The notes beneath the pieces were generated by a model. That model did not search any database, was not told where the DNA came from, and saw only the letters and a list, made by a program, of their open reading frames with translations. From positions 1 to 64,000 of the forward strand of contig JACRBH010000199.1 of NCBI GenBank assembly GCA_016234535.1: a stretch of 64,000 bases of DNA, written 5' to 3'. Position 1 is the first letter of the stretch. Each line of letters begins with the position of its first letter. The position numbers and the translations under genes are program-made. This document shows, piece after piece, positions 1 to 64,000 of this stretch. Source of the stretch: Chloroflexota bacterium. GTDB taxonomy: Bacteria; Chloroflexota; Anaerolineae; Anaerolineales; Villigracilaceae.

Positions 1-129
1 GTGAAAGATCAAGTGCGTGCCAGAAAAGACAACTTCCGCGACCGCGTCATGGAAACCTGCGCCGCTTTGCACAATTTTCGCTTGAATTTCAGACCTTGGC
101 ATTACAAGTCCGATTTCGTTAAAGTGTGA
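1..129 (+). pseudogene. Transposase C-terminal fragment (DDE-type), truncated by window start
   Basis: Frame 1 reads VKDQVRARKDNFRDRVMETCAALHNFRLNFRPWHYKSDFVKV* ; the 'ME(T/V)CxALHNFRxxxRPW' C-terminus resembles bacterial DDE transposases. Only the 3' end is in the window, so it may be intact upstream. Confidence 0.5.
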
Positions 130-142
130 TAACGTCTATTAT

Positions 143-991
143 TTATCCAAATTCAAACGTTTGCATTCCTTGTACATTCGTAATGACTTTGAACAACCCG
201 CCTGAGAGCGGGTATTTTTTTAGATCAACTTCGCTCATGCCTTTTCGCGCAGAGGTGATATATAACTCGTTCATGTCTTTGCCGCCGAAGACGCAGGATG
301 ATGTCTGCAATGCGGGCACAGGAATTTGTTCAAGCAGATTTCCTGTGCCGGGATTCCATTTTGTTACTTGCGCGCCGCCCCACATGGCGATCCATAAATT
401 TCCTTCGGTGTCGGAGGTCATGCCATCGGGCCAGCCAATGGATTCAGGGACATGAATTACAGCGTGCGGATTTGCGATTTGTCCACTGGCGATGTCATAA
501 TCGAATGCCTTCACTTCGCGCGTAGGCGTATCGATGTAGTAAAAAGTTTTATGGTCAACGCTCCATGCGAGGCCGTTGGAGATGCGAATGCCATCGAGCA
601 AGCGGGTCACTTCATTGCCATCGAATGAATACAATGCGCCCGTTGGGTCTTTCTCATTCATGTCCATGCTGCCGGCGAGGAAGCGGCCAGCGGGGTCACA
701 TTTGCCGTCGTTGAAGCGGTTTTCGTGCGGCTCACTGACAGACGCGAGAACTGTCACTTGACCGGTGGCAGGCTCAAGGTCGGCGAAGCTGAAGCGTTTG
801 CCCACGAGTAGATTCCCATTCTTGCGCGGGGCAAGGCATCCGACGAAGTCATCCAGTTCGGCAAGGATTCGAGTGCCTGCATAAATTCTTTTTTCAAGAA
901 TATCGAGCCAGTACAGTGTTTGCGTTTTTGAATCCCACGCGGGGCCTTCACCGAGAGTTGCTTTTGCGTCGAGAATTAATTGTGCCTGCAT
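143..991 (-). CDS. SMP-30/gluconolactonase/LRE family protein
   Basis: ORF 282 aa; LGEGPAWD, RFNDGKCDPAGRFLAGSM, ISNGLAWSVD and GWPDGMTSDTEGNLWIAMWGG motifs typical of SMP-30. Confidence 0.92.
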   Translation of the reverse strand: MQAQLILDAKATLGEGPAWDSKTQTLYWLDILEKRIYAGTRILAELDDFVGCLAPRKNGNLLVGKRFSFADLEPATGQVTVLASVSEPHENRFNDGKCDPAGRFLAGSMDMNEKDPTGALYSFDGNEVTRLLDGIRISNGLAWSVDHKTFYYIDTPTREVKAFDYDIASGQIANPHAVIHVPESIGWPDGMTSDTEGNLWIAMWGGAQVTKWNPGTGNLLEQIPVPALQTSSCVFGGKDMNELYITSARKGMSEVDLKKYPLSGGLFKVITNVQGMQTFEFG

Positions 992-992
992 T

Positions 993-1529
993 TTAGTTGA
1001 TCCGTTTCATGTAGGCGAGCGCGCGAAATAAAACCGCGACGTTCAATGCGTGGGGAAATTCTTCGTTGCCCGCCATTCGAATTAATTCATCGAGCGGCAG
1101 GAGTTGGACTTCGATATCTTCGCCTTCGTCGAGATTTTGCGCGCCGACTTTTTCCGCGTCAATCGCAAGGTAACAAAAAAGCTGATTGGTTTGCATGGCG
1201 GGGTTGGGATAGATGCGGCCGACTTCGATGATGCTGCTGGATGTGTAGCCCGTTTCTTCCAGTAACTCGCGCCTGATTCCGTCCGAGGGGTTTTCTCCAT
1301 CTTCGACGACTCCGCCGGGCAATTCCAGCAACACTTTTTTTGCGCCGTGACGATACTGCCTGACCAGCACCGCCTGCTGATCTTTGGTGAGCGCGAGGAC
1401 ATTTGCCCAACTGCGAAATTCCATGATCGTGGCGTCGAGCAGGCTGCCGTTCGGCAGGTCACACTTGTCAATGCGAATTCTCGGGCGGATGTAGGTGGAT
1501 TCTAATATCTTCCAGGGTTTGAGGGTCAT
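993..1529 (-). CDS. NUDIX hydrolase (ADP-ribose pyrophosphatase-like)
   Basis: ORF 178 aa; Nudix box GGVVEDGENPSDGIRRELLEETGY. Confidence 0.92.
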   Translation of the reverse strand: MTLKPWKILESTYIRPRIRIDKCDLPNGSLLDATIMEFRSWANVLALTKDQQAVLVRQYRHGAKKVLLELPGGVVEDGENPSDGIRRELLEETGYTSSSIIEVGRIYPNPAMQTNQLFCYLAIDAEKVGAQNLDEGEDIEVQLLPLDELIRMAGNEEFPHALNVAVLFRALAYMKRIN

Positions 1530-1575
1530 GAAGTTCTCCAGAGAATGTTTCAGGTTGAAGGTTTTAAAGTCGAAA

Positions 1576-1617
1576 GTGGAAAGCAGTTCTGATTATACAG
1601 TTCTGCTTTCCACTTTT
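1576..1617. terminator. Hairpin, possible terminator
   Basis: aaagtggaaagcag...ctgctttccactttt inverted repeat in the intergenic gap. Confidence 0.45.
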
Positions 1618-1634
1618 GCGATTTGATTAGCGGG

Positions 1635-1761
1635 GCTGACTAAAATCTTTCGAGTGTGTTTCATTCAGTTGAAACCGTCCCGAAGGCTGGCAAAAGCGAC
1701 CAAATTTTCTCAACAAACCTTCGGGACGTTCCTTCCTTATTGGAGGCGCTGACTAAAATCT
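1635..1761. repeat. 14-bp direct repeat (gctgactaaaatct) flanking a palindromic element (gtcccgaaggct...aaccttcgggac)
   Basis: gctgactaaaatct at 1635-1648 and 1748-1761 (the latter covers the stop codon of the downstream gene); inverted repeat cgtcccgaagg/ccttcgggacg between them. Confidence 0.6.
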
Positions 1762-3024
1762 CTCCAACCGCATCGGACTTAAGCTGATGGCTGGCTCCTG
1801 CTCATTGAGCAATTCGGCCACTACTTGGCCTGTGCCTGGCCCAAGTGATAACCCCAGCATGGCGTGACCTGTGGCGAGGATTAAATTGCTGTGATTTGGT
1901 GAACGCCCGATGATCGGCACTCCATCAGGTGTGGTGGGACGCAGTCCCGCCCAAGTTTCTTTGACATCCAGTTTTTCATCCAAATGCAGATATTCTCGTG
2001 CAGAGTTTTCAATGCGTTGAATCCAAACGGGATTCGGCTCCATACTGTAGTTGCCTACTTCGAGTCGGCCTGTAAAGCGAAGAACTCTGCCCATTGGCGA
2101 GACGGCAATTCTGCGCTCGCCGAGAATCAATGCATGGCTTGGCATCTGCTTGGTTGCAGACATGGTCGTGCTGTATCCGCGCGCGGGTTGAATGGGAATA
2201 TTCAATTTCAAATTCCGCGCCACGGATGGGGTCAATGCGCCAGCAGCAAGAACAACCTGCTCCGCTTCGAAATCTCCCGCATTCGTTTTGACTTTTGTGA
2301 TCTTTCCATTTGCGGATTCAAATCCTGTAACCGCCGTTCCTTCCGACATCTCCGCACCCATCGCGCGGACGCGATCACTTAATAGTCCGAGAAACACCGC
2401 AGGGTTGAGATGAGCATCCCCCGTGAAATGCACGCCGCCGATCACACTGCCCAATGCGGCAGGTTCGATTTCATGGATTTTAGTTTTGTCATACACGCTG
2501 ACGGGGATTCCATGCTTTTGCATGAACTGGCCTTCGTGCTGTCCATCATGAAATGCTTTTTCGGTTTTATATAGAAAGAGCAAGCCTTTTTCCTGATACG
2601 AGCAATCGAATTTTTCTTCGGCTATGATCTGCGAGAAGTTCTTTGCACTCAATTGACCAAGATCATTCAAAGGCTTAATACTTCGTTGAACATTGGATTC
2701 ACTGCACGCAAGTACAAATTTCAACAGCCATGAAATGTAATTCGGGTCGAGGCTGACCTTCATCCCGAATGGACTGTGCGCGGGGTCGAGCATCCACTTA
2801 AGGGCAGAGGTCACCACGCCGGGCGCAGCCAGAGGAATAATATGACTAGGCACGATATGCCCCGCATTGCCCGATCCGCTGCCTTTGCCGATTTCTTTGG
2901 CGTCAAGCAAAGTCACTTTTCTTCCAGATTTCAAAAGGTAATAGGCACAGCTTAAGCCTACGGGTCCGCCGCCAATGATGAGGACATCTGATTTTGTTGT
3001 CATTCGATCTCCAAAAAGATTCAA
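1753..3024 (-). CDS. FAD-dependent oxidoreductase, DadA-like (candidate D-hydroxyproline dehydrogenase/oxidase)
   Basis: ORF 423 aa; N-terminal VLIIGGGPVGLSCAYYLLKSG and C-terminal GLRPTTPDGVPIIGRSP..NLILATGHAMLGLSLGPGTG typical of DAO family; adjacent to proline racemase and DapA-family genes. Start may be the internal ATG (MTTKSDVLIIGGG). Confidence 0.85.
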   Translation of the reverse strand: MNLFGDRMTTKSDVLIIGGGPVGLSCAYYLLKSGRKVTLLDAKEIGKGSGSGNAGHIVPSHIIPLAAPGVVTSALKWMLDPAHSPFGMKVSLDPNYISWLLKFVLACSESNVQRSIKPLNDLGQLSAKNFSQIIAEEKFDCSYQEKGLLFLYKTEKAFHDGQHEGQFMQKHGIPVSVYDKTKIHEIEPAALGSVIGGVHFTGDAHLNPAVFLGLLSDRVRAMGAEMSEGTAVTGFESANGKITKVKTNAGDFEAEQVVLAAGALTPSVARNLKLNIPIQPARGYSTTMSATKQMPSHALILGERRIAVSPMGRVLRFTGRLEVGNYSMEPNPVWIQRIENSAREYLHLDEKLDVKETWAGLRPTTPDGVPIIGRSPNHSNLILATGHAMLGLSLGPGTGQVVAELLNEQEPAISLSPMRLERF

Positions 3025-3103
3025 CCACAGAGACCACGAAGATCACAGAGGTTTTTAAAAATAATTCTCCGTGCCCTCTATGTTCTCTGTGGTTAATGCT
3101 TTT

Positions 3104-4150
3104 TCAAATTCCGTTTCTAAATGGATCGCGTTCATCCACCAAGATCGTGCCCTCTGCCATCACCCATGCTTCGCCAGTGATGGTCGGGATAATCTTGTCA
3201 CCGTCCAATTGCACACTGCCTTCAAAGATACTGCCGACGACGCTTTGTTGTTTCCACGTTTGACCCACTTGCAATTTTCCATCGCCATATAAGCAAGCCA
3301 ACTTTGCGCTGGTGCCTGTTCCGCAGGGAGAACGGTCGTAGGCTTTGCCGGGGCAGAGGACGAAACTTTTGCTGTCCGCTTCGGGCGTGGATGCGAATAA
3401 TTCGACATGGTCAACTTCTGCGCCGTTCATGCCAGTGATTCCATCAGCGGTGAATTGCTCGCGCACGCGCCATGCGAATTCGGTCAGCGCTTCGAGGTTT
3501 TGCATGTTTACGTCCATGCCGTGGTCGTGGCAGAGGAAGAACCAGTTTCCGCCCCAAGCTACGTCACCGTGGATGGTTTTGCCATCGACAGTGACAGGGA
3601 CATGAGTCAGATGGCGGTAGGCGGGGATGTTTTTGACGGAGACTTTATTGGGATAATTTCCGTCATTGCGAGGGCGCTCTTGTTTTTCGCCCGAAGCAAT
3701 CTCATGAGCCGAGGGGAAGATTGCTTCGTCGCTCACTCCGTTCGCTTCTCGCAATGACGGAGCATGTAATGTAGCCTCAACAACCCCAACGGGGGTTTCC
3801 ACCCGAATCACGCCAGGTTGGACTTTTCCCAAATATGCCAGTGAGGCAATGAGACCGATGGTGCCATGTCCGCACATGCCGAGGTAGCCGACGTTGTTGA
3901 AGTAGATGACTCCGAACTGGCAGGTCGGGTCAGCGGGTTCGACGAGCAATGCGCCGACGAGCACGTCCGAGCCGCGGGGTTCGTTGAGGACTGTGGTGCG
4001 GAAGTCGTCGTGGTCTGCTTTCAGCTTGGATAATTTGTCAGCAACGGAACCAGTTCCAAGGTCGAAGGGAAGCGCGGTAATTAATCGCGTGGGTTCGCCG
4101 CCGGTGTGGGAATCTAAAAAGGAGATTCGAATCATTTTGTCATTTTCCAA
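3104..4150 (-). CDS. Proline racemase / 4-hydroxyproline epimerase family
   Basis: ORF 348 aa; DSHTGGEPTRLI, GYLGMCGHGTIG and YDRSPCGTGTSAKLA motifs; contains an in-frame repeat insertion (see findings). Confidence 0.92.
   Translation of the reverse strand: MENDKMIRISFLDSHTGGEPTRLITALPFDLGTGSVADKLSKLKADHDDFRTTVLNEPRGSDVLVGALLVEPADPTCQFGVIYFNNVGYLGMCGHGTIGLIASLAYLGKVQPGVIRVETPVGVVEATLHAPSLREANGVSDEAIFPSAHEIASGEKQERPRNDGNYPNKVSVKNIPAYRHLTHVPVTVDGKTIHGDVAWGGNWFFLCHDHGMDVNMQNLEALTEFAWRVREQFTADGITGMNGAEVDHVELFASTPEADSKSFVLCPGKAYDRSPCGTGTSAKLACLYGDGKLQVGQTWKQQSVVGSIFEGSVQLDGDKIIPTITGEAWVMAEGTILVDERDPFRNGI
3662..3763. repeat. 'tcattgcgag...gaagcaatct...agattgcttcg...ctcgcaatgac' palindromic repeat copy inside a CDS
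   Basis: cgtcattgcgagggcgctc...cgaagcaatctc...gaagattgcttcgtcg...cttctcgcaatgacgg; same family as intergenic copies at about 11037, 11789, 26371 and 63069. Confidence 0.85.
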
Positions 4151-4154
4151 ATCG

Positions 4155-4192
4155 GTGGTTTCGATACGCGCTTCGCGCTACTCAACCACCGG
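4155..4192. repeat. Short 'ggtggtttcgatacg...ctactcaaccacc' palindromic repeat
   Basis: ggtggtttcgatacgcgcttcgcgctactcaaccacc; related longer elements at 9311-9481 and 16988-17115. Confidence 0.75.
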
Positions 4193-4199
4193 GTATATA

Positions 4200-5072
4200 T
4201 TAAAGTAAGGTTTTGAATATCTTCTCAAACTCAGCGCGGTCTTCAGCGGACAGTGGCAGCAGCGGCTGGCGTGGATTTCCAACAGGAATGCCGCGCAATT
4301 CACAGCCGACTTTGACCTTTTGGGTGTAGCCGCCGCTTTCCATGTTGCGCAGGAGCGGGAGGAGTTTGTCCATGTATTTGCGGGCAGTGACGAAGTCTTT
4401 GGCGAGGGCGGCTTCGAGGACGTTGTAATGCTCGAGCGGAGCGCAGGAGGCGGCGCCGCCAATCCATGAGGTGGTGCCCCACAGGAAGTAGTCGAGCGCC
4501 TGATCGTCGGAGCCGCAGACCATTTGATAGCGGTCGCCGTAGTGCAGACGGAACTCGTAGACGCGGGACATGTCGCCGCTGGCTTCTTTGATGCCGATGA
4601 TGTGATCGTATTTGGTCAGACCGTCCATCACTTCGTAGCCGACTTCGGTGCCCGCGCGCCAGGGGAAGTTGTAGAGGACGATGGGAATTTTGACGGCTTT
4701 GGCGACGGCTTCATAATGCGCGAGCAGTTCGCGCTGATTGGGACGTGAATACGGCGGGACGGCGACCATGAGCGCGTCGTAGCCCATTTGCTCAGCGATC
4801 TGCGAGTAGCGGACAACGTCGCGCGTGGCGCCAGAGTTGGTGCCTGCAATGAGAGTCACCCGCCCGTTGACTTTCTCTTTGACGAATTTGAAAATGTCCA
4901 GCCGTTCGGCTTCGGTGAAGGCGTAGACTTCGCCCGTCGTGCCGCCTGGGACGAGCCCTGCGATCTTGTTGGCGATCAGGTATTCGATGATTTGTTCAAG
5001 GACGGGGTAGTTGATGCTTTCGTCCGCGTTGAAGGGGGTGACGATGGGGGCGTATATTCCTTTGAGTTGCAT
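4200..5072 (-). CDS. Dihydrodipicolinate synthase/N-acetylneuraminate lyase family (candidate Pyr4H2C deaminase)
   Basis: ORF 290 aa; GIYAPIVTPFNADESINY, GTTGEVYAFTEAER, IVLYNFPWRAG and IIGIKEASGD motifs. Confidence 0.88.
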   Translation of the reverse strand: MQLKGIYAPIVTPFNADESINYPVLEQIIEYLIANKIAGLVPGGTTGEVYAFTEAERLDIFKFVKEKVNGRVTLIAGTNSGATRDVVRYSQIAEQMGYDALMVAVPPYSRPNQRELLAHYEAVAKAVKIPIVLYNFPWRAGTEVGYEVMDGLTKYDHIIGIKEASGDMSRVYEFRLHYGDRYQMVCGSDDQALDYFLWGTTSWIGGAASCAPLEHYNVLEAALAKDFVTARKYMDKLLPLLRNMESGGYTQKVKVGCELRGIPVGNPRQPLLPLSAEDRAEFEKIFKTLL

Positions 5073-5116
5073 GGGGGACTCCAGTTGGAAGGTTTGAAGT
5101 TTACAAGTTGCGTGAG

Positions 5117-5380
5117 TTTACTTCCACCTGTGGAAGTGGGCAAGGGATTAAATGAACCGTCCACGAATATCGCCACGAATTCACGAATGGGAGTCGGCTA
5201 TTCGAGTATTCGTGATTTCATTCGTGGATGGTACTTCCCCCAGTGGAAGTGGGCAAGGGAAAAAGGATTTTCAAAAACCGTCCACGAATATAAACACGAA
5301 TTCACGAATATGATTCTACCAATTCGAGAATTCGTGCCCTATTCGTGGATGGTTATTTCCCCCAGTGGAAGTGGATGGAG
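5117..5380. repeat. Tandem about 115-bp repeats with internal hairpins, 2 complete copies plus a partial third
   Basis: 'cttcc(a/c)cc(t/a)gtggaagtgggcaaggg...ccgtccacgaatat...cacgaattcacgaat...tattcgtg...attcgtggatgg' begins near 5117, 5231 and 5352; ccacgaata/tattcgtgg pair inside each unit. Confidence 0.85.
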
Positions 5381-6796
5381 TCATTTGGGAACTGGTGGGG
5401 CAAGGCAGACGCGGAAACCTGTAATTCTTGCATTATTAGATGGAAGGGATTGCCCGCGAATAAAAGTTTTCAAGAGTTTTGCTGTACTGAAATAAGAATT
5501 TCCACGTATCGCAATCAAATTATTATTGATTCGTTCAGTTTCATTCTGCCTATTATATGGATATGGCATAAACAAGCTGCATGTCCACTCAAACACATTC
5601 CCTACCATATCCGCACATCCGTAAGGCGAATCTCCTTGAGGTGAATAAAAATCTACAGGCGTAGTGCCATTGTGTCCACTATGACCAGAATTACATTTAT
5701 TTTTATCGAAAGTATTGCCCCAAGGATAATCTCTTCCATCTATTCCACGCGAAGCTTTTTCCCACTCTGCTTCAGTAGGCAATCGTAATATCAGACCAGA
5801 TGGCAATTCTGCTTTATATATACTGTTTAGCCATCGGCAATACGCAATAGCATTAAGCCATTTCATATCTACTGCAGGGTGATCGCGATCATCATGAAAT
5901 GCCCGCAATGCAGAACCATATGGCAGAATCATTTTCCCGTTAGCCTTAAGGTATTCATTATATAATTTATTCGCCATAGGGAATCGCGCTAGCCAATAAT
6001 CGTATGGAATATTTGCAGAGTGTAAAGGTTTCTCAGAATCAACGCTGGTGTCACTCCCCATTAAGAATTCACCCGCAGGCACGCGCATAAATTCCATGCC
6101 GTTGGAGAGAGTAAGTTTGTTTTTGGCAATCCAATCTGTTGTAAGGTGTTCGGGTTGTGCAACTGGAATGGCTTCAGCAGGCTTTCTTCCTTCAATATTT
6201 TTTTGGACACGTTCGTTTGCTTCAGCAACAAGTTTTTGAGCACGAGCATATGATTTTTCAAACCGATTGCCTTCTGGTTTATTTTCCTTTTTTTGCATTG
6301 GTGTTTCTTCAATCGGTTTCATTTTTTGTGGCGGCGTTGGTTGTCCATGTTTCAAACCAAGCGAATCGGCTCTCATTTTTAAACTTACAAGCAATCTCCC
6401 AAGCGCTCGCTCACGTTGACCTTCAAAATAATCCGAATACTGCCAATCTCGCAAACTTCGTGGTGGAGTGCATTCTTCCAATCGAAGTGGAACAATAAAA
6501 ATTGTCTCCTCAGGCATTTCAAGAGCAACATCAAGCGCGAAACGTAGTTCTTTTTGAACAAATCCCCGCTTATTAATTGAACCATTGGAGAGACAAACTA
6601 ATACAACATCTGATGATTCCACAGCTTTTTCAATTTCCGTCTCCCAATCCTGCCCTGGGTAGAGTTCTTCTTCGTCCAGCCAGGGTTGAATCCACGGCTC
6701 GGCGCGGAGTTTCTGATACAACTCGCGGATGGCGGGTTTGTCATTGCTGGAGTGGCAGAGGAAAACGCGGAGAGGGCGGTTGTCAACGGATGTCAT
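5381..6796 (-). CDS. TIR domain + FGE-sulfatase/CLec-fold domain fusion protein
   Basis: ORF 471 aa; N-terminal LRVFLCHSSNDKPAIRELYQKL...SSDVVLVCLSNGSINKRGFVQKELRFAL (TIR); C-terminal MEFMRVPAGEFLMGSD...LPTEAEWEKASRGIDGRDYPWGN...MVGNVFEWT...GFRVCLA (FGE/SUMF1-like). Confidence 0.92.
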   Translation of the reverse strand: MTSVDNRPLRVFLCHSSNDKPAIRELYQKLRAEPWIQPWLDEEELYPGQDWETEIEKAVESSDVVLVCLSNGSINKRGFVQKELRFALDVALEMPEETIFIVPLRLEECTPPRSLRDWQYSDYFEGQRERALGRLLVSLKMRADSLGLKHGQPTPPQKMKPIEETPMQKKENKPEGNRFEKSYARAQKLVAEANERVQKNIEGRKPAEAIPVAQPEHLTTDWIAKNKLTLSNGMEFMRVPAGEFLMGSDTSVDSEKPLHSANIPYDYWLARFPMANKLYNEYLKANGKMILPYGSALRAFHDDRDHPAVDMKWLNAIAYCRWLNSIYKAELPSGLILRLPTEAEWEKASRGIDGRDYPWGNTFDKNKCNSGHSGHNGTTPVDFYSPQGDSPYGCADMVGNVFEWTCSLFMPYPYNRQNETERINNNLIAIRGNSYFSTAKLLKTFIRGQSLPSNNARITGFRVCLAPPVPK

Positions 6797-6883
6797 AGCG
6801 GATGAGCGGATGGAAACGGATTTTGGCGGTTGGCGGTCATGGGTTATATCCCCATTGGAGGATTTGAGCGAATTATAACTGTA

Positions 6884-6915
6884 AAGGCCTCCGAGTTATT
6901 GCAACTCGAAGGCCT
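6884..6915 (-). terminator. Hairpin downstream of the GT39 gene
   Basis: aggcctccgagttattgcaactcgaaggcct inverted repeat just past the 3' end of the minus-strand gene. Confidence 0.5.
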
Positions 6916-6943
6916 GAGGTTTAATCTATGTTCATTGCCAAAC

Positions 6944-9301
6944 TTATTTGCACATATACAAAGTCGTGGCCTGATTGCCCGGTCCCTGATTACCTGATGA
7001 CGTTCCACTAAATTCCTGCACAACCGAACATGAAGCGCTCAACCAATTCGTAATATCCGTTTTGCCGCCGCGATCACCGCCATACATCACATAACGCAAT
7101 TCGCCGTTCGCCACCATCGCGGACAAATCCTCGGCAGTCACCACTTCATCCTGCCCGCCGAAGCCGCCCATGTACAGTACCGGGCGTCCCGTGGCGAGTA
7201 CGAGCGACGCTCCGTTTTGCGATGACGGCACAGCCACGAGATATTTCATGCCCTGCGTGTTTGCTTCAAGATAGGCAAGCAATTCCTGGTTTGCGTTTGC
7301 CCCCGGCCCGCCATCCTGAACGCGGGCGCGATTTGGATCATCGATTCCAGCGCCTGTGTATGCGCTGGGTAAATTTATATTTGGATTGGATGCCACGGTC
7401 ATGACTGTCCAATACATTGGGATGACCAGCATCGCAGACAGGATCGTGGCGAATGCAAATCGCTTCGACACTACCATTAGGCTGATTCCCACCATAAAGA
7501 GGATTCCCGCTGGGAGCATCCACCACAAGTTCTCGCCGTATTGATCCATCGCAAAATATTGAAAGCCGAGCGTGACAGCCGATGCAAGAATGAGCAGAGT
7601 GCCAGCCCAATTCCTGTCTCTGCCCCATGACCATAATTGGGTAAATCCAATACCGACCATTGCGCCGAGAGCGGGAGCCAGCATGATGGCGTAATATGAA
7701 TGGAAAATGCCTGAGATCATGCTGAAGAACACCACACACGTCAACAACCATCCGCCCCAAAGGATAAGGGCTTTGTGAACACCAGACTCGATTGGAAGTT
7801 TTATGCGTGAGCCGAAGAGTGCGAGCAAAACGCTGATCAATGCAAACGGCAGCAGCCATGACATTTGTTTTGATAAAGGTTGTGTGAAAAAGCGGAAGAC
7901 TCCGGGGGCGCCAGTCTCCTGACTAAACGGTGTTCCGCCTTGACCATTGGCAGGCAGTTGACCATCCACTGGAGCCTGTCCATTTTGTGGGAGCATTCCC
8001 TGCGGTGCGCAAGTCAGTTCGTTTGAATTGGGAGCGTTCACGCATGAACCGTTGATCGTGCTGCCGTTTTGCAAGGAGAATGAACAGGCCGTGCCTTGTG
8101 TTGAATTAGTACATGCATCCACTGCTGCTTGTGGAGCGCCTTGATTTGGAGTCTGTCCATTTTGTTGTGCGTTCATTTCCTGCGGCGCGCAAGCGAGTAC
8201 ATTCAAATTGGGCGGATTTACACCTGCACTAGCGTGCGGCGCAAGTGTACATGAGCCATTGATCGTGTTCCCATTTGGTTGAGTGAAGGAACATGCATCA
8301 CCTTGCGTTGAACTTGCGCAGGCATCCACTGCCTGCTGTGGTGGTCCTTGACGAGTTCCCTGCTGGGGCTGAATCCCCTGCATGGGAGGCTGACCAGCTT
8401 GCGGCGCGGAGGGAGGCGTTCCTTCATCCCGATTGTTATTCCCCGGGCCAAAGAATCCACCGAACAATCGTGAAGAGCCGTTATGACCGGTGATGAGTCC
8501 CATGACGGTGTTGTTGCCAGATGAACCAATGTAGGGACGTGAGTCTGCGGGAGTCAAATCCACAACGACTGCCCATGATAGCGAGACTGCGATGAGTAAA
8601 ACTGTGGCGATACCGAGGTTGATAATTTTGCGTAACCAGCCTTCTTTTGAACCGAAAAAGTAAAGTGCGTAAAAAGCGGGGAGCGGCAAAAAGGCTTGCA
8701 TCATTTTGATGTTGAAGCTGAGACCGACAATGAACGCGCCCAGCAAAAGCCATGTCAGTTTGCCTGACTCGGTGGCTTTGATAAATGTCCACGCGGCGAG
8801 AAGTAAAAAGAAAACGAGCAGACCGTCCATGGTGTTGTTGCGATTCGTGGCGACGAAGACCGGCGTGATCGCCATGACAAACGCGGCGATAAGTCCCGCG
8901 AGTTCGCCCATGTGTTTTTTGACCATCGCATATAAAAGCGGAATTCCAAACACGCCGGCGAGAATGTTTGGCAGTGAAACGCTAAACCCGCTCACGCCGA
9001 GAAAATACGCGAAGACTGCTTCGATCCATAATCCCAGCGGAGGCTTGTCAACCGTGACCGAGCCGCCAGGTTCTGCCGCGACGAAGAAGAAGTTGCTCCA
9101 CGATTGCAGCATGGATTTGACTGCCGCCGTGTAATAAGCATTCGCGTCGCCGATGGCTTCGAGGTTGTACATGTGCAATCCAAACGAGAAGGCCATGATG
9201 ACGATGACAAGCACGGTTGAGATCGTCACGCCAAGGAATAGATTTTTCTTCAAGAACGAAGGTTGAGATGGGATGGTTTCTGTTGTCATTTGTTGCTCCA
9301 T
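6944..9301 (-). CDS. ArnT/PMT-like glycosyltransferase family 39 membrane protein with Gln/Pro-rich, Cys-containing loop insertion
   Basis: ORF 785 aa; multiple TM segments, GDANAYYTAAVKSMLQSWSNFFFVAAEPGGSVTVDKPPLGLWIEA (PMT-2-like); long soluble insert with a duplicated VDAC..STQG.ACSF motif. Confidence 0.88.
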   Translation of the reverse strand: MEQQMTTETIPSQPSFLKKNLFLGVTISTVLVIVIMAFSFGLHMYNLEAIGDANAYYTAAVKSMLQSWSNFFFVAAEPGGSVTVDKPPLGLWIEAVFAYFLGVSGFSVSLPNILAGVFGIPLLYAMVKKHMGELAGLIAAFVMAITPVFVATNRNNTMDGLLVFFLLLAAWTFIKATESGKLTWLLLGAFIVGLSFNIKMMQAFLPLPAFYALYFFGSKEGWLRKIINLGIATVLLIAVSLSWAVVVDLTPADSRPYIGSSGNNTVMGLITGHNGSSRLFGGFFGPGNNNRDEGTPPSAPQAGQPPMQGIQPQQGTRQGPPQQAVDACASSTQGDACSFTQPNGNTINGSCTLAPHASAGVNPPNLNVLACAPQEMNAQQNGQTPNQGAPQAAVDACTNSTQGTACSFSLQNGSTINGSCVNAPNSNELTCAPQGMLPQNGQAPVDGQLPANGQGGTPFSQETGAPGVFRFFTQPLSKQMSWLLPFALISVLLALFGSRIKLPIESGVHKALILWGGWLLTCVVFFSMISGIFHSYYAIMLAPALGAMVGIGFTQLWSWGRDRNWAGTLLILASAVTLGFQYFAMDQYGENLWWMLPAGILFMVGISLMVVSKRFAFATILSAMLVIPMYWTVMTVASNPNINLPSAYTGAGIDDPNRARVQDGGPGANANQELLAYLEANTQGMKYLVAVPSSQNGASLVLATGRPVLYMGGFGGQDEVVTAEDLSAMVANGELRYVMYGGDRGGKTDITNWLSASCSVVQEFSGTSSGNQGPGNQATTLYMCK
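8001..8341. repeat. Duplicated module within the GT39 gene
   Basis: Two translated copies: QAAVDACTNSTQGTACSFSLQNGSTINGSCVNAPNSNELTCAPQGM (about 8001-8141) and QQAVDACASSTQGDACSFTQPNGNTINGSC...LNVLACAPQEM (about 8181-8341). Confidence 0.85.
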
Positions 9302-9310
9302 ATTATTTTT

Positions 9311-9481
9311 TACGCTGGTGGTTGAGTAGGACTGAGCGACAGCGAAGTCCGTATCGAAACCACCTATTTCATAGTTTCATTTAATTTCTTGTTTACTTGT
9401 CATTGTGGTTTCGACACCGCACTTGCGTTCGGTGCAAGTGTACGCCCCTCAAAGAGCATTCGGGGCTACTCAACCACCAGC
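9311..9481. repeat. Long inverted repeat of the 'ctactcaaccacc' family
   Basis: ctggtggttgagtag...tatcgaaaccacc at one end and gtggtttcgacacc...ctactcaaccaccag at the other. Confidence 0.75.
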
Positions 9482-9580
9482 GTTTACTTCTCATTACAAC
9501 TATTTTATATTTCCCCTCAAAAAACCGAGAGTGAAGCCAGTCACCACTTGACTTATAAACCCATGAATCCATTCGGCCAC

Positions 9581-9602
9581 ACCCATGACACCTGTCATGG
9601 GT
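9581..9602. promoter_or_regulatory. Candidate operator: 10+2+10 perfect palindrome
   Basis: acccatgaca-cc-tgtcatgggt, 58 bp upstream of the sensor kinase start. Confidence 0.5.
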
Positions 9603-9659
9603 AACATGGAGAAATCATGACGGCACGCACAAGGCATACAAGTCCCTTCGTGATAAGAT

Positions 9660-11024
9660 GTGCCTATGCACTCCCCGAAAGAATCAATTCGTATTCTTCG
9701 CACCGCCGCATGGATCTGGATCGGATTTCTGATTGCCATGGCCGTCATGGATTTTGTGCTTTACACACAAATAAATCTTCCCATTGCGCAAAATCCACCT
9801 TTGCAGCAATTTGTGCCGGGGCAACAGTTGCCTCCCAATCAGGGACTTCAACCTATTCAACCAAACCTGCCAAGGAATCCACTCAGGCCTGTGTATCTTT
9901 TCTACGCTGCGAGCGGGTTGGTCGCGTTACTTTTTCTGGTCTTTACCTACTGGGGCTGGATACAAAAAGAATTGGGCAGTGCTTTTTATCCCCTGCTTCT
10001 GCTTACCATTTCAACTGCGCCAATCGTTATCAATGTGTTGATCACGCCGCGCTTCCCGCAGGGTCCGCTTGCAAATGCCGAAGGCATGGCGCTGCGTCAA
10101 CTGCCTGTGTTATTTGTTGCGCTTGTGCTCGTGGCCTGGGAATATGAATTGCTGCACGTGATTCTGTTTAGCATTGCCACCACCACTCTTGAACTGGGTC
10201 TTATTTATTTCAGCGCCATGGATTACCGAAACATTTATGTTTTTCTTTTCATCGCCATCATCCGCACGATCAGTTTTATCGCGGTGGGCGTGTTCATCAG
10301 CTTGCTTGTCGCGCGATTGCGTAAGCAGGGTGAGTCTCTGCGCGAGGCCAATGCCAACCTCACGCATTATGCGTCCACGCTGGAACAGCTCACAGTGAGC
10401 CGCGAACGCAATCGTCTCGCGCGCGAACTTCATGATACGCTCGCGCATTCCCTCACCGCCATTTCCGTCTCGCTTGAAACTGCCAAAGCCTATTTTGACA
10501 TCGACCCGAATAAGACGCGCGACTTGATCGATAAATCTTTAGAGTCGACTCATATCGGTGTGGATGAGACCCGCCGCGCGCTCAAAGCCTTGCGTTCGTC
10601 ATCACTGGAAGATATGGGACTCGGACTCGCCATCCAGCGCACGGCGGAATCTGCGGCGGCGCGCTTCCACCTTAATCTGACGCTTGACCTTAAAAATCCC
10701 ATGCCTTCCCTCAGCCCGGACGTGGAGCAAACCATCTACCGCATCGCGCAGGAATGTATCGAGAATATTGTCCACCACTCGCGTGCCAAAAATTTCAGTG
10801 TGAGCCTGCAAAACGATGGATATACTACGTTGACCATTCAAGATGATGGCATCGGCTTTGATATGAAGTCTGATGTTTCGACAGGCCATTTTGGTTTGAT
10901 CGGAATGCGCGAACGCGCCGAACTTGCTGGCGGCAAATTAAAGATCGAAAGCCATGCCCTGAGTGGCGAAGCCGTATCGAAGGGCGAAAAAGGAAAAGGC
11001 ACGAAGGTTGTGCTGACGATATAA
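9660..11024 (+). CDS. NarL-type membrane sensor histidine kinase (HisKA_3 + HATPase)
   Basis: ORF 454 aa; TM segments, ERNRLARELHDTLAHSLTAISVSLE (HisKA_3 H-box), IQDDGIGFD, GHFGLIGMRERAELAGG. GTG start at 9660 or ATG at 9666. Confidence 0.93.
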   Translation: MPMHSPKESIRILRTAAWIWIGFLIAMAVMDFVLYTQINLPIAQNPPLQQFVPGQQLPPNQGLQPIQPNLPRNPLRPVYLFYAASGLVALLFLVFTYWGWIQKELGSAFYPLLLLTISTAPIVINVLITPRFPQGPLANAEGMALRQLPVLFVALVLVAWEYELLHVILFSIATTTLELGLIYFSAMDYRNIYVFLFIAIIRTISFIAVGVFISLLVARLRKQGESLREANANLTHYASTLEQLTVSRERNRLARELHDTLAHSLTAISVSLETAKAYFDIDPNKTRDLIDKSLESTHIGVDETRRALKALRSSSLEDMGLGLAIQRTAESAAARFHLNLTLDLKNPMPSLSPDVEQTIYRIAQECIENIVHHSRAKNFSVSLQNDGYTTLTIQDDGIGFDMKSDVSTGHFGLIGMRERAELAGGKLKIESHALSGEAVSKGEKGKGTKVVLTI

Positions 11025-11036
11025 TCCAATTGCATG

Positions 11037-11131
11037 TTGTTGCGAGGAGCGCTTTTGCTTTTTGCGACGAAGCAACCCCCAATTAAGTAGGAGATTGCTT
11101 CGGGCGAAAAGCATCGCCCTCGCAACGACAT
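11037..11131. repeat. 'ttgcgagg...gaagcaa...ttgcttcg...ctcgcaa' palindromic repeat
   Basis: gttgcgaggagcg...cgacgaagcaaccccc...gagattgcttcggg...cgccctcgcaacgaca. Confidence 0.75.
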
Positions 11132-11143
11132 AAAAAGACAACC

Positions 11144-11776
11144 ATGAAAATCCTCCTCTGTGACGACCAGGCCGTGATCCGCGATGGACTTGAAATGCTT
11201 CTCAACCTCGAGAAGGATTTTCAAGTCGTTGGCGCTGCTCAGGATGGCGCGGAAGCTGTTGAACTCGCCGCGCAAAAGCAACCTGACTTGATTCTGATGG
11301 ATTTGAAAATGCCGATCATGAACGGTATCGAAGCCACGCGCGAGATCCGCGCAAAATTCCCCAACATAAAAATCCTTGTGCTGACAACTTACGATGACGA
11401 TGAATGGGTCTTCGACGCGATTCGCGCGGGGGCGTCTGGGTATTTATTGAAAGATACATCGCGCCAGAAAATTGTCGAAGCCATTCGCGGAACAATGGAT
11501 GGCAAATCCTTTGTTGACCCCGCCATCGCGGGTAAACTGCTCAATCAAGTCGCCAGCAAACAGACCCAGCCCACATCCATATTGACTGATAAACTCACCG
11601 AGCGTGAACTGGATGTGCTGCGCCTGATCGCAAAAGGAATCAACAACAGCGAGATTGCAGCCCAATTGCATCTATCCGAAGGAACTGTGAGAAATCACGT
11701 CAGTGCGATTTTGGAAAAACTAAATGTCTCTGATCGAACGCAAGCCGCAGTTATCGCAATTCAGCATGGTTTATAA
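11144..11776 (+). CDS. NarL/LuxR-family response regulator
   Basis: ORF 210 aa; KILLCDDQAVIRDGLEMLL, DLILMDLKMPIMNGIEATR, LTERELDVLRLIAKGINNSEIAAQLHLSEGTVRNHVSAILEKL. Confidence 0.96.
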   Translation: MKILLCDDQAVIRDGLEMLLNLEKDFQVVGAAQDGAEAVELAAQKQPDLILMDLKMPIMNGIEATREIRAKFPNIKILVLTTYDDDEWVFDAIRAGASGYLLKDTSRQKIVEAIRGTMDGKSFVDPAIAGKLLNQVASKQTQPTSILTDKLTERELDVLRLIAKGINNSEIAAQLHLSEGTVRNHVSAILEKLNVSDRTQAAVIAIQHGL

Positions 11777-11788
11777 ATATCTACCCCG

Positions 11789-11880
11789 TCATTGCGAGGA
11801 GGGCGTTAGCCCGAAGCAATCCCCAATTTGATAATAAGATTGCTTCGTCGGGGAGATCGCCCTCCTCGCAATGACGATAT
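11789..11880. repeat. 'gtcattgcgagg...gaagcaatc...gattgcttcg...cctcgcaatgac' palindromic repeat
   Basis: cgtcattgcgaggagggcg...cgaagcaatcccc...agattgcttcgtcgg...gccctcctcgcaatgacg. Confidence 0.85.
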
Positions 11881-11895
11881 AACACGGAGGTAACC

Positions 11896-12261
11896 ATGAC
11901 AGTAAAACACACAACTGACGTAGAAGCCAAAAACGTAGCCGCTGGAAAAGATACAACCATCCAGGTATTGATCTCCTCTCAAGAGGGACCAAACTTTGCC
12001 CTGCGGAAATTTTCCATGCTGCCCGGCGGCGGGATGCCGCGTCACACCAACACGCTGGAACATGAGCAATACGTTCTGCGGGGACATGCGAAGATCGGGC
12101 TTGGTGATGAGATTGTTGAAGTCAAAGCTGGCGATGTAGTCTTTATCCCCGAGGGCATGGTGCATTTCTATGAGAATATCGGCGATGAGCCGTTTGAGTT
12201 CCTGTGTATCATCCCCAACAAGGAAGACAAGATCACGATTGTTGATGAAGCGAGTTGTTAA
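11896..12261 (+). CDS. Cupin domain-containing protein
   Basis: ORF 121 aa; PGGGMPRHTNTLEHEQYVLRGHAKIGLGDEIVEVKAGDVVFIPEGMVHFYENIG double-stranded beta-helix motifs. Confidence 0.92.
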   Translation: MTVKHTTDVEAKNVAAGKDTTIQVLISSQEGPNFALRKFSMLPGGGMPRHTNTLEHEQYVLRGHAKIGLGDEIVEVKAGDVVFIPEGMVHFYENIGDEPFEFLCIIPNKEDKITIVDEASC

Positions 12262-12266
12262 TCAAC

Positions 12267-12293
12267 GTAGGGGCGAGGTCACCTCGCCCCTAC
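12267..12293. repeat. Palindrome gtaggggcgaggt-c-acctcgcccctac (possible bidirectional terminator)
   Basis: Perfect 13-bp arms between convergent cupin and rsmG; related palindrome at 60846-60872. Confidence 0.8.
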
Positions 12294-12295
12294 AA

Positions 12296-13006
12296 TTACA
12301 ACGGCGTTTTCGCTGGCATCCCCGCATTGCGCGGATACTTTGGCGGCGTGGCAGCGACTTTATCAATCAGCACAAGATAACGGTCGTCGGCAACACCGGG
12401 CAAGTTGACGGGAATCAATTGCTTTAATTTTCCACCTAAAATTTTCATCGCATTTTCAGCGGACTGCGCTTCGGCGGGTCCGCTTTCACCTTTTTGTGCG
12501 AGAACCACCCCGCCGACTTTTACCAGCGGAAGCAGATATTCGCTCAATACGTTGAGATTCGCCACAGCGCGGGCTACTGCCCAATCATACGTTTCGCGGT
12601 GCTCCTTTTTTTGTCCGAGGTCTTCTGCGCGGGACTGAATGACATTCACGCCTTCCAGCCCCAGCACGCGGACGATGTGCTGGCAAAACATGGCTTTCTT
12701 TCCCACAGACTCCACCAATGTCAATTGCATGGAAGGATAGATTATTTTCAAGGGAATGCCCGGGAAACCGGCACCAGTTCCCACGTCAATGAGGCGGCGT
12801 GGTGGGTTGGCTTTCCATGCCAGTACGCAGGAAAATGAATCCAGAAAATGTTTGGTTCGGATCGATTCCACGTCCCGAATGGCGGTGAGATTGAACTTTT
12901 GATTCCAGTCCAGCAGTTCGCGCTCGTAGGTGATAAGCGCCATCACTTGCCGCCCTGTCATGTGAACGTTGAAAAGTGAGAGCGCGTCGCGCGTTAAAGT
13001 TTCCAT
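12296..13006 (-). CDS. rsmG: 16S rRNA (guanine(527)-N(7))-methyltransferase RsmG
   Basis: RLIDVGTGAGFPGIPLKIIYPSMQLTLVESVGKKAMFCQHI and WAVARAVANLNVLSEYLLPLVKVGG; likely start METLTRDAL at 13006 (ORF track extends to 13126). Confidence 0.94.
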   Translation of the reverse strand: METLTRDALSLFNVHMTGRQVMALITYERELLDWNQKFNLTAIRDVESIRTKHFLDSFSCVLAWKANPPRRLIDVGTGAGFPGIPLKIIYPSMQLTLVESVGKKAMFCQHIVRVLGLEGVNVIQSRAEDLGQKKEHRETYDWAVARAVANLNVLSEYLLPLVKVGGVVLAQKGESGPAEAQSAENAMKILGGKLKQLIPVNLPGVADDRYLVLIDKVAATPPKYPRNAGMPAKTPL

Positions 13007-13100
13007 GCTGTGATTATATTGCCAAATGTCATTGCAAGGAGGGTGATTTCCCTGCTGGCGGGCAGTGCCAGTGTCTCCCTCGCAAATACATAACTGAGTT

Positions 13101-13178
13101 ACGCAGTCCAGCCCGTAACGCGACATTTATGTCGACCATTTTGCGAAATAAATCTCGCGTTACCGCGTAAGGTGAGTA
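13101..13178. repeat. Dispersed element with internal inverted repeat (copy 1)
   Basis: acgcagtccagcccgtaacgcgacatttatgtcgaccattttgcgaaataaatctcgcgttaccgcgtaaggtgagta; copy 2 at 57011-57115. Confidence 0.8.
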
Positions 13179-13184
13179 CATAAT

Positions 13185-13218
13185 AAGAAAGAGCCTGCTA
13201 ACTTGCAGACTCTTTCTT
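13185..13218. terminator. Hairpin terminator
   Basis: aagaaagag cctgctaacttgcaga ctctttctt downstream of the minus-strand DUF4349 gene. Confidence 0.65.
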
Positions 13219-13238
13219 CACTGATTACTGATAACTAC

Positions 13239-14216
13239 TCACTTCTTTTCCTCTTCCTTCACTTCTTCCTTCTTCACTTTCTTTCCACGCATCTTTCTAA
13301 AGACAGCTCGCGCGCCGAGGAATACAAGATACAACGGAATGAAGATCAGTATCAACACCGGCAGGTTGAAGATCACAAAGCGGATGAGGAATTCTGTAAA
13401 GCCTTTCAGGAAGTCGATCAGGTCCTGCACGGCTTCAAGCGCCACACCCTTCGGCTCCCATTTGCCGATTACAACAGGTTGAATGGTCTCTTCGGCGATG
13501 ATGCGCACGCTGATCGCGGAAAGCGCCGCGGCTTCATCGTAATATTTGATCTGGCCCTTTACCAGTTCGATCTGTTCGCGGTAATAAACAAGTTGATTGA
13601 AGATATTGACCACGTCTGTGGTGTCTGTGGCTTTTTCCAATATCTCATTCAACTGTGCTTCAGCGGCTTCATAATTCTTCAAGCGGGATTGCAAATCCAC
13701 ATATTCTGCGGTCACATCCTGACCTGAAATATTCTCAGTCTGGACCTCGACCGTGTCCTTCTTGATCTGGTCCATTGCTTCATCCAGTTTTTCAGAAGGC
13801 ACGCGGATGACGATCTGCGCTTCGGGTACTTCAACGTAACTGCTTGTGTAACTCTGGTATAGATTCGACGAGACAACAAACCCGCCCATCTGCTCTGCCA
13901 TGGCCTGGATGTTCTTCATGCGGCCTTCAACATCCGAGACAACGATCACCAGATCGGCGTTCTTGATGACGATGCGCTCGACTGCTGAAGCTGAAATACC
14001 GGAGCCGGTATTTGCCGTAGCCTGTTCCGCTGCTCTTGCTTCCGGGGCGGTGCCAGGCATTATTGAATCTTGCGCCACCGCAGGCGCTCCGCCCATTTCC
14101 GGCGAAACGCTATAGTAATCTGGCTGCATTGGGGCTTCTGTTCTTGAGGCGGCACCGCACGCGGCGAGGATCAATGCGGCAATGACGATGAAACTGAATG
14201 GCAAAATTCTCTTCAT
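13239..14216 (-). CDS. DUF4349 domain-containing lipoprotein
   Basis: ORF 325 aa; lipobox LILAACGA; RIVIKNADLVIVVSDVEGRMKNIQAMAEQMGGFVVSSN; C-terminal TM. Confidence 0.88.
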   Translation of the reverse strand: MKRILPFSFIVIAALILAACGAASRTEAPMQPDYYSVSPEMGGAPAVAQDSIMPGTAPEARAAEQATANTGSGISASAVERIVIKNADLVIVVSDVEGRMKNIQAMAEQMGGFVVSSNLYQSYTSSYVEVPEAQIVIRVPSEKLDEAMDQIKKDTVEVQTENISGQDVTAEYVDLQSRLKNYEAAEAQLNEILEKATDTTDVVNIFNQLVYYREQIELVKGQIKYYDEAAALSAISVRIIAEETIQPVVIGKWEPKGVALEAVQDLIDFLKGFTEFLIRFVIFNLPVLILIFIPLYLVFLGARAVFRKMRGKKVKKEEVKEEEKK

Positions 14217-14320
14217 GATTTCTTCTCCTTTTTCATTTCTTTACACAATGACGATAAGCATAAAGAAATAGTTCCTGTATCTGCTCCGCGCCTTCTACCT
14301 TTTGCTTTTTGTCTTTCCAG

Positions 14321-15058
14321 TTACCATCCTTCCGCAAGACGGGCCGCGTGTTTCTCCGGCAAACCCGAAGAGCGGATGCGCTCCTGCACTTCGGCAATGT
14401 TGTACATCACACGGCGCGGAGTCCATGTGCGCGATTCGGTTTCGTAGATGGCATATGCTGCGCGCGGATCGCGATCCCTCGGCTGGCCGACCGAGCCTGG
14501 GTTCAGGATCAACTTCGGGCGTAGCTTGATCGTTTTGTCAGGTTTGGTTTGGTCAAGGGCGACGTGATTTGATTTTTCATCCAGCGCAAACATGCATTGG
14601 ATATGGGAATGTCCGACGAAACACCATGGTGTGCCGAAATAATCAAAGTTGATCCGCGCCGAAAGCGTGTTCAAAATATATTCCCACAATGGTTCGCGCG
14701 GGCTTCCATGCGCGAGGGTGGCATCGCCGCATACTTTTGCAGTGGTGGGCAGCGAGCGTAAAAAATCCATGTTGTCCGCGGTCATTACTTTTTCATGGTA
14801 AACCAATGAGCGGCGCGCATCGCCATTAAAGGTCTCGAATGACATCCTGCCGGTCACTGCCACATCATGATTGCCAAGCATACAGGTGAGGTTTGGAATA
14901 TCGCGTATTTCCTCCACCGCCGCGTTTGGGTCCGGGCCGTAACCGACAAGGTCGCCAAGGCACCAGGTTTCATCCACCTGTCCGGCGTCTTTTAATACGG
15001 CTTGCAGCGCGGTGTAATTCGCATGTATATCCGATATGACCAAAACGCGCATGTTCAC
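14321..15058 (-). CDS. Metallophosphoesterase family protein (YfcE-like)
   Basis: ORF 245 aa; VLVISDIHANYTALQAVL, CLGDLVGYGPDP, MLGNHD, LNPGSVGQPRDRDPRAAYAI. Confidence 0.93.
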   Translation of the reverse strand: MNMRVLVISDIHANYTALQAVLKDAGQVDETWCLGDLVGYGPDPNAAVEEIRDIPNLTCMLGNHDVAVTGRMSFETFNGDARRSLVYHEKVMTADNMDFLRSLPTTAKVCGDATLAHGSPREPLWEYILNTLSARINFDYFGTPWCFVGHSHIQCMFALDEKSNHVALDQTKPDKTIKLRPKLILNPGSVGQPRDRDPRAAYAIYETESRTWTPRRVMYNIAEVQERIRSSGLPEKHAARLAEGW

Positions 15059-16260
15059 TCCAACAGCTTTGATATGTGTTCGATGATCTTTTCTGCCACT
15101 TCGATTTTGCTCATCAGCGGTAAAGTTTCCTTTAACCCATTTGCGAACAGGAGCGTCACGCGATTGGTCTCCACTGCGAAACCGGCATCCTCTGCGGAAA
15201 TATTATTTGCAACAATAAAATCCAATTTTTTTGATTTCAACTTTTCGGAAGCATTCTCAAGCAGGTTGCGACTCTCCGCCGCAAACCCCGCCACGATTTG
15301 GAAGCGCTTCTTTTCTGACCTTGAGTCTGCCACTGTTCCAAGGATATCAGGCGCAGCTTCGAGTTCCACCTGCGGAATGCCGTCGCGCTTTTTCAATTTA
15401 TCTTTCGCCGCCTGTACCGGGCGGAAATCTGCGCCAGCCGCCGCCATGATCAACACATCGGCAGATTCTTTCATTACGGCATCGAGCATCTCCTGCACGC
15501 TTTTCACGTGGACGACTCGCGCGCCCACAGGCGGAGTCAATGCTGTCGGCGCAGTGATCAGGCAAACGTCCGCGCCTGAATCGAGCACTGCCTGGGCGAG
15601 CGCATATCCCTGTTTGCCGGAAGAACGATTCGTGATGACGCGCACCGGGTCGATTGATTCCTGAGTCCCGCCCGCGGTGACAACGACTTTTTTACCCGCG
15701 AGTTTTCCGTTCCTGCCAAGCGCGATCCGAATGTGACCGAAAATTTCCGCAGGCTCCACCATTCGGCCTGTGCCGGTCAACCCTGAAGCAAGGTGGCCTT
15801 CAGCAGGTCCGACAATGATCGCTCCGCGTTCTTTTAACTTTGCAAGATTTTCCTGTGTGGCGGGATGCCCGAACATGCCGCCATCCATTGCCGGTGCAAT
15901 GATCAACGGACATTGCGCCGCTAAAGCTGTAACCGTGAGCAGGTTATCTGCAAATCCATTTGCGAGCTTTGCCATCGTATCCGCTGTGCATGGCGCGATA
16001 ACGAGCAGGTCGGCTGTTTTCCCGAAACTGACATGCAGGACATGCGCTTCCTTTCCCCACAAGTCAACGTCGGTATATGCGCGGCGGCCAGTCACAGATT
16101 GAAAGGTGAGCGGCGTGACAAATTTTTCCCCGGCACCCGTCAGAATCACATCCACTTGCGCGCCTGCCTGCGCGAGTTTGGAAGCAAGGTCGGCAGCTTT
16201 ATAACCCGCAATGGAACCTGTGACGCCGAGCAGAATGTGCTTTCCTGAAAGGATGGACAT
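15055..16260 (-). CDS. coaBC: Bifunctional phosphopantothenoylcysteine decarboxylase/phosphopantothenate-cysteine ligase
   Basis: ORF 401 aa; GVTGSIAGYKAADLASKL, PAMDGGMFGHPATQENL, VVTAGGTQESIDPVRVITNRSSGKQGYALAQ. Confidence 0.96.
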   Translation of the reverse strand: MSILSGKHILLGVTGSIAGYKAADLASKLAQAGAQVDVILTGAGEKFVTPLTFQSVTGRRAYTDVDLWGKEAHVLHVSFGKTADLLVIAPCTADTMAKLANGFADNLLTVTALAAQCPLIIAPAMDGGMFGHPATQENLAKLKERGAIIVGPAEGHLASGLTGTGRMVEPAEIFGHIRIALGRNGKLAGKKVVVTAGGTQESIDPVRVITNRSSGKQGYALAQAVLDSGADVCLITAPTALTPPVGARVVHVKSVQEMLDAVMKESADVLIMAAAGADFRPVQAAKDKLKKRDGIPQVELEAAPDILGTVADSRSEKKRFQIVAGFAAESRNLLENASEKLKSKKLDFIVANNISAEDAGFAVETNRVTLLFANGLKETLPLMSKIEVAEKIIEHISKLLE

Positions 16261-16395
16261 ATTAGGCGATTATACTTCCAACGCAAAACAAAACAACGAA
16301 CGAGTTCCGTTTTAGTCCGTGAATCCGTTACAAAGTCCGTTTACAAAATTTGCCCCTTGACGCATCTGCATGAGGCGCATAGAATAGCCCCCAAC

Positions 16396-16473
16396 ATGCT
16401 TAAGTCCACTCGTTGGTTTGCGTTTTACTTTTATTACGGTTTCCGAGACTCGGTTGCCGTTGGTGGCGCTTAA
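16396..16473 (+). CDS. Putative aromatic-amino-acid leader peptide (attenuator) of the shikimate operon
   Basis: ATG...TAA encodes MLKSTRWFAFYFYYGFRDSVAVGGA; W1/F4/Y3 in 25 aa, followed by an intrinsic terminator at 16504-16534 and then aroH. Confidence 0.8.
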   Translation: MLKSTRWFAFYFYYGFRDSVAVGGA

Positions 16474-16503
16474 GTAGACAGAATATAAATCTGTTCACGT
16501 AGA

Positions 16504-16534
16504 GAGCGAGACCACACGGTCTCGCTCTTTTTTT
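16504..16534 (+). terminator. Rho-independent terminator/attenuator in the aro operon leader
   Basis: gagcgagacc-acac-ggtctcgctc perfect 10-bp stem followed by TTTTTTT; lies between leader ORF and aroH. Confidence 0.88.
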
Positions 16535-16603
16535 ATTTCATCTCCTCGCTCACCCCTCTCCCGTTTTCTGGGAGAGGGGTAGGGGTGAGGGCAAGGAGCA
16601 ATT

Positions 16604-16975
16604 ATGTCAATTCGTGGAATTCGTGGCGCAACCACCGTATCAGCCGATGAACCCGAGCTAATTCTCGAAGCCACACGGGAGTTATTGGAAGCGATTCTCG
16701 GCGCTAACGAAAGTATGAAGCCCGAAGATGTGGGCAGCGCCATCTTCACCGTGACCGACGACCTCGCCTCGACCTTCCCCGCGCAGGCGGCGAGACAAAT
16801 GGGCTGGGGACTCGTCCCGATGATGTGCGCAAGGGAAATCCCAGTCCCTGGCAGTTTGCGGAGAGTTATTCGTGTGCTCGTCCACTGGAATACGGAGACG
16901 CCGCAGAATGAAATCACGCATGTATATTTACGTGATGCAGTAAAGCTAAGACCAGATTTGGTTGCGGCGCAGTAA
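16604..16975 (+). CDS. aroH: Monofunctional chorismate mutase (AroH class)
   Basis: ORF 123 aa; [32 protein letters not shown] and [29 protein letters not shown]. Confidence 0.93.
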
Positions 16976-16987
16976 CATAAATACTCC

Positions 16988-17115
16988 GCTGGTTGAGTAG
17001 GCGACATGTTTTTCGTCGCCGTATCGAAACCAGCAGTTGATGAAAAACAGAAGATGTTTTGAAAACATGGTGGTCTCGATACGAACCGACGAACACGGCT
17101 CTACTCGACCACCCG
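16988..17115. repeat. 'ggttgagtag...tatcgaaacc' family element
   Basis: gctggttgagtaggcgac...gtatcgaaaccagc...ggtggtctcgatacg...ctctactcgaccacc between aroH and aroF. Confidence 0.7.
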
Positions 17116-17136
17116 AATAAAACAGGAGAAATTACC

Positions 17137-18195
17137 ATGATGATCATAATGAAAGCCAACGCCACACCTCAGGAAGTGGAAGCGGTGATCGCACAAATCA
17201 AATCCATGGGACTTGCCGTCCACCTATCGCAGGGAGTCGAAGCGACGATTATCGGCGCGATCGGCGAGACGCACAGCATTCCCATGGAGCGTTTCGAAGG
17301 TCTGGACGGCGTGGATATTGTTCAGCGTATTACCCAGCCATACAAACTTGCGTCGCGTCAATTTCACCCCGAAGATTCAATCGTCCCATTGAGCGGATTT
17401 GCTGTCGGTGGAAATGAGATCGCCGTCATTGCTGGACCATGTTCAGTGGAGAGTCGCTCACAGATTATAGAAACAGCCATCGCTGTGAAAGAGGCGGGAG
17501 CGTCCGCTTTGCGCGGCGGAGTGTTCAAGCCGCGCACATCGCCGTATGCATTTCAAGGATTGGGCGAAGAAGGTCTCGAACTTCTCGCCGAAGCGCGTGA
17601 AAAAACGGGGCTGCCCATCGTCGTCGAGATTATGTCTCAGGTGCAGTTGGACTTGATGGTGAAATATGTGGATGTGCTGCAGGTGGGCGCGCGCAATATG
17701 CAGAATTTCAATTTATTGCGCGCCATCGGTGAAACGCGTACAGCCGTTCTGCTCAAGCGCGGACTTTCCGCCACGGTCGAAGAATTACTCATGTCTGCTG
17801 AATATATTTTGGCTGGGGGTAATCAGCGTGTGATGTTGTGCGAGCGCGGTATCCGCACGTTTGAAACATCCACGCGCAATACCACTGATATCAATGCTGT
17901 CCCTGTTTTGAAACATTTGACTCATCTGCCTGTCATTCTTGATCCATCTCATTCAACCGGCCACGCGGATTATGTCGCCGCCATTTCACGCGCTGGAATT
18001 GCCGCAGGCGCGGATGGACTGATTATCGAAGTTCATCCCGATCCTGCAAAAGCAGTCTCCGATGGCAAGCAGTCGCTCAGACCAGAAAAATTTGCCGAGT
18101 TGGTCAAGCAGGTCGGTCAGATCGCGCAGATTATGGGACGCAGGCTCGCCGCTGTTCAAGGAAATGTTCAACCGTTGAAGCAGGGTTGGGCGTGA
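17137..18195 (+). CDS. aroF: 3-deoxy-7-phosphoheptulonate synthase, copy 1 (type I-beta with N-terminal ferredoxin-like domain)
   Basis: [69 protein letters not shown]; start [11 protein letters not shown]. Confidence 0.95.
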
Positions 18196-18206
18196 AGAAC
18201 GATAAG

Positions 18207-18255
18207 TAGTAATTGGTAATTACCATTTACCAATTACCATTTACCAATTACAAAA
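18207..18255. repeat. A/T-rich short tandem/inverted words between aroF copies
   Basis: gtaattggtaattaccatttaccaattaccatttaccaattac. Confidence 0.7.
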
Positions 18256-18287
18256 CACAAGTCACACATTCAAAAGGAAACCTAATT

Positions 18288-19322
18288 ATGATGATCATCA
18301 TGCACCCCGGTGCGCCCAGAGAACAAATTGACGCTGTCATTGCCGAGATCGAAAAGCACAAATTATCTTCCCATCCCATCTTCGGTGTCGAACAAACCAT
18401 CATCGGCGCAGTTGGCGACGGTCACTATGTTGCAAAGGAAATCTTCGAAGCGTTGCCTGGCGTGTTGGAAGTTCAGCGTATTTCCAAGCCTTACAAACTT
18501 GCCTCACGCCAATTCCACGAACAGGATTCTGTTTTTAAACTCGACGGTTTCTCCGTTGGCAGCACAGAAATCCCCATTATCGCCGGACCCTGCTCGGTGG
18601 AATCTCGCGCGCAGATTCTTGAAATCGCGCAGGCAGTCAAAGAAGCAGGCGCAAATGCCCTTCGCGGCGGAGTCTACAAGCCGCGCACATCGCCGTATGC
18701 CTTTCAAGGCCTCGGCGAAGAAGGCCTCGAATACATGGCCGAAGCCCGCGAGAAAACAGGTCTGCCGCTTGTTGTCGAAGTGATGGCCGTTTCGCAAATC
18801 GCAATGATGGAAAAATATGTGGATGTCTTTCAACTTGGCGCGCGCAACATGCAAAACTTCAATCTGCTGCGTGCCATTGGCGAAACGCGTACGCCCGTTC
18901 TTTTCAAGCGCGGCATGTCTGCCACCATTGAAGAAATGTTGATGGCGAGCGAATATATCATCAGCGGGGGCAACACGCGCGTCATGTTGTGCGAGCGCGG
19001 CATCCGCACCTTTGAAACTTCCACGCGCAACACCACCGATATCAACGCCATTCCCGTCCTCAAAAAACTTACGCACCTTCCCGTCATCCTCGATCCCTCG
19101 CATTCCACTGGCGATTCTGCCTATGTCTCCGCTGTTGCAAAGGGCGGCGTTGCCGCTGGCGCAGATGGCATCATTGTTGAAGTGCATAACGATCCCGCGC
19201 ACGCAATTTCGGATGGCAAGCAATCTCTCACCCCTGAAGCATTTGCCAAAATGGTGAAGCAGATCAAGGCGGTGGCAGAAGCGGTGGATCGTCGTTTGGT
19301 TCCGCAACATGCCACAGCCTGA
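18288..19322 (+). CDS. aroF: 3-deoxy-7-phosphoheptulonate synthase, copy 2
   Basis: Close paralog of upstream copy: [61 protein letters not shown]; start [11 protein letters not shown]. Confidence 0.95.
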
Positions 19323-20166
19323 CTTTAATCTCGCAGAGTCTAAAATCGCGATCATCGGATTGGGATTGATGGGCGGCTCGCTGGCATTGGGACTGCGTGG
19401 AAAATGTGCCGCGCTCTACGGAATTGACCCGCATCTTCCCACGCTCGAAACTGCTCTGTCCCAACATATAGTAGACTACGCTGACAGTAATCCTGCCATC
19501 TTGCTCCCCGACGTTGACCTTGTCATCCTATCCGCCCCCGTTCCCGCAATTCTGACTCTGCTTGAACAGTTGCCAACGTTCACACCAAACCCCTGCATTG
19601 TCATGGACATGGGTTCGACGAAAAAGTTGATCGTTGAATCCATGTCGCGCCTGCCCGAGCGTTTCGACCCCATCGGCGGACATCCCATCTGTGGCAAGGA
19701 AAAACTCTCCCTAGCCAACGCCGAGCGAACTCTCTACTATGCCGCGCCATTTTTGTTGACTCCGCTGGAGCGAACAACCGCGCGAGCCTTGTCCGCCGCC
19801 AACCAAATTATTGAAGCCGTTGGCGCAAAAGCAACTATTCTCGACGCAGCCGAACATGACCGTATCCTCGCATCCACGAGTCATCTGCCGTTTTTGATTT
19901 CATCCGCATTGGCACTTGCAACTCCAAATGACGTCGCGTCATTTATTGGCCCAGGTTTCAAGTCTACAAGCAGAGTGGCGGGTACATCGTCTTCGATGAT
20001 GCTGGGTGTCTTACAATCAAATCGAGAAAACGTGTTGAACGCGCTTCATGGAATGCAAAGTCAACTAGCAGAAATTGAATCCGCCCTTTCCTCAGAAGAC
20101 TTTGCCAAACTTGAATCCATCCTAAACGAATCCCGCTCCACCTACCAAAATCTTACTGATAACTGA
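19309..20166 (+). CDS. tyrA: Prephenate/arogenate dehydrogenase family protein
   Basis: ORF 285 aa; [66 protein letters not shown]; overlaps aroF copy 2. Confidence 0.92.
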
Positions 20167-20190
20167 TAACTGGTCACTTTCTTTCATCAC

Positions 20191-21480
20191 ATGAAAATCA
20201 ACCCTATCTCTCATCCATTGAATGCCACCGTTCGTGTACCAGGCTCCAAGTCTCTGACCAATCGCGCCTTGCTGATTGCTTCGCTTGCAAACGGAACGAC
20301 ACACTTAACGAATGCTCTATTCTCCGATGACTCACGCTACTTCACCAAAGCCCTGCAGACCCTCGGCTTCAACCTTCAACTTGATGAAGTCAATCACACG
20401 ATGACCGTTACAGGTCTAGGCGGAAAAATCCCCGCAACCAAAGCAGAACTCTTCATCGGTAATGCAGGCACAGCCGCAAGATTCCTCTCCGCATTTCTAA
20501 CACTTGGAACTGGTGAATATATTTTAGATGGCGAGCCGCGAATGCGAGAACGTCCCATTGGGGATTTGGTGGAATCGCTAGCACAGTTAGGATGTGATAT
20601 TCAGCCAGTGCAGAATGCAGAAAGCAGAATGCAGAATGGCCAGATTTGTCCGCCTGTGAAAATCAATGCGTCTGGTTTGTGTGGAGGGAAAACACGTATT
20701 GCTGGCGATATTTCATCACAATTTTTGTCCGCACTACTCATGGTTGCCCCGTATGCCCAGAGCGAAATTGAAATCACCCTCACCACCGACCTAAATTCCA
20801 AACCCTACGTGGACATGACCATTGCCATCATGAAAGACTTCGGCGTGGAAATCGAACGCCAAGGCTACGAGTGCTTCATCATTCACCCTTCTTTCTTCTT
20901 TCCTCTTTCTTCTTATTCAATCGAATCCGACGCCTCTGCCGCATCCTACTTCTTCGCTGCTCCCGCCATCTGCGGTGGGACTGTCCGCGTGGAAAACATC
21001 TCGCGTAAATCTGTACAGGGCGACATTGCATTTCTTGATGTCTTGAAACAAATGGGGTGTCAGGTCACAGAAGGGGAGAACTTCATCGAAGTTACTGGAG
21101 CAGAGTCATTGATCGGTGTAGATGTGGACATGCGCGACATCCCTGACACCGCCCAATCCCTCGCAGTCATTGCTCCCTTCGCCTCGTCTCCAACAAGAAT
21201 TCGCGGCGTCGCTTCTGCTCGTGTGAAGGAAACAGACCGCGTCCACGCCACCTGCGTTGAACTTGCAAGACTCGGCGTTCGCGTGGAAGAACATGAAGAT
21301 GGAATGACCATCCATCCCGTAGAAAAGATGCGGGCCGCTTCCATCCAAACCTACAACGACCACCGCATGGCAATGGCATTCTCTTTAATCGGTTTGCGCT
21401 TCGACGGCGTGACCATCGAAAACCCATCGTGCGTTTCCAAGACATTCCCCAATTTTTTTGAAGTGCTGGATTCTCTGTGA
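20191..21480 (+). CDS. aroA: 3-phosphoshikimate 1-carboxyvinyltransferase (EPSP synthase)
   Basis: ORF 429 aa; PGSKSLTNRALLIASLANGTT, GNAGTAARFL, DGEPRMRERPIGDLVESLAQLG, VKETDRVHAT, YNDHRMAMAFSL. Confidence 0.96.
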   Translation: MKINPISHPLNATVRVPGSKSLTNRALLIASLANGTTHLTNALFSDDSRYFTKALQTLGFNLQLDEVNHTMTVTGLGGKIPATKAELFIGNAGTAARFLSAFLTLGTGEYILDGEPRMRERPIGDLVESLAQLGCDIQPVQNAESRMQNGQICPPVKINASGLCGGKTRIAGDISSQFLSALLMVAPYAQSEIEITLTTDLNSKPYVDMTIAIMKDFGVEIERQGYECFIIHPSFFFPLSSYSIESDASAASYFFAAPAICGGTVRVENISRKSVQGDIAFLDVLKQMGCQVTEGENFIEVTGAESLIGVDVDMRDIPDTAQSLAVIAPFASSPTRIRGVASARVKETDRVHATCVELARLGVRVEEHEDGMTIHPVEKMRAASIQTYNDHRMAMAFSLIGLRFDGVTIENPSCVSKTFPNFFEVLDSL

Positions 21481-22313
21481 TGATTCACCTTGGCTTAATT
21501 GGTTATCCCCTTGGGCATAGCCTCTCGCCTAAAATCCATAATGCGGCGATGAAAGCGTGTGGATTACAAGGTGATTATTCCCTATTCCCCATTCACCCCG
21601 ACGATAAGCAGGGATTGAAGGACTTGCTTTCCCGTGCCCGCTCTGGAGAGATTACAGGACTCAATGTCACCATCCCGCATAAACAAAATGTGATCGAGTT
21701 CATGGATGAACTCACCCCAACTGCAAAAGCCATTGGCGCAGTCAATACCATTTACTTGCGCGAAAGAAAACTTGTCGGCGATAACACCGACGCGCATGGT
21801 TTTTTATCTGACCTGAAGAAATTCGTAAACAAGGAAACAGGTAGACAGGTAAACACAAATGCACTAATTTTGGGAGCAGGCGGTTCTGCCAGAGCGGTAG
21901 TTTATGCACTACTCAATGACGGCTGGAATGTAACGATTCTTGCGCGAAGGACCAAACAAGCCCAACAACTCGCTCATTCATTCGCAAATTACCAACTGCA
22001 AATAACCAACTACGACTCTTTCCTCTTTCTTCTTTCCACTTTCCACCTTGTTGTAAATACCACCCCTCTTGGAATGACTCCTAATATAGAAGTCTCTCCC
22101 CTGCCCGAAAATATAAAACTTTCACCACACACCGTAATTTACGATTTAGTCTACAATCCACGCGAAACCAAACTTGTCAAAGACGCCCGCGCACAGGGAT
22201 TATCCGCCACGACGGGTTTGGGTATGCTCATCGAACAAGCCGCCCTCGCCTTTGAACTCTGGACAGGTCACACCGCGTCACGCGAAGCTATGTTTCAAAG
22301 CGTCAATCAATAA
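21477..22313 (+). CDS. aroE: Shikimate dehydrogenase
   Basis: ORF 278 aa; GLIGYPLGHSLSPKIHNAA, GLNVTIPHKQNVIEFMDELTPTAKAIGAVNTI, GDNTDAHGF, LILGAGGSARAVVYAL, TGLGMLIEQAALAFELWTG. Confidence 0.96.
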   Translation: MMIHLGLIGYPLGHSLSPKIHNAAMKACGLQGDYSLFPIHPDDKQGLKDLLSRARSGEITGLNVTIPHKQNVIEFMDELTPTAKAIGAVNTIYLRERKLVGDNTDAHGFLSDLKKFVNKETGRQVNTNALILGAGGSARAVVYALLNDGWNVTILARRTKQAQQLAHSFANYQLQITNYDSFLFLLSTFHLVVNTTPLGMTPNIEVSPLPENIKLSPHTVIYDLVYNPRETKLVKDARAQGLSATTGLGMLIEQAALAFELWTGHTASREAMFQSVNQ

Positions 22314-22382
22314 TTCTTTCTTCTTTCATCTTTCCTTCGCACTGATAACTGTTCACTGATTACTTTCCACTCGGAGCCCCAC

Positions 22383-23552
22383 ATGCCTTTACGCTTTCTT
22401 ACCGCTGGTGAATCTCATGGGCCATCATTAATAACTATTCTTGATGGTATGCCTGCTGGATTACCTCTGTCCACCGACATCATCAACAAAGAACTCACCC
22501 GCCGTCAGCAGGGATATGGCTCAGGTGGACGCATGAAAATCGAAAAAGACACCGTGCAAATCCTCGGTGGAGTGATGGGCGGCGAAACCACAGGCGCGCC
22601 GATTGCCTTACTTGTGCAAAACGATGACCATGTCAAATGGAAGGGTAAAGCCATCGATCCAATGACTGCTCCACGCCCAGGTCACGCGGATTTAACAGGC
22701 GCGGTCAAATATGGTTATAAAGATTTGCGCCCCGCACTCGAACGTGCATCCGCCCGCGAAACAACCATGCGTGTTGCTGCTGGCGCAGTCTGCAAACACT
22801 TTCTCTTGCAATTCGGCATTATCGTGGGCGGATATGTCTCATCCATTGGCGAAATTCAAGCTGATTTTGGTGATATGCCTTTTGAAGATCGCTTCATCCG
22901 CGCCGAGGAATCCGATGTGCGCTGTCCCATCGAATCATCCGCAAATCAAATGCGTGCTGAAATTGAAAAAACCATTCATGGCAAAAATACATTGGGTGGC
23001 GTGCTTGAAATTGTCGCACTCAATCTTCCCGTTGGCCTTGGCAGTTTCGTTCAATGGGACAAACGCCTCGAAGCAAAACTTGCCATGGCGATAATGAGTG
23101 TTCAAGCAATCAAAGGCGTGGAGGTGGGCGATGCTTTCGAGAATGCCAAACGCATCGGCACCCAAGCCCACGACCCAATCAACCTACAACTTTCAAACCT
23201 TCAACGTTCAACCAACCGAGCAGGCGGAATCGAAGGCGGAATTAGTAATGGACAGCCGATCATCATCCGCGCGGCGATGAAACCGATAGCCACCACGCTT
23301 CTTCCCCAGCCGACAGTTGATCTGGCGTCAGGGACAGAATCGCCCACCAAATATGAACGCTCCGATTTTTGTCCCGTCCCGCGTGCTGTGCCTATTTTGG
23401 AAGCAATGGTCGCTTTTGTTCTGGCTGACGCTCTCATTGAAAAACTCGGCGGCGACTCACTAAACGAGATGAAGCCGCGCTTTGAATCATTGCGCAAAGC
23501 CACGCTTGAAGACTTGCCAATGGACAACATTCCGCATATTTTTTGGGAGTGA
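22383..23552 (+). CDS. aroC: Chorismate synthase
   Basis: ORF 389 aa; FLTAGESHGPSLITILDGMPAGL, RRQQGYGSGGRMKIEKD, PRPGHADLTGAVKYG, ARETTMRVAAGAV, NRAGGIEGGISNGQPI. Confidence 0.97.
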   Translation: MPLRFLTAGESHGPSLITILDGMPAGLPLSTDIINKELTRRQQGYGSGGRMKIEKDTVQILGGVMGGETTGAPIALLVQNDDHVKWKGKAIDPMTAPRPGHADLTGAVKYGYKDLRPALERASARETTMRVAAGAVCKHFLLQFGIIVGGYVSSIGEIQADFGDMPFEDRFIRAEESDVRCPIESSANQMRAEIEKTIHGKNTLGGVLEIVALNLPVGLGSFVQWDKRLEAKLAMAIMSVQAIKGVEVGDAFENAKRIGTQAHDPINLQLSNLQRSTNRAGGIEGGISNGQPIIIRAAMKPIATTLLPQPTVDLASGTESPTKYERSDFCPVPRAVPILEAMVAFVLADALIEKLGGDSLNEMKPRFESLRKATLEDLPMDNIPHIFWE

Positions 23553-23624
23553 GAAAGTAAACATGAAAACAAGTAGACAGGTAAACGCATCCCATTCATC
23601 ATTCGTCATTCTGCATTCTTCATT

Positions 23625-25106
23625 ATGAAACATATCTTCCTCTACGGCCCGCCTGGGACAGGCAAATCTACAATCGGCAAACTCCTCGCGCGGAGTCTTA
23701 AACTGCCTTTCATCGACCTTGACCGTGTTATCGAAATGAATGCAGGCATGTCCATTCCGCAGATCATGGAGCAGCAAGGCGAAACAGCATTCCGCGATAT
23801 GGAAACTGCCGCCTTGAAAGCATTGGCGACAGAAAAAGAAAGCATCATTGCTCTCGGCGGTGGCGCATTGCTTCGCGAGGAAAACCGCGTATTTGCGGAA
23901 ACCAACGGCAAGGTTCTCCTGCTCATGGCAGAGTTGCAAACCTTGCTCGAACGATTGCATCATGAATCGGGAAAACGTCCCTTGCTTTCAGGCGACTTGA
24001 AATCAAAACTCACATCCCTGCTCGAAAAGCGCAGGGAACATTACAACTCCTTTCTGCTGAAGGTTCACGTGGATGGAAAACCTGCCGAACAAAATGCACA
24101 TCACGCGCAAGTTATGCTGGGGCGACATCACCTCTCTGCGATGGGGGAGTATGACGTAATTGTAGGGCAAGTTTCCAACTTGCCTCACGCCGACTTCATC
24201 GTCACTGATGAAAACGTGGCGAAACATCATCTCGAAAAACTCAACATCGCCAAATCCGTTATCCTCCCCGCGGGCGAAGAACACAAAAACCTCGAAACTA
24301 TTTCCCGATTGTGGAAATCCTTCCTCGAAAATGGACTTGATCGCAAAAGCACAATCATTGCCCTCGGTGGCGGCGTGGTTGGTGACATGGCAGGCTTTGC
24401 CGCATCCACGTACATGCGCGGGATTAATTGGATTGGGATACCGACGACTTTACTTTCGATGGTGGATGCTTCGCTGGGCGGCAAGACTGGATTTGATTTG
24501 CCCGAAGGAAAAAACCTCATCGGCTCTTTTCATCCCCCGAAGCTGGTCATTGCAGACCCAAGCCTTTTGCTTACGCTGCCAGAACGTGAACTGCGCTCTG
24601 GCATGGCGGAAGTGGTCAAGCATGGCATCATCTCTGATCCTGAATTATTTAATTTATGCTTGCGCGGGTTGGATTGGGTGAAAGATAACCTCGAAGAAGT
24701 TGTTAAACGTGCGATGGCGGTGAAGATCAAAGTCATCGAAGAAGACCCGTATGAAAAGGGATTCCGCGCGGCGTTGAATTTGGGACATACAGTTGGGCAC
24801 GCGGTGGAACTGGTTAGCAAGTTTGAACTGCGGCATGGAGAGGCGATTGCCATCGGCACAGTGGCTGAGGCGAAGTATTCTGCCAGGGTTGGGCTGGCAG
24901 ACGTCGGGTTGGTGGAGGCGGTGACTGAGTCGTTCAAAGCTTTGGGTTTACCCATCCAAATCCCAGAAGAAATGCCGCGTGAGGAAATCATCCGCGCAAT
25001 GCGGGTGGATAAGAAGAAGAATGCGAAAGCCATTCGCTTTGCGCTGCCTGTGGAGATTGGCAAAGTGGAACTGGTAGACGTGACGGATTTGGAAAGTGTT
25101 CTGTAG
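23625..25106 (+). CDS. aroKB: Bifunctional shikimate kinase / 3-dehydroquinate synthase
   Basis: ORF 493 aa; N-terminal YGPPGTGKSTIGKLLARSLKLPFIDLD; C-terminal LPAGEEHKNLETI, IIALGGGVVGDMAGFAASTYMRGINWIGIPTTLLSMVDASLGGKTGFDLPEGKNLIGSFHPP. Confidence 0.95.
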   Translation: MKHIFLYGPPGTGKSTIGKLLARSLKLPFIDLDRVIEMNAGMSIPQIMEQQGETAFRDMETAALKALATEKESIIALGGGALLREENRVFAETNGKVLLLMAELQTLLERLHHESGKRPLLSGDLKSKLTSLLEKRREHYNSFLLKVHVDGKPAEQNAHHAQVMLGRHHLSAMGEYDVIVGQVSNLPHADFIVTDENVAKHHLEKLNIAKSVILPAGEEHKNLETISRLWKSFLENGLDRKSTIIALGGGVVGDMAGFAASTYMRGINWIGIPTTLLSMVDASLGGKTGFDLPEGKNLIGSFHPPKLVIADPSLLLTLPERELRSGMAEVVKHGIISDPELFNLCLRGLDWVKDNLEEVVKRAMAVKIKVIEEDPYEKGFRAALNLGHTVGHAVELVSKFELRHGEAIAIGTVAEAKYSARVGLADVGLVEAVTESFKALGLPIQIPEEMPREEIIRAMRVDKKKNAKAIRFALPVEIGKVELVDVTDLESVL

Positions 25107-25162
25107 CGCAAGATTTATCTTGCGAGGAAAAGACAACATGAATGTTGCGGTACGGAGATGAA

Positions 25163-25597
25163 ATGAAAATTTTACTTTTGCACGGCCCAAATTTGAATTT
25201 GCTCGGTACACGTGAGCCTGAAGTGTATGGCTCGATGACGTTGAATGACATCAATGAAAAGGTGATTGCGCTCGGCAAGGAATTGGGCGCGGAAATAACC
25301 TGCCTGCAATCGAATCACGAAGGCGCGCTGATCGATGCATTGCACGATGCGCGGACTTGGGCGAACGGCGTGGTGCTCAACCCTGGTGGATACACTCATA
25401 CATCCGTTGCGTTGCGGGATGCAATATCTGCAATTGTGATTCCTGTGATCGAAGTGCATTTGTCGAACGTGTATGCGCGTGAGGAGTTTCGACATACATC
25501 TTTGGTATCGGCGGTATGCAAAGGCAAGGTCAGCGGATTTGGCTGGCGCTCGTACGAATTAGGTTTGCGCGGCCTCATTGATATAATCAGGCCGTGA
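25163..25597 (+). CDS. aroQ: 3-dehydroquinate dehydratase, type II
   Basis: KILLLHGPNLNLLGTREPEVYGSMTLNDIN, QSNHEGALIDALHDA, LNPGGYTHTSVALRDAI; start at internal ATG 25163. Confidence 0.96.
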   Translation: MKILLLHGPNLNLLGTREPEVYGSMTLNDINEKVIALGKELGAEITCLQSNHEGALIDALHDARTWANGVVLNPGGYTHTSVALRDAISAIVIPVIEVHLSNVYAREEFRHTSLVSAVCKGKVSGFGWRSYELGLRGLIDIIRP

Positions 25598-26370
25598 ACA
25601 CTCAAACCATACAAACTGCTGAACCTTTTTTTCTGCCTGGCAACCGCACAGGCATTTTGCTCATTCATGGATTCACGGGCACGCCAAAAGAAATGCGTTG
25701 GATGGGGGAATACCTCAATCGCGAACTTGGCTTCACTTGTCTTGGCATCCGACTAGCGGGACATGCAACCCGCCCGAAGGATATGGTCCGCTCACGCTGG
25801 ACTGATTGGACAGCCTCGGTTGAAGATGGGTACAATCTGTTACGCGGTGCGGCGGATAATATTTATTTCGTTGGGCTTTCGATGGGGGGCGCATTGTCAT
25901 TGCTTATGTCCACGAAATTAGATGTGAAGGGGATTGTGACCATGTCTGCGCCGTATGTAATGCCAGAGGAACATCCCGCATGGCAAATACAACTCTATAG
26001 TTATTTCAAAACGTACCTGCCAAAAACCAAGGGCGAGCCTGGCGCGAGCTGGTTTGATAAGGAAGCCTACAAAGATCACATTTCGTATCCATTGAACCCA
26101 ATCCGCTCGGCGGCGGAGTTAAAGATATTGCTCGACAAGATGCGCACAGCTTTGCCGAAAGTGACTGTGCCTGTCATGTTGATCCATTCCAAAGATGACC
26201 CGTATGTGCTGCCTGAAAATATGGAGAAAATTTACGCGGGGCTGGTTGCTCTGCATGTATCAGACAAGACAAAACTTTACGTGACTGGATCAGGCCATGT
26301 GGTTACGCGCGATGCGGCTCGGCATCAGGTATTTGAAGCTGCGCGGGATTTCATCAAACGTATAGACTAA
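25594..26370 (+). CDS. Alpha/beta hydrolase (carboxylesterase-like)
   Basis: ORF 258 aa; GILLIHGFTGTPKEMRWMGEYL, YFVGLSMGGALSLLMSTK, SKDDPYVLPENMEKIY, GSGHVVTRD. Confidence 0.92.
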   Translation: MNTQTIQTAEPFFLPGNRTGILLIHGFTGTPKEMRWMGEYLNRELGFTCLGIRLAGHATRPKDMVRSRWTDWTASVEDGYNLLRGAADNIYFVGLSMGGALSLLMSTKLDVKGIVTMSAPYVMPEEHPAWQIQLYSYFKTYLPKTKGEPGASWFDKEAYKDHISYPLNPIRSAAELKILLDKMRTALPKVTVPVMLIHSKDDPYVLPENMEKIYAGLVALHVSDKTKLYVTGSGHVVTRDAARHQVFEAARDFIKRID

Positions 26371-26462
26371 CGTCATTGCGAGGAGGGTATTTTTCCCGAC
26401 GAAGCAATCTCGTCCGTGATGTTGAAGATTGCATCGTCGCTACCGCTCCTCGCAATGACATA
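26371..26462. repeat. 'gtcattgcgagg...gaagcaatctc...' palindromic repeat
   Basis: cgtcattgcgaggaggg...cgacgaagcaatctc...gaagattgcatcgtcg...gctcctcgcaatgaca. Confidence 0.8.
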
Positions 26463-26473
26463 TGTGAGGAATT

Positions 26474-27601
26474 TTGAATCGTAATTTATTTTTTGTGGCA
26501 GCAGCTTTATTCCTTTGGGGTTTTGGCGAAGGGATGTTCTTTAATTTTGTGCCGATCTATCTGGATGTTCAATTTGCTTTGAGTAAATATCAGATCGGTT
26601 TGATCCTCGGCGCATTTGGTTTTTTCATGGCGATCACGCATATTCCAGCGGGTCGCCTTGCAGATCGGGTTGGGCGCAGGCCTTTGCTCATTGGCGCCTG
26701 GCTGCTGGGCCTGGTTTCTACATTGACCATGGGAATTGCCCTGAAACTGCCGCTTTTCCTGATCGGTTTGTTTGCCTATGGATTGACGGCTTTTGTCTCT
26801 TCTCCTTTGAGCAGCTATGTGACCGCTGCGCGCGGCAAGTGGCCCGTGGGAACCGTGCTCTCGCTCACCACTGCGACCTTTGGCATGGGCATGGTATTGG
26901 GGCCTGTCACTGGCGGATGGGTCGGTGATAACTACGGTATGCGAATGAGCTTTTATGTTGCGGCGGTCGTTTTTGTTTTTTCAAATATCTTTATGGTTTT
27001 CATTGAGCGCCAGCCAATCGATCATCACGACCCTGATTCTCCTCCGCCAAGCCTGATGAGCAATCAGCGTTTTATTACTCTTGTGGGTGTTCTTACATTT
27101 GCAATTTTTTCAATGTATATCGCGCAGCCGCTTACGCCGAATTTCCTTGAAGGCGTGCGTGGACTCTCATTGAGCGAGACGGGCTTGATCTTTACAGCAG
27201 GTGCGCTGGGGAATTCGTTGATGGCAATTGCGTTCAGCCGCGCCAACCCTCGCAGGGGATTTTTGTTTGCGCAGGCATTGGTGATTCTGTTTGCATTGTT
27301 CATTTGGAAGGGCAAGGGGCTGCCTGTTTTTGCGCTGGGATATTTTCTGCTTGGTGGTTTCCGTGCGGGCCGCCCGATGGCGATGGCGCAGGCACGTGAA
27401 CTTGTACATGATTCGCAGATGGGAGTTACATACGGAATTATGGAAACTGTCAGTGCGATCATTTTCATTGTCACGCCGCCGATTGCGGGTCTTTTGTTTG
27501 AGATCGACCCTTTTATTGTTTACCCTGTTTCAATTGGATTGATTGCGGTCTCGATTGTTTTGAGTTCCATATATCTGCCGCGGAAGGAAGCCCATGCTTG
27601 A
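26474..27601 (+). CDS. MFS transporter
   Basis: ORF 375 aa; 10-12 hydrophobic segments, GRLADRVGRRPLLIGAWLLG motif A; TTG start. Confidence 0.9.
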   Translation: MNRNLFFVAAALFLWGFGEGMFFNFVPIYLDVQFALSKYQIGLILGAFGFFMAITHIPAGRLADRVGRRPLLIGAWLLGLVSTLTMGIALKLPLFLIGLFAYGLTAFVSSPLSSYVTAARGKWPVGTVLSLTTATFGMGMVLGPVTGGWVGDNYGMRMSFYVAAVVFVFSNIFMVFIERQPIDHHDPDSPPPSLMSNQRFITLVGVLTFAIFSMYIAQPLTPNFLEGVRGLSLSETGLIFTAGALGNSLMAIAFSRANPRRGFLFAQALVILFALFIWKGKGLPVFALGYFLLGGFRAGRPMAMAQARELVHDSQMGVTYGIMETVSAIIFIVTPPIAGLLFEIDPFIVYPVSIGLIAVSIVLSSIYLPRKEAHA

Positions 27602-28229
27602 GATTGTCTCTTTCACACTTGGCCCTGCACAAACCAATGCGTACCTTGTTGCTGATCCTGAAACAAAGGAAGCGGCTGTCATCGACCCCTCGTGGGATGG
27701 ACACATCATCCTCAAAGCCGCGCAGGATCGAGGTTGGCGCATCGGCCATCTTTGGTACACACACGCACACTTCGATCATATTGGCGGAGCGGCGGCGATT
27801 GCGGATGCGTTGAATCCATTGCCGCATGTGGCGCTGCATCCCGATGACCATGTCCTCTGGCGGGCGGGCGGAGGTGGCGCGGTCTTTGGCTTTGACATCG
27901 ATCCCGGTCCTGAACCGACGATTGACTTTGTGCATGGCATGACCCTCAAACTCGGCTCGAATGAATTTGAAGTCCGCCATACGCCGGGACATACACGCGG
28001 ACTTTGCGTCTTATATATCGCGAGGGAAAATATCTGTTTTTGCGGTGATTTGATTTTCAACGGCAGTGTTGGCCGTACCGATTTGCCTGGTGGAAATTTT
28101 GAAACGCTTGAAAACAGCATCCGCACACAGATATTCACCATGCCTGATGAAACGCGATTACTTTCTGGTCACGGTTCTGAGACGACTGTGGGTCATGAGA
28201 AACTGCATAATCCATTTGTGGGCGAATAA
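27594..28229 (+). CDS. MBL-fold metallo-hydrolase (glyoxalase II-like)
   Basis: ORF 211 aa; THAHFDHIGGAAAI, RHTPGHTRGLCVLY, FCGDLIFNGSVGRTDLPGG, LSGHGSETTVGHEK. Confidence 0.95.
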   Translation: MLEIVSFTLGPAQTNAYLVADPETKEAAVIDPSWDGHIILKAAQDRGWRIGHLWYTHAHFDHIGGAAAIADALNPLPHVALHPDDHVLWRAGGGGAVFGFDIDPGPEPTIDFVHGMTLKLGSNEFEVRHTPGHTRGLCVLYIARENICFCGDLIFNGSVGRTDLPGGNFETLENSIRTQIFTMPDETRLLSGHGSETTVGHEKLHNPFVGE

Positions 28230-29120
28230 ATGAAACACGCAGTCAGTATCAGCCTCGGAAGTTCAAAGCGCGATAAGAGCGTGAAGGTCAATCTCAACGG
28301 TGTTGAAATTCTCGTCGAGCGCATCGGCACGGACGGCGATATTGAAAAGGCGCGCCAAATGTATTTGGATTTGGACGGAAAGGTAGATGCCTTCGGCGTG
28401 GGCGGCGTGGATTTATATCTGCGCTTGGATGAAAGGGAATATCCGCTTCATGCCGCGCTCAAGCTTGTCTCTGGCGTCAAGCAGACTCCACTCTGTGACG
28501 GGCGTGGACTCAAGCACACCCTTGAGAGGCGCGTGTTTCAATTGATTAAATCTCAACTGGGAGATGTCTGCTTCAAGCAGGCGTTCGTCCCCGTCGCCGC
28601 TGACCGTGCCGGGCTGGCCGAAGCAGTTGCCGAGGTCGCAGAAAGAACCGTGTTCGGTGACTTGATGGTCGCTTTGGGAGTCCCACTTCCGATTTATGGA
28701 ATCCCAGCCTTCAAGCGAGTCGCAAGGATCATGCTGCCAATCGTCAGCTACTTTCCGATGAGCATGATCTTCTACGGCAGTGACGGTGCGGAACACGAAC
28801 CGAAGTACACAAAATACTTTGCAGGGTCCGACCTGATCGCAGGTGATTTCCTTTTCATGCGGAAATACATGCCGAAGGATTTATCAGGCAAAACGATTGT
28901 GACGAACACGACCACGGAAGATAATATTGCCCTGCTCAAAGAACGCGGCGTGAAAACTGTCATCACCACCACGCCGCGATTCGATGGCCGCTCCTTTGGC
29001 ACGAACATGAACGAAGCCATGCTCACGGCTTATGCAGGCAGCGGGCGAAGATTGACGGATGATGAGCTAAATGCATTGATCGATGAGTTGGAAATACGTC
29101 CCACAGTAATACAGTTCTAA
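28230..29120 (+). CDS. Conserved hypothetical protein
   Basis: ORF 296 aa, immediately follows the MBL gene; no recognised catalytic motif. Similar proteins may carry 'quinate 5-dehydrogenase' labels, which could not be supported from sequence. Confidence 0.75.
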   Translation: MKHAVSISLGSSKRDKSVKVNLNGVEILVERIGTDGDIEKARQMYLDLDGKVDAFGVGGVDLYLRLDEREYPLHAALKLVSGVKQTPLCDGRGLKHTLERRVFQLIKSQLGDVCFKQAFVPVAADRAGLAEAVAEVAERTVFGDLMVALGVPLPIYGIPAFKRVARIMLPIVSYFPMSMIFYGSDGAEHEPKYTKYFAGSDLIAGDFLFMRKYMPKDLSGKTIVTNTTTEDNIALLKERGVKTVITTTPRFDGRSFGTNMNEAMLTAYAGSGRRLTDDELNALIDELEIRPTVIQF

Positions 29121-29134
29121 ACTGTACAAATAAA

Positions 29135-29180
29135 GTGAATCAAAAACAGGGTGGCGCCAGCCATCCTGTTTTTGATTCAC
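29135..29180. terminator. Bidirectional terminator, long hairpin
   Basis: gtgaatcaaaaacaggg tggcgccag ccatcctgtttttgattcac between convergent genes. Confidence 0.9.
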
Positions 29181-29194
29181 TGATCGAGTGATCT

Positions 29195-29584
29195 TTAATC
29201 TTTCGTCATCGGAGAAGGAACAAATGCTTCGACACGCGCCCATAGTTCGCGGATGTTGATCGGCTTGGACATGTAGACATCGCAGCCGGCGTTGAGAGCC
29301 TTTTCAGCGTCACCTTTCAACGCATTGGCGGTGACAGCGATGATCGGAACATAGGCCAGCCTGGTTTTTCCGCTGTTGCGTATTCTGCGCGCCACTTCAT
29401 AGCCGTCGATGTCAGGCAGGTTGATATCGAGCAGGATCAAATCCACTTCCTGATCCTCGGCTGTGGCAACCCCGTCGAGTCCATTCATGGCCTGGAGCAG
29501 TATGTATCCGTGCGCTTCCAATGCGCGTTTGACCAGCATCATATTATCTGGATTGTCTTCGATGTATAAAATATTGTTTCCCAT
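29195..29584 (-). CDS. Stand-alone receiver-domain response regulator
   Basis: ORF 129 aa; ILYIEDNPDNMMLVKRALEAHGY, DLILLDINLPDIDGYEVARRIR, VPIIAVTANALKGD, DVYMSKPI. Confidence 0.95.
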   Translation of the reverse strand: MGNNILYIEDNPDNMMLVKRALEAHGYILLQAMNGLDGVATAEDQEVDLILLDINLPDIDGYEVARRIRNSGKTRLAYVPIIAVTANALKGDAEKALNAGCDVYMSKPINIRELWARVEAFVPSPMTKD

Positions 29585-29596
29585 GGAATATTTTCC

Positions 29597-31240
29597 TTAT
29601 GCTCCGTTTTTGTCTTCGATGGTATGGATCACATGGTCCACAAATTTTCGCGGAGGTAATGAACCTTTTTGATAAACGGCTTCGATGTGCCCATTTAGGC
29701 GTTTGCGTTCTTCGGTGGTGATATCCTTTGCGCTGACGACCACCACAGGAATTTGCTTTGTGCGAGGGTCGAGTTTAAGTTCTTCCACGAGGCCGAACCC
29801 ATCGATGCCGGGCATGGTCAGGTCGGTGATGATCAGGTCGGGCAGGCTTTGGCGCGCCATGGCCAATCCTTCCCAGCCATCTTTGGCATGCAGGACGCGA
29901 TAGGCTTTCTTGCCTTCGAGCAGGCGGCGGATAAGCATGGCGTCATCGGGGTTATCATCGATCAATAAGACAGTGGTTGTCTTTTCATCCAGATTCTCAA
30001 GAGCGGCTTGCAGACCTTCGCGCGGAGCAGGCACCTGGGTTTCACTTAAGTGAACATCCACTGCGAATTGGTCTTCGAGCACATGTTTTTCAACCGGGAA
30101 GGTATGCCCGGTGCAATTGACCACGACCGTTTCATCCTTGCTGATCACATGACTGCGAAGCATTTTTTCAAGGCCCGCAAATGCAACCGCTGTCGCGGGT
30201 TCGACTGCCATTCCCTCGCTTTTGGCGAGAGAGCGCATGGCGGCGAAGGCTTCGGCATCTGTCACCGATTCCATGGTGCCGCCGAATTTCTGCGTGAGAT
30301 TCCACAAGTAGGTATAGGATTTGCCGGGGTCACCGGTGGCAAGAATAATGATGCGCGTATCAGGGATGACTGGCATCGCAACATCCCTGCCGGCTTTGAA
30401 AGCCTGAACCATTGGCGAACAGCCGTCCGCTTGAATGACTGCGAGTTTTGGAACGCGTTCGATCAAACCCATTCCATGTAGTTCAGCAAACCCTTGATAC
30501 ACACCCAGCGGACCAAGCCCGCCGCTGACGGCTTGAATATACCAATCCGGAGCCTTCCAGCCAAGTTGTTCCACGATCTCATACGCGATGGTCTTCATGG
30601 ATTCGCGCGCGGGGATGCAGCTCGATCCACGATCCAGCCACAAGTGGCGGCGCTGCGCGAACTGAGTCGCGATCTGTTTGGTCTGGTCGTAGTTGCCGCT
30701 GACTCGGATGACTTCCGCGCCGAAGAGGGCGGCCTCGCGCAGCTTTTCCTGCGGAACGAGGCTGGTCATAAAGACCCAGAGTTTGATCCCAGCCCGGGCA
30801 CAGGCGGCGGCGTAAGCGACGGCGGCATTCCCTGTCGAAGCGATGACTGCTTCACGGATCCCGCCTTCGTTCATTGCGGCGACTGCGACCGCGGCCTGAC
30901 GGTCTTTGAAGGAACTGGTCGGCCCGTAGCGTTCATCCTTTATGTAAACATGATCCTGCCCGAGTGAGGGAGCGAAGCGCTGTGACAGCCAAAGCGGAGT
31001 CCCGCCTGCGGGGTAGAGGTCCAACGCGGCGGGATTATCAAGCGGCAGGATATCCGAATAACGCCACATATTGGAAGGACGGCCCGGCAGCCCGCGCAGA
31101 ATTTCGCGTTTGAAGGAAGCGTAGTCGTAGCGCGTTTCCATCCATTGCCCGCCGCATTTCTCGCAGATTGCGGAGATGAACGGCGCGTAGGGCTGCTGGT
31201 TTCCACAAATGTTGCATTCCATAAATTTCGGAGTTGCCAT
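29597..31240 (-). CDS. Threonine synthase-like PLP-dependent enzyme fused to C-terminal receiver (REC) domain
   Basis: ORF 547 aa; Zn-ribbon-like CNICG..CEKCGG, GGTPLWLSQR, KDERYGPTSSFKDRQAAVAV, ASTGNAAVAYAAACARAGI; REC at about residues 421-547: VLLIDDNPDDAMLIRRLL, PDLIITDLTMPGIDGFGLVEEL, VVVVSAKD, VYQKGSL. Confidence 0.93.
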   Translation of the reverse strand: MATPKFMECNICGNQQPYAPFISAICEKCGGQWMETRYDYASFKREILRGLPGRPSNMWRYSDILPLDNPAALDLYPAGGTPLWLSQRFAPSLGQDHVYIKDERYGPTSSFKDRQAAVAVAAMNEGGIREAVIASTGNAAVAYAAACARAGIKLWVFMTSLVPQEKLREAALFGAEVIRVSGNYDQTKQIATQFAQRRHLWLDRGSSCIPARESMKTIAYEIVEQLGWKAPDWYIQAVSGGLGPLGVYQGFAELHGMGLIERVPKLAVIQADGCSPMVQAFKAGRDVAMPVIPDTRIIILATGDPGKSYTYLWNLTQKFGGTMESVTDAEAFAAMRSLAKSEGMAVEPATAVAFAGLEKMLRSHVISKDETVVVNCTGHTFPVEKHVLEDQFAVDVHLSETQVPAPREGLQAALENLDEKTTTVLLIDDNPDDAMLIRRLLEGKKAYRVLHAKDGWEGLAMARQSLPDLIITDLTMPGIDGFGLVEELKLDPRTKQIPVVVVSAKDITTEERKRLNGHIEAVYQKGSLPPRKFVDHVIHTIEDKNGA

Positions 31241-34045
31241 TTATTTGCTCGTCTTTTCGGCCGGTTCGGTCAACTTGGCTTCGAGGGGAAGTTCGATAAA
31301 GAATCTTGTGCCTTCGCCGTCGATGCCGCTGCTTTCAGCCCACAGGCGGCCGCCGTGCATTTCAACCAGCCGGCGGCTGATGGGCAGGCCGAGGCCTGTA
31401 CCGCCGGCTTTGCGCGTGGAGGAAGTATCCACTTGTGTGAATTCCTGGAAGACGGCTTCCAATTTATCCGGCGGAATGCCGATGCCGGTATCGCGGACGG
31501 TGATGAGGACTTGTTCGCTTTGAGGGATGACGTTGATCGAGATTTTACCTTTTTCCGTAAACTTGATCGCGTTGTTGACAACGTTGATCATCACCTGACG
31601 CAGGCGGGTTCTGTCTGCGGTGATTTCCACTTCCTGGTCTGATTCTTTTTCAATGAATAACGCAAGGTTCTTTTCGCTGGCCAATGTGGATGTAATACTT
31701 GTGACCTCTTCGACGATTTCATGAACTCTGAATTTTTCGGGATGCAGGTTCATGCGGCCTGATTCGATCTTGGCCATATCGAGCACGTCATTGATCAGAT
31801 GCAGAAGATGTCTGCCGTTTTTCTGGATCAAGCCAAGATCGTTGGCCATGTTTTCCGTCAGCGGGCCGTCGAGTTCTTCAAGCATCACGTCGGAGAAGCC
31901 GAGGATGGAGTTGAGCGGTGTGCGCAGTTCATGCGACATATTGGCAAGGAAGGATGACTTAAGGCGGTCCAACTCGCGGAGTTGCGTCACGGTTGCGGAT
32001 TGCTCCACATACAGGCGGGCATTCTGCAGGGCGATGGCGACTTGAACGGCAAGCGTGGTAAAGATATTGGCGTCTTCCCTGGTAAAGTGTCCCGACACTT
32101 TTGATTGCACATCAAACACGCCGATGACCTTTTCACCCGCGATCATGGGCACGGCCATTTCTGACTGCGTTTCGGGCAGGAAACTATTCGGCAGGAAATC
32201 CTCTTCAGAGCGAACGTCGTTTACGATAATAGCTCTTCTTTCACGCGTCGCACGCGCTACAATGGATTTTTCCGTGTCGATCCGAATCGTGTGGCCTTCT
32301 TTCACCATTTGCCTGCCGATTTCGCCTGAGCCGGCTGCAAGGAGCAGCGCATTCCATGATTCGTCTGCAAGATAAATATGCGTGTGATAGAGATGGAACC
32401 GCTCCTGTGTCAGGTCCACCACTGCTTGAAGCAATTCATCAGGATTCAATACTGTGGAGGCCGTGGTACTGACTGCGGCTACGGTTTCCAGTTGGATCGC
32501 GCGTTGCGCCAAAACCGCTTCATCATGTTTACTTTGCGTGACGTCACGTTGAACGGCCACAAACTGGAGAATTTCTCCATGCTCATCCACAATGGGCGAG
32601 ATGGTCAATTGGGCGTTATAGAAAGAGCCGTCTTTGCGGCGATTTGTGACTTCACCGCTCCATGCCTGACCCGATAGAATGGTTCCCCACATTGACTTAT
32701 AAAAGTCGGCATCCTGCTCACCGCTCTTTAGCAGGCGCGGATTACCGCCCATTGCCTCATTCACTGTATAGCCAGTGGTTTTCTCAAAAGCAGGGTTGGC
32801 GAATTGAATGGTGCCTTTGCGGTCGGTGATGACGACCATATCGGCGGTGGACTCGATTGCGCGAGCCAGACGACGGGATTCAGCCAGCGCAGTTTGGGTT
32901 TCTTCAAACAAACGCAGGTTTTCGATATGCACACTGACCTGTTCGGCGATAGTGTTTGCCAATTCCATTGCCCGCGGCGGGATGTTTTCCCAGCCGGCGA
33001 CCGCCAACTGCCCAATGATTTCACCGCGCACAGAAAGGGGCTGTACAAAGTTAACGTTATGCGGAACATACGATTCTGATATTGGAGATACTTTCACGGA
33101 ATCATACATAAAACCCAATTCCGCATCTCCGCGTCCCCCGGCGAAAGATTGCCAGCTTTCGCGCGTCAGGCGGCGGGTGGCTTCTTCGGCGTCGGCGCGG
33201 GCACGGGATGCATCTGCCAACAGGCGAAGGTTTTCCACCTGCTGCCCGAGTTGGCGCGCCACTGCGGATACAAGCCGCTTGTCGTCTTCTGTCAGTGGAT
33301 GCAATGGGTCGGCCCTCAGGAATAGGTTGCCAACCTGCTCGTCCAGCACGTTCACAGTTTCGTGAAGATCATGTTCATTGGGTGAAGATTCGGAGAATGG
33401 GGAAACCGTGGCCTGGTCATAAACAAAACCGACGCGTTCGCTTTGATGGATGGCATCCATAAAGCTTTCCCAGTTTTGGTGAGTGAACTGGCGGGTGGCG
33501 GCCTGCGCCTCGGCGCGTGCGCGTTCAGTGGCTGCCAGCAGGCGCAGGTTCTGTATCTGGAACGAGGCTTGTTGTGCCACTGCATTCGCCAGATTCTCCT
33601 CTTCGAGGGTCCATGTGCGCTCTGATGAAGGGCTGACCTGCATTTCTCCGATCACTTCTCCGCTTGCCATCAGGGGTGCTTTGATGCCGTCTTCAAGTTT
33701 CGAGGGCTCAAAATTCGTTCCCTGTAATGGCAGTAAATTATCGCCGCCATACAAATAGCCGATATGTTCCTTTTCGTACAGGATGGAAGATGCCGTATCC
33801 TCTTTCATGTTCTGGCGGCTGATAGTCCGCGCGGCGGCGTCTTTAAGAAGCTGCGTTTCCAATTCATGGATATGCGCGTTCAAAACATCAATTTCAAAGA
33901 GCAGCTTTTTGTTGTCGCTCAATAATTGAGGCACAGATGATTCAACTTGTTCAGAGGCAGCTTTGGGCGATTCGTCTTCCGCGATACGCTCAAGGTCTGA
34001 GAACAGTTTATCAACCCGTTTTTTTGATTTGTCATCGAGGGGCAT
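31241..34045 (-). CDS. Multi-GAF/PAS sensor histidine kinase
   Basis: ORF 934 aa; repeated GAF-like modules, PAS (LARAIESTADMVVITDRKGTIQFANPAFEKTTGY), GAF, HisKA (SSFLANMSHELRTPLNSILGFSDVM), HATPase (VRDTGIGIPPDKLEAVFQEFTQVDTSSTRKAGGTGLGLPISRRLVEMHGGRLWAES). Confidence 0.95.
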   Translation of the reverse strand: MPLDDKSKKRVDKLFSDLERIAEDESPKAASEQVESSVPQLLSDNKKLLFEIDVLNAHIHELETQLLKDAAARTISRQNMKEDTASSILYEKEHIGYLYGGDNLLPLQGTNFEPSKLEDGIKAPLMASGEVIGEMQVSPSSERTWTLEEENLANAVAQQASFQIQNLRLLAATERARAEAQAATRQFTHQNWESFMDAIHQSERVGFVYDQATVSPFSESSPNEHDLHETVNVLDEQVGNLFLRADPLHPLTEDDKRLVSAVARQLGQQVENLRLLADASRARADAEEATRRLTRESWQSFAGGRGDAELGFMYDSVKVSPISESYVPHNVNFVQPLSVRGEIIGQLAVAGWENIPPRAMELANTIAEQVSVHIENLRLFEETQTALAESRRLARAIESTADMVVITDRKGTIQFANPAFEKTTGYTVNEAMGGNPRLLKSGEQDADFYKSMWGTILSGQAWSGEVTNRRKDGSFYNAQLTISPIVDEHGEILQFVAVQRDVTQSKHDEAVLAQRAIQLETVAAVSTTASTVLNPDELLQAVVDLTQERFHLYHTHIYLADESWNALLLAAGSGEIGRQMVKEGHTIRIDTEKSIVARATRERRAIIVNDVRSEEDFLPNSFLPETQSEMAVPMIAGEKVIGVFDVQSKVSGHFTREDANIFTTLAVQVAIALQNARLYVEQSATVTQLRELDRLKSSFLANMSHELRTPLNSILGFSDVMLEELDGPLTENMANDLGLIQKNGRHLLHLINDVLDMAKIESGRMNLHPEKFRVHEIVEEVTSITSTLASEKNLALFIEKESDQEVEITADRTRLRQVMINVVNNAIKFTEKGKISINVIPQSEQVLITVRDTGIGIPPDKLEAVFQEFTQVDTSSTRKAGGTGLGLPISRRLVEMHGGRLWAESSGIDGEGTRFFIELPLEAKLTEPAEKTSK

Positions 34046-34072
34046 GGGACATGTCTCCTGGGCCTGCGCCGT

Positions 34073-37000
34073 TTAATTCCTGTCTTTCATGCTCAATTGG
34101 GCAATGGTCATGGGCGCACCCAGGGCATGACCCAATTCACGTGCGGCGATCTGAAGCACGGCTTCCACAGTCGTGGCGCTTTGGATCTTCTGGCTGATGA
34201 TGTTCAATGTGCTTTCTCTTTGGGCCTGTTGCTGCGTGCGGGCGAATGAGCGGGCGTTTTGCAGAGCGGTGGATACCTGGGCTGCGAGAGTGGCGTAGAT
34301 GTTGGCATCTTCTTCGGTAAAGGCGTTGAGAACTTCCGATTGCACATCCAGCACACCTAATATTTGATCGCCGATGACCAGCGGTACTGCCATTTCGGAA
34401 TTTGTTTCGGGGAGCAGCGGATTGGGCAGCCAGCCTGCCTCATTGCGTACATCATTAACGATCACGGCCTGACTGGTGCGGGCGGCGCGTGCCACGAGTG
34501 ATTTTTCCTGTGCTAAAGGAATAACCGCAGTGCCGTCTGTACCTTCATGTTCGTCGCCTTCCTTATAACCGCAGGCGGCAATCTTAAGTTCCGCTGTGTT
34601 TTCATTATAGATAAAAACATGGGCATGGTATAAGCCGAATTGACGCTGGGTTAGATGCACCACAGTGTGCAGCATTTTATCAATATCCAATTCTCTGGAC
34701 GAAACTGAACTCACCTCGGCAACTGCTGCGAGTTGGCGGGCGCGTTTATCCAATTCGACCTGACTGCGTTTGGTTTCATCAAACTGTCGCAGGGATTCGA
34801 TGTGCGCCGAGAGACGTTCTGCAACCGCACTGGCCAGCTCAAGGGATTCTTTATCGTCGGAGCCAAGACCCTGAACAACAAGTTTGCCAACGGCTTCGTC
34901 ACGGATTTTGAGCGGCAGGCTGTAGCCGGCATCTTCTGTTTGTTCACCTTCCGCCTGATCGTATTGACGGACTTCCTTCAAATCATAGATGTAACTCGAG
35001 CCTCGATCAGCGTTTACATCCAGGTAATCCTTCCAGCCTTCGCGAGTCAGGCGGCGTGAGGCTTCTTCCGCCTCAAAGCGGTAGCGTTCTGCGCTATCCA
35101 ACAGGCGCAGATTTTCGATTTGCTGCGCCACCTGCTGTGCCACGATATTTACCAATTCATCAGCGCGGGAAATGGGCGATTGTCCTTCCATTTCCACAAC
35201 CAGGTTTCCAAGTGATTCCCCCGTGACAGCGATGGACGCGGTGAGGGCGTGATCGTTGATCGGTAGTTGGGATTGCCCCAATTCTGTCATCGGTATGATT
35301 TTATTTTGCTCGAACGCAAACCCTGTCTCTTCAGGCCTGTGAATGGCATCCAAATAATCCTTCCAATTGGCCCGGGATAAACGCCGAGCTTGCTCCTCCA
35401 CCTCGGCGCGGGCTCGTTCCGTCTCCGCGAGGAAGTTTGAGTTCTGGATGGCGATGGCTAGTTGGCCGGCCAGCGCTTCAAAGGCTGTGAGCATATCCTG
35501 ATTCAACATTCCGGCTTGACGGGCCTGCATATCCAGCACGCCTACTACATTTTCTCCGAAGAGCAGCGGCACGGCCATTTCAGAACGGGTGTCGGGCAGG
35601 AGCGGATTGGGGCGGAAGGTGGTGCTGGCGGTTGTATCGGAAATGACCACGGAGCGTTTTTCCATTGCGGCGCGTCCATTAATTGACCCGGTATTTAATG
35701 GCAACTGGTGACCGCGATCTGCCAATTCCATGCCTACTGTCCCAGTGCCGGATTGCAAAACCAGGGCGGTCTGGCTGGGGTTTGTCAGATAGACTTGAAC
35801 ATAGTACAGATCAAACCGTGAGCGGATCAGTTCTGCAGCGTCCTTCAACATAACATCCACTGCGCGCACTTGAGATACTGATCGGGCAACTTCGGCGGCA
35901 AGCTCGAGGTTGCGGGTACGTTCTGCCACGCGTCCTTCCAGCGTGGTAAGTGATTCGCGCAATTGGGTAACCATCGAATTGAATGCGTTTGCGAGTGTGC
36001 CGATTTCATCGCTGCTTTTCACCACGGCTTTTCGTTCCAGGTTGCCTCCTGTCACGGCAATGGCCGTTTCAGTCAGTTCACCGATGGGATGCACAGTGTT
36101 ATTGATAAACTGGACGATTACAAAGCCGCCAAAAATAATTGCAGCCAAACTTGCAAGGATGGTGAGCAGCAGATTTCGATTTTCCGCCGCAATGACTTCG
36201 GTCCGGTCTGAGACGATTTCCAGTACGCCAATGACCTTGCCGGAAAAATCTTTGAGAGGGAAGCTGATGATTGAGTAACTTCGCCCCTCGATTTTTCTTT
36301 CGGATATCACCGACTCTCCAGCCATTACGCGGGGATACGCCGATATGTCAGCGTAAATGGGGTGGTCATTCGTGCCGGCTTGAAATAATAGATCTTCGTT
36401 TGGTCCGGCCAATTCCGTAACGGCACCCTGGAAAGTGGCATTTTGCGCCGTTTTATTGTCGAGCATAATCTGCGCGTCCATGCCGTATTGCTGTTTGATG
36501 GATTCCAGGAATGACGGGCCAATGTCGATACCGACATCGATAACACCGATATGTTTGCCTTGATAATTTACGGGTACAACGCCGCGCACGCCAAAACCGC
36601 CGCGGCCGATTTCAGGACCGCTAACAGCCTTTTTATCGGTATTGGCTTGTACAACCGTTGCGCGGATGGATGTTAGGTCATCTCCAAACTTGTCCAATTG
36701 GTGAAGGCGCAGAAAAGAGGTGGCTGGCGGCAGGAGGAATTGATATTGTTTTACATCGAATTCACTTTGAACAGCATAAAAGGTTGGAAGCATGATTTCT
36801 TTCAGAAGTTCGCGGTCACCGGATGCGAAGGCTGACTGCACTTCCGAATTGTTCGCCGTTTCTGTAGCAATTGCCAGCGCCAGCTTTTGAAGCCCCTCAA
36901 CCTGATTTCGCACGGAGCTTTCAATGCGGGCAAGGTCTTTTGCCTCCTCTTCCTTGTTTCGGCGGGTTGTTTCAAAAAAATTATATAAAGTCAGCCCCAG

Positions 37001-37144
37001 CGCCATGACAACCAGTACGGAGATGATGGGTAAGACCAGCTTGCGGCTCACTGACCAGAAAGGATGCGCCCTGGTCGAAGTTGACTGTGCCGGCTTGGAA
37101 AGGATATTTTTAAACCAATTGGATTTACGAGTTGATTGAGACAT
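34073..37144 (-). CDS. Cache-like sensor + HAMP + multi-GAF receptor lacking a kinase domain
   Basis: ORF 1023 aa; two TM segments flanking an extracellular region, HAMP (HPIGELTETAIAVTGGNLERKAVVKSSDEIGTLANAFNSMVTQL), several GAF blocks; ends QKIQSATTVEAVLQIAARELGHALG with no HisKA/HATPase. Confidence 0.9.
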   Translation of the reverse strand: MSQSTRKSNWFKNILSKPAQSTSTRAHPFWSVSRKLVLPIISVLVVMALGLTLYNFFETTRRNKEEEAKDLARIESSVRNQVEGLQKLALAIATETANNSEVQSAFASGDRELLKEIMLPTFYAVQSEFDVKQYQFLLPPATSFLRLHQLDKFGDDLTSIRATVVQANTDKKAVSGPEIGRGGFGVRGVVPVNYQGKHIGVIDVGIDIGPSFLESIKQQYGMDAQIMLDNKTAQNATFQGAVTELAGPNEDLLFQAGTNDHPIYADISAYPRVMAGESVISERKIEGRSYSIISFPLKDFSGKVIGVLEIVSDRTEVIAAENRNLLLTILASLAAIIFGGFVIVQFINNTVHPIGELTETAIAVTGGNLERKAVVKSSDEIGTLANAFNSMVTQLRESLTTLEGRVAERTRNLELAAEVARSVSQVRAVDVMLKDAAELIRSRFDLYYVQVYLTNPSQTALVLQSGTGTVGMELADRGHQLPLNTGSINGRAAMEKRSVVISDTTASTTFRPNPLLPDTRSEMAVPLLFGENVVGVLDMQARQAGMLNQDMLTAFEALAGQLAIAIQNSNFLAETERARAEVEEQARRLSRANWKDYLDAIHRPEETGFAFEQNKIIPMTELGQSQLPINDHALTASIAVTGESLGNLVVEMEGQSPISRADELVNIVAQQVAQQIENLRLLDSAERYRFEAEEASRRLTREGWKDYLDVNADRGSSYIYDLKEVRQYDQAEGEQTEDAGYSLPLKIRDEAVGKLVVQGLGSDDKESLELASAVAERLSAHIESLRQFDETKRSQVELDKRARQLAAVAEVSSVSSRELDIDKMLHTVVHLTQRQFGLYHAHVFIYNENTAELKIAACGYKEGDEHEGTDGTAVIPLAQEKSLVARAARTSQAVIVNDVRNEAGWLPNPLLPETNSEMAVPLVIGDQILGVLDVQSEVLNAFTEEDANIYATLAAQVSTALQNARSFARTQQQAQRESTLNIISQKIQSATTVEAVLQIAARELGHALGAPMTIAQLSMKDRN

Positions 37145-37171
37145 ATGAGTACTCCTCTGTTACAGCCAGGG

Positions 37172-39046
37172 TCAGTTCTGGTTGGCTCCGTTGCCGCCAT
37201 TCTTGCGGCCGATGCCGATGCTGGCGCTGACGCGAGCTGCACCAAGCGCAAATCCGATTTCGCGAATGGCTGTTTGCAGCGTATCATCCACTGTGGTGGC
37301 GCGCTGAATCTTCTGGCCGATGGCATTTACCAATGATTCCAAATCCGCTTCCGCTTTGGATTGTTCGAAGGAACGGGCATTCTGCAGGGAGATGGAAACC
37401 TGCCCTGCGAGTGATTGCAGGAGGGTGACATCCTCTTCGCCCAGCCCGTTGACTATATTTTGTTGCACGTCCAGCACCCCCAGCACTTGTTTGCCCAAAG
37501 AAATCGGAATAGCCGCTTCAGATTTTGTGTCCGGTAATAACGCATTGGGAAGCCAGCCATCAGCCTGGGATGTATCTGGAACGAGAACGGGCTCATTGGT
37601 GGCGGCGGCGCGTCCCACCAGACCGCGTCCCTTGGGAACTTTGTGACCGCGGGCCAGCATTGTGGCGCCCGCTTCGCCCGTTCCGCCTGCCATGATCAAG
37701 TCACCGGTTTCTTCATCCAAAAAGTAAATGTGAGCGTGGTAGTAATTGAACGCGGTCTTCACCTGTTCCACCACATCGAGTGCCAGTTGATTGGGGTTGG
37801 TGGCCATCGATAGGCGGCGGCTGACTTCAGCCGAGGTTTGCACGGCCAATGCCCGGCGGCGCACATCTTCAAATGCCTGCCGCAGTTTTGAAGTCATGGT
37901 ATTGAACGTTTGAGCCAGTGTTCCGACCTCGTCACCGGAATCAACTTCAGCCTGCACATCGAAGTTGCCAGAGGCAATTTGTTCAGCAGTGTCTGTCAAA
38001 TGGGCGATGGGGCGCGTTAGCTGCTGTGATAGGAAAATTGCCAGGAAGATGGATAAAGCCAGTACAACCACCACTGTGACGATTGAAGCTGTAAAAGTTT
38101 GAGCGCTTGTTGTTTGCGCGGCGCTGATATCTTCAGCCGCGAGTTGCTCGCCCAGGGCTTCGATTTTTGACGATAAAGGCTCAACTTCGCGGGCGGCGGC
38201 GATCATTGCGGCATCGTATTGAGCGATTTCATTATCCCTGGTCACGAGTACATCGAAGGCCGTTTGATAATTATCGGCCAGGGTTTTCAACTCGGTCTTT
38301 TCGGCCGATTGGAGCAGGTCAGACGCAGTAACCTGGCTTTTGAACTGAATGATCGATGCATGCACATCGTCAGCGTATCCCTGCTCCCGGCGCGCCAGAT
38401 AATCTTTTTCATGGCGGCGAATTTGGAGCAGGGTAATTTCCAGATTTTCCAACCCTGGCTTGTCGGCGATTTTGATTTCAAGATCATGAGCTACGTCACG
38501 CACATCGCCCAGATAACCGGTGTTTTCGTTTTCGCCATACTGCCTTGAGGCTTCAACGAGTGTGAGAAAACTTTGTTCATACGTGTCGGTGAATTGGGTT
38601 AGTGATGCGATATCAGACTCGTATTGCGCCTGAGTCATGTCACCTGTTGAAGTTGTTGCCGCTACAGAGCCAAAGGGGGCCAGTAGTTCAATATGTTCGT
38701 GCATTAAGGCAATGTTTTCGTTGTAAGGGATCACATAGTTGGTGTAGGCTGTATCAAACCCTTCGCTTTGCCAGCGCAGAATAAAGTTTTTCTCATAACG
38801 GCGGGCTTGCAGGAGATAAATTTGCAATTCATCGGACAGGTTTTGAATCTCGCCGCCTTGCGACAGAGCGTGTTCATAACCAGTTTGCACTTGATTTAAA
38901 CCCCGCAGAGTGACGCCGGCAATGACCAGCGCAAAGACGAACATGACACTGAAAGCCAGCATCAATTTAAGCTGGAGGCGAAGGTCGCCCCAGAAGCCAA
39001 AGTGCCTCTCTGATGAAATGGAATTAGAAGTTGATGTTATGTTCAT
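37172..39046 (-). CDS. HAMP + GAF receptor lacking a kinase domain
   Basis: ORF 624 aa; helical periplasmic sensor, HAMP (RPIAHLTDTAEQIASGNFDVQAEVDSGDEVGTLAQTFNTM), GAF, tail QKIQRATTVDDTLQTAIREIGFALG. Confidence 0.9.
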   Translation of the reverse strand: MNITSTSNSISSERHFGFWGDLRLQLKLMLAFSVMFVFALVIAGVTLRGLNQVQTGYEHALSQGGEIQNLSDELQIYLLQARRYEKNFILRWQSEGFDTAYTNYVIPYNENIALMHEHIELLAPFGSVAATTSTGDMTQAQYESDIASLTQFTDTYEQSFLTLVEASRQYGENENTGYLGDVRDVAHDLEIKIADKPGLENLEITLLQIRRHEKDYLARREQGYADDVHASIIQFKSQVTASDLLQSAEKTELKTLADNYQTAFDVLVTRDNEIAQYDAAMIAAAREVEPLSSKIEALGEQLAAEDISAAQTTSAQTFTASIVTVVVVLALSIFLAIFLSQQLTRPIAHLTDTAEQIASGNFDVQAEVDSGDEVGTLAQTFNTMTSKLRQAFEDVRRRALAVQTSAEVSRRLSMATNPNQLALDVVEQVKTAFNYYHAHIYFLDEETGDLIMAGGTGEAGATMLARGHKVPKGRGLVGRAAATNEPVLVPDTSQADGWLPNALLPDTKSEAAIPISLGKQVLGVLDVQQNIVNGLGEEDVTLLQSLAGQVSISLQNARSFEQSKAEADLESLVNAIGQKIQRATTVDDTLQTAIREIGFALGAARVSASIGIGRKNGGNGANQN

Positions 39047-39063
39047 TTTTGCTCCAGAACCAA

Positions 39064-41055
39064 TTAATTGCTTTCGTGTTTGTCAGTCAACACTTTGGGG
39101 TCAAGAGTCACCAGTGTTTGGCGCATCCCCAGTGAGTGACCTAATTCACGTGCCGCAATTTGTAACGCCGCTTCAACTGTGGTGGTACCCTGGATCTTCT
39201 GGGTGATAAGGTTAATGGCCTCCTGCTGGGCGGCGCGTTTGCGGTTGAGTTCCTCCAGGCGTCGGCGCTCGGTAACATCCTGATTCGCGCCATACCAGCG
39301 GATAATCTTTCCATCCTTATCACGTTCCACATTGATGTTTACAGTGATGTAGCCTATCTCGCCGTCTGAAAAAATGATACGGTGTTCCAGGGTCGTGTGG
39401 AGATGGCGTTCTTTGGATTCCATAACTTTTTGAATCTCACCCCCTACAAGCGCTCCATCATCGGGGTGGACAAAATTCCGGGCATAGTCAGCAGAGGATA
39501 TTTTGTACCCGCCAACCTTTTCAACAGTGGTGCGGAAAATCGAATAGAACTGGTCGTTGAAGGTAAAGAGGTCTTTCTCTGCATCGTATTCCCAGTTGGC
39601 AAGGCGGGCGATCTTGAGCGCGTCGGATAAAAGAACCTGACTGCGTTGGATTTCTGTGTACGACTGCGCATTTTGCGCGGCAATAGCAACCTGGTTGGCA
39701 ATGGCCTGCAGCGCATCGATATCTTCGTGTTTCAGACCATCCACAACATTGTGCTGCACATCCAGCACGCCCAATACCTGGTCGCCGATGGCAATGGGAA
39801 TTGCAACTTCAGATTTGGTTTCAGGCAATAGCGGATTGGGCAGCCACTCGCGGCTTTGGGAGGTATCTGTTATCAGAATCGGTTCCCTGCTTTCCGCGGC
39901 GCGTCCCACCAGACCGCGTCCTTTGGCAAGCTTATGGGATTGTGCGAGCATCATCCTGCCAGCCTCTCCTGTGCCGCCCGCCATTACCAGGTTTTCGCGG
40001 ATATCGTCAAAGAAGTAAATCTGGGTGTGATAGTAATCGAATGCATCCCTAACCTGGTTCACCACTTCCGTTACCAGTTCTTTTCGATCGAGGATGGTGG
40101 AAAGGCGGCGGCTGACTTCTGTAGAGGTATCCAGCGCTTTGGTGCGGTCTGCCACGCGTTGTTCCAATCCGCTGAGGATATCCTTAAGTTGCGCGATCAT
40201 GCTGTTGAATGAGCGGGCGAGCATGCCGATTTCATCAGTGCTTGTGATGTCAGCATAGACTTCGAGGTTTCCCTTCGCAACCTGGTCGGCGGTTTGGGCC
40301 AAATGACTAACTGGTGTTACCACTGAGCGGACGATGAAGAAACCCAGGATGATCGTGATCAAGACCGCCGCCATGATTAACGTGCCAAGGAATGTTATGG
40401 AACGGTTGATTAAGGATTGGATGTCCGTTTCCTTTTTTTGGATCTCCACGTGTTGAAGTAGTACCGCCCGGTCAATGGCAGAACGGTGAGATTCGTAATC
40501 TAGTGTGAGTATCTCATCAAAAATTTTATCGGCTTCCTGAAGTTTGTCCGCTCGAATGGCTGGTATCAATTGGTTATTGACAACTTCAAAGAAATCCTGG
40601 GCAGGCAGGTAGGAGTCAACAAGTAACGCCTGCTTAATATCATTGTTTGCAATTTCTTCAGAAGTCAGGGTTTCGACCCAGTAGGTATGCCGCTCCTTAT
40701 ACTCATTTTGCAGCGCGGGTATTTTTTCGATCAAACTGTCCACTGACGCCGTGTCCCCTTCCTTGGCGGCTTCCAATAATAGCGATGTTGTAAGATATGA
40801 CTCGATAATGTACGCCGGGGGCGGCAAAATATCGGCCACTAATTCTTGATTCTGTGTAAGTTGTTTATAAAGCGGGCCATTGACCTGTACCGTGCTCATT
40901 GTATAAAAGGCAAATGCGGCAAAGGTGCCCAAACTAACCACGCTGATCGCTATCAATGTGGATAATTTGATTCCGACTCGCAAGTTCGAAAAAAAGGAGA
41001 ATAACCTAAATTTTGGACGCGGGGTATCAAATGAATTAAGGTCAGGTGTTTTCAT
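39064..41055 (-). CDS. HAMP + GAF + PAS receptor lacking a kinase domain
   Basis: ORF 663 aa; HAMP (TPVSHLAQTADQVAKGNLEVYADITSTDEIGMLARSFNSM), GAF, PAS/PAC (GEIGYITVNINVERDKDGKIIRWYGANQDVTERRRLEE), tail QKIQGTTTVEAALQIAARELGHSLG. Confidence 0.9.
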   Translation of the reverse strand: MKTPDLNSFDTPRPKFRLFSFFSNLRVGIKLSTLIAISVVSLGTFAAFAFYTMSTVQVNGPLYKQLTQNQELVADILPPPAYIIESYLTTSLLLEAAKEGDTASVDSLIEKIPALQNEYKERHTYWVETLTSEEIANNDIKQALLVDSYLPAQDFFEVVNNQLIPAIRADKLQEADKIFDEILTLDYESHRSAIDRAVLLQHVEIQKKETDIQSLINRSITFLGTLIMAAVLITIILGFFIVRSVVTPVSHLAQTADQVAKGNLEVYADITSTDEIGMLARSFNSMIAQLKDILSGLEQRVADRTKALDTSTEVSRRLSTILDRKELVTEVVNQVRDAFDYYHTQIYFFDDIRENLVMAGGTGEAGRMMLAQSHKLAKGRGLVGRAAESREPILITDTSQSREWLPNPLLPETKSEVAIPIAIGDQVLGVLDVQHNVVDGLKHEDIDALQAIANQVAIAAQNAQSYTEIQRSQVLLSDALKIARLANWEYDAEKDLFTFNDQFYSIFRTTVEKVGGYKISSADYARNFVHPDDGALVGGEIQKVMESKERHLHTTLEHRIIFSDGEIGYITVNINVERDKDGKIIRWYGANQDVTERRRLEELNRKRAAQQEAINLITQKIQGTTTVEAALQIAARELGHSLGMRQTLVTLDPKVLTDKHESN

Positions 41056-43448
41056 AGTTTAGCCTCTTCATGGTTTGAAAAATCGATAATCGATGGGGTG
41101 GTTTCCCCGGTAGTCGCTATATAAGGGAGGGTAACGATAAAACGCGAACCTTTACTCAGTTCGCTTTCCACACTCACCTGCCCGTCATGTTGTTCGGCGA
41201 TGGCTTTGACAATCGCCAGTCCCAAACCGTTGCCTTCCACTTCGCTGGCTTTGCCGCTGCGGACACGATAGAAGCGGTCAAAAACATAGGGGAGGTCTTC
41301 GGCGGGAATGCCGTAGCCGTTATCCCGTACATCCACTTGAACATATTCGTCGTTTAGGTTCACAGAAAGTGTGATTTTTTCACCGCACGGCGTATACTTG
41401 ATGGCGTTGCCGATCAGGTTGCGGAACAACTGCTTTAATTGCAGGGGATCGCCGTTCACATGCGCGGGAACTTCGGGCTGGTCGTATTGAAGTATTTGTT
41501 CCCTGACTTTTGCCTGCGTTTTGAATTCATCCACGATACCGGTCAATAAAGAGCCAACTTCCAAAACCTCGTGCTTCCGCGAAGTATTAAGATCAGCCTG
41601 CGCGAGCTGCATCAGGTTCTGCACAAGTTCGGTCATGCTAAAGGCGGCATTTTGGATGCGGCGCGCAAAATCAGCTTGTATGTCATTGAGTGGACCGGCT
41701 TGCGCAAGCAATTCGCTAAACCCTAAAATGGATGTGATCGGGTTTTTCAAGTCATGCGAGGCAGTGGCAATAAATTCGTTTTTCACGCGGTCAATATCCT
41801 TAAAACGTGTTATGTCGTGCAAAACCGCCACCAGTCCGCCAGATTCTATGGGCGTGATGAGCACCATGAATACGCGTTCATCGGGCCAAAGAATCTCTTC
41901 CGATTTTGAGCCGCCGCTATGGAGCGCATCCTTGACCATTTGGATGAGGGCATCGTATCCATGTCCTTCCTCCAACGGCTGATTAAGGCTGGCCTTGAAG
42001 TCCGTGAATAATTTTTCGCCTGCGGGGTTGAGCAGGCTAAGCCGCCCTTCCGCATCGAACATAAAAATGGCTTCGTCTGCGCTTTGCAAAACAGCAGACA
42101 GGCGCTTTTGTTGCTGCGACACGCCTTCATACAGCAGCGCATTTTCTATCGCGATCGCCGCCTGACTGGCGATTGCCTGCAACAGCAGCAGGGATTCCAT
42201 TTGGAAGTAATGTGTTTTTTCATGCACCAACGCCAGAATCCCCAGCAGATTATTTCGTCCAAACATCGGAACGATCGCCGCCGAGCGCGTTGGGTCATTC
42301 GATACCTGCTGCCAGCCCGCCGCATTTTGAACATCGTCAATAAGAATGCTTTCGCGCGATTCGTTGATCGCTTTCAGGAATCCCGCAAAGTTCGGACATT
42401 CAATTTGAACAGTCGTGGATGTGTTATATGTTTTTCGAATTGGATGATGCGGATCGAATAATACAATGTGCCCCATGATCGCGCCAAGCATTTCCACCGT
42501 ACGGCGCAGTACCACGCTGGTCAACTCATTAATGTCGAGCCGCGCGCTTAATTCCTTGCCAATCTCGGGCAACATGCTAAGCTGACGGTTGCGGCGGCGG
42601 ATTGCATCTTCAAATGACTTGGTGCGGAGCTTTGCGCGAATGCGCGCAAATAATTCGCGGCGATCAAATGGCTTTGTGATGTAATCGTCGGCCCCCAAAT
42701 TCAGGCCTGCCTGAACATCATCCGGATGCAAGCGCGCCGCTGTAAAAATAATGACAGGAATGTGCGCAATAGCCGAGTCTGCCCGAATTTCCTTCAAGAC
42801 GGTCAACCCGTCCTTTTGCGGCATATTTACATCCAACAGGACCAGGTCCGGCATTTCAGTGCGTGTTTTTTCCAGCGCTTCCACGCCGTTGGAGGCTGTT
42901 ATGTAATTGTAGCCCTCATTCTTCATGTAGCGCGACAACAGGGTCACATTATCGGGCATATCATCGGCAATCAGAATGTTGAACGGCTGGGTCTCAGTTG
43001 TTGGCTGTTCCACTGGTGCAGCAGATGCATTTCCGATTGATTTCATCACGTTGGTCACAATCTGGCAAATGCGTTCCGGTCGCACAGGTTTGATAATGGT
43101 TTCATCCACCCTCAAGCGGCGGGCGGTTTCCCTTAATCCGGGAACGTCATACGCCGTCACCAAAACAATATGCGCCGGTTTCCCGCCGGAGTTGGCCTGG
43201 ATATGCTCTATCAATTCCAGACCATTCATGCCAGGCATCATCATGTCTGTGATCAGCATATCGACATAATCGCCTGCGATGCTCTCGAGGGCTTCCTTTC
43301 CGCTGCTGGCGGAAATAACGTCAACCTCGGGTCCCAACTGCGATATGGCTCGCGCCAGAGTCGCGGCAGTGGCAGGGTGGTCATCCACTACCAGGATGCG
43401 GATGGAATTTTTTCCATTGGAAAGTTTGGTGGTATTCATCGTCCCCAT
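41052..43448 (-). CDS. Hybrid REC-REC-GAF-PAS-HisKA-HATPase histidine kinase
   Basis: IRILVVDDHPATAATLARAI, FNILIADDMPDNVTLLSRYM, NEFIATASHDLKNPITSILGFSELL, VRDNGYGIPAEDLPYVFDRFYRV; start trimmed from the ORF-track 43565 to MGTMNTTKLS. Confidence 0.92.
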   Translation of the reverse strand: MGTMNTTKLSNGKNSIRILVVDDHPATAATLARAISQLGPEVDVISASSGKEALESIAGDYVDMLITDMMMPGMNGLELIEHIQANSGGKPAHIVLVTAYDVPGLRETARRLRVDETIIKPVRPERICQIVTNVMKSIGNASAAPVEQPTTETQPFNILIADDMPDNVTLLSRYMKNEGYNYITASNGVEALEKTRTEMPDLVLLDVNMPQKDGLTVLKEIRADSAIAHIPVIIFTAARLHPDDVQAGLNLGADDYITKPFDRRELFARIRAKLRTKSFEDAIRRRNRQLSMLPEIGKELSARLDINELTSVVLRRTVEMLGAIMGHIVLFDPHHPIRKTYNTSTTVQIECPNFAGFLKAINESRESILIDDVQNAAGWQQVSNDPTRSAAIVPMFGRNNLLGILALVHEKTHYFQMESLLLLQAIASQAAIAIENALLYEGVSQQQKRLSAVLQSADEAIFMFDAEGRLSLLNPAGEKLFTDFKASLNQPLEEGHGYDALIQMVKDALHSGGSKSEEILWPDERVFMVLITPIESGGLVAVLHDITRFKDIDRVKNEFIATASHDLKNPITSILGFSELLAQAGPLNDIQADFARRIQNAAFSMTELVQNLMQLAQADLNTSRKHEVLEVGSLLTGIVDEFKTQAKVREQILQYDQPEVPAHVNGDPLQLKQLFRNLIGNAIKYTPCGEKITLSVNLNDEYVQVDVRDNGYGIPAEDLPYVFDRFYRVRSGKASEVEGNGLGLAIVKAIAEQHDGQVSVESELSKGSRFIVTLPYIATTGETTPSIIDFSNHEEAKL

Positions 43449-43534
43449 TTTCGCCGATTTCCGCCGACTGGCGGTTAGGGAGATGATGTAAAAGGTTGGT
43501 AAAAGTTGGGGATGAAAAACCCGCTTAAAACTGT

Positions 43535-43557
43535 AGGTCGGATTGTCAATCCGACCT
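43535..43557. repeat. REP palindrome, left flank of Y1 transposase
   Basis: aggtcggattg-t-caatccgacct, perfect 11-bp arms. Confidence 0.88.
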
Positions 43558-43602
43558 GGCTTCATGGTGTAAAATCACTTTGTATAGTCCACCTACTTTA
43601 TT

Positions 43603-44249
43603 ATGAATCAATACCGTGAATACTATCACCGCCACCTTCCGCATTGGCAACCAATAAATGCAACTTTCTTTGTAACTTTTCGATTGAAAGGCACCCTGCC
43701 TTTTGAAGTAATTCAACATTGATGGAAGAACAGGAGCGGGAAAAGAAAGAAGTTCCGAAATTGCCCGAAGAACAAACAAAACAAAATTATTTGGATGAAC
43801 AAGATTATTTCCGTAAGTGGGACAATTTACTGGATAAAGCCAGGTTTGGACCCCGCTGGCTTTCCCAACCTGAAATAGCGGAGATCATAAAAGAAGCACT
43901 GCATTATCGGAATGAACGGGAATTTGATTTATTTGCGTTTTGCATTATGTCAAACCACGTTCATGTTGTCTTTCAGCTCTTCGAAAGTAAGCCGGGCAGT
44001 CCACCCGACCTGCATTTTCAAATATCCTTAAACGAGATTATGCAGTCTTTAAAACGCCATACCGCAAGAAAATCAAATATTGTTTTAGGCAGGCAAGGCC
44101 CATTTTGGCAGGATGAAAGTTACGATCATGTGGTCCGTGATAGCGGGGAGTTCAACCGCATTATCAATTACGTTTTGGAAAACCCCGTGAAGGCAGGATT
44201 AGTCTCGAAATGGGAAGACTGGCCCTGGACATTTTGTAAGTCGGGCTGA
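43603..44249 (+). pseudogene. REP-associated tyrosine (Y1/IS200-like) transposase, frameshifted
   Basis: Frame 1 from ATG 43603: MNQYREYYHRHLPHWQPINATFFVTFRLKGTLPFEVIQH* ; continues in another frame: EEQEREKK...FAFCIMSNHVHVVFQL (HxH)...WQDESYDHVVRDSGEFNRIINYVLENPVKAGLV. One missing nucleotide near 43719 would fuse the halves. Confidence 0.88.
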
Positions 44250-44287
44250 TGGCCTGACTTACACGGGTCGGATTACCAATCCGACCT
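44236..44287. repeat. REP palindromes, right flank of Y1 transposase
   Basis: gtaagtcgggc-tgat-ggcctgacttac followed by ggtcggatt-acc-aatccgacc. Confidence 0.85.
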
Positions 44288-44290
44288 ACT

Positions 44291-45085
44291 TTAATCCGCC
44301 ACAAGACGATAGCCCAGTCCGCGCACGTTGATCAAATAATTTGGCGCGCGCGCATCCTTTTCGATTGCCTGGCGCAGTTGATGGATGTGCCATTTGGTTA
44401 ATTCCTGCGCCTCGCGCGCGTCTGCGTGATAGCCTTGTGCTTCGGTGACGAGGGTTTGATAGTCCACCGCGTTTGGCGAATGACGCGCCAGCACCAGCAA
44501 ATAATCGAAAGATGTGGGCGGCAAATTGATAATGCGCTCGCCGATGTTCAAACGCCGCGCATGAAGATCGATTACCATCACACCGCGTTTCAGGAAACGC
44601 TCTGTGGAAGGATTGACTGTCGCCGCTTCCACGCTTTCACTGTTTTCCAAATTTTTAAGTTCAGTTTGCAATGACTCGATCTGCATTGCGATCTCACGCT
44701 TGCGCTTTTCTTTTTGCTGGGCGGCAAGAATCACCCTGGTCCTTTCGATGATGATTTCAGGCTTAAGCGGTTTCAACAAATAATCGGTTGCGCCGCGCCG
44801 TAACGCTTCCACTGCCGAACTCAGATCGGGCTGGGCGGTGAACAGGATGACGGGTAATGTTGGGTAATTGGCATGAATCACATTGAGGACATCCAGCCCG
44901 CTTAGCCCGGGCATTCGCAGGTCCATATATGCCATGTCGAAATTGGAGCTTTGTAAATAAGCGAGTCCCTGTTCGCCGTTTTCGGCGGTGGTCACTTCAA
45001 AGCCGGCTTGCTGTAAAACACGCGCCAGTGTTTTACGCAATACGGGTTCATCATCGATGATCAAAATGTGTCCGCTGATTTTCAT
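44291..45085 (-). CDS. Response regulator with OmpR-type winged-helix output domain
   Basis: ILIIDDEPVLRKTLARVLQQAGFEV, MAYMDLRMPGLSGLDVL, and C-terminal TKWHIHQLRQAIEKDARAPNYLINVRGLGYRLVA; start MKISGHIL at 45085. Confidence 0.94.
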   Translation of the reverse strand: MKISGHILIIDDEPVLRKTLARVLQQAGFEVTTAENGEQGLAYLQSSNFDMAYMDLRMPGLSGLDVLNVIHANYPTLPVILFTAQPDLSSAVEALRRGATDYLLKPLKPEIIIERTRVILAAQQKEKRKREIAMQIESLQTELKNLENSESVEAATVNPSTERFLKRGVMVIDLHARRLNIGERIINLPPTSFDYLLVLARHSPNAVDYQTLVTEAQGYHADAREAQELTKWHIHQLRQAIEKDARAPNYLINVRGLGYRLVAD

Positions 45086-47751
45086 GCTCTTTCCCTCGTT
45101 CCACAGGGCAGCCACACGCTGAAGGTGGCGCCGCCCTGCGGGTTGTTTTCGGCCTGAATGCGTCCGCGATGTTTGACGATGATATCGTAGGTGATGGTTA
45201 AACCGAGACCGGTGCCGCTCTCCTTGTTGGTTACGAAGGCGTCGAAGATGTTGGGCAAAATGGAGTAGTCAATGCCTTTGCCGTTATCGCTTACTTTTAA
45301 CAGGATTTCATCTGCTTCCTTCAAGCATTGGGTGGATACAATTAGACGTCCACCGGTTGTCATGGCTTCCACGGCATTTATAAGCAGATTAAGCAATACC
45401 TGCCTGATCTGATCCGACAGGCCTTGAATGGCTGGCAGGTTGGGTTCAGGGTGAAACTCAAAGGATATTTCGTTATGACGCAAGTGTGTGGCGATCAACG
45501 CATAAACGTCTTCGATGAGATCGTTGACCTGCGTCGGTTGAAAATCCTCGATTTGAGCAGGGCGATAGGTGGCGCGCAGGCGGGCGATCAACGCCGCCAT
45601 GCGCTCCGATTCTGAAAGCACAATGTCAAGGTCCTGTTTCCCCTGTGGAGAGATTCCCTTTTCCTCTCTCAAGAGAAAGAGCGCGTTTTGGATGGCCTGC
45701 AAAGGATTGTTCAATTCATGTGAAACAGAAGCAAGCAGCCGCCCCATGGTGGTGAGACGTTCGTTTTGTACCAGTTGATCGCGCATGGTTTTTTCCGTTT
45801 GCAATGAGGTCTGCAAGTTGGCATACAGGTTTGCTTTATGCAGGGCAATGGCAAGCTGGTTTGCTACTGCGCTGACCAGTTGTATATCGCGCTGGGACAG
45901 GGTTGCGGGCGGCACTTGTTGAATATCCAGCAGGCCGAGGATGCGTCCCTCTATTTTTACGGGCACGGTCAGTTCCGATTTTGTGTCTGGCAGGAGCGGA
46001 GTTCGCACAAAGGAGAACAGCCTGTCCACGTCGTTTGTAAAGAAGGGCGCGTCTGTTTCGGCGGTATAGCCTACAACACCTTCCCCGGCGCGCAGACGAT
46101 AGCCCTGTACCATCAATTGCCTGCCGATCTCGCCGCTTCCCGCGCGCAGGATGAAGTCGCCGGTCTCAGGTTCTACAACGTAAATTTGTACGTGATAATA
46201 GCCAAAATTCTTTTTCAGCAATTCCACTACATCTTGTAATAATTCCTGCGGATCGAGCGATGCAACCAATCCCTGATTGATGTGATAAAGGGCATTCGTC
46301 TCGTTCAGCGCTTGCTGAGTGCTTTCAAGCAAATGCGCGTTTTCGATGGCGACTGCGGCCTCGGTTCCCAATGCCTTGAGCAAATCGGCTTCGCCTTCCG
46401 AGAAGGCATTCGTATCCTTGCTTTGAACGCTGATTGTCCCGATCTGCTTTCCCTTGATTTGGATGGGAGCCACAAGCAGGGAACGATAGCCGGGTTCATT
46501 GCCCATGCTCACGAAGCGCGGATCGTTTTTTATATCTGCAACATTGATCGTGACTCCCTCCTTGATGACTTGCCCGGCAATGCCTTCCCCCAATTGCATT
46601 TTGAATTGATTCCTGCTTTGCTCATCATCATCGCTAAAACCCAGCGCGGCCTGTGAGATTAACGCATCCTCCTCATTATCAAGCAGATGGATTACAGCCT
46701 GTTCTGTGTGGGGGATTAATTCGCGCGCCGACTCGACGATCAGTTGCAGGACGGTGTTTGGACCGGTGCGTTCAGTCTCGCTCAGGGCACGCCCGATCCT
46801 GGCGAGTGCGTTTGTCTCTTTAAGCCGCTTTTGAATCTCCACTTCCTGCTGGACAGTCCATAGAACAAGCGCAATTTGATCGGTGGCCTGTTGCGCTTCA
46901 TAAAGCTCTTCAGATGTGAACTGGCGCGGGGTGTTATATGCCAGAACCGTTGCGCCTAATTTGTGCCCTTGTGTTATATAAGGAATACAGAGCGCAGATT
47001 TGACTGGAAATGAAAATTCCCTGGGAAGAGCGAGACTGGCGGCGTATTGTGAGCCTGGCACATCATTTATAACCAGGATACGCCCGTCCTGCAATGCTGA
47101 CTCGGTTATGGCGGATACAATTGATTCCATCGCAGCATCGGAAGAGTCCTGTTCCGGCCAAATAGTGGATGTGATGAGGATTGCCTTTTCCTGTATCACA
47201 TCCCAACGAACGAGATAGCCATAGTCAGCGATAAATAAGTTTACGAGATGAGTTAGCAGGGAATAATATTTATCGCCGGGTCTTTTATTATTTAGAATAT
47301 CGCTGGTTGTTATTTTAAGCAGGGTGAGATATCGTTCCCGGGTGCGCAATTGGGTTTCGACCCGTGAGCTTTCTTCGAGACTGTATCTCAGCCGCCCGGC
47401 AACCGCGCCGATGAGAAGAAGCATGGTAAAACCAACAAATTGACCGCCCCAAACTTTTTCATTCAGGGAATATCCCCCAACCACGGTAATGAGAAAATAA
47501 TTGGTAATAATCAATGCCAGGCTGCTGCTTATTCCCCCCGCCACTCCAAAATACCAGCCTGCCGCCGCTACAACAAACCCGCTTAATATCGTAATTGGGC
47601 TTCCAATAACCGGCAACAGCAGAATTACACCGAGTAAATATGCGGCTGACAGCCCGAGAAAAATCCCCCACTTCATGAGAGGCGACTGGGATTTTGAGAA
47701 CATTCCCATTATTGTAGCATCCTCAGAATTGGGGGGTTTCATTCGCAACAA
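45082..47751 (-). CDS. Membrane multi-GAF sensor histidine kinase
   Basis: ORF 889 aa; N-terminal TM region, GAF domains, HisKA (MGRLLASVSHELNNPLQAIQNALFLL), HATPase (VSDNGKGIDYSILPNIFDAFVTNKESGTGLGLTI). Start may be the internal MGMFSKS (47706). Confidence 0.94.
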   Translation of the reverse strand: MLRMKPPNSEDATIMGMFSKSQSPLMKWGIFLGLSAAYLLGVILLLPVIGSPITILSGFVVAAAGWYFGVAGGISSSLALIITNYFLITVVGGYSLNEKVWGGQFVGFTMLLLIGAVAGRLRYSLEESSRVETQLRTRERYLTLLKITTSDILNNKRPGDKYYSLLTHLVNLFIADYGYLVRWDVIQEKAILITSTIWPEQDSSDAAMESIVSAITESALQDGRILVINDVPGSQYAASLALPREFSFPVKSALCIPYITQGHKLGATVLAYNTPRQFTSEELYEAQQATDQIALVLWTVQQEVEIQKRLKETNALARIGRALSETERTGPNTVLQLIVESARELIPHTEQAVIHLLDNEEDALISQAALGFSDDDEQSRNQFKMQLGEGIAGQVIKEGVTINVADIKNDPRFVSMGNEPGYRSLLVAPIQIKGKQIGTISVQSKDTNAFSEGEADLLKALGTEAAVAIENAHLLESTQQALNETNALYHINQGLVASLDPQELLQDVVELLKKNFGYYHVQIYVVEPETGDFILRAGSGEIGRQLMVQGYRLRAGEGVVGYTAETDAPFFTNDVDRLFSFVRTPLLPDTKSELTVPVKIEGRILGLLDIQQVPPATLSQRDIQLVSAVANQLAIALHKANLYANLQTSLQTEKTMRDQLVQNERLTTMGRLLASVSHELNNPLQAIQNALFLLREEKGISPQGKQDLDIVLSESERMAALIARLRATYRPAQIEDFQPTQVNDLIEDVYALIATHLRHNEISFEFHPEPNLPAIQGLSDQIRQVLLNLLINAVEAMTTGGRLIVSTQCLKEADEILLKVSDNGKGIDYSILPNIFDAFVTNKESGTGLGLTITYDIIVKHRGRIQAENNPQGGATFSVWLPCGTRERA

Positions 47752-47766
47752 CCTTGCAAGGAAGGT

Positions 47767-49296
47767 CTACTTGGCGTATTCCGTGGCTCGCGTTTCCCTT
47801 ATGACCGTCACACGGATCTGGCCGGGATATTGCATTGTCTCCTCGATCTTCTTGGCAATATCGCGCGCCAATCTTGCAGATGATAAATCGTCAATTTGAT
47901 CCGGCTTGACTAGGATTCGGACTTCGCGTCCCGCCTGAATGGCGAAAGCCTGCTGCACGCCTTCAAATGACATGGACATTTCCTCGAGCGAGCGGATGCG
48001 TTTGATGTAGGCTTCGAGGTCTTCGCGACGTGCGCCCGGCCGCGCACCGGAGATCGCGTCTGCCGCTTCGGCGATGACCGCTTCAACAGTATCCTGATCA
48101 ATTTCATGGTGGTGCGAAGCGATTGCATTGACCACGATCGGGTTGACGCCATACCGTTTGCAAAATTCCGCGCCCAGGCCGGCGTGCGTGCCATCCTGAT
48201 TGTGATCCATGGCTTTGCCAATATCATGCAGGAAACCACCTTGTTTGGAGAGCTCGATATTTGCGCCGAGTTCTGCTGCAAGAATGCCGGCGAGTTTGGA
48301 AACTTCCACTGCATGTGCGAGCTGATTTTGACCATAGGAAGTGCGGAACTTTAAACGTCCCATCATGCGCAGGACTTCGATGTGCAGGCCGGTAACGTTG
48401 GCTTCATACGCCGCCTGTTCGCCCGATTCGTTGATGATCTTTTCGACGGCCTTGGTTTCATCTTCCACGATCTTTTCGATGTGCGCGGGATGAATGCGGC
48501 CATCCAGAATTAATTTTGATAATGCGCGGCGGCCAATTTCACGGCGCACCGAGTCGAAGCAGGAGACGGTGACTGAATCGGGAGTATCGTCCACGATCAC
48601 ATCCACGCCCGCAGCCTGTTCAAATGCCTTGATGTTGCGCCCGTTGCGGCCGACGATGCGTCCCTTCATCTCTTCGCTTGGCAGGGTGACAACGGCGCGG
48701 GTCACTTCAGCCACGTGCTCGGATGCCACGCGCTGGATCGCGTCTGCGATCAACTTGCGGGCGCGCTTCTCGCCTTCTTCACGCGCTTCGGCTTCGATCT
48801 GGCGAATGATGCGTGCCATGTCGCCGCGCGCTTCCTTTTCAACCGCGGCAAACAGATCCTTGCGCGCTTCATCCTGAGTCATGTTTGCGACCTGCTCAAG
48901 TTTTTTGAATTGATCTTCGTACAGCTTGTCTATCTCGTTGGCGCGCTTGTCAACCTGTGACTGGCGTTTGTTCAGCGTTTGTTCGCGCTGTTCGATCTTG
49001 TCGAAGCGGCTGTCGAGTTCGCCGCGGCGTTTGTCCAATCGTTCTGTTTCGCGGTTCAGTTCGATGCGGCGTTCCTTCATTTCCGCTTCTGCGGCCTGGA
49101 CGATCTTGGTGGCGTTTTCACGCGAACCGCTTTCGATCAAGCGTGCCTGAGAATTCGCCGCTTTCAAAATATCATCGGCTTTTTCCTGTTTCGCTTTTGC
49201 GGCGCGCTCAGCTTGATAGCGATGGAAAAAATATCCTGCGGCAACGCCTATGATCAGCGTTAGTAATTCTATAAAAATAGTAATAATCGGAGTCAT
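47767..49296 (-). CDS. rny: Ribonuclease Y
   Basis: ORF 509 aa; N-terminal TM + coiled coil, KH (GRIVGRNGRNIKAFEQAAGVDVIVDDTPDSVTVSCFD), HD (GGFLHDIGKAMDHNQDGTHAGLGAEF). Confidence 0.97.
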   Translation of the reverse strand: MTPIITIFIELLTLIIGVAAGYFFHRYQAERAAKAKQEKADDILKAANSQARLIESGSRENATKIVQAAEAEMKERRIELNRETERLDKRRGELDSRFDKIEQREQTLNKRQSQVDKRANEIDKLYEDQFKKLEQVANMTQDEARKDLFAAVEKEARGDMARIIRQIEAEAREEGEKRARKLIADAIQRVASEHVAEVTRAVVTLPSEEMKGRIVGRNGRNIKAFEQAAGVDVIVDDTPDSVTVSCFDSVRREIGRRALSKLILDGRIHPAHIEKIVEDETKAVEKIINESGEQAAYEANVTGLHIEVLRMMGRLKFRTSYGQNQLAHAVEVSKLAGILAAELGANIELSKQGGFLHDIGKAMDHNQDGTHAGLGAEFCKRYGVNPIVVNAIASHHHEIDQDTVEAVIAEAADAISGARPGARREDLEAYIKRIRSLEEMSMSFEGVQQAFAIQAGREVRILVKPDQIDDLSSARLARDIAKKIEETMQYPGQIRVTVIRETRATEYAK

Positions 49297-49946
49297 GGTA
49301 TGTCCTTGTCTTCGTAAGGTTGCGCATCGGCATTTGTTTCGTTCCAGATCCTGGATACGACGGGCGCGATGGTGGAATATGAGAATCCACGACGGGCAAG
49401 GAACTCACTCAACTTTTTACGAAACTCGCTCCACTCCTGACCTTTGAATCGGGTCGCTCGTTTCAAGCCTGCTTCGTAGGCGAGGGCTTCTTCGTCCACC
49501 TCGGACAGAGATGCCTGTATCGCTTCATTGTTAAGTCCCTTTTGGCGTAATTCGATCTCCAATGCTCGTTTGCTGCGCGGGCGGAATGTATTTCGATTTT
49601 CCACCCACATATGGGCAAATTGATTGTCGTCTGCAAGCCTGGCTTGTTTGAGACGTTCGAGAGTTTCCGCTATGATCGTCTCCGGAATTTCATGCTTGCC
49701 TAGGTTTTGTCGTATTTCCTTTTCGGAGCGGGCGCGATAGCTAAGGAAGAGCATGGCTTGTTGATAGGCGCGTTCGCGCGTATCGTCTGCCTGTAACTTT
49801 TCCATCTTTTCTTCACTTAATACATCGCCTGTTTTCAGCCACGCGGCCGTGATGCGCGCCAGCCCGAAGGCAAACTCTCCATCGAGGTAAATGTTCACCC
49901 GGTTGGTTTTGTTCTTTTGGGTAGTGATGGCGGTTATCTTTTTCAT
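49293..49946 (-). CDS. recX: Regulatory protein RecX
   Basis: MKKITAITTQKNKTNRVNIYLDGEFAFGL, AYQQAMLFLSYRARSEKEIRQNLGKHEIPETIIAETLERLKQARLADDNQFAHMWVENR; start trimmed to 49946. Confidence 0.9.
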   Translation of the reverse strand: MKKITAITTQKNKTNRVNIYLDGEFAFGLARITAAWLKTGDVLSEEKMEKLQADDTRERAYQQAMLFLSYRARSEKEIRQNLGKHEIPETIIAETLERLKQARLADDNQFAHMWVENRNTFRPRSKRALEIELRQKGLNNEAIQASLSEVDEEALAYEAGLKRATRFKGQEWSEFRKKLSEFLARRGFSYSTIAPVVSRIWNETNADAQPYEDKDIP

Positions 49947-49958
49947 GATTAAAAGTTC

Positions 49959-50001
49959 ACAGCCAAGGCTTCCGATCCTTTCAGGTCGGCCCTGGCTGTG
50001 A
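49959..50001 (-). other. Hairpin in recX leader
   Basis: cacagccaaggcttccgatcctttcaggtcggccctggctgtg, just upstream of the recX ATG. Confidence 0.55.
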
Positions 50002-50059
50002 GAAATGTCTGGGTTGGCTGAGCAGTCTCCAGGTCCCGTTTGAAGCGGATGGAGATAGT

Positions 50060-50194
50060 TCAAGGTAAATGACGGTTTATGTCATGTACAGCACAGTAAT
50101 AGGGGGTGAAGCCAGTCTTCGTCTCAAAAAAATGTCCTAAATAGACTTCACAAAATAACTCCACGCCTTTGGCGGGGGAGTGATCGTGCACCAT
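50060..50194 (-). CDS. Putative small ORF (44 aa) upstream of recX
   Basis: MVHDHSPAKGVELFCEVYLGHFFETKTGFTPYYCAVHDINRHLP*; protein-like composition, but start and homology unverified. Confidence 0.3.
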   Translation of the reverse strand: MVHDHSPAKGVELFCEVYLGHFFETKTGFTPYYCAVHDINRHLP

Positions 50195-50260
50195 TTTCCA
50201 GTCAGTTTCAAGCAAGGCCGTGAGCGGCGGAAGTTTCTTAATAAATCCCTAAGGATTTTC

Positions 50261-50295
50261 TGAATTATACATGAATTTCAAGAATTGTTAACATT
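50261..50295 (-). promoter_or_regulatory. Possible sigma70-like promoter driving leader-recX-rny
   Basis: On minus strand: gttaacaattcttgaaattcatgtataat (TTAACA, about 16 nt, TATAAT). Confidence 0.35.
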
Positions 50296-50479
50296 CCGGG
50301 TTTCCTTCAAACCTGGCGGCGTTGAAGTTGGGCAAAAACACAGTTTATGGAGTCGGAGCACTTTTTTGTGTGTGATAAAATTTGTTCTGTATTATGGTAT
50401 GGAAAGTAACATTGCTTAATCTTCGATTTGTACGCATTTTGAGTATTTCATACAAATTATTCATTATACGGAGGTAACA

Positions 50480-52444
50480 ATGACTGATCAAATGCCTGAG
50501 TTGGGGGAGAATATCAGGAACATTCGGCGCTTCTTTACTTTTCTAGGCATCTATTTTCTCCTGGTCAGCCAATTTTTGATTTTTTCAAACCCGATAATTG
50601 ATAACGTGGTAATTCCCCCCTACACATGGCTGGCCGTTTTCGGCGTGGTAATTTTGATGGTGGGTCAACTAATTCGCCCGGTCTTATTTTTACAAAAAAT
50701 ATCCACCTGGTTCATTTTTCAGGAAAGAGTATTTTGGATATTGGCCTCATTCATGCTGTCTCTTTTGGCGGCCGGGGCAACTGTAAATTTTATGCTGTTT
50801 ACCCGTGTTAATTACATTCCTGTGATTACGATCTGGCTGCTGAGCGCCGCGGCTTATGTTTTTGCGTTTTTCGATGTGTCCCTTGAGACAAGTATTGTGC
50901 TTGCATGGATAAAAAAGAATCGCAACGAGATTTTTTGCGTGTCTGTTGTGGCTTTGTTTGCTGCCTGGCTTCGCCTTTATCGGCTGGGAGAGATTCCACG
51001 CATCTTGGATGGCGATGAAGGGTTGATTGGTCTTGCGGCCCAGTCGACAATTAGTGATTTGCTTGCCAATCCCTTTTCTCTATGGGAAAACTTTGGCGCC
51101 ATGTATTTGCAAATAATCAACCTTTCCATAAGAATTTTTGGAGTCAATGCTTTTGCACTACGATTGGTGCCGGCCATTGGGGGGATACTGGCTATTCCGT
51201 CACTATATCTTTTGTCACGCTGGATCGGTGGGCGAAGCATTGCCTTAATCACGGTCATCATCCTGGCTTTCTCACATTCACACATCCATTTCAGTCGTAT
51301 CGCTTCTGTCGCGTATATTCATGGGACCTGGCTCGTGCCTCTTGAGCTTTATTTTTTGATTAGCGGTTTGGAAAAAAAGGAATCCTGGAGAACAGCCGTC
51401 AGCGGCATTCTGTTGGCGATACACTTTTCGGTATATCTGACCTCCCAGGTCATTATGGCGCTTGTGCTGGTTTATATGCTGATCGCATTTCTGTTTTATC
51501 GCCCATGGTTCAAGCCCCGCTTAACCCAGGCTGTGGTTTTTTGGGGTGGTTTCCTGATTACCATCCTGCCGTCGGCATTTTATATATACCTCAGCCCCAA
51601 TGAATTTCTCGATAGAATGGCGCAGAACGGCACGTTTCAATCCGGCTGGCTTGAAAATACCATGCAGTTGACAGGTCAAAGCGCCATTGAAATCCTGTTC
51701 GGACGATTTATGCATGCCTTCCTTTCATTGACCTATTATCCGGCTGTTGATTTTTATGGTTCTCCAGCGCCTATGATGAGCATGGTCTCCAGCACCATGT
51801 TTCTGTTTGGGCTTGCCATCGCATTGTGGCGGATTCGAAACCCTGCCTACCTGCTTTTGAATGGTTATTTTTGGGCGTCCACGTTTTCAGTGGGAATATT
51901 TGCCATCCCTCCATCTGCAGATTCCTATCGTATGTTAATGGCTCTGCCCCCGGCACTTCTTATGGCAGCTTTAGGGCTTGAGCGGATTCTTGAAATGTTG
52001 ACATTGGATCCAAAGAGTTCGCGCACTGCTTATATGTTTTCTGTCTCAGCCATTCTGGCCAGCCTGCTTGCTTTTAACATATGGACATATTACGGTGATT
52101 TTGCCGGTCGCTGCCGGTTTGGCGGCGACCTTATTGGGCGTTTTGCATCCTATCTCGGCGGTTACGTTAAAACTATAGATAATGAATTGCCGGTCTACCT
52201 GCTAAGTAACAGCTCGTATTTTTATGGCAGCCACGGCTCAACAGATTATCTGGGCGAGAGCAGAAAGATAACGAACTTTCCAGACCCAATTGATACGTTG
52301 AATCCAGTCCATGGAGAAACCATCATCGCGAGCCCGGAGCGCATTTCCGAATTGGAAGACTGGGCGCGAGCCCATCCCGGCGGCGAACTTCGTTATCAGT
52401 ATGATTGCAGCAATACCATTTTGCTGGCATATCGGGTCCCTTAG
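50480..52444 (+). CDS. Glycosyltransferase family 39 / PMT-like membrane protein
   Basis: ORF 654 aa; many TM segments; RLYRLGEIPRILDGDEGLIGLAAQ (PMT-2-like DxE loop). Confidence 0.85.
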   Translation: MTDQMPELGENIRNIRRFFTFLGIYFLLVSQFLIFSNPIIDNVVIPPYTWLAVFGVVILMVGQLIRPVLFLQKISTWFIFQERVFWILASFMLSLLAAGATVNFMLFTRVNYIPVITIWLLSAAAYVFAFFDVSLETSIVLAWIKKNRNEIFCVSVVALFAAWLRLYRLGEIPRILDGDEGLIGLAAQSTISDLLANPFSLWENFGAMYLQIINLSIRIFGVNAFALRLVPAIGGILAIPSLYLLSRWIGGRSIALITVIILAFSHSHIHFSRIASVAYIHGTWLVPLELYFLISGLEKKESWRTAVSGILLAIHFSVYLTSQVIMALVLVYMLIAFLFYRPWFKPRLTQAVVFWGGFLITILPSAFYIYLSPNEFLDRMAQNGTFQSGWLENTMQLTGQSAIEILFGRFMHAFLSLTYYPAVDFYGSPAPMMSMVSSTMFLFGLAIALWRIRNPAYLLLNGYFWASTFSVGIFAIPPSADSYRMLMALPPALLMAALGLERILEMLTLDPKSSRTAYMFSVSAILASLLAFNIWTYYGDFAGRCRFGGDLIGRFASYLGGYVKTIDNELPVYLLSNSSYFYGSHGSTDYLGESRKITNFPDPIDTLNPVHGETIIASPERISELEDWARAHPGGELRYQYDCSNTILLAYRVP

Positions 52445-52451
52445 AGGAGAA

Positions 52452-53186
52452 TTGGATCCGAACGAATATGAACTAATGTATCAGGTTGAGGAACGCCATT
52501 GGTGGTATCAGGGAATGGAAGTTGTCACGCGTGCGGTGCTCAATCGCTGGGCACCTATTCCACAACCAAGGATTCTCGATGCAGGCTGTGGAACGGGCGC
52601 AGCCATGACAACCTACCTCGCAGAATATGGAAAGGTGACAGGCGTGGATTTATATCCACAAGCGTTGGATTTCTGCCGCAAGAGAAAAGCTCTCCGCCTT
52701 GTCCGCGCTTCTGTTCTTAACCTGCCGTTTGCTCCTGCTTCCTTTGAGCTTGTCACCAGCTTTGATGTTCTTTACGAGCGGGCTGTCTCCAGTGATGCCG
52801 CAGCCATGACTGAACTTTTCCGCGTACTGACTCCAACCGGACGCATCCTATTGCGCCTGCCCGCCTATGATTGGCTGCGCGGTCAGCACGATAAACGCGT
52901 GCATACAAACCGCCGTTATACAAAAAAACTAGTCAAGGAATTGCTCGAGCAAAGTGGTTTTGTCGTAGAACATCTTTCCTATGCAAATACGTGGCTTTTT
53001 CCTTTGGCTGTGGTAAAAAGACTAGGTGAAAGAATTTTCCCGCCAAAAGATAACCAATCTGATCTTGCAATGAATGCGGGCATATTCAATAATCTTTTGA
53101 AATTTATTCTCGCAAGTGAAGCCCCCTTTGCGGCGCATACCTCCCTGCCTTATGGATTGAGCGTGATTGCGGTGGGCAGAAAATGA
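52452..53186 (+). CDS. Class I SAM-dependent methyltransferase
   Basis: PRILDAGCGTGAAMTTYLAEYGKVTGVDLYPQALDFCRKR; TTG start with agaggaga RBS. Confidence 0.9.
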   Translation: MDPNEYELMYQVEERHWWYQGMEVVTRAVLNRWAPIPQPRILDAGCGTGAAMTTYLAEYGKVTGVDLYPQALDFCRKRKALRLVRASVLNLPFAPASFELVTSFDVLYERAVSSDAAAMTELFRVLTPTGRILLRLPAYDWLRGQHDKRVHTNRRYTKKLVKELLEQSGFVVEHLSYANTWLFPLAVVKRLGERIFPPKDNQSDLAMNAGIFNNLLKFILASEAPFAAHTSLPYGLSVIAVGRK

Positions 53187-53944
53187 CAGGCGTACTGGAA
53201 AACAAAACAGGGCGTAAAAGAGTTTCCAGTATCAGCGCGGTTTTTCCCGCCTACAATGACGGCGGCACAATTGCCAGCATGGTGGCCGCTGCATGGATTG
53301 CATTAAATCAGGTAGCCGAAGATTTTGAGATTATCGTTGTCAATGACGGCAGTTCAGACTATACCTCCGTAATGTTGGAAGAAACAGCCGCCAGATATTC
53401 AGAATTGCGGGTCATTACACATCCTCACAATCAAGGATACGGTGCAGCATTACGTACAGGTTTTTCCTCCGCAACAAAGGACTGGGTTTTTTATACCGAT
53501 GGCGACTCCCAATACAACCCTTTGGAATTAGTTAATCTGGTGGATGCGCTTCACGATAAGGTGGATGTGGTCAATGGATATAAGTTGACCCGCCATGACT
53601 CATGGATGAGAGTCGTGATCGGGAGGGCGTATCACTACTTTGTTAAATTTCTCTTCGGCATTCGCATCCGCGACGTGGATTGTGATTTTCGTTTGATCCC
53701 AAGGCGGATCCTTGAAGAGATTGAATTGAAGAGCGTCAGCGGGGCGATCTGCCTGGAATTGGTAAAAAAAATTCAGGATGCAGGGTATGTATTTGGGGAA
53801 ATCCCGGTCAGTCATTATTCAAGAAAATACGGCGTGTCTCAATTTTTCATCCCCTGGCGAATTGCCCGCACCCTGTACCAGCTTGCAGGTTTGTATTGGA
53901 TGCTTGTGATTCGAAAAGAGCATTTACACAATAAGAAACCATAA
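53183..53944 (+). CDS. Glycosyltransferase family 2 (polyprenyl-phosphate sugar transferase-like)
   Basis: ORF 253 aa; SAVFPAYNDGGTIASMVAAA, IIVVNDGSSDYT, GYGAALRTGF, DWVFYTDGDSQYNPLEL. Confidence 0.94.
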   Translation: MTGVLENKTGRKRVSSISAVFPAYNDGGTIASMVAAAWIALNQVAEDFEIIVVNDGSSDYTSVMLEETAARYSELRVITHPHNQGYGAALRTGFSSATKDWVFYTDGDSQYNPLELVNLVDALHDKVDVVNGYKLTRHDSWMRVVIGRAYHYFVKFLFGIRIRDVDCDFRLIPRRILEEIELKSVSGAICLELVKKIQDAGYVFGEIPVSHYSRKYGVSQFFIPWRIARTLYQLAGLYWMLVIRKEHLHNKKP

Positions 53945-54033
53945 TGGATATTGCGGCCGCATATTTTCACCAAAAAGTTTTGATTACCGGCGGATTGGGT
54001 TTCATTGGGAGACTGTCACTCACAGAACCCTAA
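53944..54033 (+). pseudogene. Truncated NAD-dependent epimerase/dehydratase (SDR) N-terminus
   Basis: MDIAAAYFHQKVLITGGLGFIGRLSLTEP*; Rossmann GGxGFIG motif then abrupt stop; start overlaps the stop of the GT2 gene. Confidence 0.75.
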
Positions 54034-54263
54034 CCCTGATTTCTCGCTCAGGGAAAATGGTAAATCCAGTAAATCACGAATTTGCTTTGGAATGCAGACT
54101 TTTGAGCATAAACAAATTAAGCGAGCATTCCCAATTCCCCTTTTAACGCGCAAGCCGCGAATTGGGCGAATTTTCGCGAACCTTCAAGGACCACTTCGCG
54201 TTAAGGTCTTTTTGCTCGGTTTAATTGTAAAATCGCAATAGTCTTCACTTTTATCCAACCAGG

Positions 54264-54312
54264 TGGACTAAAGTCCGCAATCCATGCAGCCTGCGATTTA
54301 CTGAATTTGCAT
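54264..54312. repeat. 'ggactaaagtccgcaatcc...gatttactgaatttgc' dispersed repeat (copy 1)
   Basis: Similar to 56923-56975, on the other side of maeB. Confidence 0.65.
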
Positions 54313-54475
54313 CCTCACATACGGAACTTTTTGTCTGATTGGGGTAAGAACATATATGGGCTTTTGCGTTTATCGCGCAAAATTGTGACAAAAGGAACTG
54401 TTTTCTTTTGTCAAGTCATGTGATAATTTGCAAATGTTTGAATTTCCCTGAATCTATTAAATCACTGGAGGCTGT

Positions 54476-56731
54476 ATGGCTAAAATTACACGTGAAGATG
54501 CGCTTGAATATCATCGTCTAAAGGGAAAACCCGGCAAGGTCGCAATCGTGCCGACCAAACCGATGGATACGCAGCGGGACTTAAGTTTGGCGTATTCACC
54601 CGGTGTGGCGGAGCCGGTTCTCGATATCGAGAAGAATCCCGAGGATGCTTATGAATATACCTCCAAGGGGAATTTGGTGGCGGTGGTCTCCAACGGTACG
54701 GCAATTTTGGGACTTGGTGACCGCGGCGCATTGGCAAGCAAGCCAGTGATGGAAGGCAAAGGGGTGTTATTCAAGAAGTTTGCCGATATTGATGTCTTTG
54801 ATATTGAATTGAATTCACACGACCCGGATGAGATAATAAAAGTTGTTGCGGCGATCTCTCCGACCTTTGGCGGGATCAATCTCGAAGACATTAAAGCCCC
54901 CGAATGTTTTTACATCGAAGAAGAACTCAAGAAGATGCTGGACATTCCCGTCTTCCATGATGACCAGCATGGGACGGCCATCATTTCTTCTGCCGCGCTG
55001 GCAAATGCGCTGGAGATCGTGGGGAAGAGACACGATGAGATCAGCATTGTCATTTCAGGCGCGGGTGCTTCGGCAATCTCCTGCGCCGAATTGGCGATTC
55101 GCTGGGGTGTGAAGCGCGAGAATATCATGTTGTGCGACAGCAAGGGCGTTGTGTATAAAGGCCGCAAGGAAGGCATGAATAAATATAAGGAACGCTTCCT
55201 TGTTGAAACCGATGCGCGCACCTTGACCGATGCGCTTCAGGGTGCGGATGTGTTCTATGGCTTATCTGTTGCAAATGTGTTGACGCCTGAAATGGTCAAG
55301 TTAATGGCTGCGGACCCGATCATCTTTGCGATGGCGAATCCCGACCCGGAGATCAAGCCTGAATTAGCGAAAGCCGCACGCAAAGATGTGATCATTGCGA
55401 CGGGCCGTTCTGATTATCCAAATCAGGTGAATAATGTGTTGGGCTTCCCGTTCATCTTCCGCGGTGCCTTGGATGTGCGTGCGAGGAGTATCAATGAAGA
55501 GATGAAGTTTGCGGCCTCCAAGGCGCTGGCCGCGTTGACGAAGGAAGATGTACCGGACTCGGTCATCCGCGCCTATGGCGGCGTGGCGATGAAGTTTGGA
55601 CGTGAATATATTTTGCCGACTCCGCTCGATCCGCGTGTGCTATTGTGGGAAGCGCCTGCTGTCGCTGAGATGGCGATGAAGACCGGCGTGGCACGCAAGA
55701 AAATTGATATCGACGAATATCGCGAACAACTGGCTTATCGTCAGGGCAAGGGCGAGCGGATTCGTTACTTCTTCCAGAATAAGGCGCGTTCTTCCGGCGG
55801 CACTAAACGCATTGCATTCGCGGAGGGCGAGGAACAGAAGATCATCCGCGCTGCGTATCAGATACAGGAGGAAGGCATCGCCACTCCTGTTTTGATCGGG
55901 CGTAAGGATGTGATCGAAGGACAAATTAATAACTTGAGCATTGATTACAAACCTGAGATCGTCGATCCCGATAAATTTAACAAGCTTGATGCGTATGCCG
56001 AATCATTCTATGAATTGCGCCAGCGCAAGGGGCTGATGGCAAGTGATGCGCTCAAGAAAGTGCGCGACCCCAATATCCTTGGCTCGTTGATGGTGAAGAT
56101 GGGTGATGCGGATGCCTTCATTTCCGGCCTGACCTATGATTACCCGGAAGTGATCCGCCCTGCTTTGCAAATCCATCGTACCGCTCCGGGCGTGACGCGC
56201 GCGGCGGGCGTGTACATTATGATCTTCGAGGAAAAGGTTTTCCTGTTTACTGATGCCACCGTGAACATCGATCCCACCGCCGAAGACCTTGCGGATATTG
56301 CCGCCCTCGCAGCGGATTACGCCAAAAAGTTGGAGATTGATCCGCATGTGGCTTTCCTTTCGTTCTCGAACTTCGGCTCCACGCCGCATCCGTTATCGGA
56401 CAAGGTGCGCAAGGCTGTTGATTTGTTGAAAGCCCGACGGCCTGATCTGTGTGTGGATGGCGAAATGCAAGCTGATACCGCTGTTGTCCCTGAGATCGTG
56501 GAGGCGCGTTATCCATTCAGTGCGGTGAAGGATGCGAATGTGCTGGTGTTCCCCTCGCTCGAGTCTGCGAATATTGCGTACAAGCTGTTGGCCCGTCTTG
56601 GAAATGCCAAGGCCATTGGCCCAATCTTGCTTGGCGTGGGTGCGCCTGTACATGTGCTGCAAACCGGTGACGATGTGAATACCATCGTGCAGATCGCTTC
56701 CGTGGCTGTAATGGATGCGATGGGACGATAG
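54476..56731 (+). CDS. maeB: NADP-dependent malic enzyme with phosphotransacetylase-like C-terminal domain
   Basis: ORF 751 aa; [77 protein letters not shown]-terminal PTA-like region. Confidence 0.95.
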
Positions 56732-56760
56732 TCAGTAACCAGTTGTCTGTAATCGACATG

Positions 56761-56792
56761 GCGGCCTTGAGTTTTGCTCAAGGCCGCTTTTT
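56761..56792 (+). terminator. Rho-independent terminator of maeB
   Basis: gcggccttgag-ttttg-ctcaaggccgc-ttttt. Confidence 0.93.
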
Positions 56793-56890
56793 ATAGAGTG
56801 TATAATTTCGCATCACTACAAGGACTTGAATTTAGAGTTGGTTCTTGCCTCTCTTGTTTCATTGTTTTTTGCCGCTAATTACGCGGAGCG

Positions 56891-56980
56891 CGGATTTCAG
56901 TCCGCTTTGCCTCTGTAAAATTGCAGACTAAAGTCTGCATTCCGCTCAACCTGTGCTTTACTGAAATTCGCGGCTAAAGT
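56891..56980. repeat. 'gcagactaaagtctgcattcc...ctttactgaaattcgc' dispersed repeat (copy 2)
   Basis: Resembles 54264-54312; contains ggatttcagtcc and gcagactaaagtctgc palindromes. Confidence 0.65.
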
Positions 56981-57010
56981 TTTTAACACTAAACTTAAGT
57001 AAGTCACCTT

Positions 57011-57115
57011 AAACAGTCCGCCTGTAGCGCGACACATTGTCCCCGTATGGAGGTTTATGTCGCCCATTTTGCGAGACTGCGAAGCGTCTCGCGTTACCGC
57101 GTAAGGTGAGTAAGT
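57011..57115. repeat. Dispersed element (copy 2)
   Basis: aaacagtccgcctgtagcgcgaca...tttatgtcgcccattttgcgagactgcgaagcgtctcgcgttaccgcgtaaggtgagta; copy 1 at 13101-13178. Confidence 0.8.
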
Positions 57116-57132
57116 AAGGAACCTGAACCTAG

Positions 57133-58377
57133 ATGAAAAACCTTGAATCCATTGCCCGAAAAATAACAGCCATCCTCTTCGCCCAGCAATCCCTGGCTTC
57201 CGCAGGGTTTATTGCCGCCTCCACTCTTAATTCCATTGTGGGCAGGGAGCTAAGTCAACATGCGAATTGGGCCGGCGTGCCGTCGGCGGTGTACCTTTTA
57301 GCGGGCGCATTCGCCGCATTTATGTGGGGATATATTTTCGATGCAATTGGCCGTCGCGGCGGGTTGACCGCAGGTTTATGCATCGGCGTCATTGGCTCGG
57401 GGGTCGCATTCCATGCCATTGCGATTCATTCCCTTACAGTCTTTCTTGGCGGAATGGTCTTGATGGGCATTGCCAATGCGGCTGTGCAGCTTGGCCGTTT
57501 TGCGGCGGCGGAAGTGAATCGACCTGAACATCGCGGACGCGCGATCTCAAATGTGGTTATCGGCGGCACAGTTGGCTCGGTGGTTGGGCCGTTCGTGGCC
57601 GGGCCTGCGGGCGCGCTGGTTGGATCATGGGGCATCAATGAACTTGCCGGCGCGTATCTTGTGGCTCTGGCGCTGTTTGCGGTTGCGGCAGTCGTCGTGT
57701 TTTTTGGATTGCGCCCCGACCCGCGCGAGGTCGGCAAAGAGGTGGCGGCAAAATTCCCAGAAACAGTATCAGGCTCGGACGCGGTGCGAAGCGTGTTCGA
57801 GATTCTGCGCCAGCCTGCCGCGCAGGTCGCAGTCGTCAGCATGGTATTGGGTCAAATGGTGATGGTGCTGGTCATGGTTATTACATCGCTGCACATGCGC
57901 GACCATAATCACATGCTTGGCGACATCTCAATTGTGATCTCCGCCCACACAGTCGGCATGTACGCCTTCTCGATTATTTCAGGCCGCCTTGCAGATCGTT
58001 GGGGACGCGGGCAGGTTATCATTATTGGTTCTGCCACCCTTGTGCTGGCTTGTTTCGCCGCCACAATCTCACCTGATGTTTTGCCCCTGGGTGTCGCTTT
58101 ATTTTTACTCGGTCTTGGATGGAATTTTTGTTTTGTCGGCGGCTCCACTTTGCTTGCCGATCAACTTTCGCCGCTGGAGCGTTCGCGCACGCAAGGCTTT
58201 AGCGACCTGCTGGTGGGGCTTGCTTCCGCGCTAGGCAGTTTGGAGAGCGGATTCATTTTCGCCGCGCTGGGATATAACAAGATGGCGTACATCAGCGCGG
58301 GATTTGCCTTCATCCCCCTGCTTTTCGCTTCGTATTGGACCTTGAAGCTGGTGCGAAAAACCCGGGCATTCTCTTAA
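57133..58377 (+). CDS. MFS transporter
   Basis: ORF 414 aa; 12 hydrophobic segments; GYIFDAIGRRGGL and GRLADRWGRGQVIIIGS motifs. Confidence 0.92.
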   Translation: MKNLESIARKITAILFAQQSLASAGFIAASTLNSIVGRELSQHANWAGVPSAVYLLAGAFAAFMWGYIFDAIGRRGGLTAGLCIGVIGSGVAFHAIAIHSLTVFLGGMVLMGIANAAVQLGRFAAAEVNRPEHRGRAISNVVIGGTVGSVVGPFVAGPAGALVGSWGINELAGAYLVALALFAVAAVVVFFGLRPDPREVGKEVAAKFPETVSGSDAVRSVFEILRQPAAQVAVVSMVLGQMVMVLVMVITSLHMRDHNHMLGDISIVISAHTVGMYAFSIISGRLADRWGRGQVIIIGSATLVLACFAATISPDVLPLGVALFLLGLGWNFCFVGGSTLLADQLSPLERSRTQGFSDLLVGLASALGSLESGFIFAALGYNKMAYISAGFAFIPLLFASYWTLKLVRKTRAFS

Positions 58378-58383
58378 GAAAAG

Positions 58384-58408
58384 AGCGGGACCAAATCCGT
58401 CCCGCTCC
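58384..58408. terminator. Hairpin terminator
   Basis: gagcgggac-caaatcc-gtcccgctc between convergent genes. Confidence 0.8.
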
Positions 58409-58421
58409 AAGCTTTATCCTT

Positions 58422-59090
58422 TTATCCTGCCTTTGTCGCTGACGGCTTTTTAGGCGCTGGCCTGCTTTTGTTCATCAAGCCTGCCGCGCTTTTACCAACG
58501 AGGGAAAAACCAAATTCCAAACTCTTGGCGGCGGTCGCTTCATCCAGACCGGTCTTCTTCGAGAGTTCATTCACCATCCCGCTGGAACGCAGCATGTTTG
58601 AATCGATTTTCCCTGAGCCTACCTGTTGTAACAAGTTTTCCAGATCGAAGGAGTTTGAATCGCGCCCTGAAGTTGGGTGATGCGCCAGTAATTTATGCGC
58701 CACAAAGGAAACCACGATCATGGCGATCTCGGGAGAAATGTTCGCCTTTTTTGCGAGTGGCGCCACGAACGGTTGTAGCATCATCATGACCGGGTCATTC
58801 TGGCCTGTGCCCTGCCCGCCCATGACAGATTCCAACATGCCCATCATGCCGCTCAATCCACTGGCTTGTTGCGGGCTTGCTCCCTGTGACTGTTGTGTTG
58901 TGCCCATAAACCCGCCGACCAGCCCCGCCACATCTCCCAGGTCTATTCCATCAGACAGGTTCACCCCGCCCTGTGATTTTCCGCCGCCGAGCAGGCCGCC
59001 GACCAAATCGGCCATTGGGTCTGCGCTTTGGGATGAACTTCCCTGTTGGCGGGAATTGACAAGTGTTTTAAGTATATCTTCCATGGACAT
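58422..59090 (-). CDS. Hypothetical protein (Gly/Gln-rich)
   Basis: MSMEDILKTLVNSRQQGSSSQSADPMADLVGGLLGGGKSQGG...; start trimmed from 59147. Confidence 0.75.
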   Translation of the reverse strand: MSMEDILKTLVNSRQQGSSSQSADPMADLVGGLLGGGKSQGGVNLSDGIDLGDVAGLVGGFMGTTQQSQGASPQQASGLSGMMGMLESVMGGQGTGQNDPVMMMLQPFVAPLAKKANISPEIAMIVVSFVAHKLLAHHPTSGRDSNSFDLENLLQQVGSGKIDSNMLRSSGMVNELSKKTGLDEATAAKSLEFGFSLVGKSAAGLMNKSRPAPKKPSATKAG

Positions 59091-59121
59091 GAGAATTTCT
59101 CCTTTTTCAAAAAATGAAGGC

Positions 59122-59158
59122 AAAAAAAAGCGCGGCGCAACTGGCACCGCGCTTTTTC
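59122..59158 (-). terminator. Hairpin terminator of fmdB-like gene
   Basis: aaaaaaaagcgcggcgcaactggcaccgcgctttttc. Confidence 0.65.
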
Positions 59159-59168
59159 AAAATTTAGT

Positions 59169-59456
59169 TTATTCCGAACTCTCGCTCTTGGCGGGCTTGC
59201 TCTCTGTGGGAGCAGGTTCCTTGGGCGCGCTTTCTTTCTTATCGGCTTTCTTTGTGCTTGATGAATCACCCGAAGGCGACTTGTGATCTGTTGCGTAAAA
59301 GCCTGAACCTTTAAATATGATCTTGGTCGGCGTGATGACCTTCTTGAGCGCCTTCTTACGGCATTCGGGACAGGTCTTTAACGGTGTGTCTGTGAATGAT
59401 TGGTGGCGTTCGAATTGGATACCACAAGCTTCACAACGATAAGTATAGACTGGCAT
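59169..59456 (-). CDS. FmdB-family zinc ribbon protein
   Basis: MPVYTYRCEACGIQFERHQSFTDTPLKTCPECRKKALKKVITPTKIIFKGSGFYATD. Confidence 0.95.
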   Translation of the reverse strand: MPVYTYRCEACGIQFERHQSFTDTPLKTCPECRKKALKKVITPTKIIFKGSGFYATDHKSPSGDSSSTKKADKKESAPKEPAPTESKPAKSESSE

Positions 59457-59589
59457 TTATTTTCTCCTTGCTTTCTTTCCATTACAACGCTGGAGATTAT
59501 AGCGTGGTTGACAAGGCGGGACAAGCCTGTGACACGTCATGTTATAATTTTCTAATATTAGTAGAAAAAAGGTGACTGTCACCTGAATT

Positions 59590-59844
59590 ATGGAGAATCC
59601 CATGCTAAAGATCGAGATTGTCTATTGCGCGGTTTGACATTACACCAATCGAGCCGTGAGCTTGATGGATGAATTGCTCAAAGGATACGAGCACGTCATT
59701 GAATCGGTGGCGTTAATTCCCTCGGACGGAGGCAGGTTCGAGGTAGGGGTGAACGGGGAACTGGTCTTTTCCAAGTTGCGGTTGAAGCGTCACGCAGAAG
59801 CGGGCGAGATCGTCGATATTATTCATAAATTGGTTGAAGGATAG
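59590..59844 (+). CDS. SelW/Rdx-family selenoprotein with in-frame UGA (Sec) at 59635-59637
   Basis: MENPMLKIEIVYCAV-U-HYTNRAVSLMDELLKGYEHVIESVALIPSDGGRFEVGVNGELVFSKLRLKRHAEAGEIVDIIHKLVEG*; CxxU in the position of SelW CxxC/CxxU, same frame before and after the TGA. Confidence 0.88.
59648..59666 (+). promoter_or_regulatory. Candidate bacterial SECIS hairpin
   Basis: atcgagc-cgtga-gcttgat: 7-bp stem (one G-U) with G in the 5-nt apical loop, about 19-21 nt after the UGA. Confidence 0.65.
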
Positions 59845-59851
59845 ATAGAGA

Positions 59852-60838
59852 ATGGCAAAAAAAGGCAGAGTGTTTTCGGGCGCGCGCCCGACGGGTCGTC
59901 AGCATCTCGGTAATTATTTGGGTGCGATCAAGAATTATGTTGGTATGCAGAATGATTATGAATGTATTTACTGCATTGTGGATGTCCATGCGCTGACCAC
60001 GGTTGAGACCACGCAGGAACTGAAACAGAATACGCTGGAGATGGCGCTGGATTGGCTCGCGGCCGGTATTCGCCCCGAGGATTCCATTGTCTTCGTCCAG
60101 TCGCATGTGCCGCAGGTGATGGAATTGCACACCTATCTCTCGATGGTGACGCAGTTCGGCAAGCTGACCGATCTGCCGACTTTCAAAGAGAAGGTGCGCC
60201 AACAGCCTGAAAACATTAATTATGGGCTGGTCGGGTATCCCGTTTTGATGACCGCGGACATCGTGCTTTACAAGACCGATATTGTCCCGGTCGGCATTGA
60301 CCAGGCTCCGCATATCGAGTTTGCGCGCGAGATTGTGCGTTCCTTTAATTATCGTTATCATACGAAGGTGCTGGTCGAGCCGCAAGTGAAGCATACCGAA
60401 GTGCTGAAAGTACTCGGCATTGACGGCAAGGATAAGATGGGCAAGAGTTTGAACAATCATATCGAACTCGCCACCACGCCCGAAGAGACTGTCAAACGGG
60501 TCAAGGAAATGGTCACCGACCCTGCGCGCCTGCGCCGCACTGACCCGGGCAACCCGGACATTTGCAACGTGTTCACCATGCATAAACTTTTTTCCCCGCA
60601 GGATGAAGTGGATATGATCAATGTCGAATGCCGCAAGGCGGGCATCGGCTGTGTGGATTGCAAACTTCGCTTTGCCAATAATTTGAACAAACACCTTGAG
60701 CCTTTCCGCGCCAAACGCGCTGAACTCGCTTCCGATCCAAATAAGATTCAAGACATATTGCACGATGGCGCAAACCGCGCCCGCGCCATCGCCGAGCAGA
60801 CCATGATCGAAGTGCGCGAGGCGATGCAGTTGCCATAA
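59852..60838 (+). CDS. trpS: Tryptophanyl-tRNA synthetase
   Basis: ORF 328 aa; [23 protein letters not shown] (HIGH-like), DKMGKSLNN (KMSKS-like). Confidence 0.97.
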
Positions 60839-60845
60839 TCTTGTA

Positions 60846-60872
60846 GTAGGGGCGGGATTACCCCGCCCCTAC
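60846..60872. repeat. Palindrome gtaggggcggg...cccgcccctac
   Basis: Same palindrome style as 12267-12293; lies between trpS and dtd. Confidence 0.8.
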
Positions 60873-60884
60873 GTTGAAAATTAT

Positions 60885-61322
60885 ATGCGCCTATTGATCC
60901 AACGAGTTTCCCGCGCAAGCGTCACAGTAGAAGAAAAGACCATTTCCAAAATCGGAAATGGTCTGCTGATTTTATTGGGTATCGGACACGATGACGGCGA
61001 GGAGCAAGCCGCCTTCCTCGCTGAAAAGACTGCAAACCTGCGCATTTTTGAAGATGAACATGGCAAGACCAACCTCTCAGTGTTGGATGTGAAAGGCGAG
61101 GCCATCGTTGTTTCGCAATTCACGCTTTATGCCGATACCCGCAAAGGCCGCCGCCCTTCCTTCATTGATGCGGCATTGCCCGAAGTCGCGTCTCCTTTGG
61201 TGAATCGCTTTGTTGAATTATTACGAAGTCATGGTGTGCCGACTCAAACAGGTCAATTCGGGTCCCACATGGAAGTGGAAATTCATAATGACGGCCCCGT
61301 AACCATCTGGTTGGAAAAGTAA
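60885..61322 (+). CDS. dtd: D-aminoacyl-tRNA deacylase
   Basis: ORF 145 aa; [78 protein letters not shown]. Confidence 0.97.
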
Positions 61323-61327
61323 ATCCA

Positions 61328-61819
61328 ATGCCCCCTCATCCCAACTTATTCCAACGCGGCCTGCTTTACTTTTTCATGCAAAAACCGGTTACTGCCATCA
61401 TCACACCCATCCTGCATAGGGTTGATGGTTTTTTCTGGAAAATAAGCGGGGGACGTTTATTCTTCTCCAGTTGGCTCGTTGGAATCCCGGCGTTTCAGAT
61501 CACTTCGATAGGCGCAAAAAGCAAACAACCGCGTACCCTTGTTTTGTATGGATTTGGCGAGGGTGAGCAAATCGCGCTCATCGCTTCCAACTTTGGGCGG
61601 GCTCATAACCCTTCATGGTATTACAACCTCAAAGCCAACCCGAAATGTCAGGTTGAATGGAAAGGAGCTTCGCGCGAATATATTGCTCGTGAAGCTTCAG
61701 GTGAAGAATACGAAAGATTTTGGAAGCTGGCTGTCTCTTATTACAAAGGATATGACCTATATAAAGTTCGCGCCCGGCACAGGCATATTCCCGTCATGAT
61801 TTTGGAGCCAGTGAAATAA
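61328..61819 (+). CDS. Deazaflavin-dependent nitroreductase (Ddn-like) family protein
   Basis: ORF 163 aa; GAKSKQPRTLVLYGFGEGEQIALIASNFGRAHNPSWYYNLKANPKCQVEW. Confidence 0.88.
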   Translation: MPPHPNLFQRGLLYFFMQKPVTAIITPILHRVDGFFWKISGGRLFFSSWLVGIPAFQITSIGAKSKQPRTLVLYGFGEGEQIALIASNFGRAHNPSWYYNLKANPKCQVEWKGASREYIAREASGEEYERFWKLAVSYYKGYDLYKVRARHRHIPVMILEPVK

Positions 61820-61992
61820 TTGTCAAGATGAGAATTTCATGATAAAGTTGCGCTCGTAGGATGCAAGTAGCTTTTCGTTGTGGAAGTATGAAGACGACGG
61901 CTCAAAGCTAACCCTTTGAGTTGCTTTATTTAACCGCCCGATGAAAGACATACTGCGTCACCTTATTTTTTCTTTTGCTTAGGAGGCAAAAA

Positions 61993-62202
61993 ATGTCTGA
62001 TCGTGTAATCGGTACGGTTAAGTGGTTCAATGGCACAAAGGGTTTCGGTTTCATCGAGCGCGAAGGCGGCCCCGATGTTTTCGTCCACTTCTCTGCCATC
62101 AAGGGTGAAGGCTTCAAGAACCTGCAGGAAGGCCAAAAGGTGGAGTTCACCATCGAAAAAGGCCCCAAGGGTTTGCAGGCTGCTGAAGTCGTCGTTCTGT
62201 AA
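61993..62202 (+). CDS. Cold-shock domain protein (CspA-like)
   Basis: [72 protein letters not shown] aggaggc. Confidence 0.97.
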
Positions 62203-62220
62203 TTCTTAACCAACCAAAAA

Positions 62221-62250
62221 GAGTCCCGCTTTTCAGCGGGACTCTTTTTT
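62221..62250 (+). terminator. Rho-independent terminator of csp
   Basis: gagtcccgct-tttc-agcgggactc-tttttt. Confidence 0.95.
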
Positions 62251-62274
62251 ATTTGACTAACATCATAATGCCGC

Positions 62275-63051
62275 TCAGGGAATCACATTGGAGCGCGATG
62301 TGCTCTCGGCACTCGCATCTTTCGGGACCCATAGCTGGGCATCTGTTTCGACAGCCATTGCCCCCGCCAGGAGCATATCCGCCGCGTCTTTCTCCGTCCA
62401 CACACCGCCGGCGCCGATGACGGGGATCTCAAGGATCGCCGCCGAGCGGACAATATCCAATGAGCGCGGAAAAAGAGATCGGCCATACAGCCTGCCAGTG
62501 ACCATTTCATTATTGTTCATCAACGCGCCGCGCGGACTTGAAATGCTGATCGCCGCCGCGCCTCCCTGAATCAATCTCGACCCCAACGATAATACCTGTT
62601 CAGTGGGGAGTGAAAATATCAACGGCAATTCACCAGCGCACATTTCCAAATTCAATAGAATAATATCGTCAGTTAATAATGGGGCGAAGCCAAGCTCAAC
62701 GGCCATCACGTTCTCGATGTTTTCAAGGCTTCTCACCATTTGCTGGGCCTCTTCAGGGCGGTCAGCCATCAGGTTGACGATGATGGGCAAGTCAGCGCGG
62801 TTCCAGCGTGCGGCATGTTTTTTGAGCACAGAGGATAGCCCGGGATTCGGCAGGCCTGTATGCAGCAGGAATCCGCCGGGGAATTGGATCAAAGCCGGTT
62901 GGGCAGTCGGCAGGCGCGGGCGGAGAGAGATCGGATTCGTAATGAAGGCGCCAAATGAATCCAAAGGAATCCCACTGCGCGGGTCCGGCGCGAATCCCAA
63001 TGATCCCGCCGCATTCATGATTGGTTTGCTAAAATAGAGGTCGCGTTTCAT
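62275..63051 (-). CDS. Dihydroorotate dehydrogenase-like TIM-barrel protein
   Basis: ORF 258 aa; FSKPIMNAAGSLGFAPD, FITNPISLRPR, LPNPGLSSVLKKHA, IPVIGAGGVWTEKDAADMLLAGAMAVE. Confidence 0.8.
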   Translation of the reverse strand: MKRDLYFSKPIMNAAGSLGFAPDPRSGIPLDSFGAFITNPISLRPRLPTAQPALIQFPGGFLLHTGLPNPGLSSVLKKHAARWNRADLPIIVNLMADRPEEAQQMVRSLENIENVMAVELGFAPLLTDDIILLNLEMCAGELPLIFSLPTEQVLSLGSRLIQGGAAAISISSPRGALMNNNEMVTGRLYGRSLFPRSLDIVRSAAILEIPVIGAGGVWTEKDAADMLLAGAMAVETDAQLWVPKDASAESTSRSNVIP

Positions 63052-63068
63052 ATGTTTGCTTTTCCGTC

Positions 63069-63167
63069 ATTGCAAGGAGGATGCTCTTTCCGACGAAGCA
63101 ATCTCATCGCCGTATTGGAGATTGCTTCGCCGCGAAGAACAAGAGCGCGGCTCGCAATGACGAAAAT
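63069..63167. repeat. 'gtcattgcaagg...gaagcaatctc...gagattgcttcg...ctcgcaatgac' palindromic repeat
   Basis: cgtcattgcaaggagg...cgacgaagcaatctc...ggagattgcttcgccg...ggctcgcaatgacg. Confidence 0.85.
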
Positions 63168-63181
63168 TTTTTAGGAGACTC

Positions 63182-64000
63182 ATGCAACCTTTACAAGGAA
63201 TTCATGTACTGGATTTAAGCCGCGTGCTGGCTGGCCCTTATTGTACGATGGTTCTCGGTGACCTGGGAGCGGATGTGATCAAAGTGGAGCCGCCCGAAGG
63301 TGATGAGACTCGCGGCTGGGGGCCGCCGTTCGCGGGAGGGGAGAGCGCGTATTATTTGTGCGTCAACCGCAACAAGCGCGGAATTGTGATCAACTTGAAA
63401 ACCGATGATGGTAAAAAAGTTTTGCGAGACCTTGCTCTGCAAAGTGATGTGCTGGTTGAAAATTTTCGTCCGGGTACGCTGAAAAATTTTGGCCTGGATT
63501 TTGAAACCCTGCATGAATTGAAACCGAAGTTGATCTATTGCTCGATCACCGGCTTTGGGCAGACGGGTTCGATGAGGGATAAGCCCGGCTATGATTTTAT
63601 GATTCAAGCTCTGGGCGGGTTGATGAGCATCACTGGTGAACCCGAAGGCGAGCCGATGAAAACAGGCGTGGCAGTCGTGGACTTGTTCGCGGGGCAGAAC
63701 GCGATCATTTCCATCCTCGCCGCGTTGCAAGCGCGCACGCTGACCGGGCGCGGACAGCATCTTGATATTTCATTATTTGATTCACAGTTGGGCTGGCTGG
63801 CGAACGTCGCGAGTAATTATTTGATCTCCGGTAAATTCCCAAAGCGGCATGGCAATGCGCACGCGAACATCGTGCCGTATCAAAGTTTTCAAGCCAGTGA
63901 CGGATGGTTTGCGATTGCGGTGGGGAATGATAAACAGTTTGCCGCCTTGTGCAAAGTAATTGGTAAATTGGAATTGCTAAATGACCCAAGGTTTGCGAAA
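63182..64000 (+). CDS. CaiB/BaiF CoA-transferase family protein (runs off window end)
   Basis: MQPLQGIHVLDLSRVLAGPYCTMVLGDLGADVIKVEPPEGDETRGWGPPF...ENFRPGTLKNFGLDFETL...YCSITGFGQTG; open through 64000. Confidence 0.95.
   Translation, partial: MQPLQGIHVLDLSRVLAGPYCTMVLGDLGADVIKVEPPEGDETRGWGPPFAGGESAYYLCVNRNKRGIVINLKTDDGKKVLRDLALQSDVLVENFRPGTLKNFGLDFETLHELKPKLIYCSITGFGQTGSMRDKPGYDFMIQALGGLMSITGEPEGEPMKTGVAVVDLFAGQNAIISILAALQARTLTGRGQHLDISLFDSQLGWLANVASNYLISGKFPKRHGNAHANIVPYQSFQASDGWFAIAVGNDKQFAALCKVIGKLELLNDPRFAK

What the first reader, a model, noticed from the sequence alone, without database searches (positions are those of the whole stretch)
59590..59844. Unannotated SelW/Rdx selenoprotein with in-frame UGA and candidate bSECIS
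Seen: the 62-aa ORF at 59656 in the supplied track is only the 3' part of a longer frame. Reading through TGA at 59635 gives MENPMLKIEIVYCAV(U)HYTNRAVSLMDELLKGYEHVIESVALIPSDGGRFEVGVNGELVFSKLRLKRHAEAGEIVDIIHKLVEG, with the Sec in the redox CxxU position of the Rdx/SelW family. A hairpin (atcgagc-cgtga-gcttgat) with G in its apical loop sits about 19-21 nt after the UGA. Established: bacterial SECIS elements lie just downstream of the UGA with a conserved apical-loop G. The family is known; this locus would be mis-called by standard gene finders.
Basis: partly seen in the sequence, partly recalled or inferred. Interest (0 to 1): 0.88.

Follow-up and report, generated by a model that had tools for sequence, protein, structure and literature searches.

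The report
SelW-like selenoprotein gene beside trpS
A short bacterial gene that standard gene finders cut in two is in fact a complete gene for a known kind of selenium-containing redox protein, in which a UGA "stop" codon is read as selenocysteine with the help of an RNA hairpin just after it.

Summary
Window 59602-59844 (+) encodes an 80-aa Rdx/SelW protein with in-frame UGA at 59635-59637, at the second position of the family's CxxC/CxxU motif. The window's own MAG carries selC (tRNA-Sec, anticodon UCA), selA, selB and selD (selD itself has an in-frame UGA). In 151 homologous loci, nearly all from the same order (Anaerolineales, Chloroflexota), the column is TGA 146 times, TGC 5 times, never another codon. 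Sequence after the UGA is under purifying selection (dN/dS 0.08-0.17). A bSECIS-type hairpin follows, stronger than synonymous recodings of the same peptide give. Corrections and additions: (1) the likely start is ATG 59602, not 59590; (2) the hairpin exists in two registers 4 nt apart (loop GU at UGA+21/22 in the window's family, +25/26 in most other Chloroflexota), the window's apparently derived; (3) the gene sits directly upstream of trpS in 143 of 148 order-level loci, in 0 of 30 loci outside the order. SelW-like bacterial selenoproteins have been known since 2005, so this is a new member of a known kind: ordinary and well supported. No expression or selenium evidence was available.

The parts
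59602..59844 (+). rdx/selW-like selenoprotein gene, 80 aa with Sec at residue 12 (ATG 59602 to TAG 59842-59844)
   Evidence: Pfam PF10262 69.2 bits, E 3.5e-19; TIGR02174 CXXU_selWTH 58 bits, above cut-off; conserved ATG 11 codons before UGA in relatives
59592..59596 (+). probable Shine-Dalgarno sequence GGAGA, conserved in close relatives
   Evidence: read from sequence; upstream regions of relatives
59626..59637 (+). TGC GCG GTT TGA: redox motif C-A-V-U; the Sec-UGA is 59635-59637
   Evidence: column is TGA in 146 and TGC in 5 of 151 loci; aligns with the second Cys of CxxC in PDB 2p0g
59648..59666 (+). bSECIS-type hairpin, register A: 7-bp stem, apical loop CGUGA with GU at UGA+21/22
   Evidence: synonymous-recoding test and register classes; folds at -6.5 (stem alone) and -10.2 kcal/mol (59638-59679)
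59852..60838 (+). trpS (tryptophanyl-tRNA synthetase), 7 nt downstream of rdx, likely co-transcribed
   Evidence: Pfam tRNA-synt_1b 224 bits; TIGR00233 293 bits; adjacency in 143 of 148 loci
59570..59584 (.). AGGTGACTGTCACCT, one copy of a dispersed palindromic repeat, in the rdx 5' leader
   Evidence: 48 matches of its 13-nt core in the own genome against 1 for the reversed control

Best explanation
This is a genuine Sec-containing Rdx/SelW-family gene. Its UGA at 59635 is decoded as selenocysteine by tRNA-Sec and SelB bound to the hairpin at 59648-59666, giving an 80-aa thioredoxin-like protein with a C-A-V-U redox motif. It is probably expressed from an rdx-trpS transcript. Shown by sequence: the frame, the family, the Sec/Cys column, the Sec machinery in the genome, purifying selection after the UGA, and a hairpin under selection beyond coding. 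Inferred: actual Sec insertion, co-transcription and the thiol/selenol redox function.
For: Rdx 69 bits. selC, selB, selD and selA in the same genome. Column TGA 146, TGC 5, nothing else, in 151 loci. 239 of 400 genomes of the order have Rdx; most listed matches carry one in-frame TGA. dN/dS after the UGA 0.08-0.17 against 8 relatives. The hairpin exceeds synonymous recodings (mean z -2.3, n = 116), while the 5 Cys forms have no comparable hairpin at that place. The loop begins 17 nt after the UGA, within the published 16-37 nt range. UGA is an ordinary stop elsewhere (52311-53186 and 62275-63051 end in TGA), so this is not a general code change.
Against: No experimental evidence. The 7-bp stem alone scores -6.5 kcal/mol, short of the -7.5 threshold, which is met only with its extension (-9.7 to -10.2). 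If upstream bases are free, a competing fold that pairs the UGA region is more stable (-13.2), though a ribosome at the UGA should exclude it. Three of 116 homologues lack a clear hairpin in either register by my simple search. Covariation counts are inflated by relatedness: on a trpS tree only 1-3 well-supported independent pairs remain, all in the expected direction or neutral.
Confidence: 0.96

Rival explanations
1. The gene is a pseudogene or sequencing error: the UGA is a real premature stop and the 3' piece is a remnant.
For: Gene callers see only the 62-aa downstream piece; the genome is a fragmented MAG of 84% completeness.
Against: The same TGA is at the same codon in 146 of 151 loci from many separate assemblies, with no other codon there except Cys TGC. 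dN/dS after it is 0.08-0.17.
Confidence: 0.01
2. The UGA is decoded by something other than Sec insertion, such as Trp by near-cognate readthrough or a UGA-reassigned code.
For: The gene lies beside trpS, and UGA readthrough by tRNA-Trp is a known background process (general knowledge).
Against: UGA terminates other genes of the window. The only alternative residue in relatives is Cys, never Trp. A complete Sec machinery and a bSECIS hairpin are present.
Confidence: 0.02
3. The hairpin is a by-product of coding constraint, and the true SECIS is a different or larger fold such as the one pairing the UGA region.
For: A more stable fold exists when upstream bases are included; the E. coli fdhF element includes the UGA in its stem (general knowledge).
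Against: The hairpin beats synonymous recodings. Codon choice differs with register: Val GTG plus mostly AGC/GGC in A; C- or T-ending codons plus AGT/GGT in B, so that the loop GU is kept either way.
Confidence: 0.05

Closest known systems
Bacterial SelW-like selenoproteins (Rdx family, PF10262; TIGR02174 CXXU_selWTH)
   Same: Same family by HMM, same CxxU motif, Sec-UGA early in a gene of about 80 codons, bSECIS just downstream; described from Sargasso Sea, GOS and sequenced genomes (PMC1088965, PMC2398784, PMC1794560).
   Different: Motif CAVU. The gene stands directly upstream of trpS throughout this order. The hairpin is in a register 4 nt closer to the UGA than in most other Chloroflexota examined.
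SelTWH_Campy (NF041051)
   Same: Best NCBIfam score, 78 bits over 69 of 70 positions.
   Different: Below that model's curated cut-off of 88 bits, so not a member of that equivalog.
Selenoprotein W-related protein, PDB 2p0g, and mammalian SelW, PDB 2npb
   Same: Sequence match over residues 3-61 to 2p0g (E 1e-8), with the Sec column on the second Cys; weak match to 2npb (E 0.12).
   Different: 2p0g is a Cys form; 2npb is a eukaryotic protein whose mRNA uses a 3'UTR SECIS (general knowledge).

Membership tests
Rdx/SelW family (PF10262) | Profile match above the curated cut-off over the full domain | tested here: met
   69.2 bits against 22.6, profile positions 1-73 of 74
Rdx/SelW family (PF10262) | CxxC or CxxU motif near the N-terminus | tested here: met
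   C-A-V-U at residues 9-12 from ATG 59602; aligned to CxxC of 2p0g
Rdx/SelW family (PF10262) | Thioredoxin-like fold | not tested
   No structure was predicted; inferred from family membership
SelTWH_Campy equivalog (NF041051) | Score above the curated cut-off of 88 bits | tested here: not met
   78.1 bits
Bacterial selenoprotein | selA, selB, selC and selD in the genome | tested here: met
Bacterial selenoprotein | UGA conserved at a column otherwise Cys in homologues | tested here: met
   146 TGA and 5 TGC of 151 loci; outside the order 23 TGA and 7 Cys codons of 30
Bacterial selenoprotein | Sec physically present in the protein | not testable with these tools
   needs 75Se labelling or mass spectrometry
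bSECIS element (model in PMC13188914) | Apical loop 3-9 nt, stem 4-16 bp, G in the first two loop positions, 16-37 nt from the UGA | tested here: met
   loop CGUGA (5 nt, G second), 7 bp, 17 nt spacing; criteria
bSECIS element (model in PMC13188914) | MFE at or below -7.5 kcal/mol | tested here: met
   -9.7 for UGA+9 to +39 and -10.2 for UGA+3 to +44; the 7-bp stem alone is -6.5

The most novel reading that the evidence does not exclude
Sec insertion at this UGA regulates the downstream trpS. When selenium or charged tRNA-Sec is short, ribosomes stop at the UGA, leave about 200 nt untranslated and lower the coupled translation of trpS 7 nt downstream, so that one tryptophanyl-tRNA synthetase gene of these bacteria becomes selenium-responsive. 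The order-wide rdx-trpS pairing and the tight spacing allow this. Several relatives have a second trpS elsewhere, which would permit such a regulated copy. However, Cys forms of rdx keep the same neighbour, which suggests ordinary linkage.
Probability: 0.05. Interest if true: 0.6.

Novelty: new member of a known kind. Interest (0 to 1): 0.32.

Why it matters
It is a clean case of a selenoprotein gene that standard annotation truncates, and the same mis-call very likely affects many Anaerolineales genomes (239 of 400 sampled have the gene). Two comparative facts are worth keeping: the order-wide rdx(Sec)-trpS pairing, and a SECIS hairpin that moved 4 nt within a constrained coding sequence while keeping its loop GU. 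The second gives a natural series for testing how SelB tolerates UGA-to-loop spacing.

Tried and rejected
Rfam scan of the locus: only sub-threshold hits that look like chance, none at the hairpin. Co-occurrence of Rdx with the Sec trait across the order: uninformative, because selA and selB are each in 45 of 46 genomes tested, including those without Rdx or with Cys-Rdx. Raw Fisher tests of covariation at UGA+17/+27 and +14/+30 (p about 1e-10) were set aside as proof, because on a tree too few independent pairs remain. A general UGA reassignment was rejected because window genes end in TGA. The papers found do not mention a SelW-trpS neighbourhood, and the one Chloroflexi paper found that joins Anaerolineae with selenocysteine concerns formate dehydrogenases; the library is limited, so this is not proof that the rest is undescribed.

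Full report
Observation. Read with TGA as Sec the frame is open to TAG at 59842-59844; mechanical ORF calling shows only 62 aa from GTG 59656. The product is 80 aa with Sec as residue 12.

Family. The protein matches Pfam Rdx at 69.2 bits, three times its cut-off, over the whole profile, and TIGR02174 above cut-off. The UGA aligns with the second Cys of CxxC in PDB 2p0g, a Selenoprotein W-related protein.

Can the organism insert Sec? The window is on contig C145 of a 4.8-Mb MAG (84% complete). It holds tRNA-Sec (Rfam 66.3 bits; ARAGORN SeC, anticodon TCA), selB 339.6 bits, selD 351 bits with an in-frame UGA of its own (SACAGU) and selA 554.5 bits. UGA is an ordinary stop in other genes of the window.

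Relatives. In 400 genomes of the order, 239 have Rdx, and nearly all listed matches carry exactly one in-frame TGA. I fetched 151 loci from two searches (some genomes appear twice; 116 distinct sequences after the UGA). The column is TGA in 146 and TGC in 5; one row (L101) was misaligned automatically but has the TGA by eye. Named relatives are Anaerolineales/Anaerolineae MAGs and Thermanaerothrix, which places the window in Chloroflexota. Downstream of the UGA dN/dS is 0.08-0.17 against eight relatives, so the 3' part is translated in this frame. In a phylum-wide sample, 181 of 400 genomes have Rdx; of 30 fetched loci, all outside the order, 23 have TGA and 7 Cys codons.

The hairpin. I searched each sequence for a stem-loop meeting the published bSECIS rules (loop 3-9 nt, stem of at least 4 bp, G in the first two loop positions, 16-37 nt from UGA; PMC13188914). 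115 of 116 have one, 110 at -5 kcal/mol or better. Compared with random synonymous recodings of the same peptides the real ones are more stable: mean z -2.3, median p 0.025, 69% under 0.05; for the window p = 0.023. Of the 5 Cys forms none has a comparable hairpin at this place. In four of these the gene is in the orthologous place next to trpS, so Cys goes together with absence of the hairpin.

Two registers. 84 sequences put the loop GU at UGA+21/22 (register A, the window: CGUGA or GUN loops), 29 at UGA+25/26 (register B: GGUCU, GUY, GUG), 3 neither. Synonymous codon choice differs accordingly: in A, Val is GTG (76 of 84) and the next codon mostly AGC/GGC; in B the codon before ends in C or T and Ser/Gly is always AGT/GGT. 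On a trpS tree, five changes between A and B are needed; the window's family (f1) is A wherever it could be classified, and the other families of the order are almost all B. Of 23 TGA loci outside the order, 21 also have their loop at +24/25, so B looks ancestral and A derived. This is an inference from a quick tree with modest support. Covariation between stem positions is strong in raw counts, but relatedness leaves few independent pairs, so I do not rest the case on it.

Neighbourhood. rdx is followed on the same strand by trpS in 143 of 148 loci with enough sequence, usually with a gap of a few to some tens of nt (7 nt in the window); four loci with TGA and one Cys paralogue lack it. Among 30 loci outside the order none has trpS in the fetched flank (flanks of up to 1.5 kb). 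Several relatives have a second trpS elsewhere; the own MAG shows one. Co-transcription is likely from the spacing but not shown; a TATAAT-like sequence lies upstream of the leader, with no convincing -35.

Function. SelW-like proteins are thought to be redox proteins because of CxxU; the function was described as unclear (PMC1088965). I infer a small cytoplasmic redox protein. The trpS link may be mere operon convenience: the Cys forms keep it.

Novelty. SelW-like is among the commonest bacterial selenoprotein families (PMC1088965, PMC2398784), and Sec has been proposed as its original form (PMC1794560). The locus is a new member. The register change and the order-wide trpS pairing were not found in the papers available here, which is a limited library.

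Noticed in passing
window 59570-59584; L061 1121-1149; L068 317-345: AGGTGACTGTCACCT in the rdx leader is one copy of a dispersed palindromic repeat: the 13-nt core GTGACWGTCACCT has 48 matches in the own genome against 1 for the reversed control, often in inverted pairs 16-46 nt apart.
   Followed up: partly
G011, G103, G236, G264, G051, G332, G295: Several Anaerolineales genomes have two full-length trpS genes; in those that carry rdx one copy is rdx-linked and one is elsewhere. Why two are kept is not known.
   Followed up: partly
L101 2850-3200: In one MAG (JACRMH, three Rdx matches) the rdx gene near a contig end has an internal in-frame duplication of about 30 codons that includes part of the SECIS stretch; it may be a strain-mixture assembly artefact.
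   Followed up: partly
L021 about 1531 (G000:C218): selD of the own genome is itself a selenoprotein gene, with an in-frame UGA in SACAGU.
   Followed up: partly
G282: L093 and L094: One relative has both a Sec-Rdx next to trpS and a second Cys-Rdx elsewhere.
   Followed up: partly
G051, G146, G262 (same genus): Some nearly complete genomes of the genus lack Rdx altogether but keep selA and selB.
   Followed up: no
L071 (G304:C270:223-441): One relative's Rdx match is reported with a TAA besides the TGA; possibly a sequencing error or a decayed copy.
   Followed up: no
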